From assembly GCF_026229185.1 (NCBI RefSeq), contig NZ_JAGGJA010000007.1, positions 62,001-126,000 of the forward strand: a DNA stretch of 64,000 nucleotides, given 5' to 3'. The DNA is from Fodinibius salsisoli. Its GTDB lineage: Bacteria > Bacteroidota > Rhodothermia > Balneolales > Balneolaceae. Below, one piece after another: positions 1-64,000 of this stretch. The notes beneath the pieces were generated by a model. It had not been told where the DNA came from. It saw nothing but the letters and a program-made list of their open reading frames with translations, and searched no databases. Numbering within the stretch: position 1 is the first letter of the stretch; the number at the start of each line of letters is the position of its first letter. Both the position numbers and the translations under genes were made by a program.

Positions 1-138
1 ATTTTTTGTCTAAAGTTCGCAATGATTTTTATTATACTGTCTCTCTGAAAGCAACAATAGAGAATGTCCAAATTTATTAATCTGATAACGATTTTAAAAC
101 AACATTATTAGAAACATTTCAAGGGGACTTTAAATAAT

Positions 139-1341
139 ATGCAGCTTTGTTTTTTTGAAGGTCATCAGCACACAAACTTCCATCCACTTACCCTTAGCCG
201 ACCGCTTGATGATTTACGAATCGGTATTTTTACGCTGGCAGAAAAGTGGAAACAGGCTTTACAAATTCAATCTTTTGCCCGTACAGTCCGCCCCAACCTA
301 AGGGGCGTATTTAACCCTGGCACGATAGATCCACAGCAAGCTTGCTTATGGATTAATCCCCGGTACCTGCCCTCCGATGAACTTATTCAGGAGGTCAAAA
401 ACCTAAATGAAGGAACGTGTCTGCAGTCAGATTCAGTGACTATTGCTGCCAAGGTGGATGGATCCACTTCCCAACAATGGCTACAACAGGGCGAGCCTAA
501 CTTTAACACTTTGCTGGTTGTACAGAGCCAGCCTTTTCATTGTCTAAAGCATTTGTGGGATCTGTTTCAACTGAATGGGGAGGAAATTGAACGTGATTTC
601 CAGAAAATTCCAGCCACAGATCAAACAGAGGCGACGATCTCTCAGAATGCTACCTTTGAAAACCACGATCAGGTTACGGTCGAGGCCGGGGCTCAAATAG
701 AATCCAAATGTGTATTAGATGCTCGGGAAGGCCCCATTTACATTGGAAAAGATGCAACCGTAATGGCTGGATCTATACTGCGCGGCCCCATTGCTGTCTG
801 TGAAGGAGCCATTGTTAAGACAGGAGCAAAAATTTATAGTGATACCACTATCGGTCCCGTTTGTAAAGTGGGGGGCGAAGTGGCCAACACTGTTTTCCAC
901 TCCTATTCAAATAAAGCCCACCACGGATATATTGGCAATTCTGTGGTGGGACAGTGGTGTAACTTTGGAGCTGGCACCACCGTTTCAAACCTAAAAACCA
1001 ATTATAGTACCGTGCGGGTCCCAAACTGGGAGTCCGGTGAAGAAAAAGACAGCAATCAGCAGTTTGTGGGCATCATGATGGGCGACCACTCCAAAACTGC
1101 TATCAACTCGGTCATCAACTCTGGCACAGTGACGGGCGTGAGTGCCAACATCTTATCACGCGATTTTCCTCCCAAGTTGATCCATTCCTTCAGCTGGGTG
1201 GGCTCCAATGTCATCCAGCCCTACAAGCTCGATAAGGCACTGGAAACTATGAAAATAATGATGTCTCGACGTGATGTGAAACTTTCAGAAGCTTATAAAA
1301 GCATGATGAGCCAGATATTTGAAGATCGCCCTTCCGGTTAA
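139..1341 (+). CDS. GlmU-like sugar nucleotidyltransferase/acyltransferase (alternative GlmU family)
   Basis: A 400-residue protein resembling the Bacteroidota alternative GlmU family, thought to act in UDP-GlcNAc synthesis (uridylyl transfer plus acetylation of glucosamine-1-phosphate). The N-terminal part carries the family signature HPLTLSRPLDDLRIGI (about residues 16-31) instead of the classical GlmU LxxGxGTRM loop. Residues about 165-330 show the hexapeptide pattern of a left-handed beta-helix (for example IYIGKDATVMAGS, then IGNSVVGQWCNFGAGT). The C-terminus contains FSWVGSNVIQPYKLDKALE, typical of the family. It stands alone, with csp downstream on the same strand. The assignment to a two-activity GlmU-like enzyme is family knowledge; activity itself is inferred. 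Confidence 0.85.
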   Translation: MQLCFFEGHQHTNFHPLTLSRPLDDLRIGIFTLAEKWKQALQIQSFARTVRPNLRGVFNPGTIDPQQACLWINPRYLPSDELIQEVKNLNEGTCLQSDSVTIAAKVDGSTSQQWLQQGEPNFNTLLVVQSQPFHCLKHLWDLFQLNGEEIERDFQKIPATDQTEATISQNATFENHDQVTVEAGAQIESKCVLDAREGPIYIGKDATVMAGSILRGPIAVCEGAIVKTGAKIYSDTTIGPVCKVGGEVANTVFHSYSNKAHHGYIGNSVVGQWCNFGAGTTVSNLKTNYSTVRVPNWESGEEKDSNQQFVGIMMGDHSKTAINSVINSGTVTGVSANILSRDFPPKLIHSFSWVGSNVIQPYKLDKALETMKIMMSRRDVKLSEAYKSMMSQIFEDRPSG

Positions 1342-1572
1342 TCAACGCTCTCAGAGGCGAATTATCCTCCTTCAACCAATATATTCGGGACTTATTTTTA
1401 TCAAAAAGTGAGAAATAAAATAACAAATAGGTTTTCTCCTAAAATAGCGCTACCTTAGTACGTTATATTTAATTACCCACCTACTAAGTATATTTTTTTG
1501 AAAAGACGCGTTAATTCAACTCCTTTCATCAAATGTAGCCCATAGGTGTACACAAAGTTAATGTTATATTTT

Positions 1573-1788
1573 ATGAAACAAGGAAAAATAAAATTTTTCG
1601 ACACTAAAAAAGGATTTGGATTTATCGCACCCGACGACGGTGGCGACGACGTCTTCGTCCACAGGAATAATGTTGAGAACCTGGATTATAACCAGGGATT
1701 AGAAGATGATGAAGCTGTAGAGTTTGAAGTTGAAGAAACTCCTAAAGGCTTAAGTGCTGTTAACGTAACAAGCTTGGACTATAAATAG
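1573..1788 (+). CDS. Cold-shock domain protein (CspA family)
   Basis: A single cold-shock domain (OB fold) that binds single-stranded RNA/DNA and acts as an RNA chaperone. RNP1 is seen as KGFGFIAP and RNP2 as DVFVHR. I chose the ATG at 1573 (MKQGKIKFFDTKKG, 71 aa), because the family normally begins a few residues before KWF/KFF. An upstream in-frame GTG at 1546 and an ATG at 1561 would add 9 or 4 residues with no family counterpart. The roughly 230 bases upstream have no gene and may hold a long 5' leader, as is common for csp genes, but no specific thermosensor could be identified. A clear intrinsic terminator follows the stop codon. Confidence 0.9.
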   Translation: MKQGKIKFFDTKKGFGFIAPDDGGDDVFVHRNNVENLDYNQGLEDDEAVEFEVEETPKGLSAVNVTSLDYK

Positions 1789-1812
1789 TAGTAAGCTTTT
1801 TAGTTACTTTAC

Positions 1813-1845
1813 AAGTCCGCTTCTTTCGGAGCGGACTTTTTTTGT
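1813..1845 (+). terminator. Rho-independent terminator after the cold-shock gene
   Basis: Inverted repeat AAGTCCGCT (1813-1821) / AGCGGACTT (1830-1838) with an 8-base loop, running into a T tract up to 1843. It lies 25 bases after the csp stop codon. Confidence 0.9.
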
Positions 1846-1941
1846 TGGTTGACTATTTTATCTGTAGATCAAAATTATGTTTCAAATTAGTTTATAAAAA
1901 CCCTATATTTGGAACCGCTAATTAAAAGCGGATTATTTTAT

Positions 1942-2029
1942 GCCCAAGTGGCGGAACTGGTAGACGCGCTAGCTTCAGGAGCTAGTGGGATTTTATCCCG
2001 TGAAGGTTCGAATCCTTTCTTGGGCACCA
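1942..2029 (+). tRNA. tRNA-Leu (anticodon CAG)
   Basis: An 85-nt class II tRNA plus an encoded CCA. The acceptor stem GCCCAAG (from 1942) pairs with CTTGGGC (ending 2025). The anticodon stem CTAGC/GCTAG flanks the loop TTCAGGA, giving anticodon CAG. A long variable arm (GGGATTTTATCCC) and the T arm AAGGTTCGAATCCTT follow. Discriminator A is at 2026 and CCA at 2027-2029. The long variable arm and the anticodon both indicate leucine. Confidence 0.97.
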
Positions 2030-2147
2030 CTCATTACCTGTCATCAATTAATTGCAGGTACCCCTCCCTTCTAAATCATGCTGCCACCTCACGGGCAAAT
2101 ACATCATGGCCTAAGTACATCTCCATATCACATTGCAGTGCACTTTT

Positions 2148-3737
2148 CTATAAATTGAAGTCGATGAGCTTTGTATAAAGCTCATTAATACTTTTGGTGA
2201 CTTCCTGATTCGTATTAACATGTAATAACTGCTGCATTTCTGTGGGCTTTATATAGGCATTACTGAGCTGATAAAAATCTTCCACCCTCGCATCGGATAC
2301 CACATCATCCCTTTCTTCGCGATCTTTTAGCCGTTTAACGATTATATCCTCTGGAGCTTGAGCCTCAATAAAAATATAGGGAATACTTTTGGCTGTTAGC
2401 CGCTGCACTAATTGCATCCTCATACTTTTTTGTCCATAGGTAGCATCCAATATAATGCTTCTACCCATTGCAATAGTTTTCACTGCCCGGGTCAAGAGAG
2501 TATGATATATATTGTCCGAAATTTTGGATGAATAAAGCATCTCCCTTTTAGATGCAGGGGTTCGTTCGGTCAGAGGCAGACCTGCTGATGCCTTACGTAT
2601 TCGATCTGAAGACAAATGCTCTATTCCCAGCTTATCAGACAACTTCTTCGCCAGCGTGCTTTTTCCTGTTCCTACCTGACCCATAAAAATTAGCACCACA
2701 GGTTCAGAACCGATCAGAGCGTATCGCAGGGCCAAATCAAAATAGCGGCGGGCCAGGCTCACTGCTTCTTTTTGCTCGCTCAGCGGGACTTCATCCTCAG
2801 TACTTTGCAGGCTCTTTACCTTCCCTTTTACTACGGCTCGGTAACATTTATAAAAGTCAATGATGTCAGCCAGCGTATGGTCTTGCAATTTTTCTGCCAT
2901 GCGATTTATCAAGTAGCGCTCCTCCTCAAAACAATCATTAAAATCTAAGTCCATGGCTAAAAAAGCGAGATCTGCTGCCCAATCCCCATATCGAAATCGT
3001 TCATTAAATTCTATGCAATCATAAATACGAACCTGGTCTTCCGTTATATGGATATGCTCCAAATGGAGGTCTCCGTGGCCGTCGACGATACATCCCCCTT
3101 CCATCCGTTGTTTAAACAACCCGCTATATTGTTCATAATAAGAGGAGGTATAATACCGGATGGCCTTAAAACTATTTTCATCAATCGTTTGCCTGATAAA
3201 AGGAGCCACCTGGGTAAAATTCTCATCCGTATTGACCTTTATTTTTTTAATAGCACCCCATTTGGCCAGCTCCTTATCCTGCTCCTGCTGCTCATAAAAA
3301 TCCGCTAATTTATCAGCAACACGATTAAGATGTTCTTCCTGCAGCCTTCCTTTATCAATATAGTTATGGAGAAAATATTTATTCTCCAGCTTTCTCATTT
3401 TTACCGCATACTCTGTGATAAAATCGGAATCCAAATCGCTGGTAAAGCTATAGTTTTCACCTGATTTCTCAATGCCCATGACCCCCAGATAGACATCACC
3501 GGCAAGGCGTTTATTTAATGCTACTTCTTGCCGGCAGCATGTATAGCGTTTTTCGAGCGTACTGTAATCCAGAAACCCGAAGTCTACCGGCTTTTTAATT
3601 TTATAAACATACGGGGAAACAATAAATACATGGGAAATATGAGTTTGAATATGCTGTACATGGGATGGCTCATGCTCATAGGTGGACTTCTGTTCTAAAA
3701 ATGAAATAAGGTCAGGCTGTATGGTAGCTGGTGACAT
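2148..3737 (-). CDS. Fused aminoglycoside-phosphotransferase-like domain and P-loop kinase
   Basis: A 529-residue two-domain protein. The N-terminal ~330 residues have a phosphotransferase (APH/choline-kinase-like) catalytic loop, HGDLHLEHI at 221-229, followed by D240-C-I-E-F-N in the magnesium-binding region. The C-terminal ~190 residues are a small P-loop kinase with Walker A GQVGTGKST at 353-361 and similarity in style to gluconate/zeta-toxin-like kinases. This architecture is known as the 'bifunctional aminoglycoside phosphotransferase/ATP-binding protein' type; its substrate is not established, and antibiotic resistance should not be assumed. It is a single-gene unit that reads toward the tRNA-Leu. 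The ATG at 3737 begins the first recognizable domain. Confidence 0.8.
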   Translation of the reverse strand: MSPATIQPDLISFLEQKSTYEHEPSHVQHIQTHISHVFIVSPYVYKIKKPVDFGFLDYSTLEKRYTCCRQEVALNKRLAGDVYLGVMGIEKSGENYSFTSDLDSDFITEYAVKMRKLENKYFLHNYIDKGRLQEEHLNRVADKLADFYEQQEQDKELAKWGAIKKIKVNTDENFTQVAPFIRQTIDENSFKAIRYYTSSYYEQYSGLFKQRMEGGCIVDGHGDLHLEHIHITEDQVRIYDCIEFNERFRYGDWAADLAFLAMDLDFNDCFEEERYLINRMAEKLQDHTLADIIDFYKCYRAVVKGKVKSLQSTEDEVPLSEQKEAVSLARRYFDLALRYALIGSEPVVLIFMGQVGTGKSTLAKKLSDKLGIEHLSSDRIRKASAGLPLTERTPASKREMLYSSKISDNIYHTLLTRAVKTIAMGRSIILDATYGQKSMRMQLVQRLTAKSIPYIFIEAQAPEDIIVKRLKDREERDDVVSDARVEDFYQLSNAYIKPTEMQQLLHVNTNQEVTKSINELYTKLIDFNL

Positions 3738-4063
3738 ATTCTCCCCCTTTCTCTCATTCTAACTATTTCTTTTAAAGTAAGATACTTATTTCAAACCCGA
3801 ATTATGAACAAAAATATTACTGTTAATCTCATCCCTATACTTTTTCGCAGAAAAATGTACAGGGATTGGCCAAAAATTTTAATGGAGTTTTAGAGTTGTC
3901 ATAGGAATCATCATTGCAATAGCATCTTGGATACTGGACGATTTTTCCCTATCCAGATAAACTTTTCTACACTTTTTGGGTATCACGATCTTAACTGTTT
4001 TGGTTTATAACAGACTATTGATCAATTTACCCCCCTTTACTGCAGGATCATAAGACAAGCATG
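3738..4063. other. Intergenic region with no gene seen
   Basis: A 326-base AT-rich stretch between two minus-strand genes. No ORF with family features, no tRNA and no clear terminator hairpin was found. It probably holds the promoter of the minus-strand kinase fusion and the 3' end of galM. Confidence 0.5.
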
Positions 4064-5209
4064 TTAATCCACAGTAAGAAACCGGTAAACTGTGGTTGAA
4101 GAGTATCCTTCTTCCGGCCCTATCACCGTTGACGGAAAATTCGGATGATGGGGTGAATCGGGAAAATGCTGGGTCTCCAAACAGACCGCTGAGTGGGGAC
4201 CGTAAGCATGTCCCCCCTTCCCTATCTGGTTGCCTTCTCCGGTTAGTGAGTTAGCCGTATACACCTGCAGGCCAGGCTCAGTCGTATAAACTTCCATAAC
4301 ACGTCCGGTAGCAGGCTCTGATAACCGACCAGCCAATGCTAATTCACCACTCTTCTTGTTTAGCACATAATTATGGTCATACCCTCCCACATGTTGCAAC
4401 TGCTGATTCTCTTGATCAATACGCGCTCCAAAAGCTGTTGGTTTTGTAAAGTCGAACGGTGTACCGGCAACCTCCCGCAGCTCACCGGTTGGAATAGCGG
4501 TAGAATCGACCGGTGTATATTGACCGGCATCCACGTAAAGTTTATGATCTAAAATCTTCCCCTGACCTTCGCCCGCGAGATTAAAGAAGGCATGGTTAGT
4601 CATGTTCAAGACGGTCTTCTTATCCGTACTGGCCGCATATTCCAGTTTAAGCTCGTTTTCCTCTGTCACCGTGTAGGTAACCGTAACTTCTAAATTACCG
4701 GGATATCCACCTTCCCCATCCTCAGAAAAATAGCTTAGTTCCAATGTCTGATCATCAACCTGCCGGGCCTCCCATACCTGATGTCGAAACCCCTCAGCAC
4801 CACCGTGGATGGAATGCTCCCCATTATTTTTATCCAGATGATATGTACTATCATCCAAAGTGAATTTTGCCTGGGCTATTCTATTGGCATACCGCCCCAT
4901 GGTAGCTCCAAGTGAAGCTATGCCATCCAGATACTCTTGCCCGGTCTCATACCCTAACACAACATCCCCAAGCGTCCCCTCCCGGTCGGGCACCAGGATG
5001 GAGACAATCTTACCTCCATAATTGGTAATCTGTGCTTTCATCCCCTGACCATTTTCTAAGGTAAACAGATCTATCTGTTTGCCATCATGTTTCAACTGAA
5101 AGTCAGACGATTTTACCGGCACATAGTTTTTAGATTGCTTTGAGCAAGATATTAGGCTGAACATTATGACGAGGGCAACAGCAGTAGGAAACCAATTAGA
5201 CAGGTACAT
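4064..5209 (-). CDS. galM: Aldose 1-epimerase, lipoprotein form (galactose mutarotase)
   Basis: Interconverts alpha and beta anomers of aldoses such as galactose and glucose. The 381 residues begin with a lipoprotein signal whose lipobox is SLISC (acylated C22), so the enzyme should be anchored on the periplasmic or outer-membrane side, not in the cytosol. Family motifs are seen: NYGGKI near residue 65, MGRYANRIA, HSIHGGAEGFRHQVW with a catalytic-region His, NMTNHAFFNLAGEG with the second His, and a C-terminal ETQHFPDSPHHPNFPS segment. The length matches secreted GalM proteins of Bacteroidota. It is monocistronic, with 130 bases to the next gene. Confidence 0.93.
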   Translation of the reverse strand: MYLSNWFPTAVALVIMFSLISCSKQSKNYVPVKSSDFQLKHDGKQIDLFTLENGQGMKAQITNYGGKIVSILVPDREGTLGDVVLGYETGQEYLDGIASLGATMGRYANRIAQAKFTLDDSTYHLDKNNGEHSIHGGAEGFRHQVWEARQVDDQTLELSYFSEDGEGGYPGNLEVTVTYTVTEENELKLEYAASTDKKTVLNMTNHAFFNLAGEGQGKILDHKLYVDAGQYTPVDSTAIPTGELREVAGTPFDFTKPTAFGARIDQENQQLQHVGGYDHNYVLNKKSGELALAGRLSEPATGRVMEVYTTEPGLQVYTANSLTGEGNQIGKGGHAYGPHSAVCLETQHFPDSPHHPNFPSTVIGPEEGYSSTTVYRFLTVD

Positions 5210-5341
5210 GGTAGGATATTCTTATATCAGATTTTATCTCAAACCAAATATAAAAGAAATTTTCCCATCCAAAAGTGATTGTTTTAAGAAGCTTGCTGCA
5301 GGCATGCAATTGCTTCCACTACACTAACATCAAGCTATGGG

Positions 5342-5872
5342 TTATAGTACGCGGCGGGCGGACAGGTATCGGCTGGACCAGTATTTCTGATCCAGCTCGC
5401 TGATTGTAACACCTTCTGAGGTAGAAGCATGCAGGAATTCATCCTGATTAATAACAACGCCAACATGAAGGGTACGTCGCCCGGTGCGGAAGAACACCAA
5501 ATCGCCCGTCCGGATAGCTGATCGACGCACGCCATCACCAACATTAAGCTGTGTTCTGGTATTCCTGGGTAATCCAATGTCGAAATACTCCTCAAACACA
5601 ATATTGACAAACATCGAGCAATCCACCCCTCGCTGTGTACCTCCCCCCAAACGGTAAGGCGTTCCTTTCCAATCACGATAGGCCTGCATCAGAGACGTTT
5701 CTGTTTTATTCATTGTAGATACACTCATGGCAACCGGGTTGCCATCAAATTGAGTAGAGTCGTCCTCAGCCCCGCTTCCATACGATGGATCTGCTGCTCG
5801 CTGTGAGACTCCACAACTGGCAAAAATGATGCCTATCGAAAACAACACAAGTATCGGTCTAAATGTATCCAT
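5342..5872 (-). CDS. NlpC/P60 family cell-wall hydrolase, lipoprotein
   Basis: A probable gamma-D-glutamyl-L-diamino acid endopeptidase that trims peptidoglycan stem peptides. The 176 residues have a signal peptide with lipobox FASC (C20). A short linker is followed by the NlpC/P60 catalytic domain: nucleophile C85 in RGVDCSMFVN, catalytic His H136 in RTLHVGVVI, and a third polar residue H148 in FLHAST. The domain is about 115 residues, normal for the family. It is divergent from pdxJ, with 92 bases between the starts. The specific cleavage bond is inferred from the family. Confidence 0.92.
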   Translation of the reverse strand: MDTFRPILVLFSIGIIFASCGVSQRAADPSYGSGAEDDSTQFDGNPVAMSVSTMNKTETSLMQAYRDWKGTPYRLGGGTQRGVDCSMFVNIVFEEYFDIGLPRNTRTQLNVGDGVRRSAIRTGDLVFFRTGRRTLHVGVVINQDEFLHASTSEGVTISELDQKYWSSRYLSARRVL

Positions 5873-5964
5873 GAATTAGCTCGAATTATGACTAAAACTA
5901 CTCCCCTAAATAATCTATATTTAGAGGTTTAATAACAACGTCTAAATTAGACAGCAAATCAGCT

Positions 5965-6705
5965 ATGCAACTTCTGGTAAACATCGACCATATTGCCACT
6001 CTTCGTAATGCTCGCGGTGAAGGATATCCCAAGCCTGTTGAGGCTGCCACAGTTTGTGAACGTGCCGGGGCAAGCGGTATTGTTTTTCACTTACGGGGCG
6101 ATCGTAGGCATATCCGCGATGAGGATGTCTACGCTCTCAAAAAATCGGTGACGGGCACGCTGGATTTTGAGATGGCGGCCACAGACGAAATGCTTAAGAT
6201 ATCTCTTGATGTTGATCCTCACCTGGTTACGCTGGTCCCCGAAAGTCGCGAAGAGCTAACTACCGAAGGCGGACTTAAGATGAGCACCGTCTTTGATGAT
6301 TTTCAAGAACGGGTATTCCCTCAATATCGGAAAACGGATATTGAAATCAGCCTTTTCATTGATCCCAATAAAGAAGACATTGAGCTTGCAAATGAGTTGG
6401 GCAGTGATGCAATTGAACTGCACACCGGTACCTATGCCAATGCCGAGACACCGAAAGAACAAGAGCACGAACTCGAACGCCTTAAAGAAGCCGCCCAACT
6501 TGCGCATACCCTGGGTATGAAAGTCAACGCCGGCCACGGACTCAACCTGGACAATCTGAAACCTTTCGTGGATACCGTACCTCACCTGCATGATGTCAGC
6601 ATAGGTCATGCGCTGGTTTCAACAGCCATATTCAAAGGACTCGATCAGACCGTGAGAGACTTTTTAGCCATCATGAACCATGCTGAACTCAAAGAAAACT
6701 CCTAA
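5965..6705 (+). CDS. pdxJ: Pyridoxine 5'-phosphate synthase
   Basis: Catalyses the ring-closing step of DXP-dependent vitamin B6 synthesis, condensing 1-deoxy-D-xylulose 5-phosphate with 3-amino-2-oxopropyl phosphate. The 246-residue TIM barrel opens with the hallmark LLVNIDHIATLRNARG, and has HLRGDRRHI (phosphate and active-site His), FEMAATDEM, ELHTGTYAN, and VNAGHGLNLDN followed by the DVSIGHAL phosphate-binding end. The length is normal. It is 15 bases upstream of era and probably co-transcribed. Confidence 0.97.
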   Translation: MQLLVNIDHIATLRNARGEGYPKPVEAATVCERAGASGIVFHLRGDRRHIRDEDVYALKKSVTGTLDFEMAATDEMLKISLDVDPHLVTLVPESREELTTEGGLKMSTVFDDFQERVFPQYRKTDIEISLFIDPNKEDIELANELGSDAIELHTGTYANAETPKEQEHELERLKEAAQLAHTLGMKVNAGHGLNLDNLKPFVDTVPHLHDVSIGHALVSTAIFKGLDQTVRDFLAIMNHAELKENS

Positions 6706-6720
6706 CCTGGAACGTATAAT

Positions 6721-7605
6721 ATGACACAGGATCAACACAAATCGGGCTATGTGGCCATCATCGGCAAACCCAATGCCGGCAAATCTACCTTAATGAACCG
6801 CTTGCTGGGGAGCAAAGTCTCCATTACTACGCACAAGCCCCAGACCACGCGCCATCAAATTTTAGGCATCCATTCCGAAGAGGATATGCAGATTATCTTC
6901 CTGGATACTCCCGGAGTTATCAACCCCCGGTATGAGCTACAGAAAGCCATGATGAAGACCGTGGACCGCGCCCGGACCGATGCAGATATCATTTTATTTA
7001 TCGTTGATGTGAAAGATGCCGACGTGCCGGGACGCATTTTTAAGATGCTCTCATCCCTGAAGGGCAAAAAAGTATTCCTGGTGATCAATAAGATTGACAA
7101 AGTAACCGACCAGGAAGCCGAAGGAGTAGCTCGCAAGATACAGGATCAATGCGACTTTGATGAAACGCTTTTTGTATCGGCTATCAACGGGACGGGCCTG
7201 CAGCAGGCTATGGATACGATAAAAGCCAATATTAAACCGGGACCCGCCTTTTATCCCAAGGATATGCTGAGCGAGCAGCCGATACGTTTTTTCGTGGCTG
7301 AGATGATCCGCGAACAGCTATTTCTGCTCTACCACCAAGAGATCCCTTACTCTTCAACCATTAATATTGTGCAGTATGACGAACGCGATGACCTGGATTA
7401 CATCAGTGCGGATATCATCGTCAACCGGGAATCCCAAAAGGGCATCCTGATTGGCAAAGGCGGAAAGGCAATCAAAAAGCTGGGCAAAAGCGCCCGGGAA
7501 GTCATCCAGGGGTTTGTGGATAAAAAAGTCTACCTGGATCTACATGTGAAAGTGCGCGACAAATGGCGCCAAGATCCCAACCGGGTACGGCATTATGGGT
7601 ATTAA
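6721..7605 (+). CDS. era: GTPase Era
   Basis: A ribosome-assembly GTPase that binds the 3' end of 16S rRNA during 30S maturation. The 294 residues show G1 GKPNAGKS (15-22), G2 around TTHKPQTTR, G3 DTPG, G4 NKID and a G5 region SAING. A C-terminal KH RNA-binding domain follows, with GKGGKAIKKLG around residue 245. Length and domain order are typical. It is the second gene of the pdxJ-era pair. The downstream lipoprotein gene is convergent, and its stop lies 12 bases away. Confidence 0.97.
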   Translation: MTQDQHKSGYVAIIGKPNAGKSTLMNRLLGSKVSITTHKPQTTRHQILGIHSEEDMQIIFLDTPGVINPRYELQKAMMKTVDRARTDADIILFIVDVKDADVPGRIFKMLSSLKGKKVFLVINKIDKVTDQEAEGVARKIQDQCDFDETLFVSAINGTGLQQAMDTIKANIKPGPAFYPKDMLSEQPIRFFVAEMIREQLFLLYHQEIPYSSTINIVQYDERDDLDYISADIIVNRESQKGILIGKGGKAIKKLGKSAREVIQGFVDKKVYLDLHVKVRDKWRQDPNRVRHYGY

Positions 7606-7617
7606 AAAATGGAAAAT

Positions 7618-8115
7618 TTAGTTGGTTGATTTTACAATCTTTATCACCTGGGGTTGTTCATCCCAATCAATATCCAACTTAAGCTCTCCATTGTACCATA
7701 TTTTACGTATGTAAGTCGAATTGTCTGTAAATCCATATTGAACTCTTATGGTATCTTCCGGAAAATCACTGAACTGTAGATAGGTCGTGGTGGTATCCTG
7801 GTCCGGAATAAGATTGGTAAAAACACGCATCCAATTTTTCCCTGATCTTTTTTCACTTGTAATAGAAAACTTTTTGGGAGAATCAAGATGACCTTCAAAA
7901 ACTTTCTTCCTCTCCCCATCTTCTAAATAGTAAAGATCCGTATTTTTTTCCGTAATGGCGTTTGGGTGGTCAGGATCAAGTAAATCTTCCCCCTGTTCAT
8001 TTACAAAAAAGAAATCTACATTAGCACCAATATACACATTTGCATCATTTGGGGAAGAACACCCCACCATAATAGCCGTTACAAGAATTGCTGTCAGGGT
8101 ATAGAAAAGCTTCAT
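7618..8115 (-). CDS. Small lipoprotein of unknown function
   Basis: A 165-residue protein with a classical signal peptide and lipobox IMVGC (about C19), followed by SSPND. The mature part (about 146 aa) is rich in beta-type alternation (Tyr, Thr, Asp) with no family I can name. Segments such as TTTTYLQFSDFPEDTIRVQYG suggest a beta-sandwich, but this is only a guess from pattern. It is single, and convergent with era. The signal and length make it a credible real gene despite lacking a recognized domain. Confidence 0.75.
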   Translation of the reverse strand: MKLFYTLTAILVTAIMVGCSSPNDANVYIGANVDFFFVNEQGEDLLDPDHPNAITEKNTDLYYLEDGERKKVFEGHLDSPKKFSITSEKRSGKNWMRVFTNLIPDQDTTTTYLQFSDFPEDTIRVQYGFTDNSTYIRKIWYNGELKLDIDWDEQPQVIKIVKSTN

Positions 8116-8390
8116 CTCTTGAACAATAGTTTATTAAAATTGAAATTATAACTTCTCAAAAAAAATAGGACTTACAAAATATCATCTATTCCTTTAAGGA
8201 TATTAATTTCTTCTACCCTTAAACCATTACTGCAAAAGGATTCTGCATTGCCTATATACTATATTTGATAGATACTTTCCCAATATCACCGTTTCCAGCC
8301 TGAGCAATACCATCCCCGATTTACAAAAGAATAATTTAATAGTATACTTGAGCCTTATTTTTCAATCAATTCTAATAGAGAAACACTACT

Positions 8391-9200
8391 ATGAAGCGCT
8401 TTTTTATAAGTACTATTGCCTTATTAACCTTTGTGCTGGGACTTTCCCTATCGGGATACAGCCAATCTGTTTGGGTCCCCGAAAACGGTGCCAAATCCAA
8501 AGTGGGTCTTGAACTAAAAATCCCTTCTTTTGATGACAGATTGGGGTTTGAATTCCCTACCTCTTCCTTTTACCTGTATACACACCTACCACTCAACGAT
8601 CATATTGCCCTGCAAGCTGATTTACCGGTTTCACAGGCATCCGGGGGAGACGAAACCAGAACAGCTATTGGAAATCCATATATTGGTATCCAGTCCGGCA
8701 TAAATTCCGATCTAAAGTTTGATTTGGGTGTCCGACTACCCCTCGCTCCCGAAGAGTCAGGTATTATCACGGGCTTTTTAACCGAGAATTATCAAATTGG
8801 GTCCTTCTACCCCAATTCTTTTTCAGGGGTTGCTGACGTTCATTACCGCTATGATTATGAATCGGGTATAGCCATTCGTTTAGATGGGGGAGGTGAGTTT
8901 TGGGTGCCCGAAGACTCCGACGGCGAACTCTTTGTTAAATATGGAGGTCAACTGCTATACAATATTGATAAGCTTACTCTTGGAACCGGTTTGGCAGGAA
9001 GGCTTCTTGCAACCGATGAGAACTTATCTTTTTCAGAGCGCAGCATCAATAGCCTAGGGTTGACAGGCACCTATCAATTTGAAAATATAAGTGCCGGCGG
9101 CTATGTAGAAATCCCACTTAATGATGATACCAGTGTTTTTTCATTGGGCGGAGCATTTTTAGATGTAGTGATTGGCCTTAACCTAAGTATTTCTCTTTAA
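8391..9200 (+). CDS. Predicted outer-membrane beta-barrel protein
   Basis: A 269-residue protein with a signal peptide ending near residue 24 (SLSGYSQS) and a long series of amphipathic beta strands separated by short turns (for example GGGEFWVPEDSDGELFVKYG and LGTGLAGRLLATDE). It ends in an aromatic/hydrophobic strand (VVIGLNLSISL). This is the pattern of a small transporter-type outer-membrane barrel. I do not recognize a specific family. It is transcribed alone, and a small hairpin lies just after the stop. Upstream 275 bases (8116-8390) show no other gene. Confidence 0.65.
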   Translation: MKRFFISTIALLTFVLGLSLSGYSQSVWVPENGAKSKVGLELKIPSFDDRLGFEFPTSSFYLYTHLPLNDHIALQADLPVSQASGGDETRTAIGNPYIGIQSGINSDLKFDLGVRLPLAPEESGIITGFLTENYQIGSFYPNSFSGVADVHYRYDYESGIAIRLDGGGEFWVPEDSDGELFVKYGGQLLYNIDKLTLGTGLAGRLLATDENLSFSERSINSLGLTGTYQFENISAGGYVEIPLNDDTSVFSLGGAFLDVVIGLNLSISL

Positions 9201-9214
9201 TAAGAAATCGTAAT

Positions 9215-9237
9215 TCTTATCTTCTCTGGAGATAAGA
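9215..9237 (+). other. Hairpin 3' of the barrel gene
   Basis: TCTTATCT (9215-9222) pairs with AGATAAGA (9230-9237) around a 7-base loop. No T tract follows, so it is either a weak terminator or an mRNA 3' end structure. Confidence 0.4.
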
Positions 9238-9344
9238 TCTCAGGTTTGACCGCAATTATGGATGTGGGAAGAGGTATCCGAGTCAAAAAGATACTGCTAC
9301 GCCCATATCAACTATTTGCCCAATATTCTATGTAATCTACATTT

Positions 9345-11030
9345 ATGAAAAACTTACGCCGCCTTATTCTTCGATTTGGGATATTACTTTCCCTGACTGC
9401 TGTTATCGCATACCCAGCTGCTGCTCAAGACTCAGGAGTACTGGCTACCGAAGCGGATACCCTCCGTGGATCCATAACACCACAACGAGCCTGGTGGGAA
9501 GTCACCTATTATGATCTGCTTGTTACTGTGCAGCCCAAGGATTCTGCTATTTCCGGTTACAACAATATTACCTATCGGGTAACCGGACAACCTCAACAAC
9601 TTCAAATAGACCTACAGCAGCCATTGCAGATCGACCAGATAAAGCAACAAGGCCACAGCCTGAGCTATCAGCGTGTGGATAAAAGCAACGCCTACTTTGT
9701 AGATGTACCAGCAAATCTGAGTAAAGATTCACTTTATACGCTTTCCGTTTATTATCATGGGCAGCCGAAAGTAGCCGAAAATCCACCGTGGGATGGCGGT
9801 TTCATCTGGGCACAGGATTCCCTCGGCAATCATTGGGTGGCTACCGCCAACCAGGGACTGGGAGCCAGCGTCTGGTGGCCCAACAAAGATCACCAAACAG
9901 CTGAGCCGGACAGTATGTCCATTAATATTACGGTGCCCGACCCAATGATTAACGTATCCAACGGCCGGCTCCGGGATTCTACTCACCATGATAACGGCAT
10001 GACTACGTGGAGCTGGTTCGTCTCCAATCCCATTAATAACTACAACATCTCCGTCAATGTCGGCAATTATGTAAACTTTATGAATACATTTGAAGGCCGA
10101 GAAGGGACTCTTGATTTGAGTTACTGGGTGCTTAAGCCCAACCTGGAGAAAGCCAAGGAACAGTTCCAGCAGGTTAAACCTATGATGCGCTGTTTTGAAG
10201 ATTGGTTTGGTCCCTATCCCTTTTACGAGGACAGTTTTAAGATGGTTGAAACACCTCATTTAGGAATGGAGCATCAAAGTGCCGTAGCCTATGGCAACCA
10301 TTATCAAAATGGGTATATGGGAACGGACCTTTCGGGCTCCGGCTGGGGACTCAAATGGGATTTTATTATTATCCATGAATCCGGCCACGAGTGGTGGGGC
10401 AACAATATTACGACCAAAGATATAGCCGATATGTGGGTGCATGAAGGCTTCACCAGCTATTCTGAATCGATTTATACCGAATGCCGGTTTGGTAAAGAAG
10501 CCGCTGCCGAATATACCATTGGGCTGCGCGACCGGATCGAGAACGAAAGTCCAATTATTGGTGAATATGGTGTCAATCAGGAAGGGTCCGGTGACATGTA
10601 CTATAAAGGACACAATATGCTGCATACCATCCGGCATATTATCGCGGATGATGCAAGCTGGAAGAACATTCTGCTGGGCATTCAGAAAGACTTTTACCAT
10701 CAAACGGTAACATCGCAGCAAGTTGAAGACTATATCAATGAGCGAACGGATTACGATCTGGATCCAGTATTTGACCAGTACTTACGCCATAGTGCCATCC
10801 CTGTTCTTGAATATCATATAAAGGATCGGACACTGCATTATCGCTGGAACGCAGATATTACCCCTTTTGATATGCCTGTCAGGGTGACCTTAAAAGAAAA
10901 CCGTTATTCCTTTATACAACCTACCACCGAATGGCAGCAGACCACTATTTCGCTGGATAACGCCGACCATTTTAAGGTAGATCCCAACTTTTATATTGAG
11001 ACGAAATTGAAGGTCTCCTCTGGCAGCTGA
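9345..11030 (+). CDS. Secreted M1 family zinc metallopeptidase (aminopeptidase)
   Basis: A gluzincin aminopeptidase acting on the amino ends of peptides, likely periplasmic or extracellular. The 561 residues start with a signal peptide (cleavage near AYPAAAQ, about residue 28). The M1 N-terminal beta domain is followed by the substrate-recognition motif GMEHQ at 307-311 (GxMEN-like), zinc motif HESGHEWWGNN with ligands H344 and H348, catalytic E345, and third ligand in MWVHEGF near E367. The C-terminal M1 helical domain is short, as in many Bacteroidota M1 peptidases. It is monocistronic. The substrate is unknown. Confidence 0.93.
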   Translation: MKNLRRLILRFGILLSLTAVIAYPAAAQDSGVLATEADTLRGSITPQRAWWEVTYYDLLVTVQPKDSAISGYNNITYRVTGQPQQLQIDLQQPLQIDQIKQQGHSLSYQRVDKSNAYFVDVPANLSKDSLYTLSVYYHGQPKVAENPPWDGGFIWAQDSLGNHWVATANQGLGASVWWPNKDHQTAEPDSMSINITVPDPMINVSNGRLRDSTHHDNGMTTWSWFVSNPINNYNISVNVGNYVNFMNTFEGREGTLDLSYWVLKPNLEKAKEQFQQVKPMMRCFEDWFGPYPFYEDSFKMVETPHLGMEHQSAVAYGNHYQNGYMGTDLSGSGWGLKWDFIIIHESGHEWWGNNITTKDIADMWVHEGFTSYSESIYTECRFGKEAAAEYTIGLRDRIENESPIIGEYGVNQEGSGDMYYKGHNMLHTIRHIIADDASWKNILLGIQKDFYHQTVTSQQVEDYINERTDYDLDPVFDQYLRHSAIPVLEYHIKDRTLHYRWNADITPFDMPVRVTLKENRYSFIQPTTEWQQTTISLDNADHFKVDPNFYIETKLKVSSGS

Positions 11031-11113
11031 CCACAGCAATCAACTTTACACATTTTATTTGTATGATTTGCAAAAAACAATTATGTTAGCATTCAAACTT
11101 AAAAAGTCAGTCC

Positions 11114-11197
11114 ATGAAACAAATTTTTACAAATATTATTACCTGTCGGATGTGCATTCTACGGCTTTGCATGGCCTGTATACATCCGGAGGACTGA
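11114..11197 (+). CDS. Possible Cys/Met-rich leader peptide upstream of the met operon
   Basis: A 27-codon ORF beginning ATG AAA CAA. The product is MKQIFTNIITCRMCILRLCM followed by ACIHPED, with four Cys (11, 14, 19, 22) and two internal Met (13, 20) packed into 12 residues. It lies 27 bases before a strong intrinsic terminator and 94 bases before the SAM riboswitch. The composition and position resemble an amino-acid attenuation leader. The block GGCTTT (11163-11168), inside the Cys-rich part, could pair with AAAGCC (11225-11230) in the terminator's 5' arm. There is no clear Shine-Dalgarno sequence. Translation and function are inferred, and chance is possible for so short an ORF. Confidence 0.45.
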   Translation: MKQIFTNIITCRMCILRLCMACIHPED

Positions 11198-11223
11198 TTA
11201 GTTTCACGATTTGAAGCAAACTC

Positions 11224-11257
11224 AAAAGCCCTTCGGAAGACCCCGAAGGGCTTTTTT
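11224..11257 (+). terminator. Intrinsic terminator between the leader ORF and the SAM riboswitch
   Basis: A perfect arm AAAAGCCCTTCGG (11224-11236) pairs with CCGAAGGGCTTTT (11243-11255) around a 6-base loop and runs into six T (11252-11257). It may simply end the M1 peptidase transcript, or act as an attenuator for the downstream operon. Confidence 0.9.
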
Positions 11258-11290
11258 GATTTGTGTATTGTTCTTTTGATTTACTGAGCA

Positions 11291-11425
11291 CTCTTATCAA
11301 GAAAGGCTAAGGGATCAGGCCCGAAGACGCCTTGGCAACCGCCCTGCACATAAAACTGTTCTTTTTAGTTTTAATGCGGGGGATAGGTGCCACTTCCTGC
11401 TCCAACTATAGAGGAGAAAGATAAG
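11291..11425 (+). promoter_or_regulatory. SAM-I (S-box) riboswitch
   Basis: The aptamer follows the SAM-I consensus: CTCTTATCAAGAAAGG at the 5' side, GGGATCAGGCCCGAAGACGCC for the kink-turn/P2 region, TTGGCAACC, a variable P3 arm, GGTGCCACTTCCTGC, and a 3' strand GATAAG (11420-11425) closing P1 with CTTATC (11293-11298). When S-adenosylmethionine is bound, P1 is stabilised and the downstream terminator forms. AAGAGGC (11427-11433) can pair with GCCTCTT (11456-11462) as antiterminator when SAM is low. Downstream genes are methionine biosynthesis genes, which fits. Confidence 0.95.
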
Positions 11426-11453
11426 TAAGAGGCCATTATCCGAATGTTCTACC

Positions 11454-11516
11454 AAGCCTCTTCTAATATCTTCTCTCCCCAACGGAACGGAAGGTTTTAG
11501 AAGAGGCTTTTTTATT
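11454..11516 (+). terminator. Expression-platform terminator of the SAM riboswitch
   Basis: AAGCCTCTTCTAA (11454-11466) pairs with TTAGAAGAGGCTT (11497-11509), a 13-bp stem with a 30-base apical region, followed by a T-rich tract to about 11516. It ends 36 bases before the first gene of the operon. Confidence 0.9.
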
Positions 11517-11551
11517 TATTGGATAGTTTTTTATTCGAACAAAGAAAAAAT

Positions 11552-12052
11552 ATGAGGACGACCTTTAACAACTGGTATGACCAAAAAATGCGGGCTACGG
11601 AAGAGTTAAATAGCGAAACCAATCGTGCTGAAGAAACACTCTCAGCTATCTCTTCTATCGCCATCGTGGGTTTGTCACGCAGTTTTCATAAAGACAGCCA
11701 GTTTGTAGGACGTTACCTGCAAAATGCAGGGTATACCATCGTCCCGGTAAATCCTAATGCGGATACCATTCTCGGGGAAAAAGCGTATCCGGACCTCAAA
11801 AGCATTCCATCTCCCGTGGATGCCATCGATGTGTTCCTGCCGCCGGATTATATTCACAAGGCCGTCGACCAGGCACTCGAACTGGATCCACAGCCACGAG
11901 CTATCTGGCTACAGTTGGGAACGGGAAAACAACCCGAGCAAATCGACAGAGTAAGGGGAACCGGTATTGAGCTATATGAAAACCGGTGCATTAAGGTCGA
12001 TCATCAATTTTTGATACGGCCCAAAGAAAAGAAGGGTAAACTAACTAATTAA
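11552..12052 (+). CDS. CoA-binding (Rossmann-fold) protein, first gene of the SAM-regulated operon
   Basis: A 166-residue protein of the CoA-binding domain family (YccU-like): SSIAIVGLSRSFHKDSQFVG gives the nucleotide-binding start, then GRYLQNAGYTIVPVNPNADT, LGEKAYPDLKSIP, VDAIDVFLPP and a Cys-Ile-Lys-Val-Asp-His end (NRCIKVDHQFL). Family members bind CoA-like or nucleotide ligands in vitro, but a general reaction is not known. I use the ATG at 11552; an upstream TTG at 11519 would add 11 residues and lies directly on the terminator's tail. It lies 19 bases before metY and behind the SAM riboswitch, suggesting a role linked to sulfur amino acids. That link is inferred from context. Confidence 0.85.
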   Translation: MRTTFNNWYDQKMRATEELNSETNRAEETLSAISSIAIVGLSRSFHKDSQFVGRYLQNAGYTIVPVNPNADTILGEKAYPDLKSIPSPVDAIDVFLPPDYIHKAVDQALELDPQPRAIWLQLGTGKQPEQIDRVRGTGIELYENRCIKVDHQFLIRPKEKKGKLTN

Positions 12053-12065
12053 TCTTAGACCATAA

Positions 12066-13391
<1,326 letters not shown>

Positions 13392-13519
13392 TAACAGAAC
13401 AGAGGATTGCAATGTTTTCAGCAACCAACCTTTTCATAGATCACATAAACACACAGTATATCTATAAAGAGCAAGGAACTGCTGATTATTATTGTTGTTG
13501 TAATTTAGCCTAAAATATA

Positions 13520-14569
13520 ATGAGCGACATAAAATCACATACATTTGATGAAGCATTTGTGACTGAGGGGGACGATACTATATCTGCCCCCACTGTCGCT
13601 TACCAAAGCTGGGGAAGCTTAAATGAAGCCCGCAACAATGTGATTGTGGTATGCCATGCTCTAACGGGCAATACATCAGCCAATGAATGGTTCCATGGGA
13701 TTATCGGTCCTGGTAAAGCCCTGGACCCTGAGCAACATTTTATTATCTGTCCCAACTCTTTAGGCAGCTGTTATGGCAGCAGTGGTCCGGTCTCCCTTGA
13801 CCCTGAAACCGGCCAGCCTCTGCGTGCGGATTTTCCGGAAATAACCATTCGTGACATGGTCCGGCTACAGCAGCAATTGCTCGATCATCTTCAAATCGCA
13901 AGCATTGAGCTTGTCATTGGAGGCTCCATGGGGGGCATGCAGGCCCTCGAATGGTCCATTATGGATGACCGACCGCAGGCTTCCATCCTCATAGGAATGG
14001 GGAAAGAACACAGTCCTTGGACTATCGGTATCAGTCATGCCCAACGGCAGGCTATTTTTAACGATCCGAATTGGGAAGGAGGCTACTATTCTTCAGAAAA
14101 GCCACCCCGGAAAGGGTTGGCCCTGGCTCGTATGATTGCTATGATCAGCTATCGCACTGATGGTGATTACAGAAATAAATTCGGCCGCCTGCTGCAGGAT
14201 GGCTCCGACGATTACCAGGTGGAATCGTACCTCAACTACCAGGGGGGCAAGCTCGTTGATCGGTTTGACGCTGTCTCTTATGTACGACTGACCCAAGCCA
14301 TGGATAGTCATGATGTGGGCCGCGACAGGGTTTCTTCTAAAGACGCTCTGCAGGAGGTCGATATTCCGGTACTGGTTATCGGCACTGATTCAGATCTGCT
14401 GTATCCCGTTCATGAGCAACAAGAACTGGCACAACTGCTGCCCAACGGACGATACCATGAAATTGAATCAATCTACGGGCATGACGCTTTTTTAATTGAG
14501 TTTGAACAAATGAACAATATTATCGCTCCCTTTTTAGCGGAAACTTCAACACCAACGATTTATTCCTGA
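13520..14569 (+). CDS. metX: Homoserine O-acetyltransferase
   Basis: Acetylates homoserine from acetyl-CoA, giving the substrate of MetY. It has an alpha/beta-hydrolase fold of 349 residues: nucleophile Ser in GGSMGGMQ near S136, the Asp in GTDSDLLYP near residue 293, and the His in YGHDAFLIE near residue 320. NSLGSCYGSSGP and the ALTGN oxyanion region match MetX. Acetyl versus succinyl specificity is inferred from the MetX family and pairing with MetY. The gap to metY is 128 bases with no hairpin seen; the gap to thrA is only 2 bases (TGA TA ATG), so the two are likely coupled. Confidence 0.94.
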   Translation: MSDIKSHTFDEAFVTEGDDTISAPTVAYQSWGSLNEARNNVIVVCHALTGNTSANEWFHGIIGPGKALDPEQHFIICPNSLGSCYGSSGPVSLDPETGQPLRADFPEITIRDMVRLQQQLLDHLQIASIELVIGGSMGGMQALEWSIMDDRPQASILIGMGKEHSPWTIGISHAQRQAIFNDPNWEGGYYSSEKPPRKGLALARMIAMISYRTDGDYRNKFGRLLQDGSDDYQVESYLNYQGGKLVDRFDAVSYVRLTQAMDSHDVGRDRVSSKDALQEVDIPVLVIGTDSDLLYPVHEQQELAQLLPNGRYHEIESIYGHDAFLIEFEQMNNIIAPFLAETSTPTIYS

Positions 14570-14571
14570 TA

Positions 14572-16983
14572 ATGAATCATCCCTCGAAACATATTCTAAA
14601 GTTTGGCGGCACTTCGCTGCAAAACCAGGCATTCATTAAACAGTCTGCCCAAATTGTTATTGACCGATCGAAATCAACCCAGCCCTTTGTGGTTGTTTCG
14701 GCGCTGGAAACGGTGACCGATACGCTTATGCTGTTGAGTGATGAGCAGGGTATGACTGGCCAGGAGATAAATCAAGAAGTTGAGACGCTGGAAAAGAAAC
14801 ATCTGGATCTTTTTGATGAGCTCGCAGATGAAGATGACCACCGGCGAGAACAACTTCAAAGCCTCTTTAACGAACTATCTGAGACTATCCATGATGAGGC
14901 CCTTAAAGCTCAGGATCAACGAGCCTGGAAAGATCGCATTCTCTCGGTGGGAGAACGAGCTTCTGCCCTCATCTTTGCTGCAACACTCTCAAAATGGGGA
15001 CTTCCCGCAGAGGCTTTTGAAGCCTATCAGTTTATTAAAACCGACTCTACGTTCGGCCAGGCCAAAGTACAGCAGGAGGCCACCCGCAAGTTAGTACGCA
15101 AGTTCTTGCAATCATCAGAAACCACGCCGGTAGTCACTGGATTTATCGGTTCTGACGATGAACAACGTATTACTACACTGGGGCGATCTGGTTCTGATTA
15201 TACGGCCGGCCTTCTCGCTGACGCACTGGATGCCGATCATCTTGAAATATGGACTGACGTAAACGGCGTGCTAACAGCCGATCCGCGTTGGGTCCCCACA
15301 GCGCAACCCATTGATGAACTAAGCTTTGATGATATCGGCGAACTATCGGCGCACGGGGCAAAGGTTATACATCCAAAAACAATTCGGCCGCTAAGGGGAC
15401 AAGATACTTCTGTTACCGTAAAAAACAGCTTCAATCCGTCGCATCCGGGAACAAGCATAAACAATGCGTACCAATCCAATGGAGCGTTTAAGACCATTAC
15501 CATTACAGGACCTTTTACGCAGTTTCAGATTGACGACAAGTTTGCCTATGATTTGTTGGAGCACCTTAATGAATGGCTGGATGGAGAAACCGATTCCGAA
15601 GCCCTCTCATATCAGCGAAATTCCAGCTTTGAACCGGCTCGTTTCCTAATCCGACAATCTTTGTTTGGTAAAGTCCGCGAACATATTTACAATTGGGCCG
15701 ATGTTCGAAAGGTTTCACTTAGTCCCAAAAAGGACATCTATAAGGTGAAAAAGTTTAGCAATCACTTTAAAAAAGACGAACGCCTGACCGAACGTATTTG
15801 GAATTTACTCGCTTCAAAAAAGTTGCATCCATTAAATATTAATAGAAACAGGGATGAACGTTTCATCTCTTTGTTGTTTGAAAAAGACGAGGCCCATCGT
15901 GCAGCTCGTTTGCTTAACGACTATCTGCAGCACGAGAAAACCACCGTTGATTTATTTGTAGCCGGCACGGGCGCTGTAGGGAAGACGTTACTCAATCAAT
16001 TAAAAGTTACGGATCTCGACGAACTTGATTTCCGGCTTTTGGGTACTTGTAACAGCCGCCAGGTGCTGTGGGATGATAACGGAATAGGTATGCACGCCGA
16101 CTGGGATTGGTCCAAAGCTGAAGAAACCGACTGGGATCTTCTAATAGACAAACTCTGTGAACGCTTCCGCCACAATTTAATCTTTGTGGATGCAACCGGC
16201 AGTTCCCAGGTAGCACGACTCTATCCCCGTCTTTTTGAAAATGGTATCCATGTGGTAACACCCAGTAAGCTGGCCAATACGTTTGAGCAATCATTTTTTG
16301 ACCAACTACAGTCCGAATCCAGCAAAAACAAGGCTTTCTTTCAATACGAAACGACTGTTGGGGCTGGCTTGCCGGTTATCTCAACACTCAAGGATCTACA
16401 AAAAGGCGGCGATGAGATTCAAGAAATATCAGGCGTCGTTTCCGGGACCATGACCTACTTATTTAATCAGCTGGAGCAGGACGTCCCGTTTAGTGAGGCT
16501 ATTATCAAAGCTCGCGAGCTGGGTTACGCCGAACCGGACCCCAGAGATGACCTTTCCGGGGAAGATGTGGCACGCAAATTTTTGACATTAGCACGTACGC
16601 TCGGCCTTAAGGTTGAACGAGAAGAGCTTGAAGTTGAGTCTCTTATACCTGAGGAGCTGGCGAAAACCGATCGAAAAACCTTCTTAGAGCAGCTAAACAC
16701 CTATGATAGTCTCTGGGAAGAACGTGTACAGGAGGCCCGGAAGCGAAATGAACGACTTCGATATACCGGCCGTCTGGCAGATGGAAAAATTTCTGTAGGC
16801 ATTGAATCAGTGCCGGCAAATACACCCATTGGCCAGCTGAAAGGAACAGATAATCTCATCCAGCTTTATTCAAAATTGTATCAAAAAACACCTTTAGTTA
16901 TTCAGGGTCCTGGTGCCGGCAAAGAAGTAACGGCTGCCGGCGTGCTAAGTGACATTTTAAAAACAGCTGAATCACTGAAATAA
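14572..16983 (+). CDS. thrA: Bifunctional aspartate kinase/homoserine dehydrogenase
   Basis: Carries out the first and third steps from aspartate to homoserine. The 803 residues start with the aspartokinase motif KFGGTSLQ (about residues 10-17), then GFIGSDDEQRITTLGRSGSD and WTDVNGVLTADPR. A regulatory/linker segment with ACT-like features occupies about residues 300-455. The homoserine dehydrogenase half starts at LFVAGTGAVGKTLL (GxGxxG near 463-468), with ATGSSQVARLY, VTPSKLANT and the catalytic-region GYAEPDPRDDLSGEDVARK. The length is close to E. coli ThrA (820). It supplies homoserine to metX immediately upstream, so the SAM riboswitch may control flux from aspartate. Threonine branch genes are not in the window. 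Confidence 0.95.
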   Translation: MNHPSKHILKFGGTSLQNQAFIKQSAQIVIDRSKSTQPFVVVSALETVTDTLMLLSDEQGMTGQEINQEVETLEKKHLDLFDELADEDDHRREQLQSLFNELSETIHDEALKAQDQRAWKDRILSVGERASALIFAATLSKWGLPAEAFEAYQFIKTDSTFGQAKVQQEATRKLVRKFLQSSETTPVVTGFIGSDDEQRITTLGRSGSDYTAGLLADALDADHLEIWTDVNGVLTADPRWVPTAQPIDELSFDDIGELSAHGAKVIHPKTIRPLRGQDTSVTVKNSFNPSHPGTSINNAYQSNGAFKTITITGPFTQFQIDDKFAYDLLEHLNEWLDGETDSEALSYQRNSSFEPARFLIRQSLFGKVREHIYNWADVRKVSLSPKKDIYKVKKFSNHFKKDERLTERIWNLLASKKLHPLNINRNRDERFISLLFEKDEAHRAARLLNDYLQHEKTTVDLFVAGTGAVGKTLLNQLKVTDLDELDFRLLGTCNSRQVLWDDNGIGMHADWDWSKAEETDWDLLIDKLCERFRHNLIFVDATGSSQVARLYPRLFENGIHVVTPSKLANTFEQSFFDQLQSESSKNKAFFQYETTVGAGLPVISTLKDLQKGGDEIQEISGVVSGTMTYLFNQLEQDVPFSEAIIKARELGYAEPDPRDDLSGEDVARKFLTLARTLGLKVEREELEVESLIPEELAKTDRKTFLEQLNTYDSLWEERVQEARKRNERLRYTGRLADGKISVGIESVPANTPIGQLKGTDNLIQLYSKLYQKTPLVIQGPGAGKEVTAAGVLSDILKTAESLK

Positions 16984-17037
16984 GTTTTTTAATTTTATTG
17001 TATTTTTAACTTAGATAATTTAAAACAACTGAGAACT

Positions 17038-20000
17038 ATGCCTTCAGATCAGGGTTTATATCAATCCCGACACGAGCATGATGCTTGCGGAATAGGATTT
17101 GTAGTAAATATAAGGGGAAAAGAATCACACCAAATTGTAGATCAGGCCCTAACGGTGCTTCATAACCTCGACCACCGGGGTGCTACAGGTAGTGAGACCA
17201 ATACGGGTGATGGTGCTGGTATTCTTGTCCAGATTCCACATAAGTTTTTAGTGGATTCATGCAGCGGCCTCGGTATTGACCTGCCCGGAAGAGGACAGTA
17301 CGGAGTGGGCATGATGTTTCTGCCCCCAGAGCGGGAAGAACGACTGGCTTGTGAAAAAGTAATTGAAGAGATTGTTAAGGAAGAAGGCCAGGAAATTCTG
17401 GGATGGAGAAAAGTACCCACCGACAACTTCTATCTTGGCAAATCTGCCAAAGCTTCGGAGCCCTCTGTCCGCCAGCTCTTTATTGCTCGTAATTCCGACA
17501 TCCAGACAGATCTGGATTTTGAACGGAAGCTCTATGTAATCCGTCGGAAAATTACCAAACGAATTGAAAATAGCGATCTCAAAGACAAGGAATACGTATA
17601 TATTCCCAGCTTTTCTTCTCGTACTCTTATTTATAAAGGGATGCTCACCTCTACCCAGCTCAAGGATTTCTATCCGGATTTAACCGACCCCAAGATGGAG
17701 TCGGCGCTGGGATTGGTCCACTCACGATTCAGTACCAATACGTTTCCGAACTGGAAGCTGGCACATCCCTTCCGCTACCTGATCCACAACGGAGAGATCA
17801 ACACCATGCGAGGAAATGAAAACGCCATGCATGCCCGTGAGGCTCAGCTTTCAACCGATCTTTTCGACGAAGATTTGGAAAACCTCACTCCTATTATTCA
17901 GGAAGACGGCAGCGACTCGGCAAAGTTTGACAATTGCCTGGAGTTCCTGTTGCTCAGCGGACGTTCTCTGCCCCATGCTATGATGATGATGATTCCCGAA
18001 CCCTGGGAAAAGCATGAAACCATGTCTGATGAGATGAAAGCCTTTTATGAGTATCATAGCTGCATGATGGAACCTTGGGACGGGCCGGCTTCTATTGGTT
18101 TTACCGACGGTAAAATGGTAGGGGCTACGCTTGACCGAAATGGTCTTCGCCCCTCTCGATATTATGTAACCAGCGATGATATGGTCGTTCTTTCATCAGA
18201 GGTTGGAGTACTGGATATTCCTGCCGAGGATATCGTCTACAAAGACCGACTGCAGCCCGGTCGAATGCTGCTTATTGATACCGAAGAAGGCCGCATCAAA
18301 AGTGATGAGGAGATTAAACAGCAGATTGCCAGTGAACATCCCTATCGCGAATGGCTGGATGAAAACCTTGTTGACTTTCATAATCTGCCGGAAGAAAGTG
18401 AAGATCATTCTGTTCCTTCACACGAAGAGATTATCCACCGCCAAAAAGCTTTTGGATATACCTACGAAGATATCAACGTCAATGTAGGCCCAATGGCGGA
18501 AAATATGTTACAGCCGGTTGGAGCTATGGGGAATGATGCGCCTATAGCTGTGCTTTCTAATGAGCCCCAACTGCTGTATAACTACTTTAAGCAGCTTTTT
18601 GCACAGGTAACCAATCCGCCAATCGACCCTATCAGGGAAGAGTTGATTACCTCTACGGAAACAATATTAGGGTCGCAGGGCAACATTTTGGATACGACGC
18701 CTGAAAACTGTCGCCAAATACGGCTCAAGACACCCATCCTGAAAAATAAGGAACTTGCTCAGCTAAAAAATATTGATCTCTCGGGCTTCAAAAGTAAGAC
18801 CCTTCCGATTCTCTACGATGTGGATAAGGGAGGAGACGGACTGGAGCAGGCGCTTGATGATCTTTTTGCCGCTGCCGACGAGGCTATTGAGGATGGTGTT
18901 AACATCCTGATTCTTTCGGATAGAGACTTTAACAAGAAAAAAGCACCGATTCCTGCCCTGCTGGCAGTAGCCGGCCTGCATCACCATCTTATTCGTTCTG
19001 GAAACCGGACGAAAGTTGGACTGGTCTTAGAATCCGGAGAACCGCGCGAGACCCACCATTTCTGTACCCTGTTAGGCTACGGCGTGGAGGCTGTCAATCC
19101 ATACATGGCATACGAAAGTCTGCATGATTTAATTGAGCAAGGTCACTTAGACCTCTCTTTCAAGCGAGCCCAGAAAGGCTACATTAAAGCAGCCGTCAAG
19201 GGCATCGTAAAAGTCATGTCCAAGATGGGTATTTCGACCATCAAATCGTACCGCGGTGCCCAAATTTTTGAAGCACTTGGTCTTTCAGATGAGGTTATTG
19301 ATAAATACTTCACCTGGACAGATTCGCGTATCGGAGGTATCGACCTCGATACTATTGCACAGGAAGCTAAATTACGGCACCATGAGGCCTTCCCCAACTA
19401 TCATACCAACGGGCAGGTTCTTGACGAAGGCGGTCAGTACAAGTGGCGCAAAGGCAGCGAATATCATGCCTACAACCCTAAAACAGTTCATACGCTGCAA
19501 CTGGCTACAAAAAATGGCGATTATGAACTCTACAAGGAATATACCAAGCTGATTGATGAGCAGGATGATCCGTTGCCAAACCTGCGTACTTTATTAGATT
19601 TTAACCTTGATGAATCGCAGTCTATTCCTCTCGAAGAAGTTGAATCGGTCGACGAAATTTGTCAGCGGTTTAAGACGGGAGCCATGTCGTATGGTTCTAT
19701 TAGTGAGGAAACCCATGAAACGCTTGCCATTGCCATGAATCGCATTGGCGGCAAGAGTAATACCGGTGAGGGGGGCGAAAACTCTTCTCGGTACACCCCT
19801 GAGCCTAATGGAGACTCCAAACGGAGTTCCATAAAACAGGTGGCATCAGGGCGCTTTGGAGTAACCAGCGAATACCTTACGGAAAGTGAAGAAATACAGA
19901 TTAAGATGGCCCAGGGGGCCAAGCCTGGTGAAGGTGGCGAACTGCCCGGCCGTAAAGTCTATCCATGGATTGCTGATGTGCGACTCTCTACGCCCGGTGT

Positions 20001-21594
20001 AGGACTTATATCTCCACCTCCTCACCACGATATCTATTCGATTGAGGATTTGGCTCAGCTTATTCACGACCTTAAAAATGCAAATAAACATGCAAAAATT
20101 AATGTTAAGCTGGTTTCGGCCGTTGGAGTAGGTACCATTGCAACAGGTGTTGCCAAAGGTAAAGCTGACGTTATCCTAATCAGTGGTCATGACGGTGGTA
20201 CCGGTGCTTCACCACAAACCAGTATTAAGCACGCCGGACTGCCGTGGGAGCTCGGTTTATCCGAAACTCACCAGACGCTGGTGCTTAACGACTTGCGAAG
20301 TCGTGTCACCCTGGAAACAGATGGACAGATAAAAACCGGGCGTGATATTGCTGTGGCTGCGCTGCTCGGAGGCGAAGAATTTGGATTCGGGACCAGTGCC
20401 CTGGTCACTCTTGGCTGTATCATGATGCGCGTCTGCCACCTCAATACATGTCCTGTGGGTATTGCTACACAAGATCCAGAGTTAAGGCATAAGTTTACCG
20501 GCGACCCGCAGTATGTTGTCAACTTCATGAAGTTTGTAGCCCAAGACCTGCGTGAATATATGGCCAAGCTTGGCTTCCGTACCCTCGACGAGATGATCGG
20601 CCGTACGGACAAGCTCCATCAGCGTGAGACCGACCACTGGAAAGCTAAACAACTGGACTTGTCTCCTATTCTGCATCGTCCGGATATCGCCGACCAAGTA
20701 GGAACACGCTGCACCATTACTCAAAACCATGGGTTGGAAAATGCGCTGGATATCCAGACGTTGATGGATATCTGTGAGCCTGCTATTAATGAGGGGAAAA
20801 GTGTTAGAGCTACCCTGCCGATAAAGAATACAAACCGTGTGGTCGGTACGATGCTCGGCAGTGAAGTTACCCGCCGCCACGGTGCCAAGGGACTTTCCGA
20901 AGACACGATCCATCTCAAGTTTGAAGGATCTGCCGGACAAAGCTTTGGTGCGTTTACTCCCAACGGAATGACACTCGAACTGGAAGGAGATGCCAATGAT
21001 TACTTTGGAAAAGGACTTTCCGGAGGAAAACTAATTCTTTATCCACCAAAGAACGCCCGGTTCGATCCGGCTGAAAATATCATTGTCGGTAACGTCTCTT
21101 TCTATGGAGCAACCAGCGGACAGGCGTTTATCCGTGGCAAAGCCGGCGAACGGTTTTGCGTTCGTAACAGTGGCCTGCATGCGGTAGTAGAAGCAGTAGG
21201 CGACCATGCCTGTGAATACATGACGGGCGGACGCGTAGTTGTGCTCGGTGAAACGGGGCGTAACTTTGCCGCCGGTATGTCGGGTGGTATTGCATACATC
21301 CTGGATCTCGATCAAAACTTCCACAAAAAATGTAATACCGAACGGGTTCTGCTTGAACAGCTTCGGGATGAGGAGGAGATCGAAGAGGTCTATGAGATGA
21401 TTCGCCGTCATGCCGAGTACACCGACAGTCATCGAGGCTGGAAAGTACTTGCCAAGTGGGACGAAATGATCCATCGGTTTGTAAAAGTACTGCCTAAAGA
21501 CTTCAAGAAGATGCAGCAGTCTATTACCGAAGCTGAAGAGAAAGGCCTCGATAAGGAAGAAGCTGAGATGGAAGCATTTCTGCAAAACAAATAA
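17038..21594 (+). CDS. gltB: Glutamate synthase (NADPH-type) large subunit
   Basis: Transfers the amide of glutamine to 2-oxoglutarate. The 1518 residues match the family length. The class II glutaminase nucleophile is C17 in [12 protein letters not shown], implying removal of a 16-residue propeptide. Further marks are [19 protein letters not shown], the [13 protein letters not shown] region, the central GltS domain, the FMN domain around [20 protein letters not shown], the 3Fe-4S Cys cluster in [18 protein letters not shown], and the C-terminal GXGXG beta-helix ([20 protein letters not shown]). It is followed after 68 bases by gltD. The electron donor type is inferred from the separate GltD subunit. 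Confidence 0.97.
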
Positions 21595-21662
21595 TGGATC
21601 AACCATCTTTGAAAGGCATACCGAGAAAAACTTTAATCAACAATTGATGTACATCGAATATT

Positions 21663-23144
21663 ATGGGTAAACCAACCGGTTTTATGGAGTTTGAGCGAAA
21701 GGAAACTCCGAACAGAAATCCAGAAGAACGAGTCAAAGATTGGGATTCGCTTCACGAACATCTTACGACGGAAGAACTACAGGAACAGGGAGCCCGCTGT
21801 ATGGACTGCGGAATTCCTTTTTGCCAGACGGCAGAAGAAAAAAACGGTGCATCCATGGGGTGCCCGATCCATAACTTGATTCCCGAATGGAATCACCTGG
21901 TTTATAATGATAAGTGGGAGGAAGCGCTCCACCGCCTGCACAAGACCAATAACTTCCCCGAGTTTACCGGCCGCGCCTGCCCGGCTCCCTGCGAAGGCTC
22001 TTGCGTGCTTGGTATTATCGAAGAGCCTGTAGCAATCAAAAGTATTGAGCAAGCAATTATTGACCGCGGATTTGAAGAGGGATGGGTTACGCCCCAACCG
22101 CCCGAAAATCGTACGGATAAAGAAGTAGCAATTGTGGGCTCGGGCCCCGCCGGACTGGCTGCAGCAGATCAGCTGAATAAAGCCGGCCATACCCTGACCG
22201 TCTATGAGCGTGACAAACGCGTAGGTGGACTGCTGATGTATGGAATTCCAAATATGAAGTTAGAAAAAACGGTTGTTGATCGACGTATCAACCTTATGAA
22301 AGAGGAAGGCATTAATTTTGTGACCGGCACCGAGATCGGTACCGACATGCATGCTACCGAACTTACCGATAATTACGATGCCGTTATCCTGGCCGGTGGT
22401 GCTACCAATCCTCGCGATCTTGAAATTGAAGGACGTGACCTTGAAGGAATTCATTTTGCGATGGAATTTCTCCACGCCAATGTCGAAAAGCTGCTGGAAG
22501 ATGAGCATAAAAATGAATTTATCTCAGCCAAGGACAAAGATGTCATCGTTATTGGTGGTGGTGATACCGGCACCGATTGTGTGAGTACTTCAATGCGCCA
22601 TGGATGCAATACACTGACCCAGTTTGAAATTATGCCGAAACCTCCGGCAAGCCGAGGCGAAGAAAATCCCTGGCCCGAATGGCCCCACGTTTACAAAGTG
22701 GATTACGGCCAGGAAGAAGCAAAAGCCCGGTTTGGCGATGATCCCCGGCAGTACCAGGTTATGACCAAAAAGTTTCTCGGTGATGGCAACGGTAATGTCA
22801 AAGAACTCCACACCGTTGAGGTGGAATGGAAAACCAATGATGATGGCCAGAAGGTACTTGAGGAAGTATCCGGAACAGAGAAAGTCTGGAAAGCAGATTT
22901 AGTTCTGCTGGCTATGGGATTCCTGGGACCTGAAAACCCGGTATTAGAACAGCTTGAGGTTGAACGCGACGAGCGATCCAATGCCAAAGCGCCCTATGAC
23001 GAATACCATACTAATGTAGATGGGGTTTTTGCTGCCGGTGATATGCGCCGGGGACAAAGCTTGATTGTATGGGCTATCAATGAAGGACGCGGAGCCGCAC
23101 GCGAATGCGACCGATACCTGATGGGAAGTACTGAGTTGCCCTAA
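21663..23144 (+). CDS. gltD: Glutamate synthase small subunit
   Basis: A flavin (FAD) and NADPH-binding subunit that passes electrons to GltB. The 493 residues open with [14 protein letters not shown], then the 4Fe-4S Cys motifs CMDCGIPFC and [12 protein letters not shown], and [20 protein letters not shown] dinucleotide fold [17 protein letters not shown] and [15 protein letters not shown] follow, then the NADPH fold [13 protein letters not shown], and the C-terminal [17 protein letters not shown]. All key Cys and Gly residues are present. It is the second gene of gltBD. Confidence 0.97.
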
Positions 23145-23700
23145 CAATTCAACACACATGATGCTCTTAGTCTTGGCCTTTGCAGGACCTATAATATTCA
23201 ATGCTCGATACTTAGATCATTATAGACTTGCAAAGGTTTCTTATTTATAAATAGGAAATAAAATAGATGGAACAACACATAGCTTAGAAACCTCTAACCA
23301 AGGTTAGATTACATTTATACTCCAGCATTTGTGTATAAAATTTATCACATTATGAGTGGACAATAACTCTACAAGAGAGAGATTGAATACATAAAAATAA
23401 TAGTTATGGGGAGAGTCACTCTTGAAATATAGAGCATCATCTGCAAAACATGCTATTTGACTCATTTTAGTTGAACTGATAAAATATCTCCATTTTTTAA
23501 AGGCCGGTTGAAAGACCGGCCTTTCTCTTTTCCCTCCCACCTTCTACCACTTTATTCCAAGCTACACATATTGGTTAGTTTTAATCCCACGAGAAACACT
23601 CAAAACCCCTTCAATTCTCTTTAATCGGCATATATTCCTGTTAAATTTTTCCTTCAACTTACTCCAGGCAAAATTAATCACATCTTTCTGCAATCGATCC
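23145..23700. other. Intergenic region between gltD and the dcw cluster
   Basis: About 560 bases with no credible gene. It is AT-rich up to the terminator at 23499. Nothing else specific was seen besides that terminator and the mraZ promoter region that follows. Confidence 0.6.
23499..23530 (+). terminator. Intrinsic terminator upstream of the dcw cluster
   Basis: AAAGGCCGGT (23499-23508) pairs with ACCGGCCTTT (23515-23524) around a 6-base loop, followed by TCTCTTTT. It lies about 355 bases after gltD. It may end a long gltBD 3' UTR or an unannotated small transcript. Confidence 0.85.
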
Positions 23701-23730
23701 TTGACATATTATACCCTTTCGGGGTACATT
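23701..23730 (+). promoter_or_regulatory. Probable promoter of the dcw cluster
   Basis: TTGACA at 23701-23706 followed, after 18 bases, by TACATT (23725-23730), resembling a sigma70-type promoter. It sits immediately before the GTGG boxes and about 80 bases before the mraZ ATG. A TATTATACCC stretch inside the spacer offers alternative -10 options. Confidence 0.5.
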
Positions 23731-23755
23731 GTGGAGTGAAGTGGTAGAATGTGGG
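23731..23755 (+). promoter_or_regulatory. MraZ-type operator: three GTGG boxes with 10-bp period
   Basis: GTGGAGTGAA, GTGGTAGAAT and GTGGGAGTCC start at 23731, 23741 and 23751, exactly one helical turn apart. MraZ is known to bind direct repeats of TGGG/GTGG type with about 10-bp phasing upstream of its own gene, so this should be the autoregulatory site of the cluster. The boxes sit just downstream of the predicted promoter, as expected for repression. Confidence 0.8.
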
Positions 23756-23810
23756 AGTCCTATCCACTGATCGAATTCGACAACTTTTGCTGTAATTCTG
23801 GGGACCTTAT

Positions 23811-24281
23811 ATGCCGAGTTTTAAAGGCCAATATAATCATAGTGTAGATAATAAAGGACGCGTTAGCTTCCCGGCTAAACTGCGTAAGGCACTAAATCCC
23901 CAAGCTCAAGAGCGTTTTACGATCTTAAGAGGTCTCGAACCTTGTCTTTATCTCTACCCAGAAGATGAATGGCAAAAAGTAGAAGACCAACTCTCCCAAA
24001 TTAACAGTTTTACCAAAGAAGGTCGCACAGTGAAGCGCAATTTCCTGCGTTTTGCTGAAGATCTTTCACTGGATAACCAGAACCGCATTCCACTTCCTTC
24101 ACAACTTACAAACTGGGCCGGCATAGACGGCAAAGCCATCTTCATCGGCAGCGGCGAACGTATTGAAATATGGTCGCCTCAAAAACTCGATGAGATTGAC
24201 TCCGGCCTGGATTTCGAATCGTATCAAGAACTTTTTGAGCGTGTAATGGGCGATAATGACAACGATGAGCAAGAAAAATGA
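23811..24281 (+). CDS. mraZ: Transcriptional regulator MraZ
   Basis: A SpoVT/AbrB-like DNA-binding protein that represses the division and cell-wall cluster it heads. The 156 residues contain two swapped-hairpin repeats: HSVDNKGRVSFPAKLR (residues 8-23) and LSLDNQNRIPLPSQL, with the DxxGR/DxxxR signature of MraZ. The ATG at 23811 gives the normal MPSFKGQYNH start. The gene overlaps rsmH, and three GTGG boxes lie 56-80 bases upstream. Confidence 0.96.
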   Translation: MPSFKGQYNHSVDNKGRVSFPAKLRKALNPQAQERFTILRGLEPCLYLYPEDEWQKVEDQLSQINSFTKEGRTVKRNFLRFAEDLSLDNQNRIPLPSQLTNWAGIDGKAIFIGSGERIEIWSPQKLDEIDSGLDFESYQELFERVMGDNDNDEQEK

Positions 24282-25203
24282 TACATATTATAAGCATCAG
24301 CCAGTATTGCTGCATGAATCCGTAGAGTATCTCATTACGGATCCAAGCGGTATCTATATCGATGCCACGCTCGGCGGTGGAGGACACAGCCAGGAATTGT
24401 TGTCTCAACTAAATAAGGACGCCCAATTAATAGGCATTGACCAGGATGACGAAGCGTTGCATGCAGCAAACTCCCGCATTGGTACCGACGCACGCTTCTC
24501 TTCCATAAAAGGTAATTTCGGATACCTCTCCCGCCTTATTTCCCCAGAATTACACGGCGAGGTATCCGGAATCCTTCTTGATCTTGGTGTTTCAACACAC
24601 CAAATAACGGAGGCCGATCGTGGTTTCACCTTCCAAAAAGAAGGTCCACTGGATATGCGGATGAGTAACCTGCGAGGCGTAACCGCCTACCAGGTTGTTA
24701 ACGACTACTCCTACGAAGATTTGCGTGATGTCATCTATCACTATGGAGAGGAACGTCTTAGCCGTGAAATCGCAAGCGAAATCATTGATCGACGTCCCGT
24801 AGAGACGACCACAGAACTACGTAAAGCCGTAGAGTCTGTCGTACATGGAAAGCATCAAATAAAAAGTATAGCTCGTGTTTTCCAGGGTATCCGTATTGAG
24901 GTGAATCGCGAGCTTGACATGCTTCGAGAGGTACTCAACCAATCTCTTGATCTGCTTCATGCAGGAGGGCGCATCGTAGCTATCAGCTACCATTCGCTTG
25001 AGGACCGTATTGTTAAGCGGTTCTTTAAAGCTGGGAATCATGAGGGTAAAATTGAAAAGGATTTTTATGGCAATCCGCTGAACCCCATTGAAGAAATATC
25101 CGGCGGTATTATTCGTCCAACGGAAAAAGAGATCGAACAAAACCCGGCTGCCCGAAGTGCAAAAATGCGGGTCGCTGAAATCATAGAACATCAGGAGGTG
25201 TAG
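24256..25203 (+). CDS. rsmH: 16S rRNA (cytosine1402-N4)-methyltransferase
   Basis: Methylates C1402 of 16S rRNA using SAM. The 315 residues contain HQPVLLHESVEYL, the SAM-binding IDATLGGGGHSQELL, GILLDLGVSTHQ, DRGFTFQKEGPLDMRM, and the C-terminal RIVAISYHSLEDRIVKRFF. It starts inside mraZ (26-base overlap); an ATG at 24265 would shorten it by three residues and is equally possible. It is translationally coupled in the dcw cluster. Confidence 0.96.
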   Translation: MTTMSKKNDTYYKHQPVLLHESVEYLITDPSGIYIDATLGGGGHSQELLSQLNKDAQLIGIDQDDEALHAANSRIGTDARFSSIKGNFGYLSRLISPELHGEVSGILLDLGVSTHQITEADRGFTFQKEGPLDMRMSNLRGVTAYQVVNDYSYEDLRDVIYHYGEERLSREIASEIIDRRPVETTTELRKAVESVVHGKHQIKSIARVFQGIRIEVNRELDMLREVLNQSLDLLHAGGRIVAISYHSLEDRIVKRFFKAGNHEGKIEKDFYGNPLNPIEEISGGIIRPTEKEIEQNPAARSAKMRVAEIIEHQEV

Positions 25204-25204
25204 T

Positions 25205-25642
25205 ATGCTGGTAAAATCTCCCATGAAAAAAACGGAAGTCCGCCCGAATAAACGGAAAAAAAATAAAACATCCAGAAAGAAAAAAAGGCCAAGAGACTCA
25301 TCAGCTTCAGGAAATACCGTCTATGGTAAAAAAGTAAAAAATGCTGATGGATCCTCAAGTCGTATTTCTTTTCCAAAAATCAAGCCCTGGAAAGTTATTG
25401 TCGGGGCTATTGTGCTTGGACTTTTGGGCATGCTCTATTTAAAGCATGTATTTGCTACCCAAGAGTTACTGCGTGAGGTTCAGCAACTGGAACGAGAATA
25501 CAACCAAGCCAAGCGATTGCACAGTAACTATCGATTGACCTTTGACCGGATGATCGGTCCGGCTGAAATTTATGACAAAGCCAATAATCAAGGATTTATT
25601 AATGGCGGACCCGCAGAAAAAGTAATCGAGGTAGAGCAATAG
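25205..25642 (+). CDS. ftsL: FtsL-like division protein (bitopic)
   Basis: A 145-residue bitopic membrane protein. It has a strongly basic cytosolic tail (residues 8-30, RPNKRKKNKTSRKKKRPR), one transmembrane segment at about 62-80 (WKVIVGAIVLGLLGMLYLK) and a periplasmic coiled coil (QELLREVQQLEREYNQAKRL). Sequence conservation of FtsL is low, so the assignment rests on topology and on position between rsmH and ftsI. A good ribosome site AGGAGG lies 12 bases upstream, inside the end of rsmH. An internal ATG at 25223 is an alternative start. Confidence 0.8.
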   Translation: MLVKSPMKKTEVRPNKRKKNKTSRKKKRPRDSSASGNTVYGKKVKNADGSSSRISFPKIKPWKVIVGAIVLGLLGMLYLKHVFATQELLREVQQLEREYNQAKRLHSNYRLTFDRMIGPAEIYDKANNQGFINGGPAEKVIEVEQ

Positions 25643-27796
25643 ATGCAAGAAGAGCAATCAAGCATATTAAACCGCATATTTGTGGTCTTTGGGCTGGTAC
25701 TTTTAGTACCATGTGCCATTGGTATGCAGCTCTTTCGCATCAACTTTATTGAGGGCTCGGAACTGCGACAGCTCTGGAGCGAACAAGCTATTGATTACAT
25801 CTCAATACCGGCTCAGCGAGGCAACATTTATGACGAGGATGGCAGCCTGTTAGCTACGAATTCGGTGGCATACAAAGTTGCCATAGATCCAAAAGTGACC
25901 GGACTTACTCAAACGCAAATTCGGCAGGTTTGTGATACTCTTGGCAAGTATAATTACCGGTCTTCCGGGCAATACCAGCAGAAAATAAGAAGTGCACCAC
26001 AGCGATCCCGCTATGTCGTCTTGGGCAAAAATGTAACAGCCCAAGCCTATGAGGCGCTCCAACAGATGGATATCCGCGGCGTTATTCTCGAAGAAGAGTA
26101 CGAACGACGCTATAGTTTTGGATCACTTGCAGCTCATGCTTTGGGATTTGTCAACCATAAGATGAACGGAATGACCGGTCTCGAAAATCAATATAACAAG
26201 CAGCTGAATGGCGAAGATGGCGTTCAGCAGGTTCGGCGGGAACGCAATGGCCGTATTTATGCCTATGTGGGCGCTCCTCGAAAACAGCCACAGCAGGGAC
26301 ATTCCTTATACACCACTATTGATTCCCACATCCAAGCTATTGTAGAGGAAGAACTTCGAGCCGGCATTGAACGAACAAAATCGACGTATGGGACTGCCAT
26401 TGTAATGAATCCCAAGACCGGGGCTATCAAAGCGATGGCAAACTATCCGACCTATAATCCAAATAATTCAGCTACGCTCAACAAACACAACCGGCGGAAT
26501 TTTGCAATAGCCGATATGATTGAGCCCGGCTCTACCTTTAAGCTGGTAACAGCTATTGCTGCTGTTGAGCAAGAAAAAGTTTCTTTTGATGAAACCTTTG
26601 AAACGCCCGATGATGGAAAAATTAAAATTCATGGGCAGTGGATGCGTGATCACGATCCACTCGGAACCCTAACGTTTCCTGAAGTCATTGAGCAGTCTTC
26701 GAATGTGGCAACAGCCCAAATAGCTATGCGGCTCTCAAACGATACTTTTTATCAGTATGCCCGCAACATGGGATTTGGCACCCCTACTAATATCGATTTA
26801 CCAAACGAAGAAACCGGCCATCTCCAAAAACCGTTTGAATGGAGCAAAGTGTCGCTCCCATGGATGTCTATTGGTTACGAAGTGCAGGTTACACCCCTGC
26901 AGCTCGCTCAGGCCTATTCCGCTTTTGCTAACGGCGGAACGATGATGCGCCCCTTTCTGGTCGATAAAATTTTAGATAGCGAAGATAACGTAGTCTCCGA
27001 ACAGGAACCCATGGCTGTACGACAGATTGCCGAAAAAGAAACAATTGACAAGTTATATCCTGTTTTTCAACGCGTTATCTCGGATTCCGGAACGGCTGCG
27101 CAGGCACAAGTCAAAGGACTGAATATTGTAGGCAAAACGGGCACGGCCCAAAAACTGATTAACGGGCGCTACCGCGCAGCTTATCGATCATCCTTTGTGG
27201 GATTCTTTCCGGCTGAAAATCCAAAGTATGTCTGCCTGGTGGTCTTAGACGATCCCCAGACGTACCCTCCCTATGGCGGATGGACGGCGGGCCCCATATT
27301 TCAACATGCGGCTAAGCGAATTGCCGGACTGGATAATGAAATCGAAAAGAAAATTATTGACCGCGGTTCCCAAGAGGATGTTTGGGCCTATGCTCCCGAC
27401 TTAAAGGGACTCTCGCTGAAAGAGGCTACCTCCCTCCTTCAAAAGCAGGATCTCACGTATAATACCAAGGGAAATGGAAACTGGATTTCTATGCAACATC
27501 CTGCTCCCGGCTCAACGTTAACAGCTAACGATGCTATCACCGTTGAATTGACAAATGAATTTTCTGCACCGGATACCACCGAATTGCCAGACGGCTATTC
27601 AATCATTCCCGATGTAGGAGGCATGAGTATGCGTAAAGCTACACAAATAATTACCTCACGTGGATTTGAAACAAAGATGATCGGATCCGGAACGGTATAC
27701 ACACAATTTCCGCGTCCGGGTGATCAAATGAAAAGAGGGCGTTCCATTACGATCCGTGGAAAGTCAAAAGCACTGGAAACCCTGGTAAGCAAATAA
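25643..27796 (+). CDS. ftsI: Division-specific penicillin-binding protein (FtsI/PBP3) with PASTA domains
   Basis: A monofunctional class B transpeptidase that crosslinks septal peptidoglycan. The 717 residues have a short cytosolic tail, a membrane anchor at about 11-32, and the pedestal motif PAQRGNIYDEDGSLLATN. The transpeptidase motifs are S297-x-x-K300 (EPGSTFKLVTA), S352-S-N354 and K498-T-G500 (VGKTGTAQ). Two PASTA-like repeats close the protein (PDLKGLSLKEATSLL and IPDVGGMSMRKATQII). C-terminal PASTA domains are usual in Bacteroidota FtsI but absent in E. coli. The ATG directly follows the ftsL stop. Confidence 0.96.
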   Translation: MQEEQSSILNRIFVVFGLVLLVPCAIGMQLFRINFIEGSELRQLWSEQAIDYISIPAQRGNIYDEDGSLLATNSVAYKVAIDPKVTGLTQTQIRQVCDTLGKYNYRSSGQYQQKIRSAPQRSRYVVLGKNVTAQAYEALQQMDIRGVILEEEYERRYSFGSLAAHALGFVNHKMNGMTGLENQYNKQLNGEDGVQQVRRERNGRIYAYVGAPRKQPQQGHSLYTTIDSHIQAIVEEELRAGIERTKSTYGTAIVMNPKTGAIKAMANYPTYNPNNSATLNKHNRRNFAIADMIEPGSTFKLVTAIAAVEQEKVSFDETFETPDDGKIKIHGQWMRDHDPLGTLTFPEVIEQSSNVATAQIAMRLSNDTFYQYARNMGFGTPTNIDLPNEETGHLQKPFEWSKVSLPWMSIGYEVQVTPLQLAQAYSAFANGGTMMRPFLVDKILDSEDNVVSEQEPMAVRQIAEKETIDKLYPVFQRVISDSGTAAQAQVKGLNIVGKTGTAQKLINGRYRAAYRSSFVGFFPAENPKYVCLVVLDDPQTYPPYGGWTAGPIFQHAAKRIAGLDNEIEKKIIDRGSQEDVWAYAPDLKGLSLKEATSLLQKQDLTYNTKGNGNWISMQHPAPGSTLTANDAITVELTNEFSAPDTTELPDGYSIIPDVGGMSMRKATQIITSRGFETKMIGSGTVYTQFPRPGDQMKRGRSITIRGKSKALETLVSK

Positions 27797-27806
27797 AATA
27801 ACTGAA

Positions 27807-29288
27807 TTGAATCTTAATACACTCATATCGCTTTGTGAACCACTTGAGGTCACCGGCCCTGAGCCGGACGCCCTCGGTGCGCTCCAGCAAGATTCGCGTA
27901 ATATTACCGCTGGTGATGTCTTTATTGCGATACGGGGCTACCAGGTTGATGGACATGACTTCATCCAGGCGGCCATTGACAATGGAGCTGTTGTCGTCAT
28001 TTGTGAAGAACCTCCAATGAATTATAGCCAGGACGTGTGCATGATAGTGGTTGAAGACAGCCGCTCACTGCTTGGCCCTCTTGCCCAGGCATTTGAAGGC
28101 CACCCGGCGGAGGGAATGAGCATCATCGGCATCACGGGAACAAATGGAAAGACTACCGTTGCGACCCTCACTTATCAGCTGTTACAAAAGCTTGGAGCAA
28201 ATCCAGCGCTGCTCGGGACGGTGGCCAAGTGTATTGGCGGTGAGGTCTATGAAAGTAAACTCACAACAGCAGACCCTATTGAGCTTGCAGCCGATATGAG
28301 AAAGATGGTTGAAGCTGGGACGAGCCATTTAGTGATGGAAGTATCTTCCCATGCCCTTGATCAACAGCGTGTTAATGGAGTACAGTTTAATATCGCAGCT
28401 TTTACCAATTTAAGTCACGACCATCTGGATTACCACGAGACGCTGGCAGACTATGCAAAAGCCAAGCAGGCATTATTCCTATCGCTGGGTGAAGATGACA
28501 CCGCGGTTATCAATGCTGATGATGAACAGGCGCTTCTTATGGCTGAGGATTGTAAGGCCAACATAATCAACTTTAGCTTTGCTCAGGCTTCTGATGTAGA
28601 GTGCCAGGTATTAGCAAATACGACAGAGGGGCTGACAATCCGAATTGGACAATCACTGGTTGAAAGTCCGCTGATGGGACTGTTCAATGCTTATAACATT
28701 ACCGAAGCATTTTTAATTGGTCAGGCCCTTGGCTTTGATACTGATGAAATCGTAACGGCTTTTAAAAATATTCCGGGTGCTCCGGGTCGGCTCCAAAGTA
28801 TTGAGGATCCTGATAGTGATAAGCCCATTGTTATTGTGGACTATGCTCACACGCCGGACGCGCTAAGAAACGTACTTCAGACATTGGCAGAGCTTAAGAC
28901 AAATCAACAAGCCCTGCATGTCGTTTTCGGCTGTGGTGGCAACAGAGATAAGAGCAAACGACCAAAGATGGCTGCTACTGCCGAAACATATGCTGATATC
29001 ATCACCGTTACCTCCGACAATCCCCGAGATGAAGACCCGGATGCTATTATTGATGATATCATGGCTGGATTTAATAATCCAACAAATATCTCCCGGATAA
29101 CAGATCGCAGGCAGGCCATCACGCAGGCTATCAAAGAAGGTGATGCCAACACGATGGTCCTGGTAGCCGGTAAGGGCCACGAAACTTACCAGGAGATTCA
29201 AGGAAAACGATACCAGTTTGATGACCGGCAGGTGGCACGCGAAGCATTAGGCAACAGTAATGTGAATCCTAAAACACAGGAGGTCTGA
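27807..29288 (+). CDS. murE: UDP-MurNAc-L-Ala-D-Glu:meso-diaminopimelate ligase
   Basis: Adds the third residue of the stem peptide. The 493 residues have the ATP-loop GITGTNGKTTVATL near residue 110, HLVMEVSSHALDQQRV, TNLSHDHLDYHETL and VVDYAHTPDALRN. The specificity motif DNPR at 404-407 (TSDNPRDEDP) indicates meso-diaminopimelate rather than lysine. The start codon appears to be TTG at 27807, with no in-frame ATG near it. The stop overlaps the mraY ATG by one base. Confidence 0.95.
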   Translation: MNLNTLISLCEPLEVTGPEPDALGALQQDSRNITAGDVFIAIRGYQVDGHDFIQAAIDNGAVVVICEEPPMNYSQDVCMIVVEDSRSLLGPLAQAFEGHPAEGMSIIGITGTNGKTTVATLTYQLLQKLGANPALLGTVAKCIGGEVYESKLTTADPIELAADMRKMVEAGTSHLVMEVSSHALDQQRVNGVQFNIAAFTNLSHDHLDYHETLADYAKAKQALFLSLGEDDTAVINADDEQALLMAEDCKANIINFSFAQASDVECQVLANTTEGLTIRIGQSLVESPLMGLFNAYNITEAFLIGQALGFDTDEIVTAFKNIPGAPGRLQSIEDPDSDKPIVIVDYAHTPDALRNVLQTLAELKTNQQALHVVFGCGGNRDKSKRPKMAATAETYADIITVTSDNPRDEDPDAIIDDIMAGFNNPTNISRITDRRQAITQAIKEGDANTMVLVAGKGHETYQEIQGKRYQFDDRQVAREALGNSNVNPKTQEV

Positions 29289-30424
29289 TGCTGTACGAAC
29301 TCTTAAGCTGGCTTGAAGCAAATTATCAGCCTCCCGGGTTTGGGGCTTTTGAATTTATTACAACACGGGCTGCTGTTGCAGCGGCCATGGCCCTGTTTAT
29401 TAGTATCATGATTGGGCGACAACTCATCAAATGGTTGGAACAGATGCAGCTGCGTGAGGTTATCCGCGATGACATCGGGCTCGACAGTCACCTCGGCAAG
29501 GCACATACGCCTACGATGGGGGGCATTATCATCCTTCTGGCCATCCTTATCCCGGCCCTGCTCTGGATGCGCATGGACAGCATCTATACCTGGATGATCA
29601 TCTTGGTCACCTTCATTCTGGGTGTTGTGGGCTTCGTTGATGATTACATCAAAGTGGTAAAACAAGATAAGTCTGGCCTCAGCGGACGGCTTAAAATTGC
29701 CGGACAGGTGTCGGTCGGTTTGCTCTTGGGCTGCACGCTCTATTTCTGGCCGGAGTTTCAGGAATTTAACACGCTGACTACCGTTCCATTTCTGAAAAAT
29801 GTGAACATCGATTACGCCATTTTAGGAGAAGCCCTTGGATGGCTGATCTATATTCCCGTTGTCATTTTTGTAATTACGGCTGTGAGTAATGCCACCAACC
29901 TGACTGACGGCCTCGATGGGCTGGCAGCGGGCACCTCGGCCATTGCCGGACTGATTCTCGGAATTTTTGCTTATGTATCCGGCCGGACCGACTTTTCGAA
30001 TTTCCTGGATATTATTTACCTCCCGGGATCCGGGGAATTGACCATCTTCTGCGCTTCGTTAGTCGGGGCCTGTATGGGATTCCTCTGGTATAATACGCAT
30101 CCGGCGTCTGTTTTTATGGGCGATACCGGCTCATTGGCTCTGGGCGGTGCATTTGGGGCCATTGGACTTATGCTTCATAAAGAACTACTGCTGCCCATCG
30201 TCTGTGGTATCTTTTTTGTTGAAACGATTTCTGTAATCATCCAAACAACCTATTTCAAATATACCAGGTACAAATACGGCGAAGGTAAACGCATCTTTTT
30301 GATGTCTCCCATTCACCACCACTTTGAAAAAAAGGGGTGGCCAGAATCCAAGATTGTGGTTCGATTCTGGATTATCGCCGTACTGCTGGGCATTCTTGGC
30401 CTCTTAACCCTTAAACTCCGATGA
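29288..30424 (+). CDS. mraY: Phospho-N-acetylmuramoyl-pentapeptide transferase
   Basis: Transfers phospho-MurNAc-pentapeptide to undecaprenyl phosphate to form lipid I. The 378 residues contain about ten transmembrane segments, with HLGKAHTPTMGGI, GFVDDYIKV (the DD pair), NATNLTDGLDGLAAGTS, FMGDTGSLALGG and the SPIHHHFEKKGWPE His-rich cytosolic loop. A strong ribosome site AGGAGG (29278-29283) precedes the ATG. murF, found here in many bacteria, is absent. Confidence 0.97.
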   Translation: MLYELLSWLEANYQPPGFGAFEFITTRAAVAAAMALFISIMIGRQLIKWLEQMQLREVIRDDIGLDSHLGKAHTPTMGGIIILLAILIPALLWMRMDSIYTWMIILVTFILGVVGFVDDYIKVVKQDKSGLSGRLKIAGQVSVGLLLGCTLYFWPEFQEFNTLTTVPFLKNVNIDYAILGEALGWLIYIPVVIFVITAVSNATNLTDGLDGLAAGTSAIAGLILGIFAYVSGRTDFSNFLDIIYLPGSGELTIFCASLVGACMGFLWYNTHPASVFMGDTGSLALGGAFGAIGLMLHKELLLPIVCGIFFVETISVIIQTTYFKYTRYKYGEGKRIFLMSPIHHHFEKKGWPESKIVVRFWIIAVLLGILGLLTLKLR

Positions 30425-31788
30425 TAGACATACAGAAAAAACATATTGTCGTTATTGGTGCCGCCCGTAGTGGGCTGGCCGCTGCTTCGCTGTTGAAGCA
30501 GAACGGAGGAGGTGTATTTGTGACAGATAGTGGAGAAATTAAACCGCCCGTCAAGGAGGCGTTAACAGTACAGGGTATCCCCTTTGAAGAAAACGGACAC
30601 ACCGAGCAGGCACAGCAAGGAGACTTTGCCGTTGTGAGTCCAGGTGTACCAACTGAAGCTCCTCTTGTTCAACATTATTTAAACGCTGGACAGGGAGTAT
30701 TCTCAGAGATCGAGATAGCCAGCTGGTTTAATGACAATCCCATTGTGGCCGTAACCGGAAGTAATGGGAAAACTACCGTCACCCACTGGCTGGACCACAC
30801 CTGGACACTGGCTAATCGTCCCCACCAGACGGCTGGCAATATTGGTTTTGCTTTTTCCGATGCCGTCAAAAAGAAGGAGTCTCATTCCGACATGCTACTG
30901 GAAATAAGCAGCTTTCAGCTGGATCATATCAGGGACTTCCACCCTCGGGTGAGTCTTTTGTTAAATGTTACCCCCGACCATCTGGATCGGTATGATAACG
31001 ATTTTTCAAAATACGCAGCTGCCAAATTTCGGATTACTGAAAACCAGTCCAGCAAAGATTGGCTGATCTATAACTATGATGATCCCCTGATTAAGCAGCA
31101 TGTAGAATCTTTGAATCAACAAAATATCGCTCCACAGCTTCTGGCTTTTTCCAATAACAAGGAGTTGGTCGAAGCAGATGGGGCTTTTGTTCGAGACGAT
31201 CACATTATACTCAAACTTAACAAAGAAGAAGAGGTTTTAATGCCTACGAGAGATGTAAAACTTTCAGGCAAGCACAATTTAAACAATGGCTTAGCTACCG
31301 CACTGGCCGCTCGTGCTTCCGAAATAAAAAACGATATTATCCGAGAAAGCCTCAGCACCTTCGAAGGGGTTGAACATCGTTTGGAACATGTACGGACGGT
31401 CAAAGGGGTGAAGTATGTCAATGACAGTAAAGCCACCAACATCAATGCCGTGTGGTACGCCCTGGATAGCTTTAACGTGCCCCTCACGCTTATTTTGGGC
31501 GGTCGGGACAAAGGAAATGATTACAGTAAGCTGGCAGATCAGATCCGGGAGAAAGTCCATACTATCATCGCTATCGGGGAAGCTAAACCACTGATTGAAG
31601 AACAACTCAAGTCCGTTGTACCCCATTTCAAGACTGCGGCAACGATGAACGAAGCCGTACGGATTGGAAAGCAGCAGGCCAAGCGTGGTGAAACCGTTCT
31701 GCTAAGCCCTGCCTGTTCTTCTTTTGATATGTACGACAACTATAAACACCGAGGCAACGAATTTAAGAAAGCTGTTAATCGATTATAG
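30421..31788 (+). CDS. murD: UDP-MurNAc-L-alanine:D-glutamate ligase
   Basis: Adds D-Glu to UDP-MurNAc-L-Ala. The 455 residues show the Mur domain 1 fold (HIVVIGAARSGLAAASLL), the ATP loop VAVTGSNGKTTVTHW, LLEISSFQLDHI, LLNVTPDHLDRYDN, NDSKATNINAVWYAL, LILGGRDKGNDY and LLSPACSSFDMYDNYKHRG. Every expected motif is present. It overlaps mraY by 4 bases (ATGA). A long imperfect hairpin, not a gene, follows before ftsW. Confidence 0.96.
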   Translation: MIDIQKKHIVVIGAARSGLAAASLLKQNGGGVFVTDSGEIKPPVKEALTVQGIPFEENGHTEQAQQGDFAVVSPGVPTEAPLVQHYLNAGQGVFSEIEIASWFNDNPIVAVTGSNGKTTVTHWLDHTWTLANRPHQTAGNIGFAFSDAVKKKESHSDMLLEISSFQLDHIRDFHPRVSLLLNVTPDHLDRYDNDFSKYAAAKFRITENQSSKDWLIYNYDDPLIKQHVESLNQQNIAPQLLAFSNNKELVEADGAFVRDDHIILKLNKEEEVLMPTRDVKLSGKHNLNNGLATALAARASEIKNDIIRESLSTFEGVEHRLEHVRTVKGVKYVNDSKATNINAVWYALDSFNVPLTLILGGRDKGNDYSKLADQIREKVHTIIAIGEAKPLIEEQLKSVVPHFKTAATMNEAVRIGKQQAKRGETVLLSPACSSFDMYDNYKHRGNEFKKAVNRL

Positions 31789-31800
31789 ATGAAGCTACTC

Positions 31801-31861
31801 AGCTTTCAGTTTTCGGCTACCCAGTGTAAACCGGGATAGCCGAAAGCTGAAGACTGAAAAG
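31801..31861. repeat. Long imperfect palindrome between murD and ftsW
   Basis: TTTCGGCTA (31811-31819) pairs with TAGCCGAAA (31837-31845), extended by CCC/GGG inside and by CTTTCAGT (31803-31810) with ACTGAAAAG (31853-31861) outside. It has no T tract and sits in an otherwise tight operon, which suggests an intergenic palindromic repeat or an mRNA processing site. Confidence 0.65.
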
Positions 31862-31870
31862 AACTAAATT

Positions 31871-33061
31871 ATGCTATACACAACGCCAAATAAAAATATC
31901 TCATCCGTAATGGGCACCAGCCCGGATGAAATTGATACACCTGCCCAAGGCAGTGATCGGGTACTCCTTGTATCTGTTATTATCCTGATGATCTTTGGCA
32001 GCCTTGCGGTGTATTCCTCGATTGCATTCTTTGCTGAAAGCAACCAGACCTCGGCCGGCAGTTTGGTGATCAGCCACTTGGTAAAGCTGAGCATTGCTTT
32101 CCTGGGTATGCTAATCGCCTCTAAAATAAATTATCACACCCTCGCTAAGTTTAGTCGCCTGGGAATGGTCGTAAGTTGGGTACTGCTGATTGGCGTATTT
32201 TTCTTTGGAGCAGAAGTATTTGGAGCACGCCGCTCACTGAGTATTGGCGGATTTTCATTCCAGCCCTCTTCCCTGGCTACGGTAGCACTACTCATCCATA
32301 TTGCCGTACTCGTCGATGAAAAGCAGGACTATATCAAAGATTTCAAGCGGGCTTTCCTGCCCATTATGTTCTGGGTGGTCATTACGTGTGGACTTATTGG
32401 CATCGAAGATTTCAGTAGCGCAGCAGTGCTCATGGGACTCTCCATGCTCGTGATGTTTGTCGGGCGTGTCAGCACTCTGCAGTTGGGCTCTTTATTGATT
32501 ATCGGATTGTTGGGAGCTTCCGTCCTGATCTGGCAATCACCCGAGCGGCAGAGCCGAATCGACCACTATATCGACCAGGTTGTTCAGGTTAAAAGCGACG
32601 AATTTAATGTGGCGGAAGGATACCAGGCTCAACAAGCGCATATTGCTATCGCCCAGGGCGAGATATTTGGCGTAGGAATTGGAAAAAGTACGCAACGCGA
32701 TTTCTTGCCTGCCCCCTATAACGACTTCATTTTTGCCATCATCGCAGAAGAGTATGGCTTTGTTGGATCTGTTGCCCTGCTGCTCCTTTTTACCCTCATC
32801 CTGTTTCGAGGTATTGCTAAAATCGCTAAAAATGCACCTGATACACTTGGCATGCTTATGGCCGTTGGGTGTACCCTGACGATTGCACTTTACGGATTTG
32901 TGAATGCTGGTGTAGCAAGCGGCTTATTACCCGTAACCGGTTTACCCATGCCCTTTGTGAGCTATGGCGGGACCAGCACTCTTTTTTCAGGACTGATGAT
33001 CGGAATTTTATTGAATATTTCTAAACACAGCAGCGGGAAAAACGCAGTCTTTTATGCATAA
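31871..33061 (+). CDS. ftsW: SEDS-family septal glycosyltransferase FtsW
   Basis: A polytopic SEDS protein that polymerises glycan strands with FtsI. The 396 residues form about ten transmembrane segments after a ~35-residue cytosolic tail. Family signs include GARRSLSIGGFSFQPSSLATVALL, AEEYGFVGSVALLLLF and the C-terminal TGLPMPFVSYGGTSTLFSG. FtsW rather than RodA is inferred from its place between murD and murG. An ATG at 31910 is a possible shorter start. Its end overlaps murG by 8 bases. Confidence 0.94.
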   Translation: MLYTTPNKNISSVMGTSPDEIDTPAQGSDRVLLVSVIILMIFGSLAVYSSIAFFAESNQTSAGSLVISHLVKLSIAFLGMLIASKINYHTLAKFSRLGMVVSWVLLIGVFFFGAEVFGARRSLSIGGFSFQPSSLATVALLIHIAVLVDEKQDYIKDFKRAFLPIMFWVVITCGLIGIEDFSSAAVLMGLSMLVMFVGRVSTLQLGSLLIIGLLGASVLIWQSPERQSRIDHYIDQVVQVKSDEFNVAEGYQAQQAHIAIAQGEIFGVGIGKSTQRDFLPAPYNDFIFAIIAEEYGFVGSVALLLLFTLILFRGIAKIAKNAPDTLGMLMAVGCTLTIALYGFVNAGVASGLLPVTGLPMPFVSYGGTSTLFSGLMIGILLNISKHSSGKNAVFYA

Positions 33062-34220
33062 AGCCGAAACAGACATATCACCCAAGCCCGTTTCTGGCGG
33101 TACTACTGCAGGGCAGCTCCGTGTACTTATTGCTGCCGGTGGCACCGGTGGACATGTATACCCCGCTATTGCTATTGCCGATGCACTGCAGGCAGAATAT
33201 GCTGATAGCGAAATCCTTTTTGTTGGCACCAAAGATCATATGGAATGGGAAACCGTACCTCGTGCAGGATACGATATAACCAGCATCTGGATTAGCGGCT
33301 TTCATCGCCGGTTGACGGCTAAGAATCTCTTATTTCCGGTTAAACTGGGTACAAGTCTGGTTCAGAGCCTTAGAATCATTAACAAGTTTAAGCCAGACGT
33401 TGTGGTTTCTTGTGGCGGATATGCTGCGGGACCGGTGGGGTGGGTAGCTGCTAAGAAAGGGGTCCCCTTGGTCGTACAGGAACAAAATAGCTTTCCGGGG
33501 GTCACCAATCGCCTGCTGGGCAAAAGCGCTGAACGTATTTTTACGGCTTTTGAAGAAGCAGAAAACTTTTTCCCAAAAGGGAAAATCGTATTAGCTGGTA
33601 ATCCCACGAGAAATTCGTTGACAGAAGCAAACCAGCAACAAGCACTGCAGGCATTCAACTTTGATGAAAAGCATGCTACCCTTTTGATATTGGGTGGCAG
33701 TGGCGGTGCCAAAAGCATCAATGAAGCGATGAAAAGGCATATTACTTCGCTCCATGATGATCAGCAGCTTCAGATCATCTGGCAATGTGGACAGCGCTAT
33801 TACGACCGACTCCGCGAAGATATTGATCCTGCTAAATATGACAACTTAATTTTAACTGACTTCCTCCACAATATGCCGGAGGCTTATGCTGCAGCTGACC
33901 TGGTGATTAGCCGGGCGGGAGCTTTATCTTGCTCTGAGTTAGCCCTTACGGGCAAACCGAGCATCCTGGTGCCTTCTCCGAACGTGGCGGGCGATCATCA
34001 AACGAAGAACGCGCAGTCAATGGTGCATGAAGGAGCCGCAGAACTGGCCAAAGATGATGAGCTGGATGAGACCCTTGCCGAACTTGTTGACACATTGATT
34101 AATGATCAACAACGACTGCAGAAAATGCAACAGGCAGCTTTAACATTAGCTCGGCCGGAAGCCGCTCAAACCATCGCAAAAGAAATCATAACACTGATAC
34201 AGACCGATAGTAAACGTTAA
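33054..34220 (+). CDS. murG: Undecaprenyldiphospho-muramoylpentapeptide beta-N-acetylglucosaminyltransferase
   Basis: Adds GlcNAc to lipid I to form lipid II. A GT-B enzyme of 388 residues, with the N-terminal glycine loop LIAAGGTGGHVYPAIAIA, HRRLTAKNLLFPVK, VVSCGGYAAGPVGWVA, VQEQNSFPGVTNRLL, LILGGSGGAKSINEA, and the donor-binding ISRAGALSCSELALTGKPSI and AGDHQTKNAQ. About 25 residues precede the usual start of the family, so the true start may lie further in, after the ftsW overlap. Confidence 0.96.
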   Translation: MHKAETDISPKPVSGGTTAGQLRVLIAAGGTGGHVYPAIAIADALQAEYADSEILFVGTKDHMEWETVPRAGYDITSIWISGFHRRLTAKNLLFPVKLGTSLVQSLRIINKFKPDVVVSCGGYAAGPVGWVAAKKGVPLVVQEQNSFPGVTNRLLGKSAERIFTAFEEAENFFPKGKIVLAGNPTRNSLTEANQQQALQAFNFDEKHATLLILGGSGGAKSINEAMKRHITSLHDDQQLQIIWQCGQRYYDRLREDIDPAKYDNLILTDFLHNMPEAYAAADLVISRAGALSCSELALTGKPSILVPSPNVAGDHQTKNAQSMVHEGAAELAKDDELDETLAELVDTLINDQQRLQKMQQAALTLARPEAAQTIAKEIITLIQTDSKR

Positions 34221-34258
34221 TCATAACTTTAAATAGAGCAGAAAAATAAACCCAAGCT

Positions 34259-34331
34259 TGTCATCCTGAATTTATTTCAGGATCTCATTGATCCTGCTGT
34301 AAATAGATGCTGAAACAGGTTTAGCATGACA
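34259..34331. repeat. TGTCATCCTGA-type intergenic repeat between murG and murC
   Basis: A 73-base element bounded by TGTCAT (34259) and ATGACA (to 34331), with internal TCCTGAA / TTCAGGA arms (34263-34269 and 34276-34282). This type of short, dispersed palindromic element is common between genes in Bacteroidota genomes. Copy number here cannot be judged from one window. Confidence 0.6.
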
Positions 34332-34347
34332 TAGAAGAAGACAACAA

Positions 34348-35772
34348 ATGAGTAAACAGATTCAAACACAGCCCATATTCGGAAGAACCCGCCATATTCA
34401 TATGGTTGGTATCGGGGGGATTGGTATGAGCGGTATGGCCGAGATTTTACTGCAAAAAGGCTATACCATATCCGGTTCGGATGCCAATAGGGGCGAAACC
34501 ATAGAACGCCTGCAAGAACTGGGGGCCGATATCAAAATTGGTCATGATGAGCAAAACATTGCGGGATGTGATGTGGTCGTTTATACCAGCGCTGTCAAGG
34601 CCGAAGAGAATATTGAAACCAAGGCCGCCCTTGAGCAAGGTATTCCCGTAATCAAACGAGCGGAAATGCTTGCTGAACTGATGCGCATGAAATATGGCGT
34701 AGGCGTGGCTGGCACGCACGGTAAAACAACCACTACAACCATGATTGGACACGTCATTCAGGATGGCAGCTTTGATCCGACCATTATGGTAGGCGGCAAG
34801 GTGCACAGTTTTTCCAAAACCAACGCCGTGGTTGGCAAAGGCGACATCATTGTGGTAGAAGCAGATGAATTTGATCGCACGTTCCTGCGGCTACGCCCCT
34901 CGCTGGCCGTAATCACCAATATTGAAGCCGAGCATCTGGATATTTATGACAACCTCGAAGATGTCAAAGATGCCTTTATAGAGTTTGCCAATAAAGTGCC
35001 CTTTTACGGAACCGTGGCGCTTTGCCTGGACGATCCCAATGTACGAAGTATTATACCGTCCATCGATCGAAGAACCATTACGTATGGACTTACACCACAA
35101 GCCCAGGTAAGAGGCGTAAATATCACAGCCGACCATTTTGACAGCAGGTTCACGGTGCTGTATGAAGGTGAGGAGCTCGGAAGTATCACCCTGCGGGCGC
35201 CGGGCGAACATAATGTTAAAAATGCGCTTGCGGCTGTAGCAGTAGGACTGGAGTTGGATATAGATTTCAAAGACATCAAGTCCGGGCTGGAACGATTCCA
35301 GGGTGTTTTTCGACGCTTCCAGCTTAAGATGGAGAAAGATGATGTGATGGTGATTGATGATTATGCTCACCATCCTACCGAGGTACAAGCGACGCTTAGC
35401 GCTGCTCGCAACGGCTGGAAAGACCGGCGTCTGGTAGCGGTATTTCAACCGCACCTGTTTTCCCGGACGCAGGAACTGTATAAGGATTTTGGTCTCTCCT
35501 TCTTTGATGCTGAAGTGTGTGTCGTCACCGATGTGTATCCTTCGCGAGAAGAACCGATTGAGGGCGTGACCGGAAAACTTGTTGCAGATACAGCTAAAGA
35601 ATATGGGCACCGGCAAGTGCATTATGTAGAAAACAAAGAAGAACTCCCGGCTAAACTGAAAAAAATAGTTGAACCCGGTGACGTAATTATCACAATGGGC
35701 GCCGGCGATATTTATAAATATGGCGAAGCCTTTGTGGATGAATTAGAGAACGAAATAGAAAAATTGAAATAG
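34348..35772 (+). CDS. murC: UDP-N-acetylmuramate:L-alanine ligase
   Basis: Adds the first residue of the stem peptide. The 474 residues carry HMVGIGGIGMSGMAEILL, the ATP loop VAGTHGKTTTTTMIG, VVEADEFDRTFL, NIEAEHLDIYDN, APGEHNVKNALAA, GVFRRFQ, VIDDYAHHPTEVQATL and FQPHLFSRTQEL, all diagnostic of MurC. It is separated from murG by 127 bases holding a dispersed repeat, so it may also be expressed from an additional promoter. Confidence 0.97.
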   Translation: MSKQIQTQPIFGRTRHIHMVGIGGIGMSGMAEILLQKGYTISGSDANRGETIERLQELGADIKIGHDEQNIAGCDVVVYTSAVKAEENIETKAALEQGIPVIKRAEMLAELMRMKYGVGVAGTHGKTTTTTMIGHVIQDGSFDPTIMVGGKVHSFSKTNAVVGKGDIIVVEADEFDRTFLRLRPSLAVITNIEAEHLDIYDNLEDVKDAFIEFANKVPFYGTVALCLDDPNVRSIIPSIDRRTITYGLTPQAQVRGVNITADHFDSRFTVLYEGEELGSITLRAPGEHNVKNALAAVAVGLELDIDFKDIKSGLERFQGVFRRFQLKMEKDDVMVIDDYAHHPTEVQATLSAARNGWKDRRLVAVFQPHLFSRTQELYKDFGLSFFDAEVCVVTDVYPSREEPIEGVTGKLVADTAKEYGHRQVHYVENKEELPAKLKKIVEPGDVIITMGAGDIYKYGEAFVDELENEIEKLK

Positions 35773-35817
35773 TGCAGGCAATATCTGAAATAAGTTCAGA
35801 GCGGATTCAACCATTTT

Positions 35818-36573
35818 ATGACAAAAAAGAAATCAAATAACACTACCAAAAAGTCCGGCAGCGACATCAGTCCACTGCCCTGGATTGCAGGCGCCCTGCT
35901 GATCCTCGGCTGTGCCGTCGTAGCTGGCTTTTACTGGACTTCCACCATGAAAGTACAGGAAGTCTACTATGAGGGTAACCGGCTTGTTGCGGAAGAAGAA
36001 CTTCGGTCCATTGACATTCCAACCGGTACCCACCCAGATAGCCTGAACACGCTGCAGATCATCGAACAGTTTGAAGCTATCCCCTATATCGACCAGGCCG
36101 CTATCAATGTGGAACCCAGTGGCAATGTTACTATCCGCATTACCGAACGGCAACCCATTGCCATGCTTGCCGAGGGTAGTCGTAAAGCCTATGTCGATAA
36201 AGAGGGTATTCGCCTGCCGGTTACCCTGGGCGAAGGCGTCAACGTGCCACTTGTATATGGATTTAGCACCCGGCCTATTGGCGATACGCTGAAAAGTGCC
36301 GGTTTTAAAGCAACGGCTGACTTCCTGGTTCAGCTCAGGAACAAATCGGTCAGTGATGCCACTATCAGTGAAGTAGCCTGGACCGATGACGGCATTGTAG
36401 CACTGACCAACCAGAATGGAGTAAAGCTGATTTTCGGCAAAGAAGATTTTGCAACCCGGCTGCGCAACTGGGAGGCTTTTTATGCAAAAGTCATAAAACA
36501 GAAAGGAATAGAAAGTATGCGATCGATCGACATGAGATTTCAAGGACAGATCGTGACGCGTGAAAAAGAATAA
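35818..36573 (+). CDS. ftsQ: Cell division protein FtsQ/DivIB
   Basis: A bitopic division protein that links the FtsB/FtsL complex with septal synthesis. The 251 residues have a basic cytosolic N-terminus (KKKSNNTTKKSG), a transmembrane segment at about 22-42, a POTRA-like domain beginning VQEVYYEGNRLVAEEELRS, and a beta domain ending in DMRFQGQIVTREKE. Identification is by topology, the POTRA pattern and position between murC and ftsA. Confidence 0.9.
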   Translation: MTKKKSNNTTKKSGSDISPLPWIAGALLILGCAVVAGFYWTSTMKVQEVYYEGNRLVAEEELRSIDIPTGTHPDSLNTLQIIEQFEAIPYIDQAAINVEPSGNVTIRITERQPIAMLAEGSRKAYVDKEGIRLPVTLGEGVNVPLVYGFSTRPIGDTLKSAGFKATADFLVQLRNKSVSDATISEVAWTDDGIVALTNQNGVKLIFGKEDFATRLRNWEAFYAKVIKQKGIESMRSIDMRFQGQIVTREKE

Positions 36574-36599
36574 TCACATAACCATACGTGGATAACATT

Positions 36600-37865
36600 A
36601 TGGAAGAGCAAGAAGATAGAATTGTAGTTGGATTAGATATTGGCACAACCAAAGTGTGTGCTATTGTCGCCTCAATTGATCCACAGGATCGCATCCACAT
36701 TTTGGGGGTCGGCAAAGCGCCCAGCGATGGACTTAACCGGGGCGTGGTCGTCAATATCGATAAAACCGTAAATGCCATCCAAACGGCCATTGAACAGGCC
36801 CAACTGGCTTCTGGCATTGAGGTAAATTCGGTCAATGTTGGTATTGCAGGCGACCATATCCGCAGTATGCGCAGTAAAGGCGTCATCACGATTAATAATA
36901 AGGATAATGAAATTACCGTTGACGATGTGGAACGCCTGCTGGAAGACTGCCAGCGGATTATGCTGCCTACGGACCAACAAATTATCCACGTTATTCCACA
37001 GGAATTTGTGGTTGACGGCCAGGATGGCATCAGCGACCCGGTGGGGATGAGCGGCATGCGCATGGAGGCAGAAGTTCACATTATTACCGGACTCGTTTCT
37101 GCGGCCAAGAATATTTACCGCTGTGTAGAACGCGCAGGCTACCAGGTAGCGGATATTATCCTGGAACCCCTCGCCTCTTCCTATGCCGTGCTGGATGAGG
37201 AAGAGAAAGAAGCCGGCGTGGTGCTGGTCGATATTGGCGGTGGGACGACAGATGTCGCCATCTTCCAGGATAACACCATTCGCCACACGGCCGTCATCGC
37301 CATTGCCGGCAAGAAGGTGACCGATGATATCCGAATGGGTCTGAGCGTGTTAGACGACCAGGCGGAGAAACTGAAATGTAACCATGGTGAGGCTTATATC
37401 GATCTAATCGAAGATGATGAAGCCATCACCGTTCCGGGTATTGCCGGGCGGCCCCCGAAAGAAATTACGAAAAGTATTTTAGGCAAGATCATCCAGGCAC
37501 GGATGGAAGAGATCCTGGAAATCGTAGCCATCGAAGTGAAACGAAGCGGCTACGCTGATGCGCTCAGTGCCGGCGTGGTGCTTAGCGGCGGTGGCTCACT
37601 GATCAAGAATGTGTGTCCCCTGGCCAACGAAGTACTCGGCATGGATGCCAAAGTGGGCAAACCGCTTGGGCTCAGCGGCGGACTCACGGATGAGGTCAAT
37701 AATCCGATCTATGCCACCGGAGTGGGGCTGGTAATGCATGCCATCAAGACGGGCAGCGGCCCCCAAAACGAAGCTATTATACCATCATCTACCAAAGGAT
37801 CCAGCGTAGAGAAAGTCATGGAGCGGCTTGCTGACCGCATGAAAAGCTGGTTCAAAGAACTTTAA
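36600..37865 (+). CDS. ftsA: Cell division protein FtsA
   Basis: An actin-like ATPase that tethers FtsZ to the membrane. The ATP site parts are VVGLDIGTTKVCAIVAS at the start, VLVDIGGGTTDVAIF in the middle and GVVLSGGGSLIKN toward the end. The SHS2 (1C) subdomain follows the first block. The C-terminus VMERLADRMKSWFKEL is the amphipathic membrane-targeting helix. I prefer the ATG at 36600 (421 aa) over the GTG at 36588, which adds four residues. Confidence 0.96.
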   Translation: MEEQEDRIVVGLDIGTTKVCAIVASIDPQDRIHILGVGKAPSDGLNRGVVVNIDKTVNAIQTAIEQAQLASGIEVNSVNVGIAGDHIRSMRSKGVITINNKDNEITVDDVERLLEDCQRIMLPTDQQIIHVIPQEFVVDGQDGISDPVGMSGMRMEAEVHIITGLVSAAKNIYRCVERAGYQVADIILEPLASSYAVLDEEEKEAGVVLVDIGGGTTDVAIFQDNTIRHTAVIAIAGKKVTDDIRMGLSVLDDQAEKLKCNHGEAYIDLIEDDEAITVPGIAGRPPKEITKSILGKIIQARMEEILEIVAIEVKRSGYADALSAGVVLSGGGSLIKNVCPLANEVLGMDAKVGKPLGLSGGLTDEVNNPIYATGVGLVMHAIKTGSGPQNEAIIPSSTKGSSVEKVMERLADRMKSWFKEL

Positions 37866-37929
37866 ATAGTAAGCTCAGCAATCAAGCGATAAAAAATAAA
37901 CACAAAGCAATCTAAACAAGGAGTCAATT

Positions 37930-39279
37930 ATGAGTAACCTTAACTCTCGTTTCAGTTTTGACATCGACAGTCAAGACAATGCGAAAATAAAAGTAGTGGG
38001 TGTTGGAGGCGGCGGAGGTAATGCCGTCAATAACATGATCCACAAGGGTCTGACCAGTGTAGAGTATATTGCTCTTAACACGGATGCGCAGGCGCTTAAA
38101 AACAGTATGGCGGATATTACCATCCAGGTTGGAGCAAATCTGACCAATGGACTGGGAGCCGGTGCACGTCCCGAAATCGGGCGTGAAGCCGTGGAAGAAA
38201 ATAGACATGAAATTGAAGAAGCCATCGAAGGCGCCGATATGGTCTTCGTGACGGCCGGCATGGGCGGCGGTACCGGAACCGGGGGTGCGCCCGTAGTCTC
38301 AGGTATTGCCAAACGCAAAGGCATCCTGACGGTTGGTATTATCACCACGCCCTTTGAGTGTGAGGGGCCCAAGCGGATGAAATATGCCCGCGAAGGGATC
38401 ACCGAACTCAAAAAGAACAGCGACACCGTTATCGTGATTCCCAATGAGCGACTGATGGACATCGCGGATGAAGACACGACCCTTCTGGAAGCCTTTGAGC
38501 AGGCCAACCAGGTGCTTTATAATGCCACGCGCGGCATTTCGGACCTCATCCTGATGCCCGGCCTCATCAACCTTGACTTTGCCGATGTGCGTACGACCAT
38601 GCTCGACGGTGGAGCGGCCATCATGGGTGCGGCTTATTCTACCGGTGAAGATCGTGCTGAAATTGCCGCTCGGGAAGCCATTAACTCTCCCCTGTTAGAC
38701 GGCGTCAGCATCCGCGGGGCCCGTAACGTACTGGTGAATATTTCATCCGGGGCCAACCTCGGCATGAAGGAGACCACCACCGCAACCAGCATTATTCAAC
38801 AGGAAGCGGGTGAAGATGCGGAGATCATCCTGGGTACGGTACTGGATGAAAGCTTTGACGATGAACTCCGGGTTACGGTTATTGCCACCGGTTTTGATCT
38901 CGCTAAAAGCCAAAGGGAAGCACGTGTTGCTCCCAACAAGAAAAAGAATCAGAGTAAGCCCGAAGAGAAGTCGGCTTCTGATGGTCTTAAGATGCCTACG
39001 ACCAAAGATGTCACCGGGCAGACACGGTATCCGAAATCCGGAGATGAACCGTATTACAAAGGCGAGAAAAACCTCAAGCATATGGATCAGCCGGCTATCC
39101 ATCGCCGTGGACTGAAGAATATTCGATCCATGAAGCAAGAAAATGAGGAGGAAAACGCCAGCCAGAATGAACAATCTACCCAGCAGAAGAAAGGCGAAGA
39201 GTTACTCAACAATCGCCGTGAACGGATAGATAAAAGTGATTCTGATCAGCCGGCATTCCTGCGTAAAATTATGGATTAA
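37930..39279 (+). CDS. ftsZ: Cell division GTPase FtsZ
   Basis: A tubulin-like GTPase forming the Z ring. The 449 residues have the GTP-binding start KVVGVGGGGGNAVNNMI, the tubulin signature GGGTGTG at 112-118, the T7 loop NLDFADVRTTM with catalytic Asp, and a long charged linker (about residues 325-435). The C-terminal binding peptide is QPAFLRKIMD, which contacts FtsA. A strong ribosome site AAGGAG (37918-37923) lies 6 bases before the ATG, consistent with high expression. Confidence 0.98.
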   Translation: MSNLNSRFSFDIDSQDNAKIKVVGVGGGGGNAVNNMIHKGLTSVEYIALNTDAQALKNSMADITIQVGANLTNGLGAGARPEIGREAVEENRHEIEEAIEGADMVFVTAGMGGGTGTGGAPVVSGIAKRKGILTVGIITTPFECEGPKRMKYAREGITELKKNSDTVIVIPNERLMDIADEDTTLLEAFEQANQVLYNATRGISDLILMPGLINLDFADVRTTMLDGGAAIMGAAYSTGEDRAEIAAREAINSPLLDGVSIRGARNVLVNISSGANLGMKETTTATSIIQQEAGEDAEIILGTVLDESFDDELRVTVIATGFDLAKSQREARVAPNKKKNQSKPEEKSASDGLKMPTTKDVTGQTRYPKSGDEPYYKGEKNLKHMDQPAIHRRGLKNIRSMKQENEEENASQNEQSTQQKKGEELLNNRRERIDKSDSDQPAFLRKIMD

Positions 39280-39352
39280 CCAGAGCTGATTGTGAATAAC
39301 ATTTGATTGCTTTGCTTTAACAACAAAAGCTGATACTCATATCAGTTTCCCC

Positions 39353-39371
39353 ATCCCGCCGTGTGCGGGAT
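39353..39371 (+). other. Hairpin 3' of ftsZ
   Basis: ATCCCGC (39353-39359) pairs with GCGGGAT (39365-39371) around CGTGT. It has no T tract and precedes the main terminator by 16 bases, so it may be a 3' stability element. Confidence 0.5.
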
Positions 39372-39386
39372 AGATTGCTAAACTAA

Positions 39387-39420
39387 AGAGGGAGTCCTTT
39401 GATCGGGACTCCCTTTCTTT
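39387..39420 (+). terminator. Terminator of the dcw cluster
   Basis: AGGGAGTCC (39389-39397) pairs with GGACTCCCT (39406-39414) around an 8-base loop, with T-rich sequence after. It lies about 110 bases after the ftsZ stop. Confidence 0.88.
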
Positions 39421-39707
39421 ATTTCCTCCTCCCCCTGTTCCCTATTCTATCGGTTCCGGCAGCAGTCAGTCCCAGCTCCAAAGGCTCTTGAGTAGAAACT
39501 TTCGGTAATTGCTTCTCAAATAACTTAAAGCCTGGGTTCTTAAGAATGAGTTTTCCATGCGTGGCCCAATATAAGGTAGGCTTACAGATCAAGATTTATT
39601 TGAAATGGCTGAATAAGTAACTGGTGGGCAGTCCTGTGAAATGGGGCTCTATTCCACAGGGTCAGCGGCGGATTGATATTCCCCTTTTAAAGGCGTTAGG
39701 TGGTTGG
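39421..39707. other. Intergenic region downstream of the dcw terminator
   Basis: No gene seen. It contains an imperfect hairpin, CCTGTG (39633-39638) with CACAGG (39655-39660). Together with 39280-39420 this makes a 428-base non-coding gap. Confidence 0.5.
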
Positions 39708-40049
39708 TTACTTATCACTTATTTCAACGATCTTCTCTCCACCTTCAAGCAGTTCTTTGGCTTTAGGTAATGTTTTAGAAAGGATCTCTCTCATTTTTGC
39801 ATTAGATGTATTACCACAGGTTACCCAAATAATTTGTGGAGGTGGGCCATGTTTGGCAACTAATTCCGTAAAGTCATCATCTTTGCTCATTACTACTACG
39901 TCCTGTTTTCGGGCTTCCTCGAAGATTTCATAATCCAAGGCATCTCTTAAACCCACGGCGCGGACAGATTGTGCTTCAATCTCTTGATAGGTACGATTAA
40001 TCCAGGCAGCAATAGCGGGAGAAAGTTGTGCATCTATCCATATTTTCAT
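39708..40049 (-). CDS. DUF5615 family PIN-like protein (probable toxin)
   Basis: A 113-residue protein of the DUF5615/Mut7-C-like PIN-fold group. It starts MKIWIDAQLSPAIAAWI, with the first acidic residue D6, and has RDALDYEIFEEARKQDVVVMSKD with further acidic residues (SKDDDFTEL). PIN folds are usually metal-dependent ribonucleases. It overlaps the upstream DUF433 gene by 4 bases (start inside the partner's stop), a classic toxin-antitoxin pairing. Toxicity is inferred and not shown. Confidence 0.85.
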   Translation of the reverse strand: MKIWIDAQLSPAIAAWINRTYQEIEAQSVRAVGLRDALDYEIFEEARKQDVVVMSKDDDFTELVAKHGPPPQIIWVTCGNTSNAKMREILSKTLPKAKELLEGGEKIVEISDK

Positions 40050-40270
40050 GCTGCAATAACAGGATGATTGATTTTGCTGCTGGCATATTTCAGAGCTGCT
40101 TCGATGTCTTCTTTTTCCAGATCAGGTAACTCTTCCAAAACTTGATCTTGGGTTAAACCAGAAGCTAGTAAATCAAGCACATCAATGACACGGATTCTCA
40201 TGCCACGAATGCAAGGACGACCACCACATTGATCAGGATTTACGGTAATACGTTTTTTCCAATTGCTCAT
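40046..40270 (-). CDS. DUF433 family protein (probable antitoxin)
   Basis: A 74-residue protein with the DUF433 signature: ITVNPDQCGGRPCIRGMRI, then VLDLLASGLTQDQVLEELPDL and EDIEAALKYAS. DUF433 proteins have a winged or helix-turn-helix fold and are often paired with DUF5615 nucleases as a type II toxin-antitoxin-like module. It is the first gene of the pair and borders the repeat-rich gene desert, a common place for such modules. Confidence 0.87.
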   Translation of the reverse strand: MSNWKKRITVNPDQCGGRPCIRGMRIRVIDVLDLLASGLTQDQVLEELPDLEKEDIEAALKYASSKINHPVIAA

Positions 40271-40519
40271 GGCTATGTAGCATTAATTAATGATTACAAA
40301 AATAAACATACAGAAATAGCGTGAAATATCATAGGCACAGGTAGATAATTGAAAGCCACCTAACACACTCTTATATGTACCACTCCTATGGTACACACCA
40401 GATGCCTAACATTCAAGAAGATGTCCTGCAGTGAGTTAGGAATATCATATGTGGTAAGGAGCATAAAATAGCTCCCTATATCTACATATCACATAGCGAC
40501 ACCTTGACATCGTCATACA

Positions 40520-40663
40520 GGGCTTATTAGCCCCCCTATAGTAAAGCGGACCATTTCACTATAGGGAAGTAGGGTTGTTCACTACCCTGAAGTACCCTGT
40601 TTCAGGGTAGTAAAGCGGTCTACGTAAGGAAACGGGCTAAAAAGCGACAAAATGGCGCTTTTT
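40520..40663. repeat. Cluster of four hairpins
   Basis: GGGCT/AGCCC (40520-40533); CCCTATAGT (40534-40542) with ACTATAGGG (40558-40566); ACTACCCTGAA (40581-40591) with TTCAGGGTAGT (40601-40611), an 11-bp perfect arm; and TAAAAAGCG/CGCTTTTTA (40638-40664). The unit TAGTAAAGCGG occurs twice, about 70 bases apart. The last hairpin resembles a terminator. Confidence 0.75.
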
Positions 40664-40691
40664 ATGCTACCGTTATACCGTACCCTGGCCT

Positions 40692-40740
40692 TTGCGAAGT
40701 CTTCGCAAGCCCTACGCACGATCTTCGCGTAGTGCTTGCG
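40692..40740. repeat. Nested palindromes (branched fold)
   Basis: TTGCGAAG/CTTCGCAA (40692-40708) is a near-perfect palindrome. CTACGC/GCGTAG (40712-40717 and 40727-40732) forms a second arm, and CGCAAGC (40704-40710) can alternatively pair with GCTTGCG (40734-40740) as an outer stem. The two folds are mutually exclusive in part. Confidence 0.65.
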
Positions 40741-40912
40741 ACGGCTCTGCACGGGAAGGACAGCTAATACATTCTCATATAACTATTTCTTCTTTGTTCA
40801 CTTTTGTATCGCTCCCCTACATTGGTATTCACCGGCTCTTGTTATTCATTATAAGCACTTTTGTGTCGACAAAAGTGGAGCAAGTAGTTTTTTAATAGAA
40901 CTCCCTTCCGCC

Positions 40913-40970
40913 TTTTGGCTTGACCCTTCCGAAAGGTCGGAACCAGCAAGCTGGGGCTCGTAAAAACTCA
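40913..40970 (+). repeat. Dispersed repeat module A, copy 1
   Basis: A 58-base stretch beginning TTTTGGCTTGACCCTTCC and containing CGGAACCAGCAA (40938-40949). It is similar along its length to 46384-46440. Confidence 0.7.
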
Positions 40971-41265
40971 AGAAGAATTTAACTCCTCGGTGCTGGCAAC
41001 TTCCACTGCCGCTGATGACGGTTTGCAGGCAGCACCTCGTCAGACAGAAATTCTTCTGGTGGGTCTTGTCACTTCTTTTCTGTAATGAAAACAACAAACT
41101 ATAAGAACTGTGCCTTTGGCCTTCCGGCCTAACATAAATTCTGCTGGGACAAGCGACCGAAGCCGAAGTGTCAAAAAATCATTTCCTGTCTGAAAGTTGC
41201 CGCTTTTGGCAACTTGAGTTAAATGATTTTAGCGGAGGCGGAGCGAGCGACAGCAGGAATTTATT

Positions 41266-41294
41266 CAGCCGGTGAGTTTTTTGATTACTTTTTT
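41266..41294 (+). repeat. Dispersed repeat module B, copy 1
   Basis: A 29-base block starting CAGCCGGTGAG and ending in a run of six T. It is identical, base for base, to 41990-42018. The flanks are also related, with a following A-rich stretch and GATAGAA/AATAGAA. Confidence 0.85.
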
Positions 41295-41574
41295 GCTCAT
41301 TCAAAAAAGTGATAGAAGGTTGGCATTGTTCCAAAAATGGGGAAGGTAACTCTTATTATCTCCGCCTTTTGGCATGATCCAAAAGGCTGGTAAAAGATCT
41401 AGGGCCCACTACGCCGAAGTAGCATAGCTACGTAGGCTGTACTGGAAATTTCTTGGCTGCGCTCATGGCCTTCGTGCTGTATAAATTCAATGGTCCTTTA
41501 ACTGTTTTACCCTCGAGTTGAAATATCACCGGTATGAATTTATACGGTCGCACTCCACCCTTTCGCGCTATTCG

Positions 41575-41645
41575 CCAACAAATTTAAGGCCGATGGTACT
41601 TCGGTTCATAGGTTGGACCTTCATTTCAGCGTTAGTATCTCTTCA
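41575..41645 (+). repeat. Dispersed repeat module C, copy 1
   Basis: Begins CCAACAAATTTAAGGCC (41575-41591), identical over 17 bases to 42118-42134, with weaker similarity continuing for about 45 more bases (GACCTTC present in both). Confidence 0.75.
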
Positions 41646-41648
41646 ATA

Positions 41649-41664
41649 TTCCGGCCTAACGAAT
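41649..41664 (+). repeat. Dispersed repeat module D, copy 1
   Basis: TTCCGGCCTAACGAAT, identical to 46307-46322. The first 12 bases also occur at 41122-41133. Confidence 0.7.
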
Positions 41665-41989
41665 CATGGGCGGAGGTTGAAGGATGGCCAGGATCATTTC
41701 ATACCGGTGCCATTTGGGAATCTGAGCCGTAACGGGAAGGACCATTGAAATGATCCCATCCAAGACCAGAGCGTACCATGATTCTCAGCCGGTGGGACCT
41801 CTCAGTCGTAGATTTTGCTTATGTTTTAAATTCTGATTCCCTATACAACCCGGCCTCAGGATTGTGAAGGTGTTGGGTTGCCGGAGAGCGACGAGGATCA
41901 GAAAGAATGGTGGTCTGAATCCCGACTGCTCGGGATGAGTTTCCATTCTTTCCCGAGACAGCGATGCGGTATACACCTGAAGAATCCAT

Positions 41990-42018
41990 CAGCCGGTGAG
42001 TTTTTTGATTACTTTTTT
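41990..42018 (+). repeat. Dispersed repeat module B, copy 2
   Basis: Exact 29-base copy of 41266-41294. Confidence 0.85.
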
Positions 42019-42117
42019 CATCACTGAAAAATAGTAATAGAACAAGGAATCGTTAAATTAGTATTTACTTCTTCTCTTCCACCTTTTGCCGTGTCCCGTC
42101 CATACGGGGGCTTGATC

Positions 42118-42188
42118 CCAACAAATTTAAGGCCAAGGGTATTTCAGTTCAAGAGACAGACCTTCTTTTCTATAATTAGAGCTCTTCC
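42118..42188 (+). repeat. Dispersed repeat module C, copy 2
   Basis: Related to 41575-41645. Spacing from module B differs between copies, so this is a mosaic and not one tandem duplication. Confidence 0.7.
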
Positions 42189-42305
42189 TCATGCCGGGGG
42201 TTAGGTTTCAGGGATGGGTTACGTTGCCAAGTTCCTCTTTTACTCTATCCTTAAAATTTCTTAAAGTAGTGACTGTATGTTCCTTGTAATCCAATTATTT
42301 ATCAA

Positions 42306-45068
42306 ATGACATCTTTTCGGCACGCTACCCTTATTCTTGCCTTTATGTTGCTAATCACGTCTGCACTAATGGCCCAACAGAAGAAACTTGAACCTGAAGA
42401 TTATGGCCAGTGGGAGCGTATAACGTCAACGGAACTTTCCTCCAATGGACAGTGGTTTGCCTACAACATTGAGTTAATGGATGGCGACGGCTGGCTGACC
42501 ATCAAAAAGGTAGGCGCCGACACAACGGAAGACCATAAGGTTATGCACGGCATGCGGCCGGACTTTTCCAATGATAATCAATGGGTGGCCTTCCTTATTG
42601 GCGTATCCGAAGATCAACAAAAGAAGCTGGAGAAGCAGAAAAAGCCCGTCCGGTATGACCTGGGGCTAATGAACCTTGCCACCAGCGAGGTTGATACCTT
42701 CAAGAAGGTGCAACGGTATCAATTTTCGGAAAATGGAAAACACCTGGTCATCAACAAGTATCCACCGAAAGAGAGCAAGACCGAGGGCGCTGACATTATC
42801 CTGCGTAATTTGGCCCAAGGCACTAACCAGCTGATCGGCAACGTCTCGGAATACCAGTTCAACGATTCGGCCAATAAACTGGCCGTGCTGCTGGATGCAA
42901 CCAATGATTTTGGCAATGGCGTGCACCTCTATGATTTATCGACGGGTCGCATAACTATTTTGGACAGCGATACCACCAATTACAAAGATCTCACCTGGAA
43001 TGATGCCGGTACCGCCCTGGCCTTTCTCAAAGAGCGGGAAGATGAGGGGTTTAAAGAGGCCACCAACCTGGTCTATGCTTATCCAGACATCAAGAACTCT
43101 CTTGATAAAAAGGTTTTTGATCAGCGTGATAATACCACCTTCCCAGACAGTTTCCGGGTCGTCGATTACCGGTCACCCGAATGGTCGGAAGATGGAGAGA
43201 CGCTGTTTTTTGGCATCAAAGAATGGGAGGCTACGCCAGAAGATGACAAAGAAAAGAAGCAAGAGGCCGACTCTACGGAACAAAAGGATAAAGATCTGGA
43301 TGAAGATCTCGATCCCTCGAATGTGGAAGTCTGGCACTGGAAAGATGACGATATCCAGCCTCGCCAAGAAGTTATGGCTGATTCGGAACGGAAATCAAAC
43401 TACCTGTCCGCCTGGCACGTAGAAGACAATTCCTTTGTACAGCTGGGCTCCAAGAAGTTTGAGCGCATTCAGCTTACCGGGGATCAACAGCATGCCATCG
43501 GATATAACCCCACCCCCTTCGAACCCACCTTTGAGGAAGAATGGCGTGAGGTGCACCTCATTGATGTGCACGCCGGTGAAGCAGAGAAAATTCTTGATAA
43601 ACAGGAGAATATCCGGACCTCTCCCGACGGACAGTACCTTCTGTACTTTGAAAATCAAAACTGGTGGAGCTACAATATTTCTGAGGGACAGAAGACCAAT
43701 CTAACGGAAGAAATTGATACCCAGTTTGAGGATTTCACCAATGTAAACGGTCGTCAGTATCGGCGCCCCTTTGGCACCGGTCAGTGGGCGGAAGACGATA
43801 GCTGGGTGCTTCTCTATGATCAATATAACGTCTATAAAGTTTGGGCGGATGGCAGCGACTATAAAAAGCTAACCGAGGGAACCGCAGACCGTATTCGGTA
43901 CCGGCAGGCATACATCGACTATGGGGAGGACTATGAGGGCATCCCAGCTGACCAACCCATCTATTTAACGATGTATGGTGATAAGTCCAAAAAACGGGGC
44001 TTTGCTGAGCTTACATCCGACGATGAACGCCGGACACTGAAATTTGAGGATCAAATCTTTAACCGGCTTTCCAAGGCTGACTCTACAAACCAGTTTGTCT
44101 ATCAGGTGCAATCTGCGACCGACTCGCCGGACTTCTTCCATGTGGACGATTCCTTCGATGATGCTACCACCTTAACGCATACCAACCTGCAGCAGGATGA
44201 TTATTACTGGGCCGATGATGAGCTTATCACCTTCACCAACGAGCGGGGCGAAGAGCTGGAAGGACGGCTGCTATATCCTGCCAATTACCAGCCGGGCAAA
44301 AAATACCCGATGATCACCTATATCTATGAAGAACGTTCGCAGACCATGCACAGCTACAGCATGCCCTCACGGAAAAGCCCTTATAATTTTCGCCGATTTT
44401 CCTCCGAAGACTACTTTGTCTTTCAACCGGACATCACCTATGAGTTGCGCGATCCGGGTATATCAGCGGTTGAAAGTGTGGTCCCGGCGGTTGAAAAGGT
44501 TATGGAGACCGGCATGATCAACGAAGATCAAATCGGGCTTACCGGCCACTCCTGGGGTGCTTATCAAACGACCTTTATTGTTACTCAAACAGACCTGTTT
44601 AATTCGGCCGTGGCCGGGGCGCCGCTTACGAATATGGTCAGCATGTACAATTCGATTTACTGGAATTCCGGGATGACAGACGCCCGGATTTTTGAAACCA
44701 GCCAGGGTCGTTTCCCGGATCCCTGGTGGAAGGACTGGGATAACTTTATAGAAAACTCTCCTATCTTTAATATGGAGAATATGAATACGCCCCTGCTCGT
44801 AGAGTTCGGTACCGATGATGGGGCCGTGGATTTCAACCAGGGCGTAGAGCTCTATAATACCATGCGGCGCATGCAGCATCCCTTTGTGATGCTGGTTTAT
44901 GAAGGAGAAAACCATGGGCTGGCTCGTGAGGAAAACCAGATTGATTATGCTACCCGTGCGTTCCAGTGGCATGAGCACTACTTGCTGGGCAAAGAACCCG
45001 CTGACTGGATTAAAGAAGGACTGCCTTTTTTAGAACGTCCTGCAATGCAAGAGAAAGAAGAGGATTAA
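42306..45068 (+). CDS. Secreted S9 family (prolyl oligopeptidase-like) serine peptidase
   Basis: A 920-residue secreted peptidase with an N-terminal beta-propeller and a C-terminal alpha/beta-hydrolase domain. A signal peptide ends near ALMAQ (about residue 23). The propeller has repeated blades such as LSSNGQWFAY and TSPDGQYLLYF. The catalytic triad is S749 in GHSWGAYQ, Asp at 837/838 in FGTDDGAVD and H870 in EGENHGL. The family cleaves small peptides, and these large members are common in Bacteroidota. It is followed after 6 bases by two small membrane protein genes that may be co-transcribed. Confidence 0.93.
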   Translation: MTSFRHATLILAFMLLITSALMAQQKKLEPEDYGQWERITSTELSSNGQWFAYNIELMDGDGWLTIKKVGADTTEDHKVMHGMRPDFSNDNQWVAFLIGVSEDQQKKLEKQKKPVRYDLGLMNLATSEVDTFKKVQRYQFSENGKHLVINKYPPKESKTEGADIILRNLAQGTNQLIGNVSEYQFNDSANKLAVLLDATNDFGNGVHLYDLSTGRITILDSDTTNYKDLTWNDAGTALAFLKEREDEGFKEATNLVYAYPDIKNSLDKKVFDQRDNTTFPDSFRVVDYRSPEWSEDGETLFFGIKEWEATPEDDKEKKQEADSTEQKDKDLDEDLDPSNVEVWHWKDDDIQPRQEVMADSERKSNYLSAWHVEDNSFVQLGSKKFERIQLTGDQQHAIGYNPTPFEPTFEEEWREVHLIDVHAGEAEKILDKQENIRTSPDGQYLLYFENQNWWSYNISEGQKTNLTEEIDTQFEDFTNVNGRQYRRPFGTGQWAEDDSWVLLYDQYNVYKVWADGSDYKKLTEGTADRIRYRQAYIDYGEDYEGIPADQPIYLTMYGDKSKKRGFAELTSDDERRTLKFEDQIFNRLSKADSTNQFVYQVQSATDSPDFFHVDDSFDDATTLTHTNLQQDDYYWADDELITFTNERGEELEGRLLYPANYQPGKKYPMITYIYEERSQTMHSYSMPSRKSPYNFRRFSSEDYFVFQPDITYELRDPGISAVESVVPAVEKVMETGMINEDQIGLTGHSWGAYQTTFIVTQTDLFNSAVAGAPLTNMVSMYNSIYWNSGMTDARIFETSQGRFPDPWWKDWDNFIENSPIFNMENMNTPLLVEFGTDDGAVDFNQGVELYNTMRRMQHPFVMLVYEGENHGLAREENQIDYATRAFQWHEHYLLGKEPADWIKEGLPFLERPAMQEKEED

Positions 45069-45074
45069 CGTCTG

Positions 45075-45536
45075 ATGAAACATTCAGAATCATACACTAT
45101 ATCACCACCCAGCCGATTCAAGTTTTTCAGGTGGCTGCGATACCTTGGAATCATATTGGCTATCGTTTACTTTTGGCTAACTATTGACAGCTATCAACAA
45201 GACGGCTGGGTATTCACGACCATACTGAATGGTCTTACGGGGGTTATCTGGCTGGGAATCACCTACAGCTATTTTAGAATCCCGGTATTCGGTTCTAAAA
45301 TTGGCATCTCTTCCGACGGTATTACCTTTAAAGAACAAGGGGAACCTCAATCTATCGGCTGGAAACAGCTGCAACGGATCAACATGACCAACAACTCGAT
45401 ATTTCTGAGCCTCGAAAATAATCCGGACAAAGAACTAAACATTTCCTATTTGGAATACAAGCAGTTACAGGAGGCAAAGAAACGGATACAATCATTCAGT
45501 ACTAATCATCAAATTGAATTTTCATCTAAGTATTGA
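45075..45536 (+). CDS. Small membrane protein with PH-like C-terminal domain (unknown)
   Basis: A 153-residue protein with two transmembrane helices at about 20-37 and 44-64, followed by a ~80-residue soluble part. That part has alternating beta-strand pattern (GISSDGITFKEQGEPQSIGW) and a final helix (EYKQLQEAKKRIQSF). This layout is similar to bacterial PH-domain membrane proteins, but I cannot assign it firmly. The next gene encodes a protein with the same layout. It starts 6 bases after the peptidase stop. Confidence 0.65.
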   Translation: MKHSESYTISPPSRFKFFRWLRYLGIILAIVYFWLTIDSYQQDGWVFTTILNGLTGVIWLGITYSYFRIPVFGSKIGISSDGITFKEQGEPQSIGWKQLQRINMTNNSIFLSLENNPDKELNISYLEYKQLQEAKKRIQSFSTNHQIEFSSKY

Positions 45537-45540
45537 TGTG

Positions 45541-46011
45541 ATGCAAACGCTCAACCTCCAATCCAATCATTCGAGCACCTTCGCTAAAATTATGCGTGTT
45601 CTTCTCGGTCTTTGGGGATTAATGTACATCACCTCTTTCTTCGGCACCTACTTTAACGGCGATGAATTAACCTGGATACTTATTCTACAGGGAATTGTAG
45701 GCGTTGCCCTGGTGGCAGCTGCTCTGCTTGGCACTCAGTTTGGTAATCCCAAAGAGGTTACGCTCAATGCTGATTTTATACGTACTGATGAAGGTGCATC
45801 CTATACCCGAACCGCTTATTGGAAAAAGATTGATTCTTTATCGCTCATGCGTTTTGGTATTCGGATTACCTATCAAAGCGGCACTCCTGAACGATTTCGT
45901 CTTCCTTTTTTAAGCACCAAAGAATTTAAAGCATTAGAAGATTGGCTGATTGATAAAACGGCTCGGCAAGGAATCACTTTTTCTAAAAAGCCGTGGTGGA
46001 AGCTGTTTTAG
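45541..46011 (+). CDS. Small membrane protein, paralog-like partner of the preceding gene
   Basis: A 156-residue protein with two transmembrane helices at about 18-36 and 44-65 (LTWILILQGIVGVALVAAALL), followed by a beta-rich domain (VTLNADFIRTDEGASYTRTA) and a final helix (STKEFKALEDWLIDK). The architecture matches the upstream protein, although direct identity is low by eye. I prefer the ATG at 45541; a TTG at 45514 would overlap the upstream gene. The function is unknown. The pair sits 3' of the S9 peptidase. Confidence 0.62.
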   Translation: MQTLNLQSNHSSTFAKIMRVLLGLWGLMYITSFFGTYFNGDELTWILILQGIVGVALVAAALLGTQFGNPKEVTLNADFIRTDEGASYTRTAYWKKIDSLSLMRFGIRITYQSGTPERFRLPFLSTKEFKALEDWLIDKTARQGITFSKKPWWKLF

Positions 46012-46306
46012 TTTAGAATTCTCATAGATGGCTGGTATCTAATTTCCATTGCCCCCTCACCTTTCAAACATTGGCTAAGCTCTGCTGAAAAAATTATCGC
46101 TGTCGCCCAAAATGGCTGTGTTAGTTTATTAAGGCTTCTTACTGTCTCCCTTCCCTGCTTGTAGGGATGGGTCAAAAATAGCATGGTTTTCCAAGCTCAT
46201 AACCTCCCAGCATCCGGTATCTGGAATCTAAAAAACCGCTCCCCCCCTCAAGGGGAGATTACAAATTCTTGCACAGATCAATCAATTCCGGCTTTGAAAT
46301 CCAACC

Positions 46307-46322
46307 TTCCGGCCTAACGAAT
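46307..46322 (+). repeat. Dispersed repeat module D, copy 2
   Basis: TTCCGGCCTAACGAAT, identical to 41649-41664. Confidence 0.7.
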
Positions 46323-46383
46323 ACTGTGTGGGACCAAAGATGATCAGAATATTCTAATTTATTGAATCAAATTTCATTCCACA

Positions 46384-46440
46384 TTTTGGATTGATCCTTC
46401 CTAAGACTCGGAACCAGCAAACTGGAGTTCATAAACAATC
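46384..46440 (+). repeat. Dispersed repeat module A, copy 2
   Basis: TTTTGGATTGATCCTTCC then CGGAACCAGCAA (46409-46420), aligned over ~57 bases with 40913-40970. Confidence 0.7.
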
Positions 46441-46443
46441 TCC

Positions 46444-47253
46444 TTAAAACACTTCTGTGAGTAACTTTATAGCCATACCCACCGCCAGCAGCGAAAAGGC
46501 ATATTGCAAATACTGACGCTTGATCTTGAGATTGAAAAACGCTCCCACAAATCCGCCTAAAAGCCCACCCACAGCCAATGGCAGGGCTGCGCCAAAATCC
46601 ACATAGCCAATATGATAGGGCGTCAGGGTCTGGGTAGTTCCATTAAAGAATGCCAGTTGCATCCATCCCGAGAGAGAAATAAGCACAATAGCCAATGAAG
46701 AGATACTGACTGACTTTACGAATGCTTTTTTATACCACAAGTTCATCAGCGGGACCATAACACCCCCGCCGCCAATGCCTGCCAGCGCGGCGACGAAGCC
46801 TCCCAATCCACCGGTTACTGTAGCTTGTTTCCCGGTTATCGGTTCATGGTTCTGCTGCGTGGTAGTCTGATTCTGCGATCCCCGCCGATAAAACATATAG
46901 GCCACATAGATCAACAGGAGGCTAAAAAAGATGACGAACACCTGTTGACTGTAGTAGTCTGAGGTGATGACCAGCTTTCCCAGAAACACTCCTCCGGCTC
47001 CTAACACCCCTACTTTTAATCCCTCAATCCAGAATATATTATCTTGCCCGTATTGACGGATAGAGCTACCCGTTGCGGCAATGAACGTGCAAAACAGTGA
47101 ACTTCCGATGGTTAACACGACCGGATCCTCGATACCCGCATCACTGAAGACCACAAAGAGGATGGGGGTAAATAAGACCCCGCCTCCCAGTCCAAAGAGT
47201 CCCGCTACAATTCCTGCTATTAATCCCAGCCCTAATAAAAGAAGAAATTCCAT
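46444..47253 (-). CDS. TSUP family transporter (sulfite exporter TauE/SafE-like)
   Basis: An integral membrane permease of about eight helices and 269 residues. It has the duplicated glycine motif of the family: GLFGLGGGVLFTPIL near residue 20 and AGIGGGGVMVPLMNL near 160. Family members export sulfite, sulfoacetate or other small organic anions; the substrate here is unknown. It begins one base after the phzF stop region (genes abut at 47253/47254), so both form a two-gene operon. Confidence 0.9.
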   Translation of the reverse strand: MEFLLLLGLGLIAGIVAGLFGLGGGVLFTPILFVVFSDAGIEDPVVLTIGSSLFCTFIAATGSSIRQYGQDNIFWIEGLKVGVLGAGGVFLGKLVITSDYYSQQVFVIFFSLLLIYVAYMFYRRGSQNQTTTQQNHEPITGKQATVTGGLGGFVAALAGIGGGGVMVPLMNLWYKKAFVKSVSISSLAIVLISLSGWMQLAFFNGTTQTLTPYHIGYVDFGAALPLAVGGLLGGFVGAFFNLKIKRQYLQYAFSLLAVGMAIKLLTEVF

Positions 47254-48048
47254 TTATAACGTTATTTCTCCCTTCAAATAGGTTTTTGCTTGTCCACTCA
47301 GGATAACACGATCCCCCTTCAGCTCGCAATTGACGGTCCCTCCCCGCTTAGAAAGTTGTCGGCCCACCAGGCGATTCTTGCCCAATACCTTGCTCCAATA
47401 AGGGGTAAGCATTGTATGAGCAGAGCCTGTTACCGGATCTTCATCTACCCCCACAGCCGGGGCAAAAAAGCGAGATACAAAATCTGCCTCTTCTTCATCA
47501 GCAGGCGCGGTTACTATGACGCCGCGTCCATCAATTTGGGCTAACAGACGCATATTGGGAGTCAGGTTAAGTACCTCTTGCTCTGTATCCAGTACACATA
47601 GGTGATCCATATCGCTATAGACCTCATTACACTCTACCCCTAATGCCTGCTCCAGTAAAGGCGGGGCCTCTGTAACATTACAGGTGCTTGCCGGGAAATC
47701 CATCACCAACTGCTCTCCTTCTCTCCGGACGGTTAACGGTCCACTCAGCGTCTGAAACTTAATGCTCTCTTCCTCATATCCGAGGTGTTTAAAAAGGACG
47801 TGAGCAGAAGCCAACGTGGCGTGTCCACAGAGCTGGACTTCCGTTACCGGCGTAAACCAGCGCAGTCGATAGCCGTTCTCCTCCTTCACAAAAAAGGCTG
47901 TTTCAGCAAGATTATTCTCCATCGCTATCTTTTGCATCTGCTCTTTCGGCAACCATTCCTCCAAAGGACAGATGGCCGCAGGATTCCCGGCAAATATCTC
48001 TGTAGCAAAAGCATCAACTTGGTAAATAGGCAGTGTCATAACATCCAT
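47254..48048 (-). CDS. PhzF family isomerase/epimerase-fold protein
   Basis: A 264-residue protein of the diaminopimelate-epimerase fold. It starts LPIYQVDAFATEIFAGNPAAI and has NNLAETAFFV with the family's catalytic Glu, FTPVTEVQLCGHATLASAHV, and DEDPVTGSAHTMLTPYW. PhzF isomerises an intermediate of phenazine synthesis, but most such proteins, including this one outside a phenazine cluster, have unknown substrates. ATGs at 48048 and 48039 are both possible. It is the first gene of the pair with the TSUP permease. A minus-strand terminator lies 180-220 bases upstream. Confidence 0.9.
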   Translation of the reverse strand: MDVMTLPIYQVDAFATEIFAGNPAAICPLEEWLPKEQMQKIAMENNLAETAFFVKEENGYRLRWFTPVTEVQLCGHATLASAHVLFKHLGYEEESIKFQTLSGPLTVRREGEQLVMDFPASTCNVTEAPPLLEQALGVECNEVYSDMDHLCVLDTEQEVLNLTPNMRLLAQIDGRGVIVTAPADEEEADFVSRFFAPAVGVDEDPVTGSAHTMLTPYWSKVLGKNRLVGRQLSKRGGTVNCELKGDRVILSGQAKTYLKGEITL

Positions 48049-48505
48049 TTTTGTTTAACTAATAAACAATCTCTGGGGTAGAGCCCAGAGACAATACTTT
48101 AGTAATGCTGGCAATCATAAATATAGCAGAAACTTATAGGGTTTCACAGTCTCTTTTGCCCGATGTATACATAAGTATTCTTGGTTATAGGCACTCATAC
48201 AGATACAATAAAAATACATCGCAAATTAAAAAACCCCGGGAGAGGGAGACCCGGGGCTTAAGTTCAGCATTGGGGAGGAAATAAGCCGTCTGTGTACTCA
48301 TTTTTCTCACCCTTGCTTATATTCTACAACTTAATTTACGGGAATTTACTTCGATTAGATTTAATTTTTTCGCCTAAATCCGATAGCAATTCTTACGTCT
48401 GTTCCCTACCTTTCTTTACTTATTTTCCTTTTGTCACAATTTCTTTGTGGCCTTCAGAACCCTCCGGCTAAATAATCAGACTATAATCAACCGTACATTT
48501 CTAAT
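48049..48505. other. Divergent intergenic region between phzF and the tricorn-like gene
   Basis: 457 bases with no credible plus-strand gene. It contains the minus-strand terminator at 48225-48256 and a short minus-strand frame beginning ATG at 48301, described under findings. Promoters for both flanking units should lie here. Confidence 0.6.
48225..48256 (-). terminator. Minus-strand terminator upstream of phzF
   Basis: CCCCGGG (48234-48240) pairs with CCCGGGG (48250-48256). On the minus strand it is followed by a run of T (opposite A 48228-48233). It is oriented to stop transcription arriving toward phzF. Confidence 0.8.
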
Positions 48506-51500
48506 ATGAAGAAGTTACTTTTCTTAATAGTACTGGTACTTTTCATCCCTTTTTCTACCCTTTATGCACAAACGGATCAACCTTTTGCCCGTTTTCCCTC
48601 GGTAAGTCCTGATGGCTCAAAAATTGCCTTTTCCTATCAGGGGGATATTTGGACCGTGCCCCAAAATGGAGGGCAGGCTATTCGGCTGACGATCCATGAG
48701 GCTTATGAATCCCGCCCCCGGTGGAGCCCCGATGGCCAAAAGATCGCTTTCATTAGTGACCGGCATGGCAATGACGATCTTTTTGTGATGGATGCCAGTG
48801 GACGTAACATCAAACGTCTGACTTATCACTCTACCTCCGATGAGTTAACCGGCTGGACCCATGACAGCCAACAGTTACTATTCACTACCAACCGGTTGTA
48901 TAATCAAGTAGAATGGGAACCAGAAATTCATACCGTCGCTGCAGAAGGAGGTACGCCTAATCGCTTTTTTGATGCCTTTGGGTTAATGGCATCCATGTCT
49001 CCGGATGGACGGTTTATTGTTTTTGTTCGTGGATACAACAAAGAATATCGCAAGGATTATCGCGGGCCTGCCAATAAAGATCTATGGGTTTTTGATACGG
49101 AGGATAATTCATACCGGCAGCTGACCGACTTCAAAGGCAATGACATGTATCCTGCATTCGCGGATGACAATGACCTCTATTTCATCAGTGAACGAACCGG
49201 AACACACAACCTCTACAAAACTACTTTAACCGATCGAGGTACCTTTAGCACTACGCCCCAAAAGCTGACGAACCTGGAGGGAGACGGCATCCGCTATTTT
49301 AGTGTCAGTGACGATGGAGAAACCATAATTGTTGAACATAACACCGGGCTTTACTCCCTCGAGGATAATAGCCTAAGCAGTCTGGCTCTTGATGTAGCTA
49401 CCGACAATCGCCACTACAATATTGAACGCAAATCGTTTTCTGATGACGCTGAGGAGTTTGCGATCTCTCCCAGCGGAGATTACCTCGCCTTTGTCATTAA
49501 GGGCGATATTTTTATTAAACATAACGATCCGGAGAAGAAACGGGCGGTCAAGGTTACCGATCATCCCTATCGTGATCGGGATGTCGCCTTCCTGGATGAT
49601 TCTACCCTCATTTTCGCCAGCGACCGTAATGGTCAGTACGACCTCTACAGTCTTCGTCCCGCTGATGATGGAGAAACCAAACTCTACGAAAGCCTGCGCT
49701 TTACTACGGCTCGCCTAACGAACACCGACCAGGATGAAAGGGACCCGGTAGTATCCCCCAATGGCGAAAAGGTGGCCTTTAACCGTGGACGCGGCCAGCT
49801 TATTTTAGCTAATATTACAGGTCGGACTTCCTTATCCGGGGAAAGTATTTTGCTGGAAACGGGCTGGGCCGAGGCAGAAGATGTAGCCTGGAGCCCCGAC
49901 AATAAATGGTTGGCCTACGCCCTGCCCGACTTGAACTTTAATACCGAAATTTACATCCACCCAATTGATAACAGCCAGGAACCGGTTAATATCAGTAAGC
50001 ATCCACGTCCCGATACCGACCCCGTCTGGAGCCCGGATGGAAGTAAGCTCGCTTTTTTATCTTCCCGGAATAATGGCGATGATGATGTTTGGTTTGCTTG
50101 GCTTAACAAACGTGACTGGCAACGCACAAACCTTGACTGGGAAAAAAGCCAACAACCACGCAAGGTAAATGCCAAAGATACCTCAACAGTTAATGTTCGC
50201 ATTGATTTTGAGGATCTTTATAAACGACTTCACCAGGTTACCTCTCTGCCCGGCAACGAATCTGATATCGCCATCTCCAAGGATGGAGAAACCTTCTATT
50301 TCGTGACAAATCGTGATAGCCGACAAAACTACGATGCGGATCAGGATATCTATCGATCCACTTGGGATGGGGAAAACCTGACGGCTCTTACTGACGGCAA
50401 CGTTATCCCCTGGGGTTTACGTCTCAACCACAAGCTGAATGCACTGTACTTTATGCATCGGGGCGGAACGATCAAACGCTACAAAGATAAGAAGGTAACC
50501 AGCCTCCCCTTCAGTGCCAGAACCACGATCAACCATCAACAGCAGCGCCAGCAAATTTTTGAGGAAGCATGGCGTACCATTGATAACGGCTTTTATGACC
50601 CTGACTTCCACGGTCAAAACTGGCAACAGATACATGACCATTACAAGCCCTGGATTGAAAAGGTATCATCCGACCGGGACTTTGAGGATGTGATGAATAT
50701 GATGCTTGGTGAGCTGAATGCCAGCCATATGGGCTTTTATGGTTCTGAACGAGCCGAAACGCAAGACATCCGGACCGGTCTTATCGGGGCTGAAGTGGAA
50801 CCAGTTACCAATGGTGTGGAAGTGCAAAGCATTGTTCCAAACTCACCCGCCGACCGCGAAGTCAGCCAGCTTCATGTGGGTGATATTATTACTCACGTCG
50901 ATGACAAGTCGGTTGCCCAAACGGACAATTTCTACAGCCTGCTTGCTGATAAGGTAAACACTCCCACTTTACTTACGGTCCAGGATCCACAAGGACAGAA
51001 TCGGGACGTCGTTATGGAGCCTACCAGTAGCCTAAGCCTTGAACGATACAATCAATGGGTTGAAAAGAGGAAAGAACTCACCGAGCAGTATTCCAACGGC
51101 CGACTGGGATACATCCATGTTGAAGGCATGAACTGGCCCAGCTTTGAACGCTTTGAACGAGAGCTGGTGGCTACCGGCGAAGGCAAAGACGGTATCGTAA
51201 TTGATGTACGATACAATGGCGGCGGGTGGACAACCGACTATCTGCTGACGGTCTTAAATTATCGGCAGCATGCCTATACCATCCCCCGGGGGGCTACCTC
51301 TAACCTCAAGATGAATAAAAGCAACTTCAGGGACCACTACCCCTTTGGCGAACGCCTGCCGCTCTCGAGCTGGACTCGGCCTTCCATTACCCTGGCCAAT
51401 CAAAATAGCTACTCGAATGCAGAAATTTTTTCTCATGCTTTTAAGCAGCTTAACCTGGGAACACTGGTTGGCGAGCCGACTTTCGGAGCCGTCATTTCTA

Positions 51501-51703
51501 CCGGGGGAGCCGGGCTGATGGGCGACTCCTATATCCGCCTGCCGTATCGAGGCTGGTATGTCAAAGCAACCAACAAAAATATGGAACACGGCCCTGCAGT
51601 GCCAGATATAGAAGTCATCAATCCACCCGATTACCGCAACGGCGAAGATCAGCAGCTTAAGCGCGCCGTGGATGTACTTCTGCAACAGATCGACAACGAA
51701 TGA
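48506..51703 (+). CDS. Tricorn-like S41 peptidase
   Basis: A 1065-residue secreted peptidase, signal peptide to about residue 22 (STLYAQ). The N-terminal half contains TolB/PD40-type beta-propeller blades (FPSVSPDGSKIAFSYQGDIW, RWSPDGQKIAFISD, VWSPDGSKLAFLSS). Then come the C1 domain, a PDZ domain near residues 750-840 (GVEVQSIVPNSPADREV), and the S41 core (DGIVIDVRYNGGGWTTDYLL) with the probable nucleophile S970 in SYSNAEIF. Tricorn peptidases degrade oligopeptides. It is monocistronic and divergent from phzF. Confidence 0.92.
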   Translation: MKKLLFLIVLVLFIPFSTLYAQTDQPFARFPSVSPDGSKIAFSYQGDIWTVPQNGGQAIRLTIHEAYESRPRWSPDGQKIAFISDRHGNDDLFVMDASGRNIKRLTYHSTSDELTGWTHDSQQLLFTTNRLYNQVEWEPEIHTVAAEGGTPNRFFDAFGLMASMSPDGRFIVFVRGYNKEYRKDYRGPANKDLWVFDTEDNSYRQLTDFKGNDMYPAFADDNDLYFISERTGTHNLYKTTLTDRGTFSTTPQKLTNLEGDGIRYFSVSDDGETIIVEHNTGLYSLEDNSLSSLALDVATDNRHYNIERKSFSDDAEEFAISPSGDYLAFVIKGDIFIKHNDPEKKRAVKVTDHPYRDRDVAFLDDSTLIFASDRNGQYDLYSLRPADDGETKLYESLRFTTARLTNTDQDERDPVVSPNGEKVAFNRGRGQLILANITGRTSLSGESILLETGWAEAEDVAWSPDNKWLAYALPDLNFNTEIYIHPIDNSQEPVNISKHPRPDTDPVWSPDGSKLAFLSSRNNGDDDVWFAWLNKRDWQRTNLDWEKSQQPRKVNAKDTSTVNVRIDFEDLYKRLHQVTSLPGNESDIAISKDGETFYFVTNRDSRQNYDADQDIYRSTWDGENLTALTDGNVIPWGLRLNHKLNALYFMHRGGTIKRYKDKKVTSLPFSARTTINHQQQRQQIFEEAWRTIDNGFYDPDFHGQNWQQIHDHYKPWIEKVSSDRDFEDVMNMMLGELNASHMGFYGSERAETQDIRTGLIGAEVEPVTNGVEVQSIVPNSPADREVSQLHVGDIITHVDDKSVAQTDNFYSLLADKVNTPTLLTVQDPQGQNRDVVMEPTSSLSLERYNQWVEKRKELTEQYSNGRLGYIHVEGMNWPSFERFERELVATGEGKDGIVIDVRYNGGGWTTDYLLTVLNYRQHAYTIPRGATSNLKMNKSNFRDHYPFGERLPLSSWTRPSITLANQNSYSNAEIFSHAFKQLNLGTLVGEPTFGAVISTGGAGLMGDSYIRLPYRGWYVKATNKNMEHGPAVPDIEVINPPDYRNGEDQQLKRAVDVLLQQIDNE

Positions 51704-52052
51704 AAGAGATTTACCGACTATATTGGAAGAATTATTTCACAAAGAACCACAAAGGTTTCCTCTGTGTAACTCTGCGCCTCCCTTCGTGGAACTCTGTGAC
51801 ATAGCTCATCTAAGTGTAATTGGCAATGGGGAATCAATCTCCCTAAATCCCTCTTCTCCAAGAGGGACTTTTGGGTTATTGCCCGGTAAATAATTCTTAG
51901 CATACACGCTGAACAATGAGTTCCTCCTTGGAGAAGGAGGACAGGAGGATTGAATTCATCTTATAATTATTTGTGAACAAAATAAGTCAATACCCCAGCA
52001 TAGATAGTGGCTCCTAAATTTTTAATCTTTATTGACATTCCTCTCATATTAT
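51704..52052. other. Intergenic region with simple hairpins
   Basis: No gene in 349 bases. There are hairpins TCCCTCTT/AAGAGGGA (51848-51867) and CCTCCTT/AAGGAGG (51923-51940). A stretch of related short words (CACAAAG, CTCTGTG, AACTCTG) at 51740-51800 resembles dispersed intergenic repeats. These could serve as bidirectional terminators between convergent genes. Confidence 0.55.
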
Positions 52053-53054
52053 TTACTCATCAGCGCCGTAGAGCAGGTTTAAAAACTCATCTTGCGGGAG
52101 GTCTCCGAAGTAATCTTGTACATCAACGGAGGCCAGCGCCTGCTCAAGGTCATCGGGATGGTAGCGGAGGCCTACAAATTGATCCGCCAGTTCCTCAACG
52201 GGTTCTTTGCCAAAGAAATCTCCATAAATTTTGAGGTTCTCAATGTATCCTTTTTCCACATCCAGCCGCAGGTCGATCTCACCGATGTCAAACCTCCGAT
52301 TACGCTGGATGTTAAATTTGGGGGACTTGCCGTAATTCCAGTCCCAGTTACTATAACGCTCATCACGCAAGGCATGAACATCTTCCCACTCCTGCTCGGT
52401 CAGATGATAGGTTTCAAACTCATCCCGGTCGCGGTAAAGTCCTTTTAGTAATAGCTCCCGGAATTCTTCAATCGACAAGGGTTCATCAAGGAATTCATTT
52501 ATATTAGCCACCCTGCTCCGGATTGACTTATGTCCCTTGGATTGAATCTTACTCATTTTCACATTGAGTGCGTTGGTCACCTCATCCAAATCGCTGTCCA
52601 ATAGCAACGTGCCGTGGCTCAGCATACGCTTACCGGTTGAAAACTGGGCATTCCCCGATATCTTCCGCCCGTTTACAACAATATCATTCCGGCCACTCAA
52701 TTCTCCCTCCACGCCCATATCATTAAGCACACGAATAACCGGGTCAGTAAACTTTTTAAAGTTATGGAGGTTCCCATGTTCATAGCGGGTCATAAAGCTA
52801 AAATTAAGGTTTCCTAAATCATGATATACCGCCCCTCCACCGGAACGCCGGCGAACTACATGGATATCATGCTCCTCGATATATTCGTGATTGATTTCCT
52901 CCAATGTATTTTGGTTACGTCCGATAATAATTGAAGGCTCGTTGATATAGAAAAGCAAATAGTTCGTTGCGCCATCAAAATTGCGGAGGGCGTATTCTTC
53001 AAGCGCCAAATTGATACTGGGATCAGTGATACCCTCGTTGTGAATAAAAATCAT
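52053..53054 (-). CDS. lplA: Lipoate-protein ligase A
   Basis: Activates lipoate with ATP and attaches it to lipoyl domains of 2-oxoacid dehydrogenases and GcvH. The 333 residues contain SIIIGRNQNTLEEIN, the core RRRSGGGAVYHDLGNLNFSF, VVNGRKISGNAQFS, and GTLLLDSDLDEV. A C-terminal accessory domain (about residues 240-333) has KSPKFNIQRNRRFDIGEID and VEKGYIENLKIYGDFFG. Catalytic Lys is expected in GRKISG. It is single and convergent with the tricorn-like gene. Confidence 0.95.
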   Translation of the reverse strand: MIFIHNEGITDPSINLALEEYALRNFDGATNYLLFYINEPSIIIGRNQNTLEEINHEYIEEHDIHVVRRRSGGGAVYHDLGNLNFSFMTRYEHGNLHNFKKFTDPVIRVLNDMGVEGELSGRNDIVVNGRKISGNAQFSTGKRMLSHGTLLLDSDLDEVTNALNVKMSKIQSKGHKSIRSRVANINEFLDEPLSIEEFRELLLKGLYRDRDEFETYHLTEQEWEDVHALRDERYSNWDWNYGKSPKFNIQRNRRFDIGEIDLRLDVEKGYIENLKIYGDFFGKEPVEELADQFVGLRYHPDDLEQALASVDVQDYFGDLPQDEFLNLLYGADE

Positions 53055-53243
53055 AGTTATATATTAAATCAGTCGAATGCAGATGTTCATTGTATTGCCA
53101 AATATCAGAACAACGGTACGGCCAGAAACGTTTGGGATGCAACATAAATCTAACTTTAACCCATTTTCGGATAGCTGGTTAAACTCATTATTATGGCCGG
53201 GCCTCATTCATGAAACTGTTGTAATTGATTAGGAATATTGCAC

Positions 53244-54751
53244 TCATTTTCCCTCCCGGGTATTATTTTCTAACAGGATGAAGGGCTTCTTGGTATTCCA
53301 ATTCTTTTGTAACCCTTGCTGATGGATAAATTGACGCGAATAATTGCCGAGGACAATATCGAGGTCTCCGTCTCCCTCAAAATCCCCCACATCCATGGTT
53401 AGCCATCGCCCCAAATGATGAATTTTGGGTGTTTGAGGCTCAAAAGTCAACGGTTCCTGCTGCTCCAGGTAAACAAATGATTCTGATGGGTTATTCTTTA
53501 AATCCGCAAAAAAGCGTGGGCTGCAATGTCTAAATCGCCATCATCATCAAAATCAGCAGCAACCGCTTTTGTAGCACCGTTAAGATGATAAAAGTATTCT
53601 TCCTCGAAAGTAAAATCTCCCTGGTTGATAAAAATATAGATCCCGTGATAGGGCTTTAAAATTTGTGAATAGTCGGCATTGTCGCCGGCCGTATAAATAA
53701 TATCCGGATGCCCATCCTGGTTGACATCTTTTAGTTGGAAGCTGGTTGAACCATAAACCGGAGGAAATTGTAGTATATTCTTCGAGGTAAATCCGCCTTC
53801 CTGGTCGTTGATCATCATCCATATCCCTTCATTACCATGAGCAAAAAGTGCGATAATATCTTGCCAGCCATCGTTATTAAAGTCTCCAACCTTCGCATCC
53901 AGAGCCCCGGGCACGGCACGAATTGTTTTCTTGGTATACTCTTGGTTCTTTTGTTGCTCAAAAATATAAAGTCCCCCGGTATCGTGGCCAAAACTGCAGA
54001 CCAGCCAGTCTCGGCGGCCGTCATTATTAAAATCACCTGATGCAGCATGAACCGGCCGAGGTAAGCCACGGCCTATTACATTGGAAGAACCATTCTCAAA
54101 GTTGTAGTCTGTTAATTTGCCATTTGAAACATTTATAGCCTTTAAAGTGCCAATAGAAGTAAGAAAGCCATGAACTGACTGTGTGGAATCTTTCATCAAC
54201 GATAGACTTACTTCAGGCTGATCCAGCGTTCTGATGACTTCCGGCTTGAGATCAGCATCCCAACGGTACAGCCACTTGGTCGTTTCATCATGCGAATAAA
54301 TACGGCCTCCAAAGGGATCGAAGGTGACCAAAGTGGTTGTTGCAATATTGTGCAGGCTGTCTACCCACCGGGGAGTCTGCACTGAAAACAGGTCTGACTC
54401 TTTTTGTAACGTCTGCGAAGGATTTACATCAATTTTCTCAGGAGCATTTTCCTCAAAGTACTCCACAATTTTGGTCCATTCTTCCAGTGAAACAACCGAT
54501 GTTTGGGGATTCGGGTAATACTGTTTTTTCTGATAGACTTCAATTCCCAACTCCGGAGCCATCGCTGGCAGCACGCTATTAAGCCAGCGATCTCTGTTCA
54601 ACAGTTCTGCCTCCACAGGCAGATGACAACTTCCGCAGTACTGCTCCATCAGTTTTTTACCGGATGAAAAAGGCTCTCTATCTCCCCGACAACTGCCGAT
54701 AAAGAAAATACTCAGCACAAAAAAATAACATATGTTGGAAAAGCTGCTCAT
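53244..54751 (-). pseudogene. FG-GAP repeat lipoprotein with N-terminal heme c motif, frameshifted
   Basis: Two minus-strand frames form one gene. The first (54751 to 53498) has lipobox FIGSC (C21), then C39-GS-C42-H43 (a class I cytochrome c heme site), then FG-GAP/VCBS blades such as GDFNNDGRRDWLV and DVNQDGHPDIIYT. It stops shortly after ADFDDDGDLDIAAHAF. The continuation (SESFVYLEQQ, then MDVGDFEGDGDLDIVLGN, ending 53244) is in another frame. Restoring one base in the A6 run at 53508-53513 joins them into about 502 residues. The defect may be a real mutation or a sequencing error. It is 13 bases after the CRTAC1-like gene. Confidence 0.8.
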
Positions 54752-54764
54752 AAATTGAACCCAC

Positions 54765-57700
54765 CTATTTGAGTCTCACCGTTCGTTGATTTCCCTGGTA
54801 ATCGCTTATTTCAATCAGTTCCGTGCTATCAGGCACCACTACAAACCGGGCGGATGATGAATAGAACGAAGAGCCATGATAAAATTCATGCTTCTGGCTG
54901 CTTCCATGCTCAAAGTGTAAAACAGCAGAGACATCCAGAGGATCCGGACTCCACAGCTGCTGGTTGGTTGAGGAACGAAACAGTTTCAAAGGTCCTTGGT
55001 TTTGAGCCGCCGCCAATAAGTAGTCATCCTCGCTCGAACGTATCTTTACGAGTGCCTTTCCATCACCAGGAACATATATGCCGCTTTTGCTCATCGCCAC
55101 GGATTCAAAAGTGCCATCGCCCCTCCCCTTCAGCAGTAGACCGTTAAAGGCATCATATTGGCCTACCTGCACTTCCGCGCCATAAAGGTTGCCATTCAAG
55201 ACCACATCGATATTTCCATCGCCGGTCACATCTTCTGCAACCATCCCAAATACAGGCGCAAACTGCGCTTCGATCGGCAAAGGCGATACGGCAAACTGTC
55301 CCTCCCCTTTATTTTCGATATAGCTTGTCCGTAGTTCTGTAGCATGGTAGGATAAGGCGTCACTGAGTTCCTTCTCAGTAAAAAGGTCGTTCACGCTTGC
55401 ATTAGCATAACCTTCAACTCTGGCTATGTTCTGTGCCCGCCTTGGCAGCTGCCACCGGAAATCTTCGTACGAATGAGCAGGAAATTCTTTGGCCGTGCCG
55501 GTAGAATCCGTATTGTAGTACGTCAGTACCGCATCGTAGGCACTATTGCCGTCAAAATCAGCTCCATAGATACTTACCGGCTGATCTTCTGTTGCTTTAT
55601 AGATCGTATTTAATCCTACATTCCCGGCGATGTAGTCTGTATCTCCATCGCTGTCAAAGTCAGCGGCAGCCAGGCTATTCCACCAGCCCACCTTAGCCGC
55701 GATGCCAGTCTCTCTGGTAACATTCTGCAACTGTCCTTCCCTATTTTCAAGAACCGTTATAGGCATCCATTCCCCTGCCAGCATTAAATCTTGCCAGCCG
55801 TCATCATTAAAATCGGTCCATAGTGCGTCGGTCACCCGTCCTATTTCTTGCAAAACAGGCGCTGCCTCTTCGGTAACATCAGTGAACTGTATTTCTCCAT
55901 TTTGGGTGTCATTTCGTAAGATACGACTGGATACCGGCACCGGATAGAAACCCGGCAGTATTCGTCCGCCTATAAAGAGATCCAGGTCGCCATCCCGATC
56001 ATAATCCGCTGCTTTCACCGCCGAGCCGCTTACCGAAATTTTAGGCAAGGCCGAGGGTTGGAAAGAAAAGTTACCCTTGCCATCATTTTCATAAAAACGA
56101 TCCCCGTAAGCCCCGCTCTTCGGAGGACTTTCAACACTACCGCTCACAATATATAAATCATCATCCCCATCCTGATCCGCATCAAATAAGAGCGAGCCCG
56201 CATCTTCTTGTTTCGGAAGATTCCCGTTGCCCGCCGGATTAAATACCTGCTCTTTGAAACTCGCATCCCGTTGCTGAAGTAAAAAAGCACCCTGGCTGTT
56301 CAATGAGGCTCCGATAAAGAGATCCTGTCGCTGATCTCCGTTAATATTTCCGACAGCGAGTGAGGGTCCAGACTGCGAAAACTGATAGGGAAGCATGCGT
56401 TGCATTTTAAAATCGTTATACCAGCTTTCCTGATGAATATAATTACCTCCCTTTTCTTCAGTTATATCAGAAAAGATAGAATCTCCTTGCCGATCTTCTC
56501 TCAAGGAATAATCTGAAGCCGTGGTCTCAGCGAAATCTGCGATCAATACCTGATTCGCTTTGATATTGTTCCATCGGAGTGAATGTACTTTGCCTCCTCG
56601 ATTCCAGCCTACAATCACCGAATCAATTTGAGCTGCGCCATCTAAACCAAAATGGATACCCGGCTCCATAGATGACAAATATCCCCGGTACGGAGAATAT
56701 TCCCGACGCTGATGGTTCCCATCATAGTAGATATCTACTACGGCGCCCAGACCCATACGATTTTGGGAACTCCCTCTGAATTGCACTTGCAGCCAATTGG
56801 GGGACTTTGCTGCGTCATTGAGCGTATTTTCATACAGAAAGGCCGGATCATTAATATTATTCATGACCACATCCAGATCGCCATCCCGGTCAAAATCGGC
56901 TCGCGCCAAGCCAGTCGAATAGGCAGGAACAGCAAATCCCCAGTCTTGGCTTGCGTCATCAAACTCCAGATTGCCTTTGTTTTTAAAGCTGACATTTCTG
57001 GCCTTATCCCTGGGAATAGAATCCAGCAGCATGGAGGTCGGCGCTACACTGGATATCTGATCCCGCAGTCGCACGAAATCTTTGTGAATTTTATTACGGG
57101 GGATGCCATTAGTGATCAGAATATCGTTATAGCTGTCGTTATTGAAATCAGAGAACAACGCCCCCCAGCTCCAGTCCGTATGCCCTACGCCGGTAAGCAG
57201 TGATATTTCGCTAAACACCGGCCGATATTCTTCCTGATCTGGGATATCACCCTGATTCAGCTGCAGCGTGTTGCGGGTATATTGTGGGGCCTCCCGATCC
57301 AGCGAATTATTAAAATAATTTTGATAGGTATTGGGAGAGGTCATGGTCTGTTTCTTCACATTGTTGCTACCCGCCATGTCGACCGTCAGAAAATCCATCA
57401 ACCCGTCATTATTGATATCGGCTACATCTGTTCCCATCCCGGAAAAGCTGGTGTGCTTGAAATAGGTCCCCGCCTGATCGCTAAACGTTCCATCTTGGTT
57501 ATTAATCCAGAGCAGGTCTTTAGAGGAAAAATCGTTACTTACGTACACATCCTTCCAGCCATCGCGGTTGATATCAACAATGTTAAAACCGAGGCCATAA
57601 CCCTCTTTTAAAATGCCCGCACGGTCACTAACTTCTGTGTAATAGGCATGCCCCCTGCTTGAATCCCAATCACAGCGAAACAGATTATCGGTATTATTTG

Positions 57701-58340
57701 GATTGCTCCCGCTATTGCTTCCGGAAACAGACTGACGTCCGACTCTTCGCTTATCGGCAACCATCTCATACAAATCCAAATCACCGTCATTATCGTAGTC
57801 AAAAAATGCGGCTTGCGTAGAAAAAGAGGTGCTGGCCAACCCATAGGCTTCAGCCTCATTCTTGAATGTAGGAATACGATCTTCATTTAAGCCCTGGTTC
57901 ACGAATAAAACGTTCTTGCGATTTTCCGGTTTTGCATTCTTCGTCACAGAAATATAAAGGTCCATCCAGCCGTCGTTGTTAATGTCCACGGCGGATACAC
58001 CCGCATACCAACCGGCGGAAGAACCACCCACCTGAGCTTGCTCTGTTACGTCATGAAACCGAAAACTCCCTTTATTTAGATAAAGCTTATTATCTACGGT
58101 ATTCCCTGTAAAGTATACATCCGGCAGGCTGTCATTATTGAAGTCGGCGACCGCTACACCACCTCCATTATAGGTATATTCATAATCCAGCATATTCAGG
58201 CTGTCGCTCTCAATAATACGGTTATTAAAACGGATGCCCGATTCATCAGGTGGAATCAACCGGAAAAGAGTATCCGGATCAGAGCTGCATGCTGAAAGGA
58301 GTAACAGCAGTATAAATATAGAGTGGCGAAATAATTTCAT
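54765..58340 (-). CDS. FG-GAP/ASPIC-UnbV (CRTAC1-like) repeat lipoprotein
   Basis: A large surface or periplasmic lipoprotein. I prefer the ATG at 58340 (MKLFRHSIFILLLLLSAC lipobox), giving 1191 residues; an ATG at 58364 adds eight. Calcium-binding FG-GAP blades with DxDxDGxxD are seen repeatedly (DYDNDGDLDLYEM, DFDRDGDLDVVMNN, DADQDGDDDLYIV, DYDRDGDLDLFIGG). An ASPIC/UnbV domain lies near residues 530-610 (MGLGAVVDIYYDG, LRWNNIKANQVL). Such proteins commonly lie next to SusC/SusD genes. Their ligand is unknown. It is downstream of the SusD terminator and upstream of the heme/FG-GAP gene. Confidence 0.9.
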   Translation of the reverse strand: MKLFRHSIFILLLLLSACSSDPDTLFRLIPPDESGIRFNNRIIESDSLNMLDYEYTYNGGGVAVADFNNDSLPDVYFTGNTVDNKLYLNKGSFRFHDVTEQAQVGGSSAGWYAGVSAVDINNDGWMDLYISVTKNAKPENRKNVLFVNQGLNEDRIPTFKNEAEAYGLASTSFSTQAAFFDYDNDGDLDLYEMVADKRRVGRQSVSGSNSGSNPNNTDNLFRCDWDSSRGHAYYTEVSDRAGILKEGYGLGFNIVDINRDGWKDVYVSNDFSSKDLLWINNQDGTFSDQAGTYFKHTSFSGMGTDVADINNDGLMDFLTVDMAGSNNVKKQTMTSPNTYQNYFNNSLDREAPQYTRNTLQLNQGDIPDQEEYRPVFSEISLLTGVGHTDWSWGALFSDFNNDSYNDILITNGIPRNKIHKDFVRLRDQISSVAPTSMLLDSIPRDKARNVSFKNKGNLEFDDASQDWGFAVPAYSTGLARADFDRDGDLDVVMNNINDPAFLYENTLNDAAKSPNWLQVQFRGSSQNRMGLGAVVDIYYDGNHQRREYSPYRGYLSSMEPGIHFGLDGAAQIDSVIVGWNRGGKVHSLRWNNIKANQVLIADFAETTASDYSLREDRQGDSIFSDITEEKGGNYIHQESWYNDFKMQRMLPYQFSQSGPSLAVGNINGDQRQDLFIGASLNSQGAFLLQQRDASFKEQVFNPAGNGNLPKQEDAGSLLFDADQDGDDDLYIVSGSVESPPKSGAYGDRFYENDGKGNFSFQPSALPKISVSGSAVKAADYDRDGDLDLFIGGRILPGFYPVPVSSRILRNDTQNGEIQFTDVTEEAAPVLQEIGRVTDALWTDFNDDGWQDLMLAGEWMPITVLENREGQLQNVTRETGIAAKVGWWNSLAAADFDSDGDTDYIAGNVGLNTIYKATEDQPVSIYGADFDGNSAYDAVLTYYNTDSTGTAKEFPAHSYEDFRWQLPRRAQNIARVEGYANASVNDLFTEKELSDALSYHATELRTSYIENKGEGQFAVSPLPIEAQFAPVFGMVAEDVTGDGNIDVVLNGNLYGAEVQVGQYDAFNGLLLKGRGDGTFESVAMSKSGIYVPGDGKALVKIRSSEDDYLLAAAQNQGPLKLFRSSTNQQLWSPDPLDVSAVLHFEHGSSQKHEFYHGSSFYSSSARFVVVPDSTELIEISDYQGNQRTVRLK

Positions 58341-58402
58341 ATAGTTGAAAAATATACGAAGCATTTAACCCTACCGAAATAGATACGTATTTTTTGCCAA
58401 TA

Positions 58403-58431
58403 AAAAAGGCAGCCATTACGACTGCCTTTTT
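58403..58431 (-). terminator. Terminator between susD and the CRTAC1-like gene
   Basis: AAAAAGGCAG (58403-58412) pairs with CTGCCTTTTT (58422-58431). On the minus strand it is followed by T-rich sequence, and the arms allow use in either direction. It suggests that SusCD and the FG-GAP genes are at least partly separate transcripts. Confidence 0.85.
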
Positions 58432-58454
58432 ATTTATAATATACTGTTTAGGGA

Positions 58455-60362
58455 TTAATATCCCTGGTTTTGTTCTAAGGTTGGTTGGCCTTCAACAGTT
58501 GTAAGGTCAATTTGTGTTTGGGGTATTGGATAATACTCGTTCTTGCTGGATGTAAAGGACGCTCCCTGGTAGGTGCTAAATCCAAGTTCTCCGCCCATAT
58601 AATCGTAGAAAGCATCGAGCTTTTCTTTTGCTTCGCCCCATCTTACCAGGTCAAAGTAACGATGCCCTTCCATAGAAAGCTCCAGCTTCCGCTCGAAGTG
58701 TACCGCCTCACGGGCACTTTCTTTTGATGAAAAAGCGGGATGACCAGCCGGATAGGTGCTCACCGTATAGTTGGGATCTTCATATTCCTGCCAGTTACCA
58801 GCGTTACTGGCCTCTCCTTTTAAAAGAACGAAGGTAGTTTCCGTATCTGTTCGTACCACCCAGTCTCCGGGATTTGCATCCAGTGACGTCATCTCGGATT
58901 CACTCCCCACCGTTGCCAGGGCAAACGGCTGATTCTTGGTGTAGTCGACCCAACCATCGCCATAGGAATCGTCAGCCACACGCCCGCGTACTCTATTCAC
59001 ATACTCACGAGCTTTGGCCAGCGTACCAACCTCTACTTCGGCTTCTGCAGCCCAGAGCAGTACATCGGCAAATCGGATAATGTCATAATTGACTGCACTA
59101 CCCGGAGCCCACTCATTACCATTACTAAATTGCGAAGCATTTTCCTGGCGATAGATATGTTTAATGGAGTTAAATGGTCCCGCATAAGCCTGATCACGGA
59201 TCCATCGCACACCGGGATGAGGCCCCCAATCTTTAAAAGGTACACCACGGCGGCCTACAGAATAGTCTAACCGCGGATCGACGGTACCTTCATAGATATT
59301 GAAGGGCTCGTTGGTCGCTACCCCCATATCATTCTTGACCATCTCGGCATTGTAATCTTCCGGCATAGGAAGACCATTGGAATCCGTTCGATATGAATTC
59401 ACCAAGTCTTGCGTTGGCTGATAAAATCCACAGCAATTAAAGGGACTTCCGTACGGATAATTCAGCATATCTTCCTGCCGGGAGTTATCGATGGTTCCCG
59501 TTCCGTCGGGGCCGGTGTACTGGATAGCAAATACCGACTCACTGCTATTATCATAATCAGCACGGAAGTTGTATCCGTAATTATCCTGCAGGGCATATGC
59601 ATCGCCCGATGCGGTAACCCCCTGATTGATAATGTTATTCAATAAGGGCTGGGCATCAGACCAATTTCCCTGGTACACATATGTTTTTGCCAAATATGAG
59701 GCTGCTGCCCATTTATTTGCTTTGCCAGCCTGCGATTGTGTTTCGGGCAGGTTGTCGTAAGCGAACTGGAAGTCGGCCTCAATTTTGGCCCATGTTGCGG
59801 CTGTTTCGCCTGTATTGGGCTGCTCAAAATTTGTGGTCTCTTCATCAATCCATGGAATATTATTATACATTCGCTTGAGCTCAAAATAATAGTGTCCACG
59901 GAGGAATCGGGCCTCAGCTTCATAGGCGGTCTTCTGGGCATCACTCATATCCTCAACCTGTGGAAGAAGACTGATAACCGAATTGGCACGAGAAACACCT
60001 TCATATCGGGCTGTCCAAAAGTCATTGAAGAAGCCATTGGTTGGATTCTGCGTCATATCCATGATCTTATTGATCGGTGGCTGGTCACCGGAATTAGACC
60101 CTTTATGGGCATCACCGCCAGCTACACTCCCATAAATCCAGTTGGTACCACCGGAAGACCAGGTACCCCCAATATTTTGGCCATTGAGAGCGGCATAAGC
60201 CCCAACCAAGAGGGCATCGGCTCCTTTCTGATTGGCTAATACTTGTTTATCCAACGATCCAAGCGCAGGAGAGCTTAAGTATTCTCCCGTGTCACAGGAA
60301 TACAGCACCAAGCTCAAAGCCAGTACTGCAAACACTGTCAAATGTAGTTTAATTTTTTTCAT
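58455..60362 (-). CDS. SusD/RagB family outer-membrane lipoprotein
   Basis: A nutrient-binding lipoprotein partnering the SusC-like channel. Start ATG at 60362 gives the signal MKKIKLHLTVFAVLALSLVL with lipobox LYSC; an ATG at 60401, overlapping the susC stop codon by one base, would add 13 residues and also fits coupling. The TPR-rich core is visible (AYEAEARFLRGHYYFELKRM, WAAASYLAKTYVYQGNW). The C-terminal RagB-type domain holds RFADVLLWAAEAEVEVG, YVNRVRGR and FERKLELSMEGHRYFDLVRW. Family knowledge says oligosaccharide or peptide binding. No specific substrate can be read from sequence. Confidence 0.93.
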   Translation of the reverse strand: MKKIKLHLTVFAVLALSLVLYSCDTGEYLSSPALGSLDKQVLANQKGADALLVGAYAALNGQNIGGTWSSGGTNWIYGSVAGGDAHKGSNSGDQPPINKIMDMTQNPTNGFFNDFWTARYEGVSRANSVISLLPQVEDMSDAQKTAYEAEARFLRGHYYFELKRMYNNIPWIDEETTNFEQPNTGETAATWAKIEADFQFAYDNLPETQSQAGKANKWAAASYLAKTYVYQGNWSDAQPLLNNIINQGVTASGDAYALQDNYGYNFRADYDNSSESVFAIQYTGPDGTGTIDNSRQEDMLNYPYGSPFNCCGFYQPTQDLVNSYRTDSNGLPMPEDYNAEMVKNDMGVATNEPFNIYEGTVDPRLDYSVGRRGVPFKDWGPHPGVRWIRDQAYAGPFNSIKHIYRQENASQFSNGNEWAPGSAVNYDIIRFADVLLWAAEAEVEVGTLAKAREYVNRVRGRVADDSYGDGWVDYTKNQPFALATVGSESEMTSLDANPGDWVVRTDTETTFVLLKGEASNAGNWQEYEDPNYTVSTYPAGHPAFSSKESAREAVHFERKLELSMEGHRYFDLVRWGEAKEKLDAFYDYMGGELGFSTYQGASFTSSKNEYYPIPQTQIDLTTVEGQPTLEQNQGY

Positions 60363-60400
60363 ATCGTTAACCCGTTTTGTCTTTAAAATTCGTGTCTTCA

Positions 60401-63400
60401 TTAGTAAGAAAGACTAATCCCAATTCTGAATTGCCGTGCGGTCGGATAAACGCCTTCATCAATACCAAAGGCTGTAGAAGTACCCCCGGCGTTGGCGTTG
60501 CCATCATCATTTTCATGGTAACCGATCTGCGGATCCAGACCGCTGTAATTGGTTATGGTAAGTAAATTGGCTGCCTGCACATACACACGCAATGATCGTA
60601 TACCAATGCGAGAAACTGCTTCTTGGGGAAGGGTATATCCCACTTGCACATTTTTCATGCGCAGATAAGAACCATCTTCCACGAAATAGGAATTGGGCGT
60701 TCCATTCGTACTGAATGAACCCTCTGTCTCCAGAATCGGGGCCGTAGCATTCGGGTTATCAGGGGTCCAGGAATCGTGCAACATGGTCTTACTCTTAGCC
60801 CCGGAAAAACTACCGTAAAAATCGGTCCACCATTTCACCTGGTTCCAAATCTCATTGCCCTGGCTGCCGTACCAGAACATACTAAAGTCGAAGGCTTTGT
60901 AGTTAAAGCCGAGGTTTATGCCATAGGTGAAGTCTGGATTGGGACTTCCAAGGAAGGTTCGGTCGTCAGGAGTAATTTCTCCGTCACCATTGACATCTTC
61001 ATATCGAAACCGACCAATTCCAACTGCATTGCCATCTTCATCGATGTAAACATCTGAAACATACTTTTCACCCGGTGCACCGGCCTGTGCTTCACTAATT
61101 TCCTCTTTATCATCCCAGAAGCCAATAACATTGTAACCGTAGAAAGATGAAACGGGATGCCCCACCTGGTTACGAACGGTGCTGGTTCCTTCAAACCGGT
61201 TGGTGGCCTGGGCAAAATAATTAGAAGTGTTCGAAATTTTAATAATTTCGTTGTTGTAGGAGGTAAAAGTAAGGGTAGAATTGAACTGGAGGTCATCCGT
61301 GATGTTTCCGAAGTATGATATGGATCCATCAAAACCAGTATTCCGCATACTACCAACATTAACGAAAGGCTGCGAAGCATTTCCGGCCGTAGCAGGTAAA
61401 GAGGGATTATACAACAGATCTCTTACCTCTTTTCGATAATAGTCAGCCGTTACTTCCACTTTACCATCAAACAAACTCGCATCAACACCAATATTGGTAC
61501 TCACATTGCGCTCCCATTTAGCATTGGGGTTACCGATACGTGACTGGTAAAAACCCAGAAGCGGTGTACTATTACTGCCATCAAGGGCATAATAGCTTGA
61601 CACATTGCTGGGAGCAAACAAGGTGTATGGATTATTAGGATCTACATTTAATTGATTTCCAACGACCCCATAACCGGCACGAAACTTCAAGTCTGTAATT
61701 GCAGAAGACTCGGGAAAGAAGGATTCTTCCGTAACTCTCCAGCCGACACTACCGGCCGGGAACCATCCCCATTTGTTATTGAGGAATTTTGAAGATCCAT
61801 CCCGACGGAGGGTTCCGCTCAGTATGTATCGGTCGTCAAAGTTGTAGTCCACTCGCCCGATTAGTGAAAACAGTGAATTCTCATACTCCGAGCTGTAGTT
61901 GGTTTTTGTTCCCGATCCTGTACTTAGATTTGTAAAGTTCGGATCGAAAGAAAAGAAGTCTTGTGTACTCCCACCAACATTACTGCCTTTATTTTTATTG
62001 GCCTCGGTGGCTAATGTAACTTTCACATTATGAATGTCTTTAAAGCTTTGATCGTAGGTAAGGGTATTTGTCCACGTATAAGTGTACCCTTCATAGGAGC
62101 TTGAGTTGAACTGATTCGTGGTGTTATTCTCCGCATTCTCATATTCCGGATAAGTAAAGCTATGGCCGGCTCCTGAATAGAGTTCCCCTCCCAGACTGGT
62201 GCGAAGCGTCAAACGTTGCTGCCAGAAATCAATCTCACCAAAGATATTACCAAAGAGACGTCGATCTAAATATTCGTTATTTCGGGCTCGATGGGCAAGA
62301 GCAACCGGGTTTCGCGGATTTCCTAAGCCTTCGGCATGCGTACCGGCAAAATTACCGCCTACATCATAGACCGGGATAATCGGTTGCTCCCGATACGCCA
62401 TCCCAATGGGACCGCCTTCATCCAGTGTTCCAAACGTCGGATTTTCTGATACTGAATAGGACAGGTTCTCTCCAATGCGGATATTATCACTTACATTAAA
62501 TTTTGTATTGGCTCTTACCGTATAGCGCTGCAGAGATGTTTCCATCAGTGTTCCCTGCTGATCCAAGTAGTTCACCGAGAACAGGTAATTTCCAATATCG
62601 CCGCCACCGCTGACCGACAAGTTATGGTTCATTTGTCCTGCAGGGTCATATAGCTCATCAAACCAGTTGGTACCCTGGTGGTTCGCTCTCGTGATATAAA
62701 AGAAAGAGCTGAGGGCGGAAGCATCGGTATAGTTCGGATTTAAGAAATAATTAGATTCGTCAACTTCTTCCTGACTTGAACCCGCAGGATCGATGTAGTA
62801 AGGAAGCACAGGACTTTCGCCACTACCATACTGTGGGTGTCCCCATTCATCATCTCCAGGCGTAATCCCGGAGTTCCGATTAGCCGTCCATACGGATTGG
62901 GCCATTTCTTGTGGACTCAAAATATCGTAGATATTGCCACTAGGGGGCACCTGATATCCGTAGGAAGCATCATAATCGATGGTTATATCGCCACTTCCCT
63001 GTTTCGTTGTGATCACAATTACACCATTTGAAGCACGCGAACCATAAATAGAAGCCGCAGCGGCATCTTTCAGCACCTGCATAGACGAAATATCATTGGA
63101 ATTGAGGTCGTCAATATTCTGTGTCGGCACACCGTCAACAACATAGAGCGGTTCGTTGTTGCCAAATGTGTTGATTCCCCGAATACGCACCTGGGGCTCT
63201 TCGCCCGGCTGGCCTGAGGAAACGACGGTCACACCGGAAGCTTGTCCCTGCAACTGTTCGGAGACTTGTGTTTCTGGTATAGACGTCATTTCATCCACAT
63301 CGACCACAGAGACTGATCCGGTTAAATCTTTTTCGCGCTGTGCTCCATAACCGACAACAACCAGCTCTTCGCCACTAATCGTGGTAGGCTCAAGCTGAAC

Positions 63401-63715
63401 ATCGATTTCAGTCCGCCCCTGGATAGGTACGGTAGCAGATGCATATCCAATGAAAGTAAACTGGAGCGTATCGCTTAAACTCGGTACATTCAGCTCAAAC
63501 TGACCATTGGCATCTGTCGTAGTACCAGTGGTGGTACCTTGTACCGAAATATTGACACCTGGTAATGGTTGGTCGGTTGTTTGATCTGTTACTGTTCCTG
63601 ATATCGTTGAAGTGTTCTGTGCCACCACTGTTCCCGATAGAAACAAGGTAGCCACAAAAAATCCAACGGACATCAGCCATTTTATGGTTGGCTTAATCCG
63701 TAGTGTTTGATCCAT
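60401..63715 (-). CDS. SusC/RagA family TonB-dependent outer-membrane transporter
   Basis: An 1104-residue channel that imports substrates captured by SusD. A signal peptide (to about residue 33, GTVVAQ) precedes a carboxypeptidase-regulatory-like domain (TISGTVTDQTTDQPLPGVNI). The plug follows (QLQGQASGVTVVSSGQPGEE, then IRGINTFGNNEPLYVVDG and AAAASIYGSRASNGVIVIT), then a 22-strand barrel ending ARQFRIGISLSY with the terminal aromatic. It is the first gene of the unit, and its stop overlaps the longer susD start. Confidence 0.95.
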   Translation of the reverse strand: MDQTLRIKPTIKWLMSVGFFVATLFLSGTVVAQNTSTISGTVTDQTTDQPLPGVNISVQGTTTGTTTDANGQFELNVPSLSDTLQFTFIGYASATVPIQGRTEIDVQLEPTTISGEELVVVGYGAQREKDLTGSVSVVDVDEMTSIPETQVSEQLQGQASGVTVVSSGQPGEEPQVRIRGINTFGNNEPLYVVDGVPTQNIDDLNSNDISSMQVLKDAAAASIYGSRASNGVIVITTKQGSGDITIDYDASYGYQVPPSGNIYDILSPQEMAQSVWTANRNSGITPGDDEWGHPQYGSGESPVLPYYIDPAGSSQEEVDESNYFLNPNYTDASALSSFFYITRANHQGTNWFDELYDPAGQMNHNLSVSGGGDIGNYLFSVNYLDQQGTLMETSLQRYTVRANTKFNVSDNIRIGENLSYSVSENPTFGTLDEGGPIGMAYREQPIIPVYDVGGNFAGTHAEGLGNPRNPVALAHRARNNEYLDRRLFGNIFGEIDFWQQRLTLRTSLGGELYSGAGHSFTYPEYENAENNTTNQFNSSSYEGYTYTWTNTLTYDQSFKDIHNVKVTLATEANKNKGSNVGGSTQDFFSFDPNFTNLSTGSGTKTNYSSEYENSLFSLIGRVDYNFDDRYILSGTLRRDGSSKFLNNKWGWFPAGSVGWRVTEESFFPESSAITDLKFRAGYGVVGNQLNVDPNNPYTLFAPSNVSSYYALDGSNSTPLLGFYQSRIGNPNAKWERNVSTNIGVDASLFDGKVEVTADYYRKEVRDLLYNPSLPATAGNASQPFVNVGSMRNTGFDGSISYFGNITDDLQFNSTLTFTSYNNEIIKISNTSNYFAQATNRFEGTSTVRNQVGHPVSSFYGYNVIGFWDDKEEISEAQAGAPGEKYVSDVYIDEDGNAVGIGRFRYEDVNGDGEITPDDRTFLGSPNPDFTYGINLGFNYKAFDFSMFWYGSQGNEIWNQVKWWTDFYGSFSGAKSKTMLHDSWTPDNPNATAPILETEGSFSTNGTPNSYFVEDGSYLRMKNVQVGYTLPQEAVSRIGIRSLRVYVQAANLLTITNYSGLDPQIGYHENDDGNANAGGTSTAFGIDEGVYPTARQFRIGISLSY

Positions 63716-64000
63716 AAGTATCCCCTTTGGGTTAGATTTAAGTTAACATCCTGAAAAGTTTTTACATACCATCCTGTGCAATTGATTTGCAAATGATAAA
63801 CAAAGTATTTTCATCATCTGCGCAAATAACTTTCTAAAAAAAAGAAAATAATGCAATTAATTTCACAAAAAATCGTTTAACTCCGTATTTAATCAGAATT
63901 TAGGGGGGATATCAAAAGGAAAGATGTTATAGAAAAAGTGAACTATAGAGTTACCGACCCTGCTGATATTATTTTTAACAAGGATGTATTCAAATATTTT
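63716..64000. promoter_or_regulatory. Upstream region of the SusC operon
   Basis: 285 bases of AT-rich sequence, the presumed promoter side of the minus-strand SusC unit. It contains an imperfect dyad, ATTTGC (63785-63790) with GCAAAT (63822-63827), and ATGAT (63793-63797) with ATCAT (63813-63817), about 70-110 bases before the SusC start. No gene starts here within the window. Confidence 0.4.

Follow-up and report, generated by a model that had tools for sequence, protein, structure and literature searches.

The 64,000-nucleotide stretch of the Fodinibius salsisoli genome analyzed here (the window) very probably carries, ahead of methionine genes, a ribosome-mediated transcription attenuator that responds to Cys and Met and is followed in series by a SAM-I riboswitch. 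The leader would sense charged tRNA(Cys) and, probably, charged tRNA(Met). Judged by comparative sequence analysis, the Cys/Met leader and its terminator are conserved across a bacterial order. A leader-peptide attenuator at this site had been raised as a possibility in an earlier note on this DNA, and it is supported by conserved Cys/Met codons under purifying selection, a co-evolving alternative helix, and a covarying terminator.

The leader open reading frame (ORF) consists of 27 codons and a TGA stop and encodes the peptide MKQIFTNIITCRMCILRLCMACIHPED, with Cys at positions 11, 14, 19, and 22 and internal Met at positions 13 and 20. With 6 Cys+Met in 14 residues, it is unique among the 1,470 short ORFs of the window; because of this density and the recurrence of the run in relatives, a chance ORF is considered excluded. 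The ORF is followed by an intrinsic terminator (11224-11255) with 13 pairs, a 6-base loop, and a T-run behind. The elements of the leader region are as follows.

11059-11087, plus strand: TTGTAT-17-TATGTT, a candidate promoter on the 5' side of the leader ORF (by eye; recurrence in relatives)
11114-11197, plus strand: leader peptide ORF with the Cys/Met codons (ORF list; run conserved in relatives)
11115-11124, plus strand: outer stem, 5' strand, start-codon region TGAAACAAAT (covariation, lineage swap)
11147-11153, plus strand: region 1, CGGATGT, pairing with 11182-11188 (ACATCCG) (fold, lineage swap)
11186-11195, plus strand: region 2, antiterminator strand at the stop codon, CCGGAGGACT (complementarity, lineage swap, geometry)
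11197-11206, plus strand: outer stem, 3' strand, ATTAGTTTCA (covariation, lineage swap)
11224-11236, plus strand: region 3, terminator 5' arm, AAAAGCCCTTCGG (terminator prediction, covariation)
11243-11255, plus strand: region 4, terminator 3' arm with the T-run behind (terminator prediction, covariation)
11270-11279, plus strand: boxA-like GTTCTTTTGA at a fixed distance before SAM-I (recurrence across loci)

The riboswitch and the operon lie downstream.

11291-11427, plus strand: SAM-I riboswitch aptamer (RF00162), 75.1 bits against a gathering score of 44.4
11454-11513, plus strand: SAM-I riboswitch terminator, AAGCCTCTTCT ... AGAAGAGGCTTTTTT (sequence, fold)
11552-12052, plus strand: gene for a CoA-binding domain protein, at the head of the controlled operon (ORF list, family match)
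12072-13391, plus strand: metY, O-acetylhomoserine sulfhydrylase (TIGR01326, 691 bits)
13520-14569, plus strand: metX, homoserine O-acetyltransferase (family match)
14572-16983, plus strand: aspartokinase/homoserine dehydrogenase, thrA-like (family match)

The order of parts given in the earlier note, a 27-codon Cys/Met-rich ORF ahead of a terminator, SAM-I, and methionine genes, is thus confirmed by the sequence and by the Rfam and gene-family matches. The aptamer is the only SAM-I copy in its own genome. Over 10980-11600, none of the Rfam amino acid leader families reached its gathering score (Phe_leader and His_leader scored 18 to 20 bits against 49 to 55) and the T-box model found no match; a low-threshold Rfam search returned nothing for the leader.

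The close relatives of the window are genomes named Fodinibius and Aliifodinibius. SAM-I lies upstream of metY in all 30 metY loci fetched first (L002 to L031), and 27 of these 30 have an ORF in which a stretch of 14 residues contains 5 or more Cys+Met; the ORFs of L021 and L022 have 4, and L020 has no leader ORF. Of 58 genomes of the family, 48 gave a match at the metY locus in a search with a leader model. All loci pooled, the collection comprises 47 non-identical leaders, in which Cys and Met make up 31% of residues. The earlier note had proposed to test whether, in relatives, the Cys/Met codons and the terminator arms covary while the rest drifts. The pattern found agrees with this: the ORF sequence diverges and the Cys/Met run stays, as in the peptides MKRIEKHICRLCCMCMCMPHLQPED and MKFSTRYTDCKPACYCMCMCMMCT, and the two arms of the terminator covary across leaders. 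In a comparison of eight 25-residue leaders of the genus, the Cys/Met block has a pN/pS of 0.27, as against 0.74 for codons 2 to 8. No Cys/Met leader occurs at nine stand-alone SAM-I loci of the same family (L139 to L141 and L143 to L148), and none of 30 regions upstream of cysK contains a Cys leader. In Raineya orbicola (L071, 2275-2368), a short ORF whose last seven codons are Cys was also seen between a SAM-I match and metY.

Region 2 is complementary to the part AGCCCTTCGG (11227-11236) of the terminator 5' arm, and this complementarity is present in nearly all leaders. The 2:3 pairing exceeds that of shuffled sequence (Fisher, 5e-28), a value that overstates the case, as the 45 leaders were treated as independent and are related; for the window's own leader alone, the shuffle test gives p=0.14. 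Column-wise covariation is weak (74.7% paired versus 73.4% shuffled in a single alignment of 42 leaders), partly because clades lie one column apart in register. It was replaced by a lineage-swap test, in which region 2 and the terminator arm were exchanged among 20 lineages. Matched pairs scored -14.6 kcal/mol and swapped pairs -11.45 kcal/mol (p=5e-5), and the middle of the ORF, used as a control, gave p=0.61. The pairing is kept through sequence variants, such as GGGTTCG:CGAACCC in L031 and CCGGGGGA:TCCCTCGG in L014. Taken as sequence evidence, these results indicate that region 2 and the terminator 5' arm co-evolve. The outer stem, in which the start-codon region pairs with bases after the stop codon, likewise covaries (lineage swap, p=2e-4). 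The 1:2 hairpin is found in the window and in most lineages, with a weaker lineage-swap signal than the other helices (p=0.01). By its helices, the arrangement would be that of a classical 1:2 / 2:3 / 3:4 attenuator. Antitermination depending on ribosome position, as the earlier note had it, therefore stands in its principle, upheld by the co-evolution of an alternative 2:3 helix and by the geometry described below, and falls in the base pairing named. That pairing, between GGCTTT in the ORF and AAAGCC in the terminator 5' arm, is not conserved; GGCTTT reads GGCTAT in L004 and is absent in most other relatives, and CCGGAGGACT:AGCCCTTCGG takes its place.

For the geometry of stalling, the ribosome footprint was assumed to reach 13 nt beyond the A site. 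On that assumption, region 2 would remain accessible during a stall at 298 of the 316 Cys/Met codons. For ribosomes positioned on the stop codon, coverage of region 2 is at least 70% in all 43 leaders evaluated. When the window RNA is folded from a stalled ribosome to the terminator loop, before arm 4 has been transcribed, the antiterminator is the predicted structure; when a terminating ribosome masks region 2, the prediction is the terminator. Since the full terminator is the stabler of the two folds at equilibrium, antitermination must be kinetic, as in trp.

The ORF, its Cys/Met bias, the co-evolving helices, and the geometry are established by comparison of related loci, and the following course of events is proposed. 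Transcription would start upstream of the leader ORF. A shortage of charged Cys-tRNA or Met-tRNA would stall the ribosome in the Cys/Met run, leaving region 2 at the stop codon free to pair with the terminator 5' arm, and RNA polymerase would read on. When both charged tRNAs are plentiful, the ribosome would reach the stop codon and cover region 2, and the 3:4 hairpin would terminate transcription. If the leader is not translated, the 1:2 hairpin and the outer stem would hold region 2, and 3:4 would form as well. Transcripts that read through would next meet the SAM-I terminator. Since this second terminator lies behind the attenuator, full expression of metY-metX-thrA should require both low Cys/Met charging and low SAM.

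The hairpin might instead do no more than end transcription of the peptidase gene upstream, the ORF being a chance occurrence and the operon promoter lying just before SAM-I. The hairpin is indeed the first strong terminator past the peptidase stop codon at 11030, and a scan with the sigma-70 consensus found no promoter on the plus strand. In the window, the consensus score is 9 against 9.1 for shuffled sequence, with no separation (mean over leaders, 9.58 against 8.97), and the candidate promoter therefore rests on position and on recurrence read by eye: TTGTAT-17-TATGTT is found at the same place in L003, L006, and L013. In many other genera, a -10-like element, also read by eye, ends 6 to 8 nt ahead of the ATG of the leader, so that translation of the ORF may be nearly leaderless. 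The site required just before SAM-I has a counterpart at stand-alone SAM-I loci, where a TAnnTT-type element shortly precedes the aptamer, but the 35 nt between terminator and SAM-I in the window contain no -10 element of this type. The gap, 13 to 44 nt in most leaders, likewise has no such element, and most leader-linked loci have GTTCTTT before SAM-I in its place. Moreover, leader and hairpin stay with SAM-I and metY although the upstream gene changes, from a peptidase in the window and its close relatives to an Era-like C-terminus in L018 and L022. A terminator serving the peptidase gene would also leave the Cys/Met run, the purifying selection, and the co-evolving region 2 unexplained, and we consider this explanation very improbable.

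The attenuator reading also has to be weighed against a real leader whose RNA acts mainly on translation or on Rho/Nus-dependent elongation, not through the intrinsic terminator. Clade f4 (L021, L023, L028, and L029) has no U-tract terminator, though it has kept the Cys/Met leader and the long outer stem around it, and the covarying outer stem takes in the leader start codon. A boxA-like box downstream points the same way. Of 51 loci with a leader, 45 have GTTCTTT(G/A)A on the 5' side of SAM-I at a constant spacing from it. It also occurs in leaderless loci of distant Bacteroidota and is not found before the stand-alone SAM-I copies of the same family; besides the window, it was noted in L127 to L131, L158 to L159, and L161 to L164. 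The motif resembles the rRNA boxA TGTTCTCTGACAT in the rRNA leader of a relative (L167), which was used for the comparison because a search of the assembly of the window's own genome found no 16S rRNA. It is a candidate NusB/NusE site before the riboswitch and may keep polymerase going through the long untranslated leader. Against a mechanism that bypasses the intrinsic terminator, 43 of the 47 leaders have a U-tract terminator, and region 2 co-evolves with the 5' arm of that terminator; such a mechanism is in our judgment very improbable as the main mode of action.

Motifs of the CMCMCM kind could bind soft metals, and the Cys/Met-rich peptide might therefore itself be the sensor or the product, for instance by binding copper or reporting oxidation, with tRNA charge playing no part. 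The order of the motif is variable, however, the Cys share of Cys+Met ranges from 0 to 0.83, and the controlled genes are those of sulfur amino acids, and we regard a role of the peptide itself as extremely improbable. The composition of the leader varies with the riboswitch. At metY loci of Ignavibacteria-type relatives that have no SAM-I, either two tandem leaders, each with its own terminator (L062, L064, and L067), or a single leader (L066) precede the gene. These leaders are Met-rich (6 Cys and 48 Met) compared with the 43 SAM-linked leaders (186 Cys and 130 Met; Fisher p=2e-11, with leaders treated as unrelated).

A second Cys/Met leader with a terminator, met among the weak matches to the leader model, precedes a sulfurtransferase gene in 9 genomes, including that of the window, where it lies at G000:C43:156040-156156 (locus L198) and encodes the peptide MNFHNQIHNFLVMPVAMCCMCMCCCMHMPGGSGTDMRK. 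Both this leader and the Met-rich metY leaders add support to the attenuator reading. The enzyme is of the 3-mercaptopyruvate sulfurtransferase/rhodanese kind, with a score below the curated cut-off of that family. Region 2 of this leader, GGTAGTGG, matches the terminator arm and lies farther upstream of the stop codon than in the metY leader; for this reason, termination through a re-formed, protective 1:2 hairpin appears the likelier route here. A second copy of the sulfurtransferase gene in the same genome (L202) has no leader. Pattern searches of this genome for Cys/Met runs yielded the sulfurtransferase leader as the one further certain case, the other hits lying mostly inside long genes. 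A small ORF encoding MLSCYYCMCCSIKQGCLFL, possibly a chance occurrence, was noted upstream of an apparent dihydroxy-acid dehydratase gene (L236, G000:C43:173411). Within the same genus, weak matches to the leader model include Trp leaders such as MKKSAHKNINWWWPVKQHTQAVAFL; in L182, L183, L184, L185, and L190 the peptides have WWW or WCW runs and are followed by a terminator and an apparent trpE. Leader attenuators of classical design thus occur in the genus.

As in the trp, his, and leu attenuators, a biosynthetic operon is preceded by a short ORF in which codons for the amino acids under control abound, and alternative hairpins 2:3 and 3:4, and probably 1:2, are arranged with region 2 at the end of the ORF; the present case differs in combining Cys and Met in one leader and in having SAM-I in series. 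The closest described cases are the uORFC-8-2 motif and the actinobacterial Cys leaders. The former, found before cysS in Rhodobacterales, has a leader ORF with Cys codons followed by an intrinsic terminator, and ribosome-mediated attenuation was proposed (PMC8632094). It belongs to another phylum and gene, usually has two tandem Cys codons with no Met run described, and has no riboswitch. The actinobacterial cys operons likewise have runs of Cys codons in leader ORFs before sulfur genes; these have no conserved terminator hairpin, with Rho suggested instead, and no SAM-I in series (PMC1262725). PMC13236596 also refers to attenuation in response to cysteine, and in Flavobacterium psychrophilum amino acid operons have been suggested to be under leader-peptide attenuation (PMC9723704). 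SAM-I (S-box, RF00162) here is upstream of met genes and well above its gathering score; what differs is its place behind another RNA element of the same transcript, whereas other copies in the family stand alone. Logic gates made of tandem riboswitches (Sherlock 2018, cited in PMC8632094) similarly place two RNA elements in series on one operon; one of the two elements here would read translation of a leader peptide and not a ligand. We found no description of a Cys/Met leader in series with SAM-I in the literature searched, in which subscription papers were few.

The two-input gate is held with lower confidence than the Cys/Met attenuator. We offer tentatively, as a reading somewhat less likely than not, a series gate with divided labor, in which the leader would respond to Cys/Met charging and SAM-I to SAM, the leader leaning toward Cys where SAM-I is present and toward Met, and maybe doubled, where it is absent, and in which the boxA-like site may sustain polymerase. 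If this is true, one transcript would read both the charging of tRNA with Cys and Met and the end product SAM, through two RNA mechanisms in a row. The range of leader-peptide attenuation would then widen to take in Cys and Met together and, taxonomically, the Balneolales and the Ignavibacteria-type lineages, which would form a natural set with the riboswitch present or absent and the composition of the leader shifting along with it.
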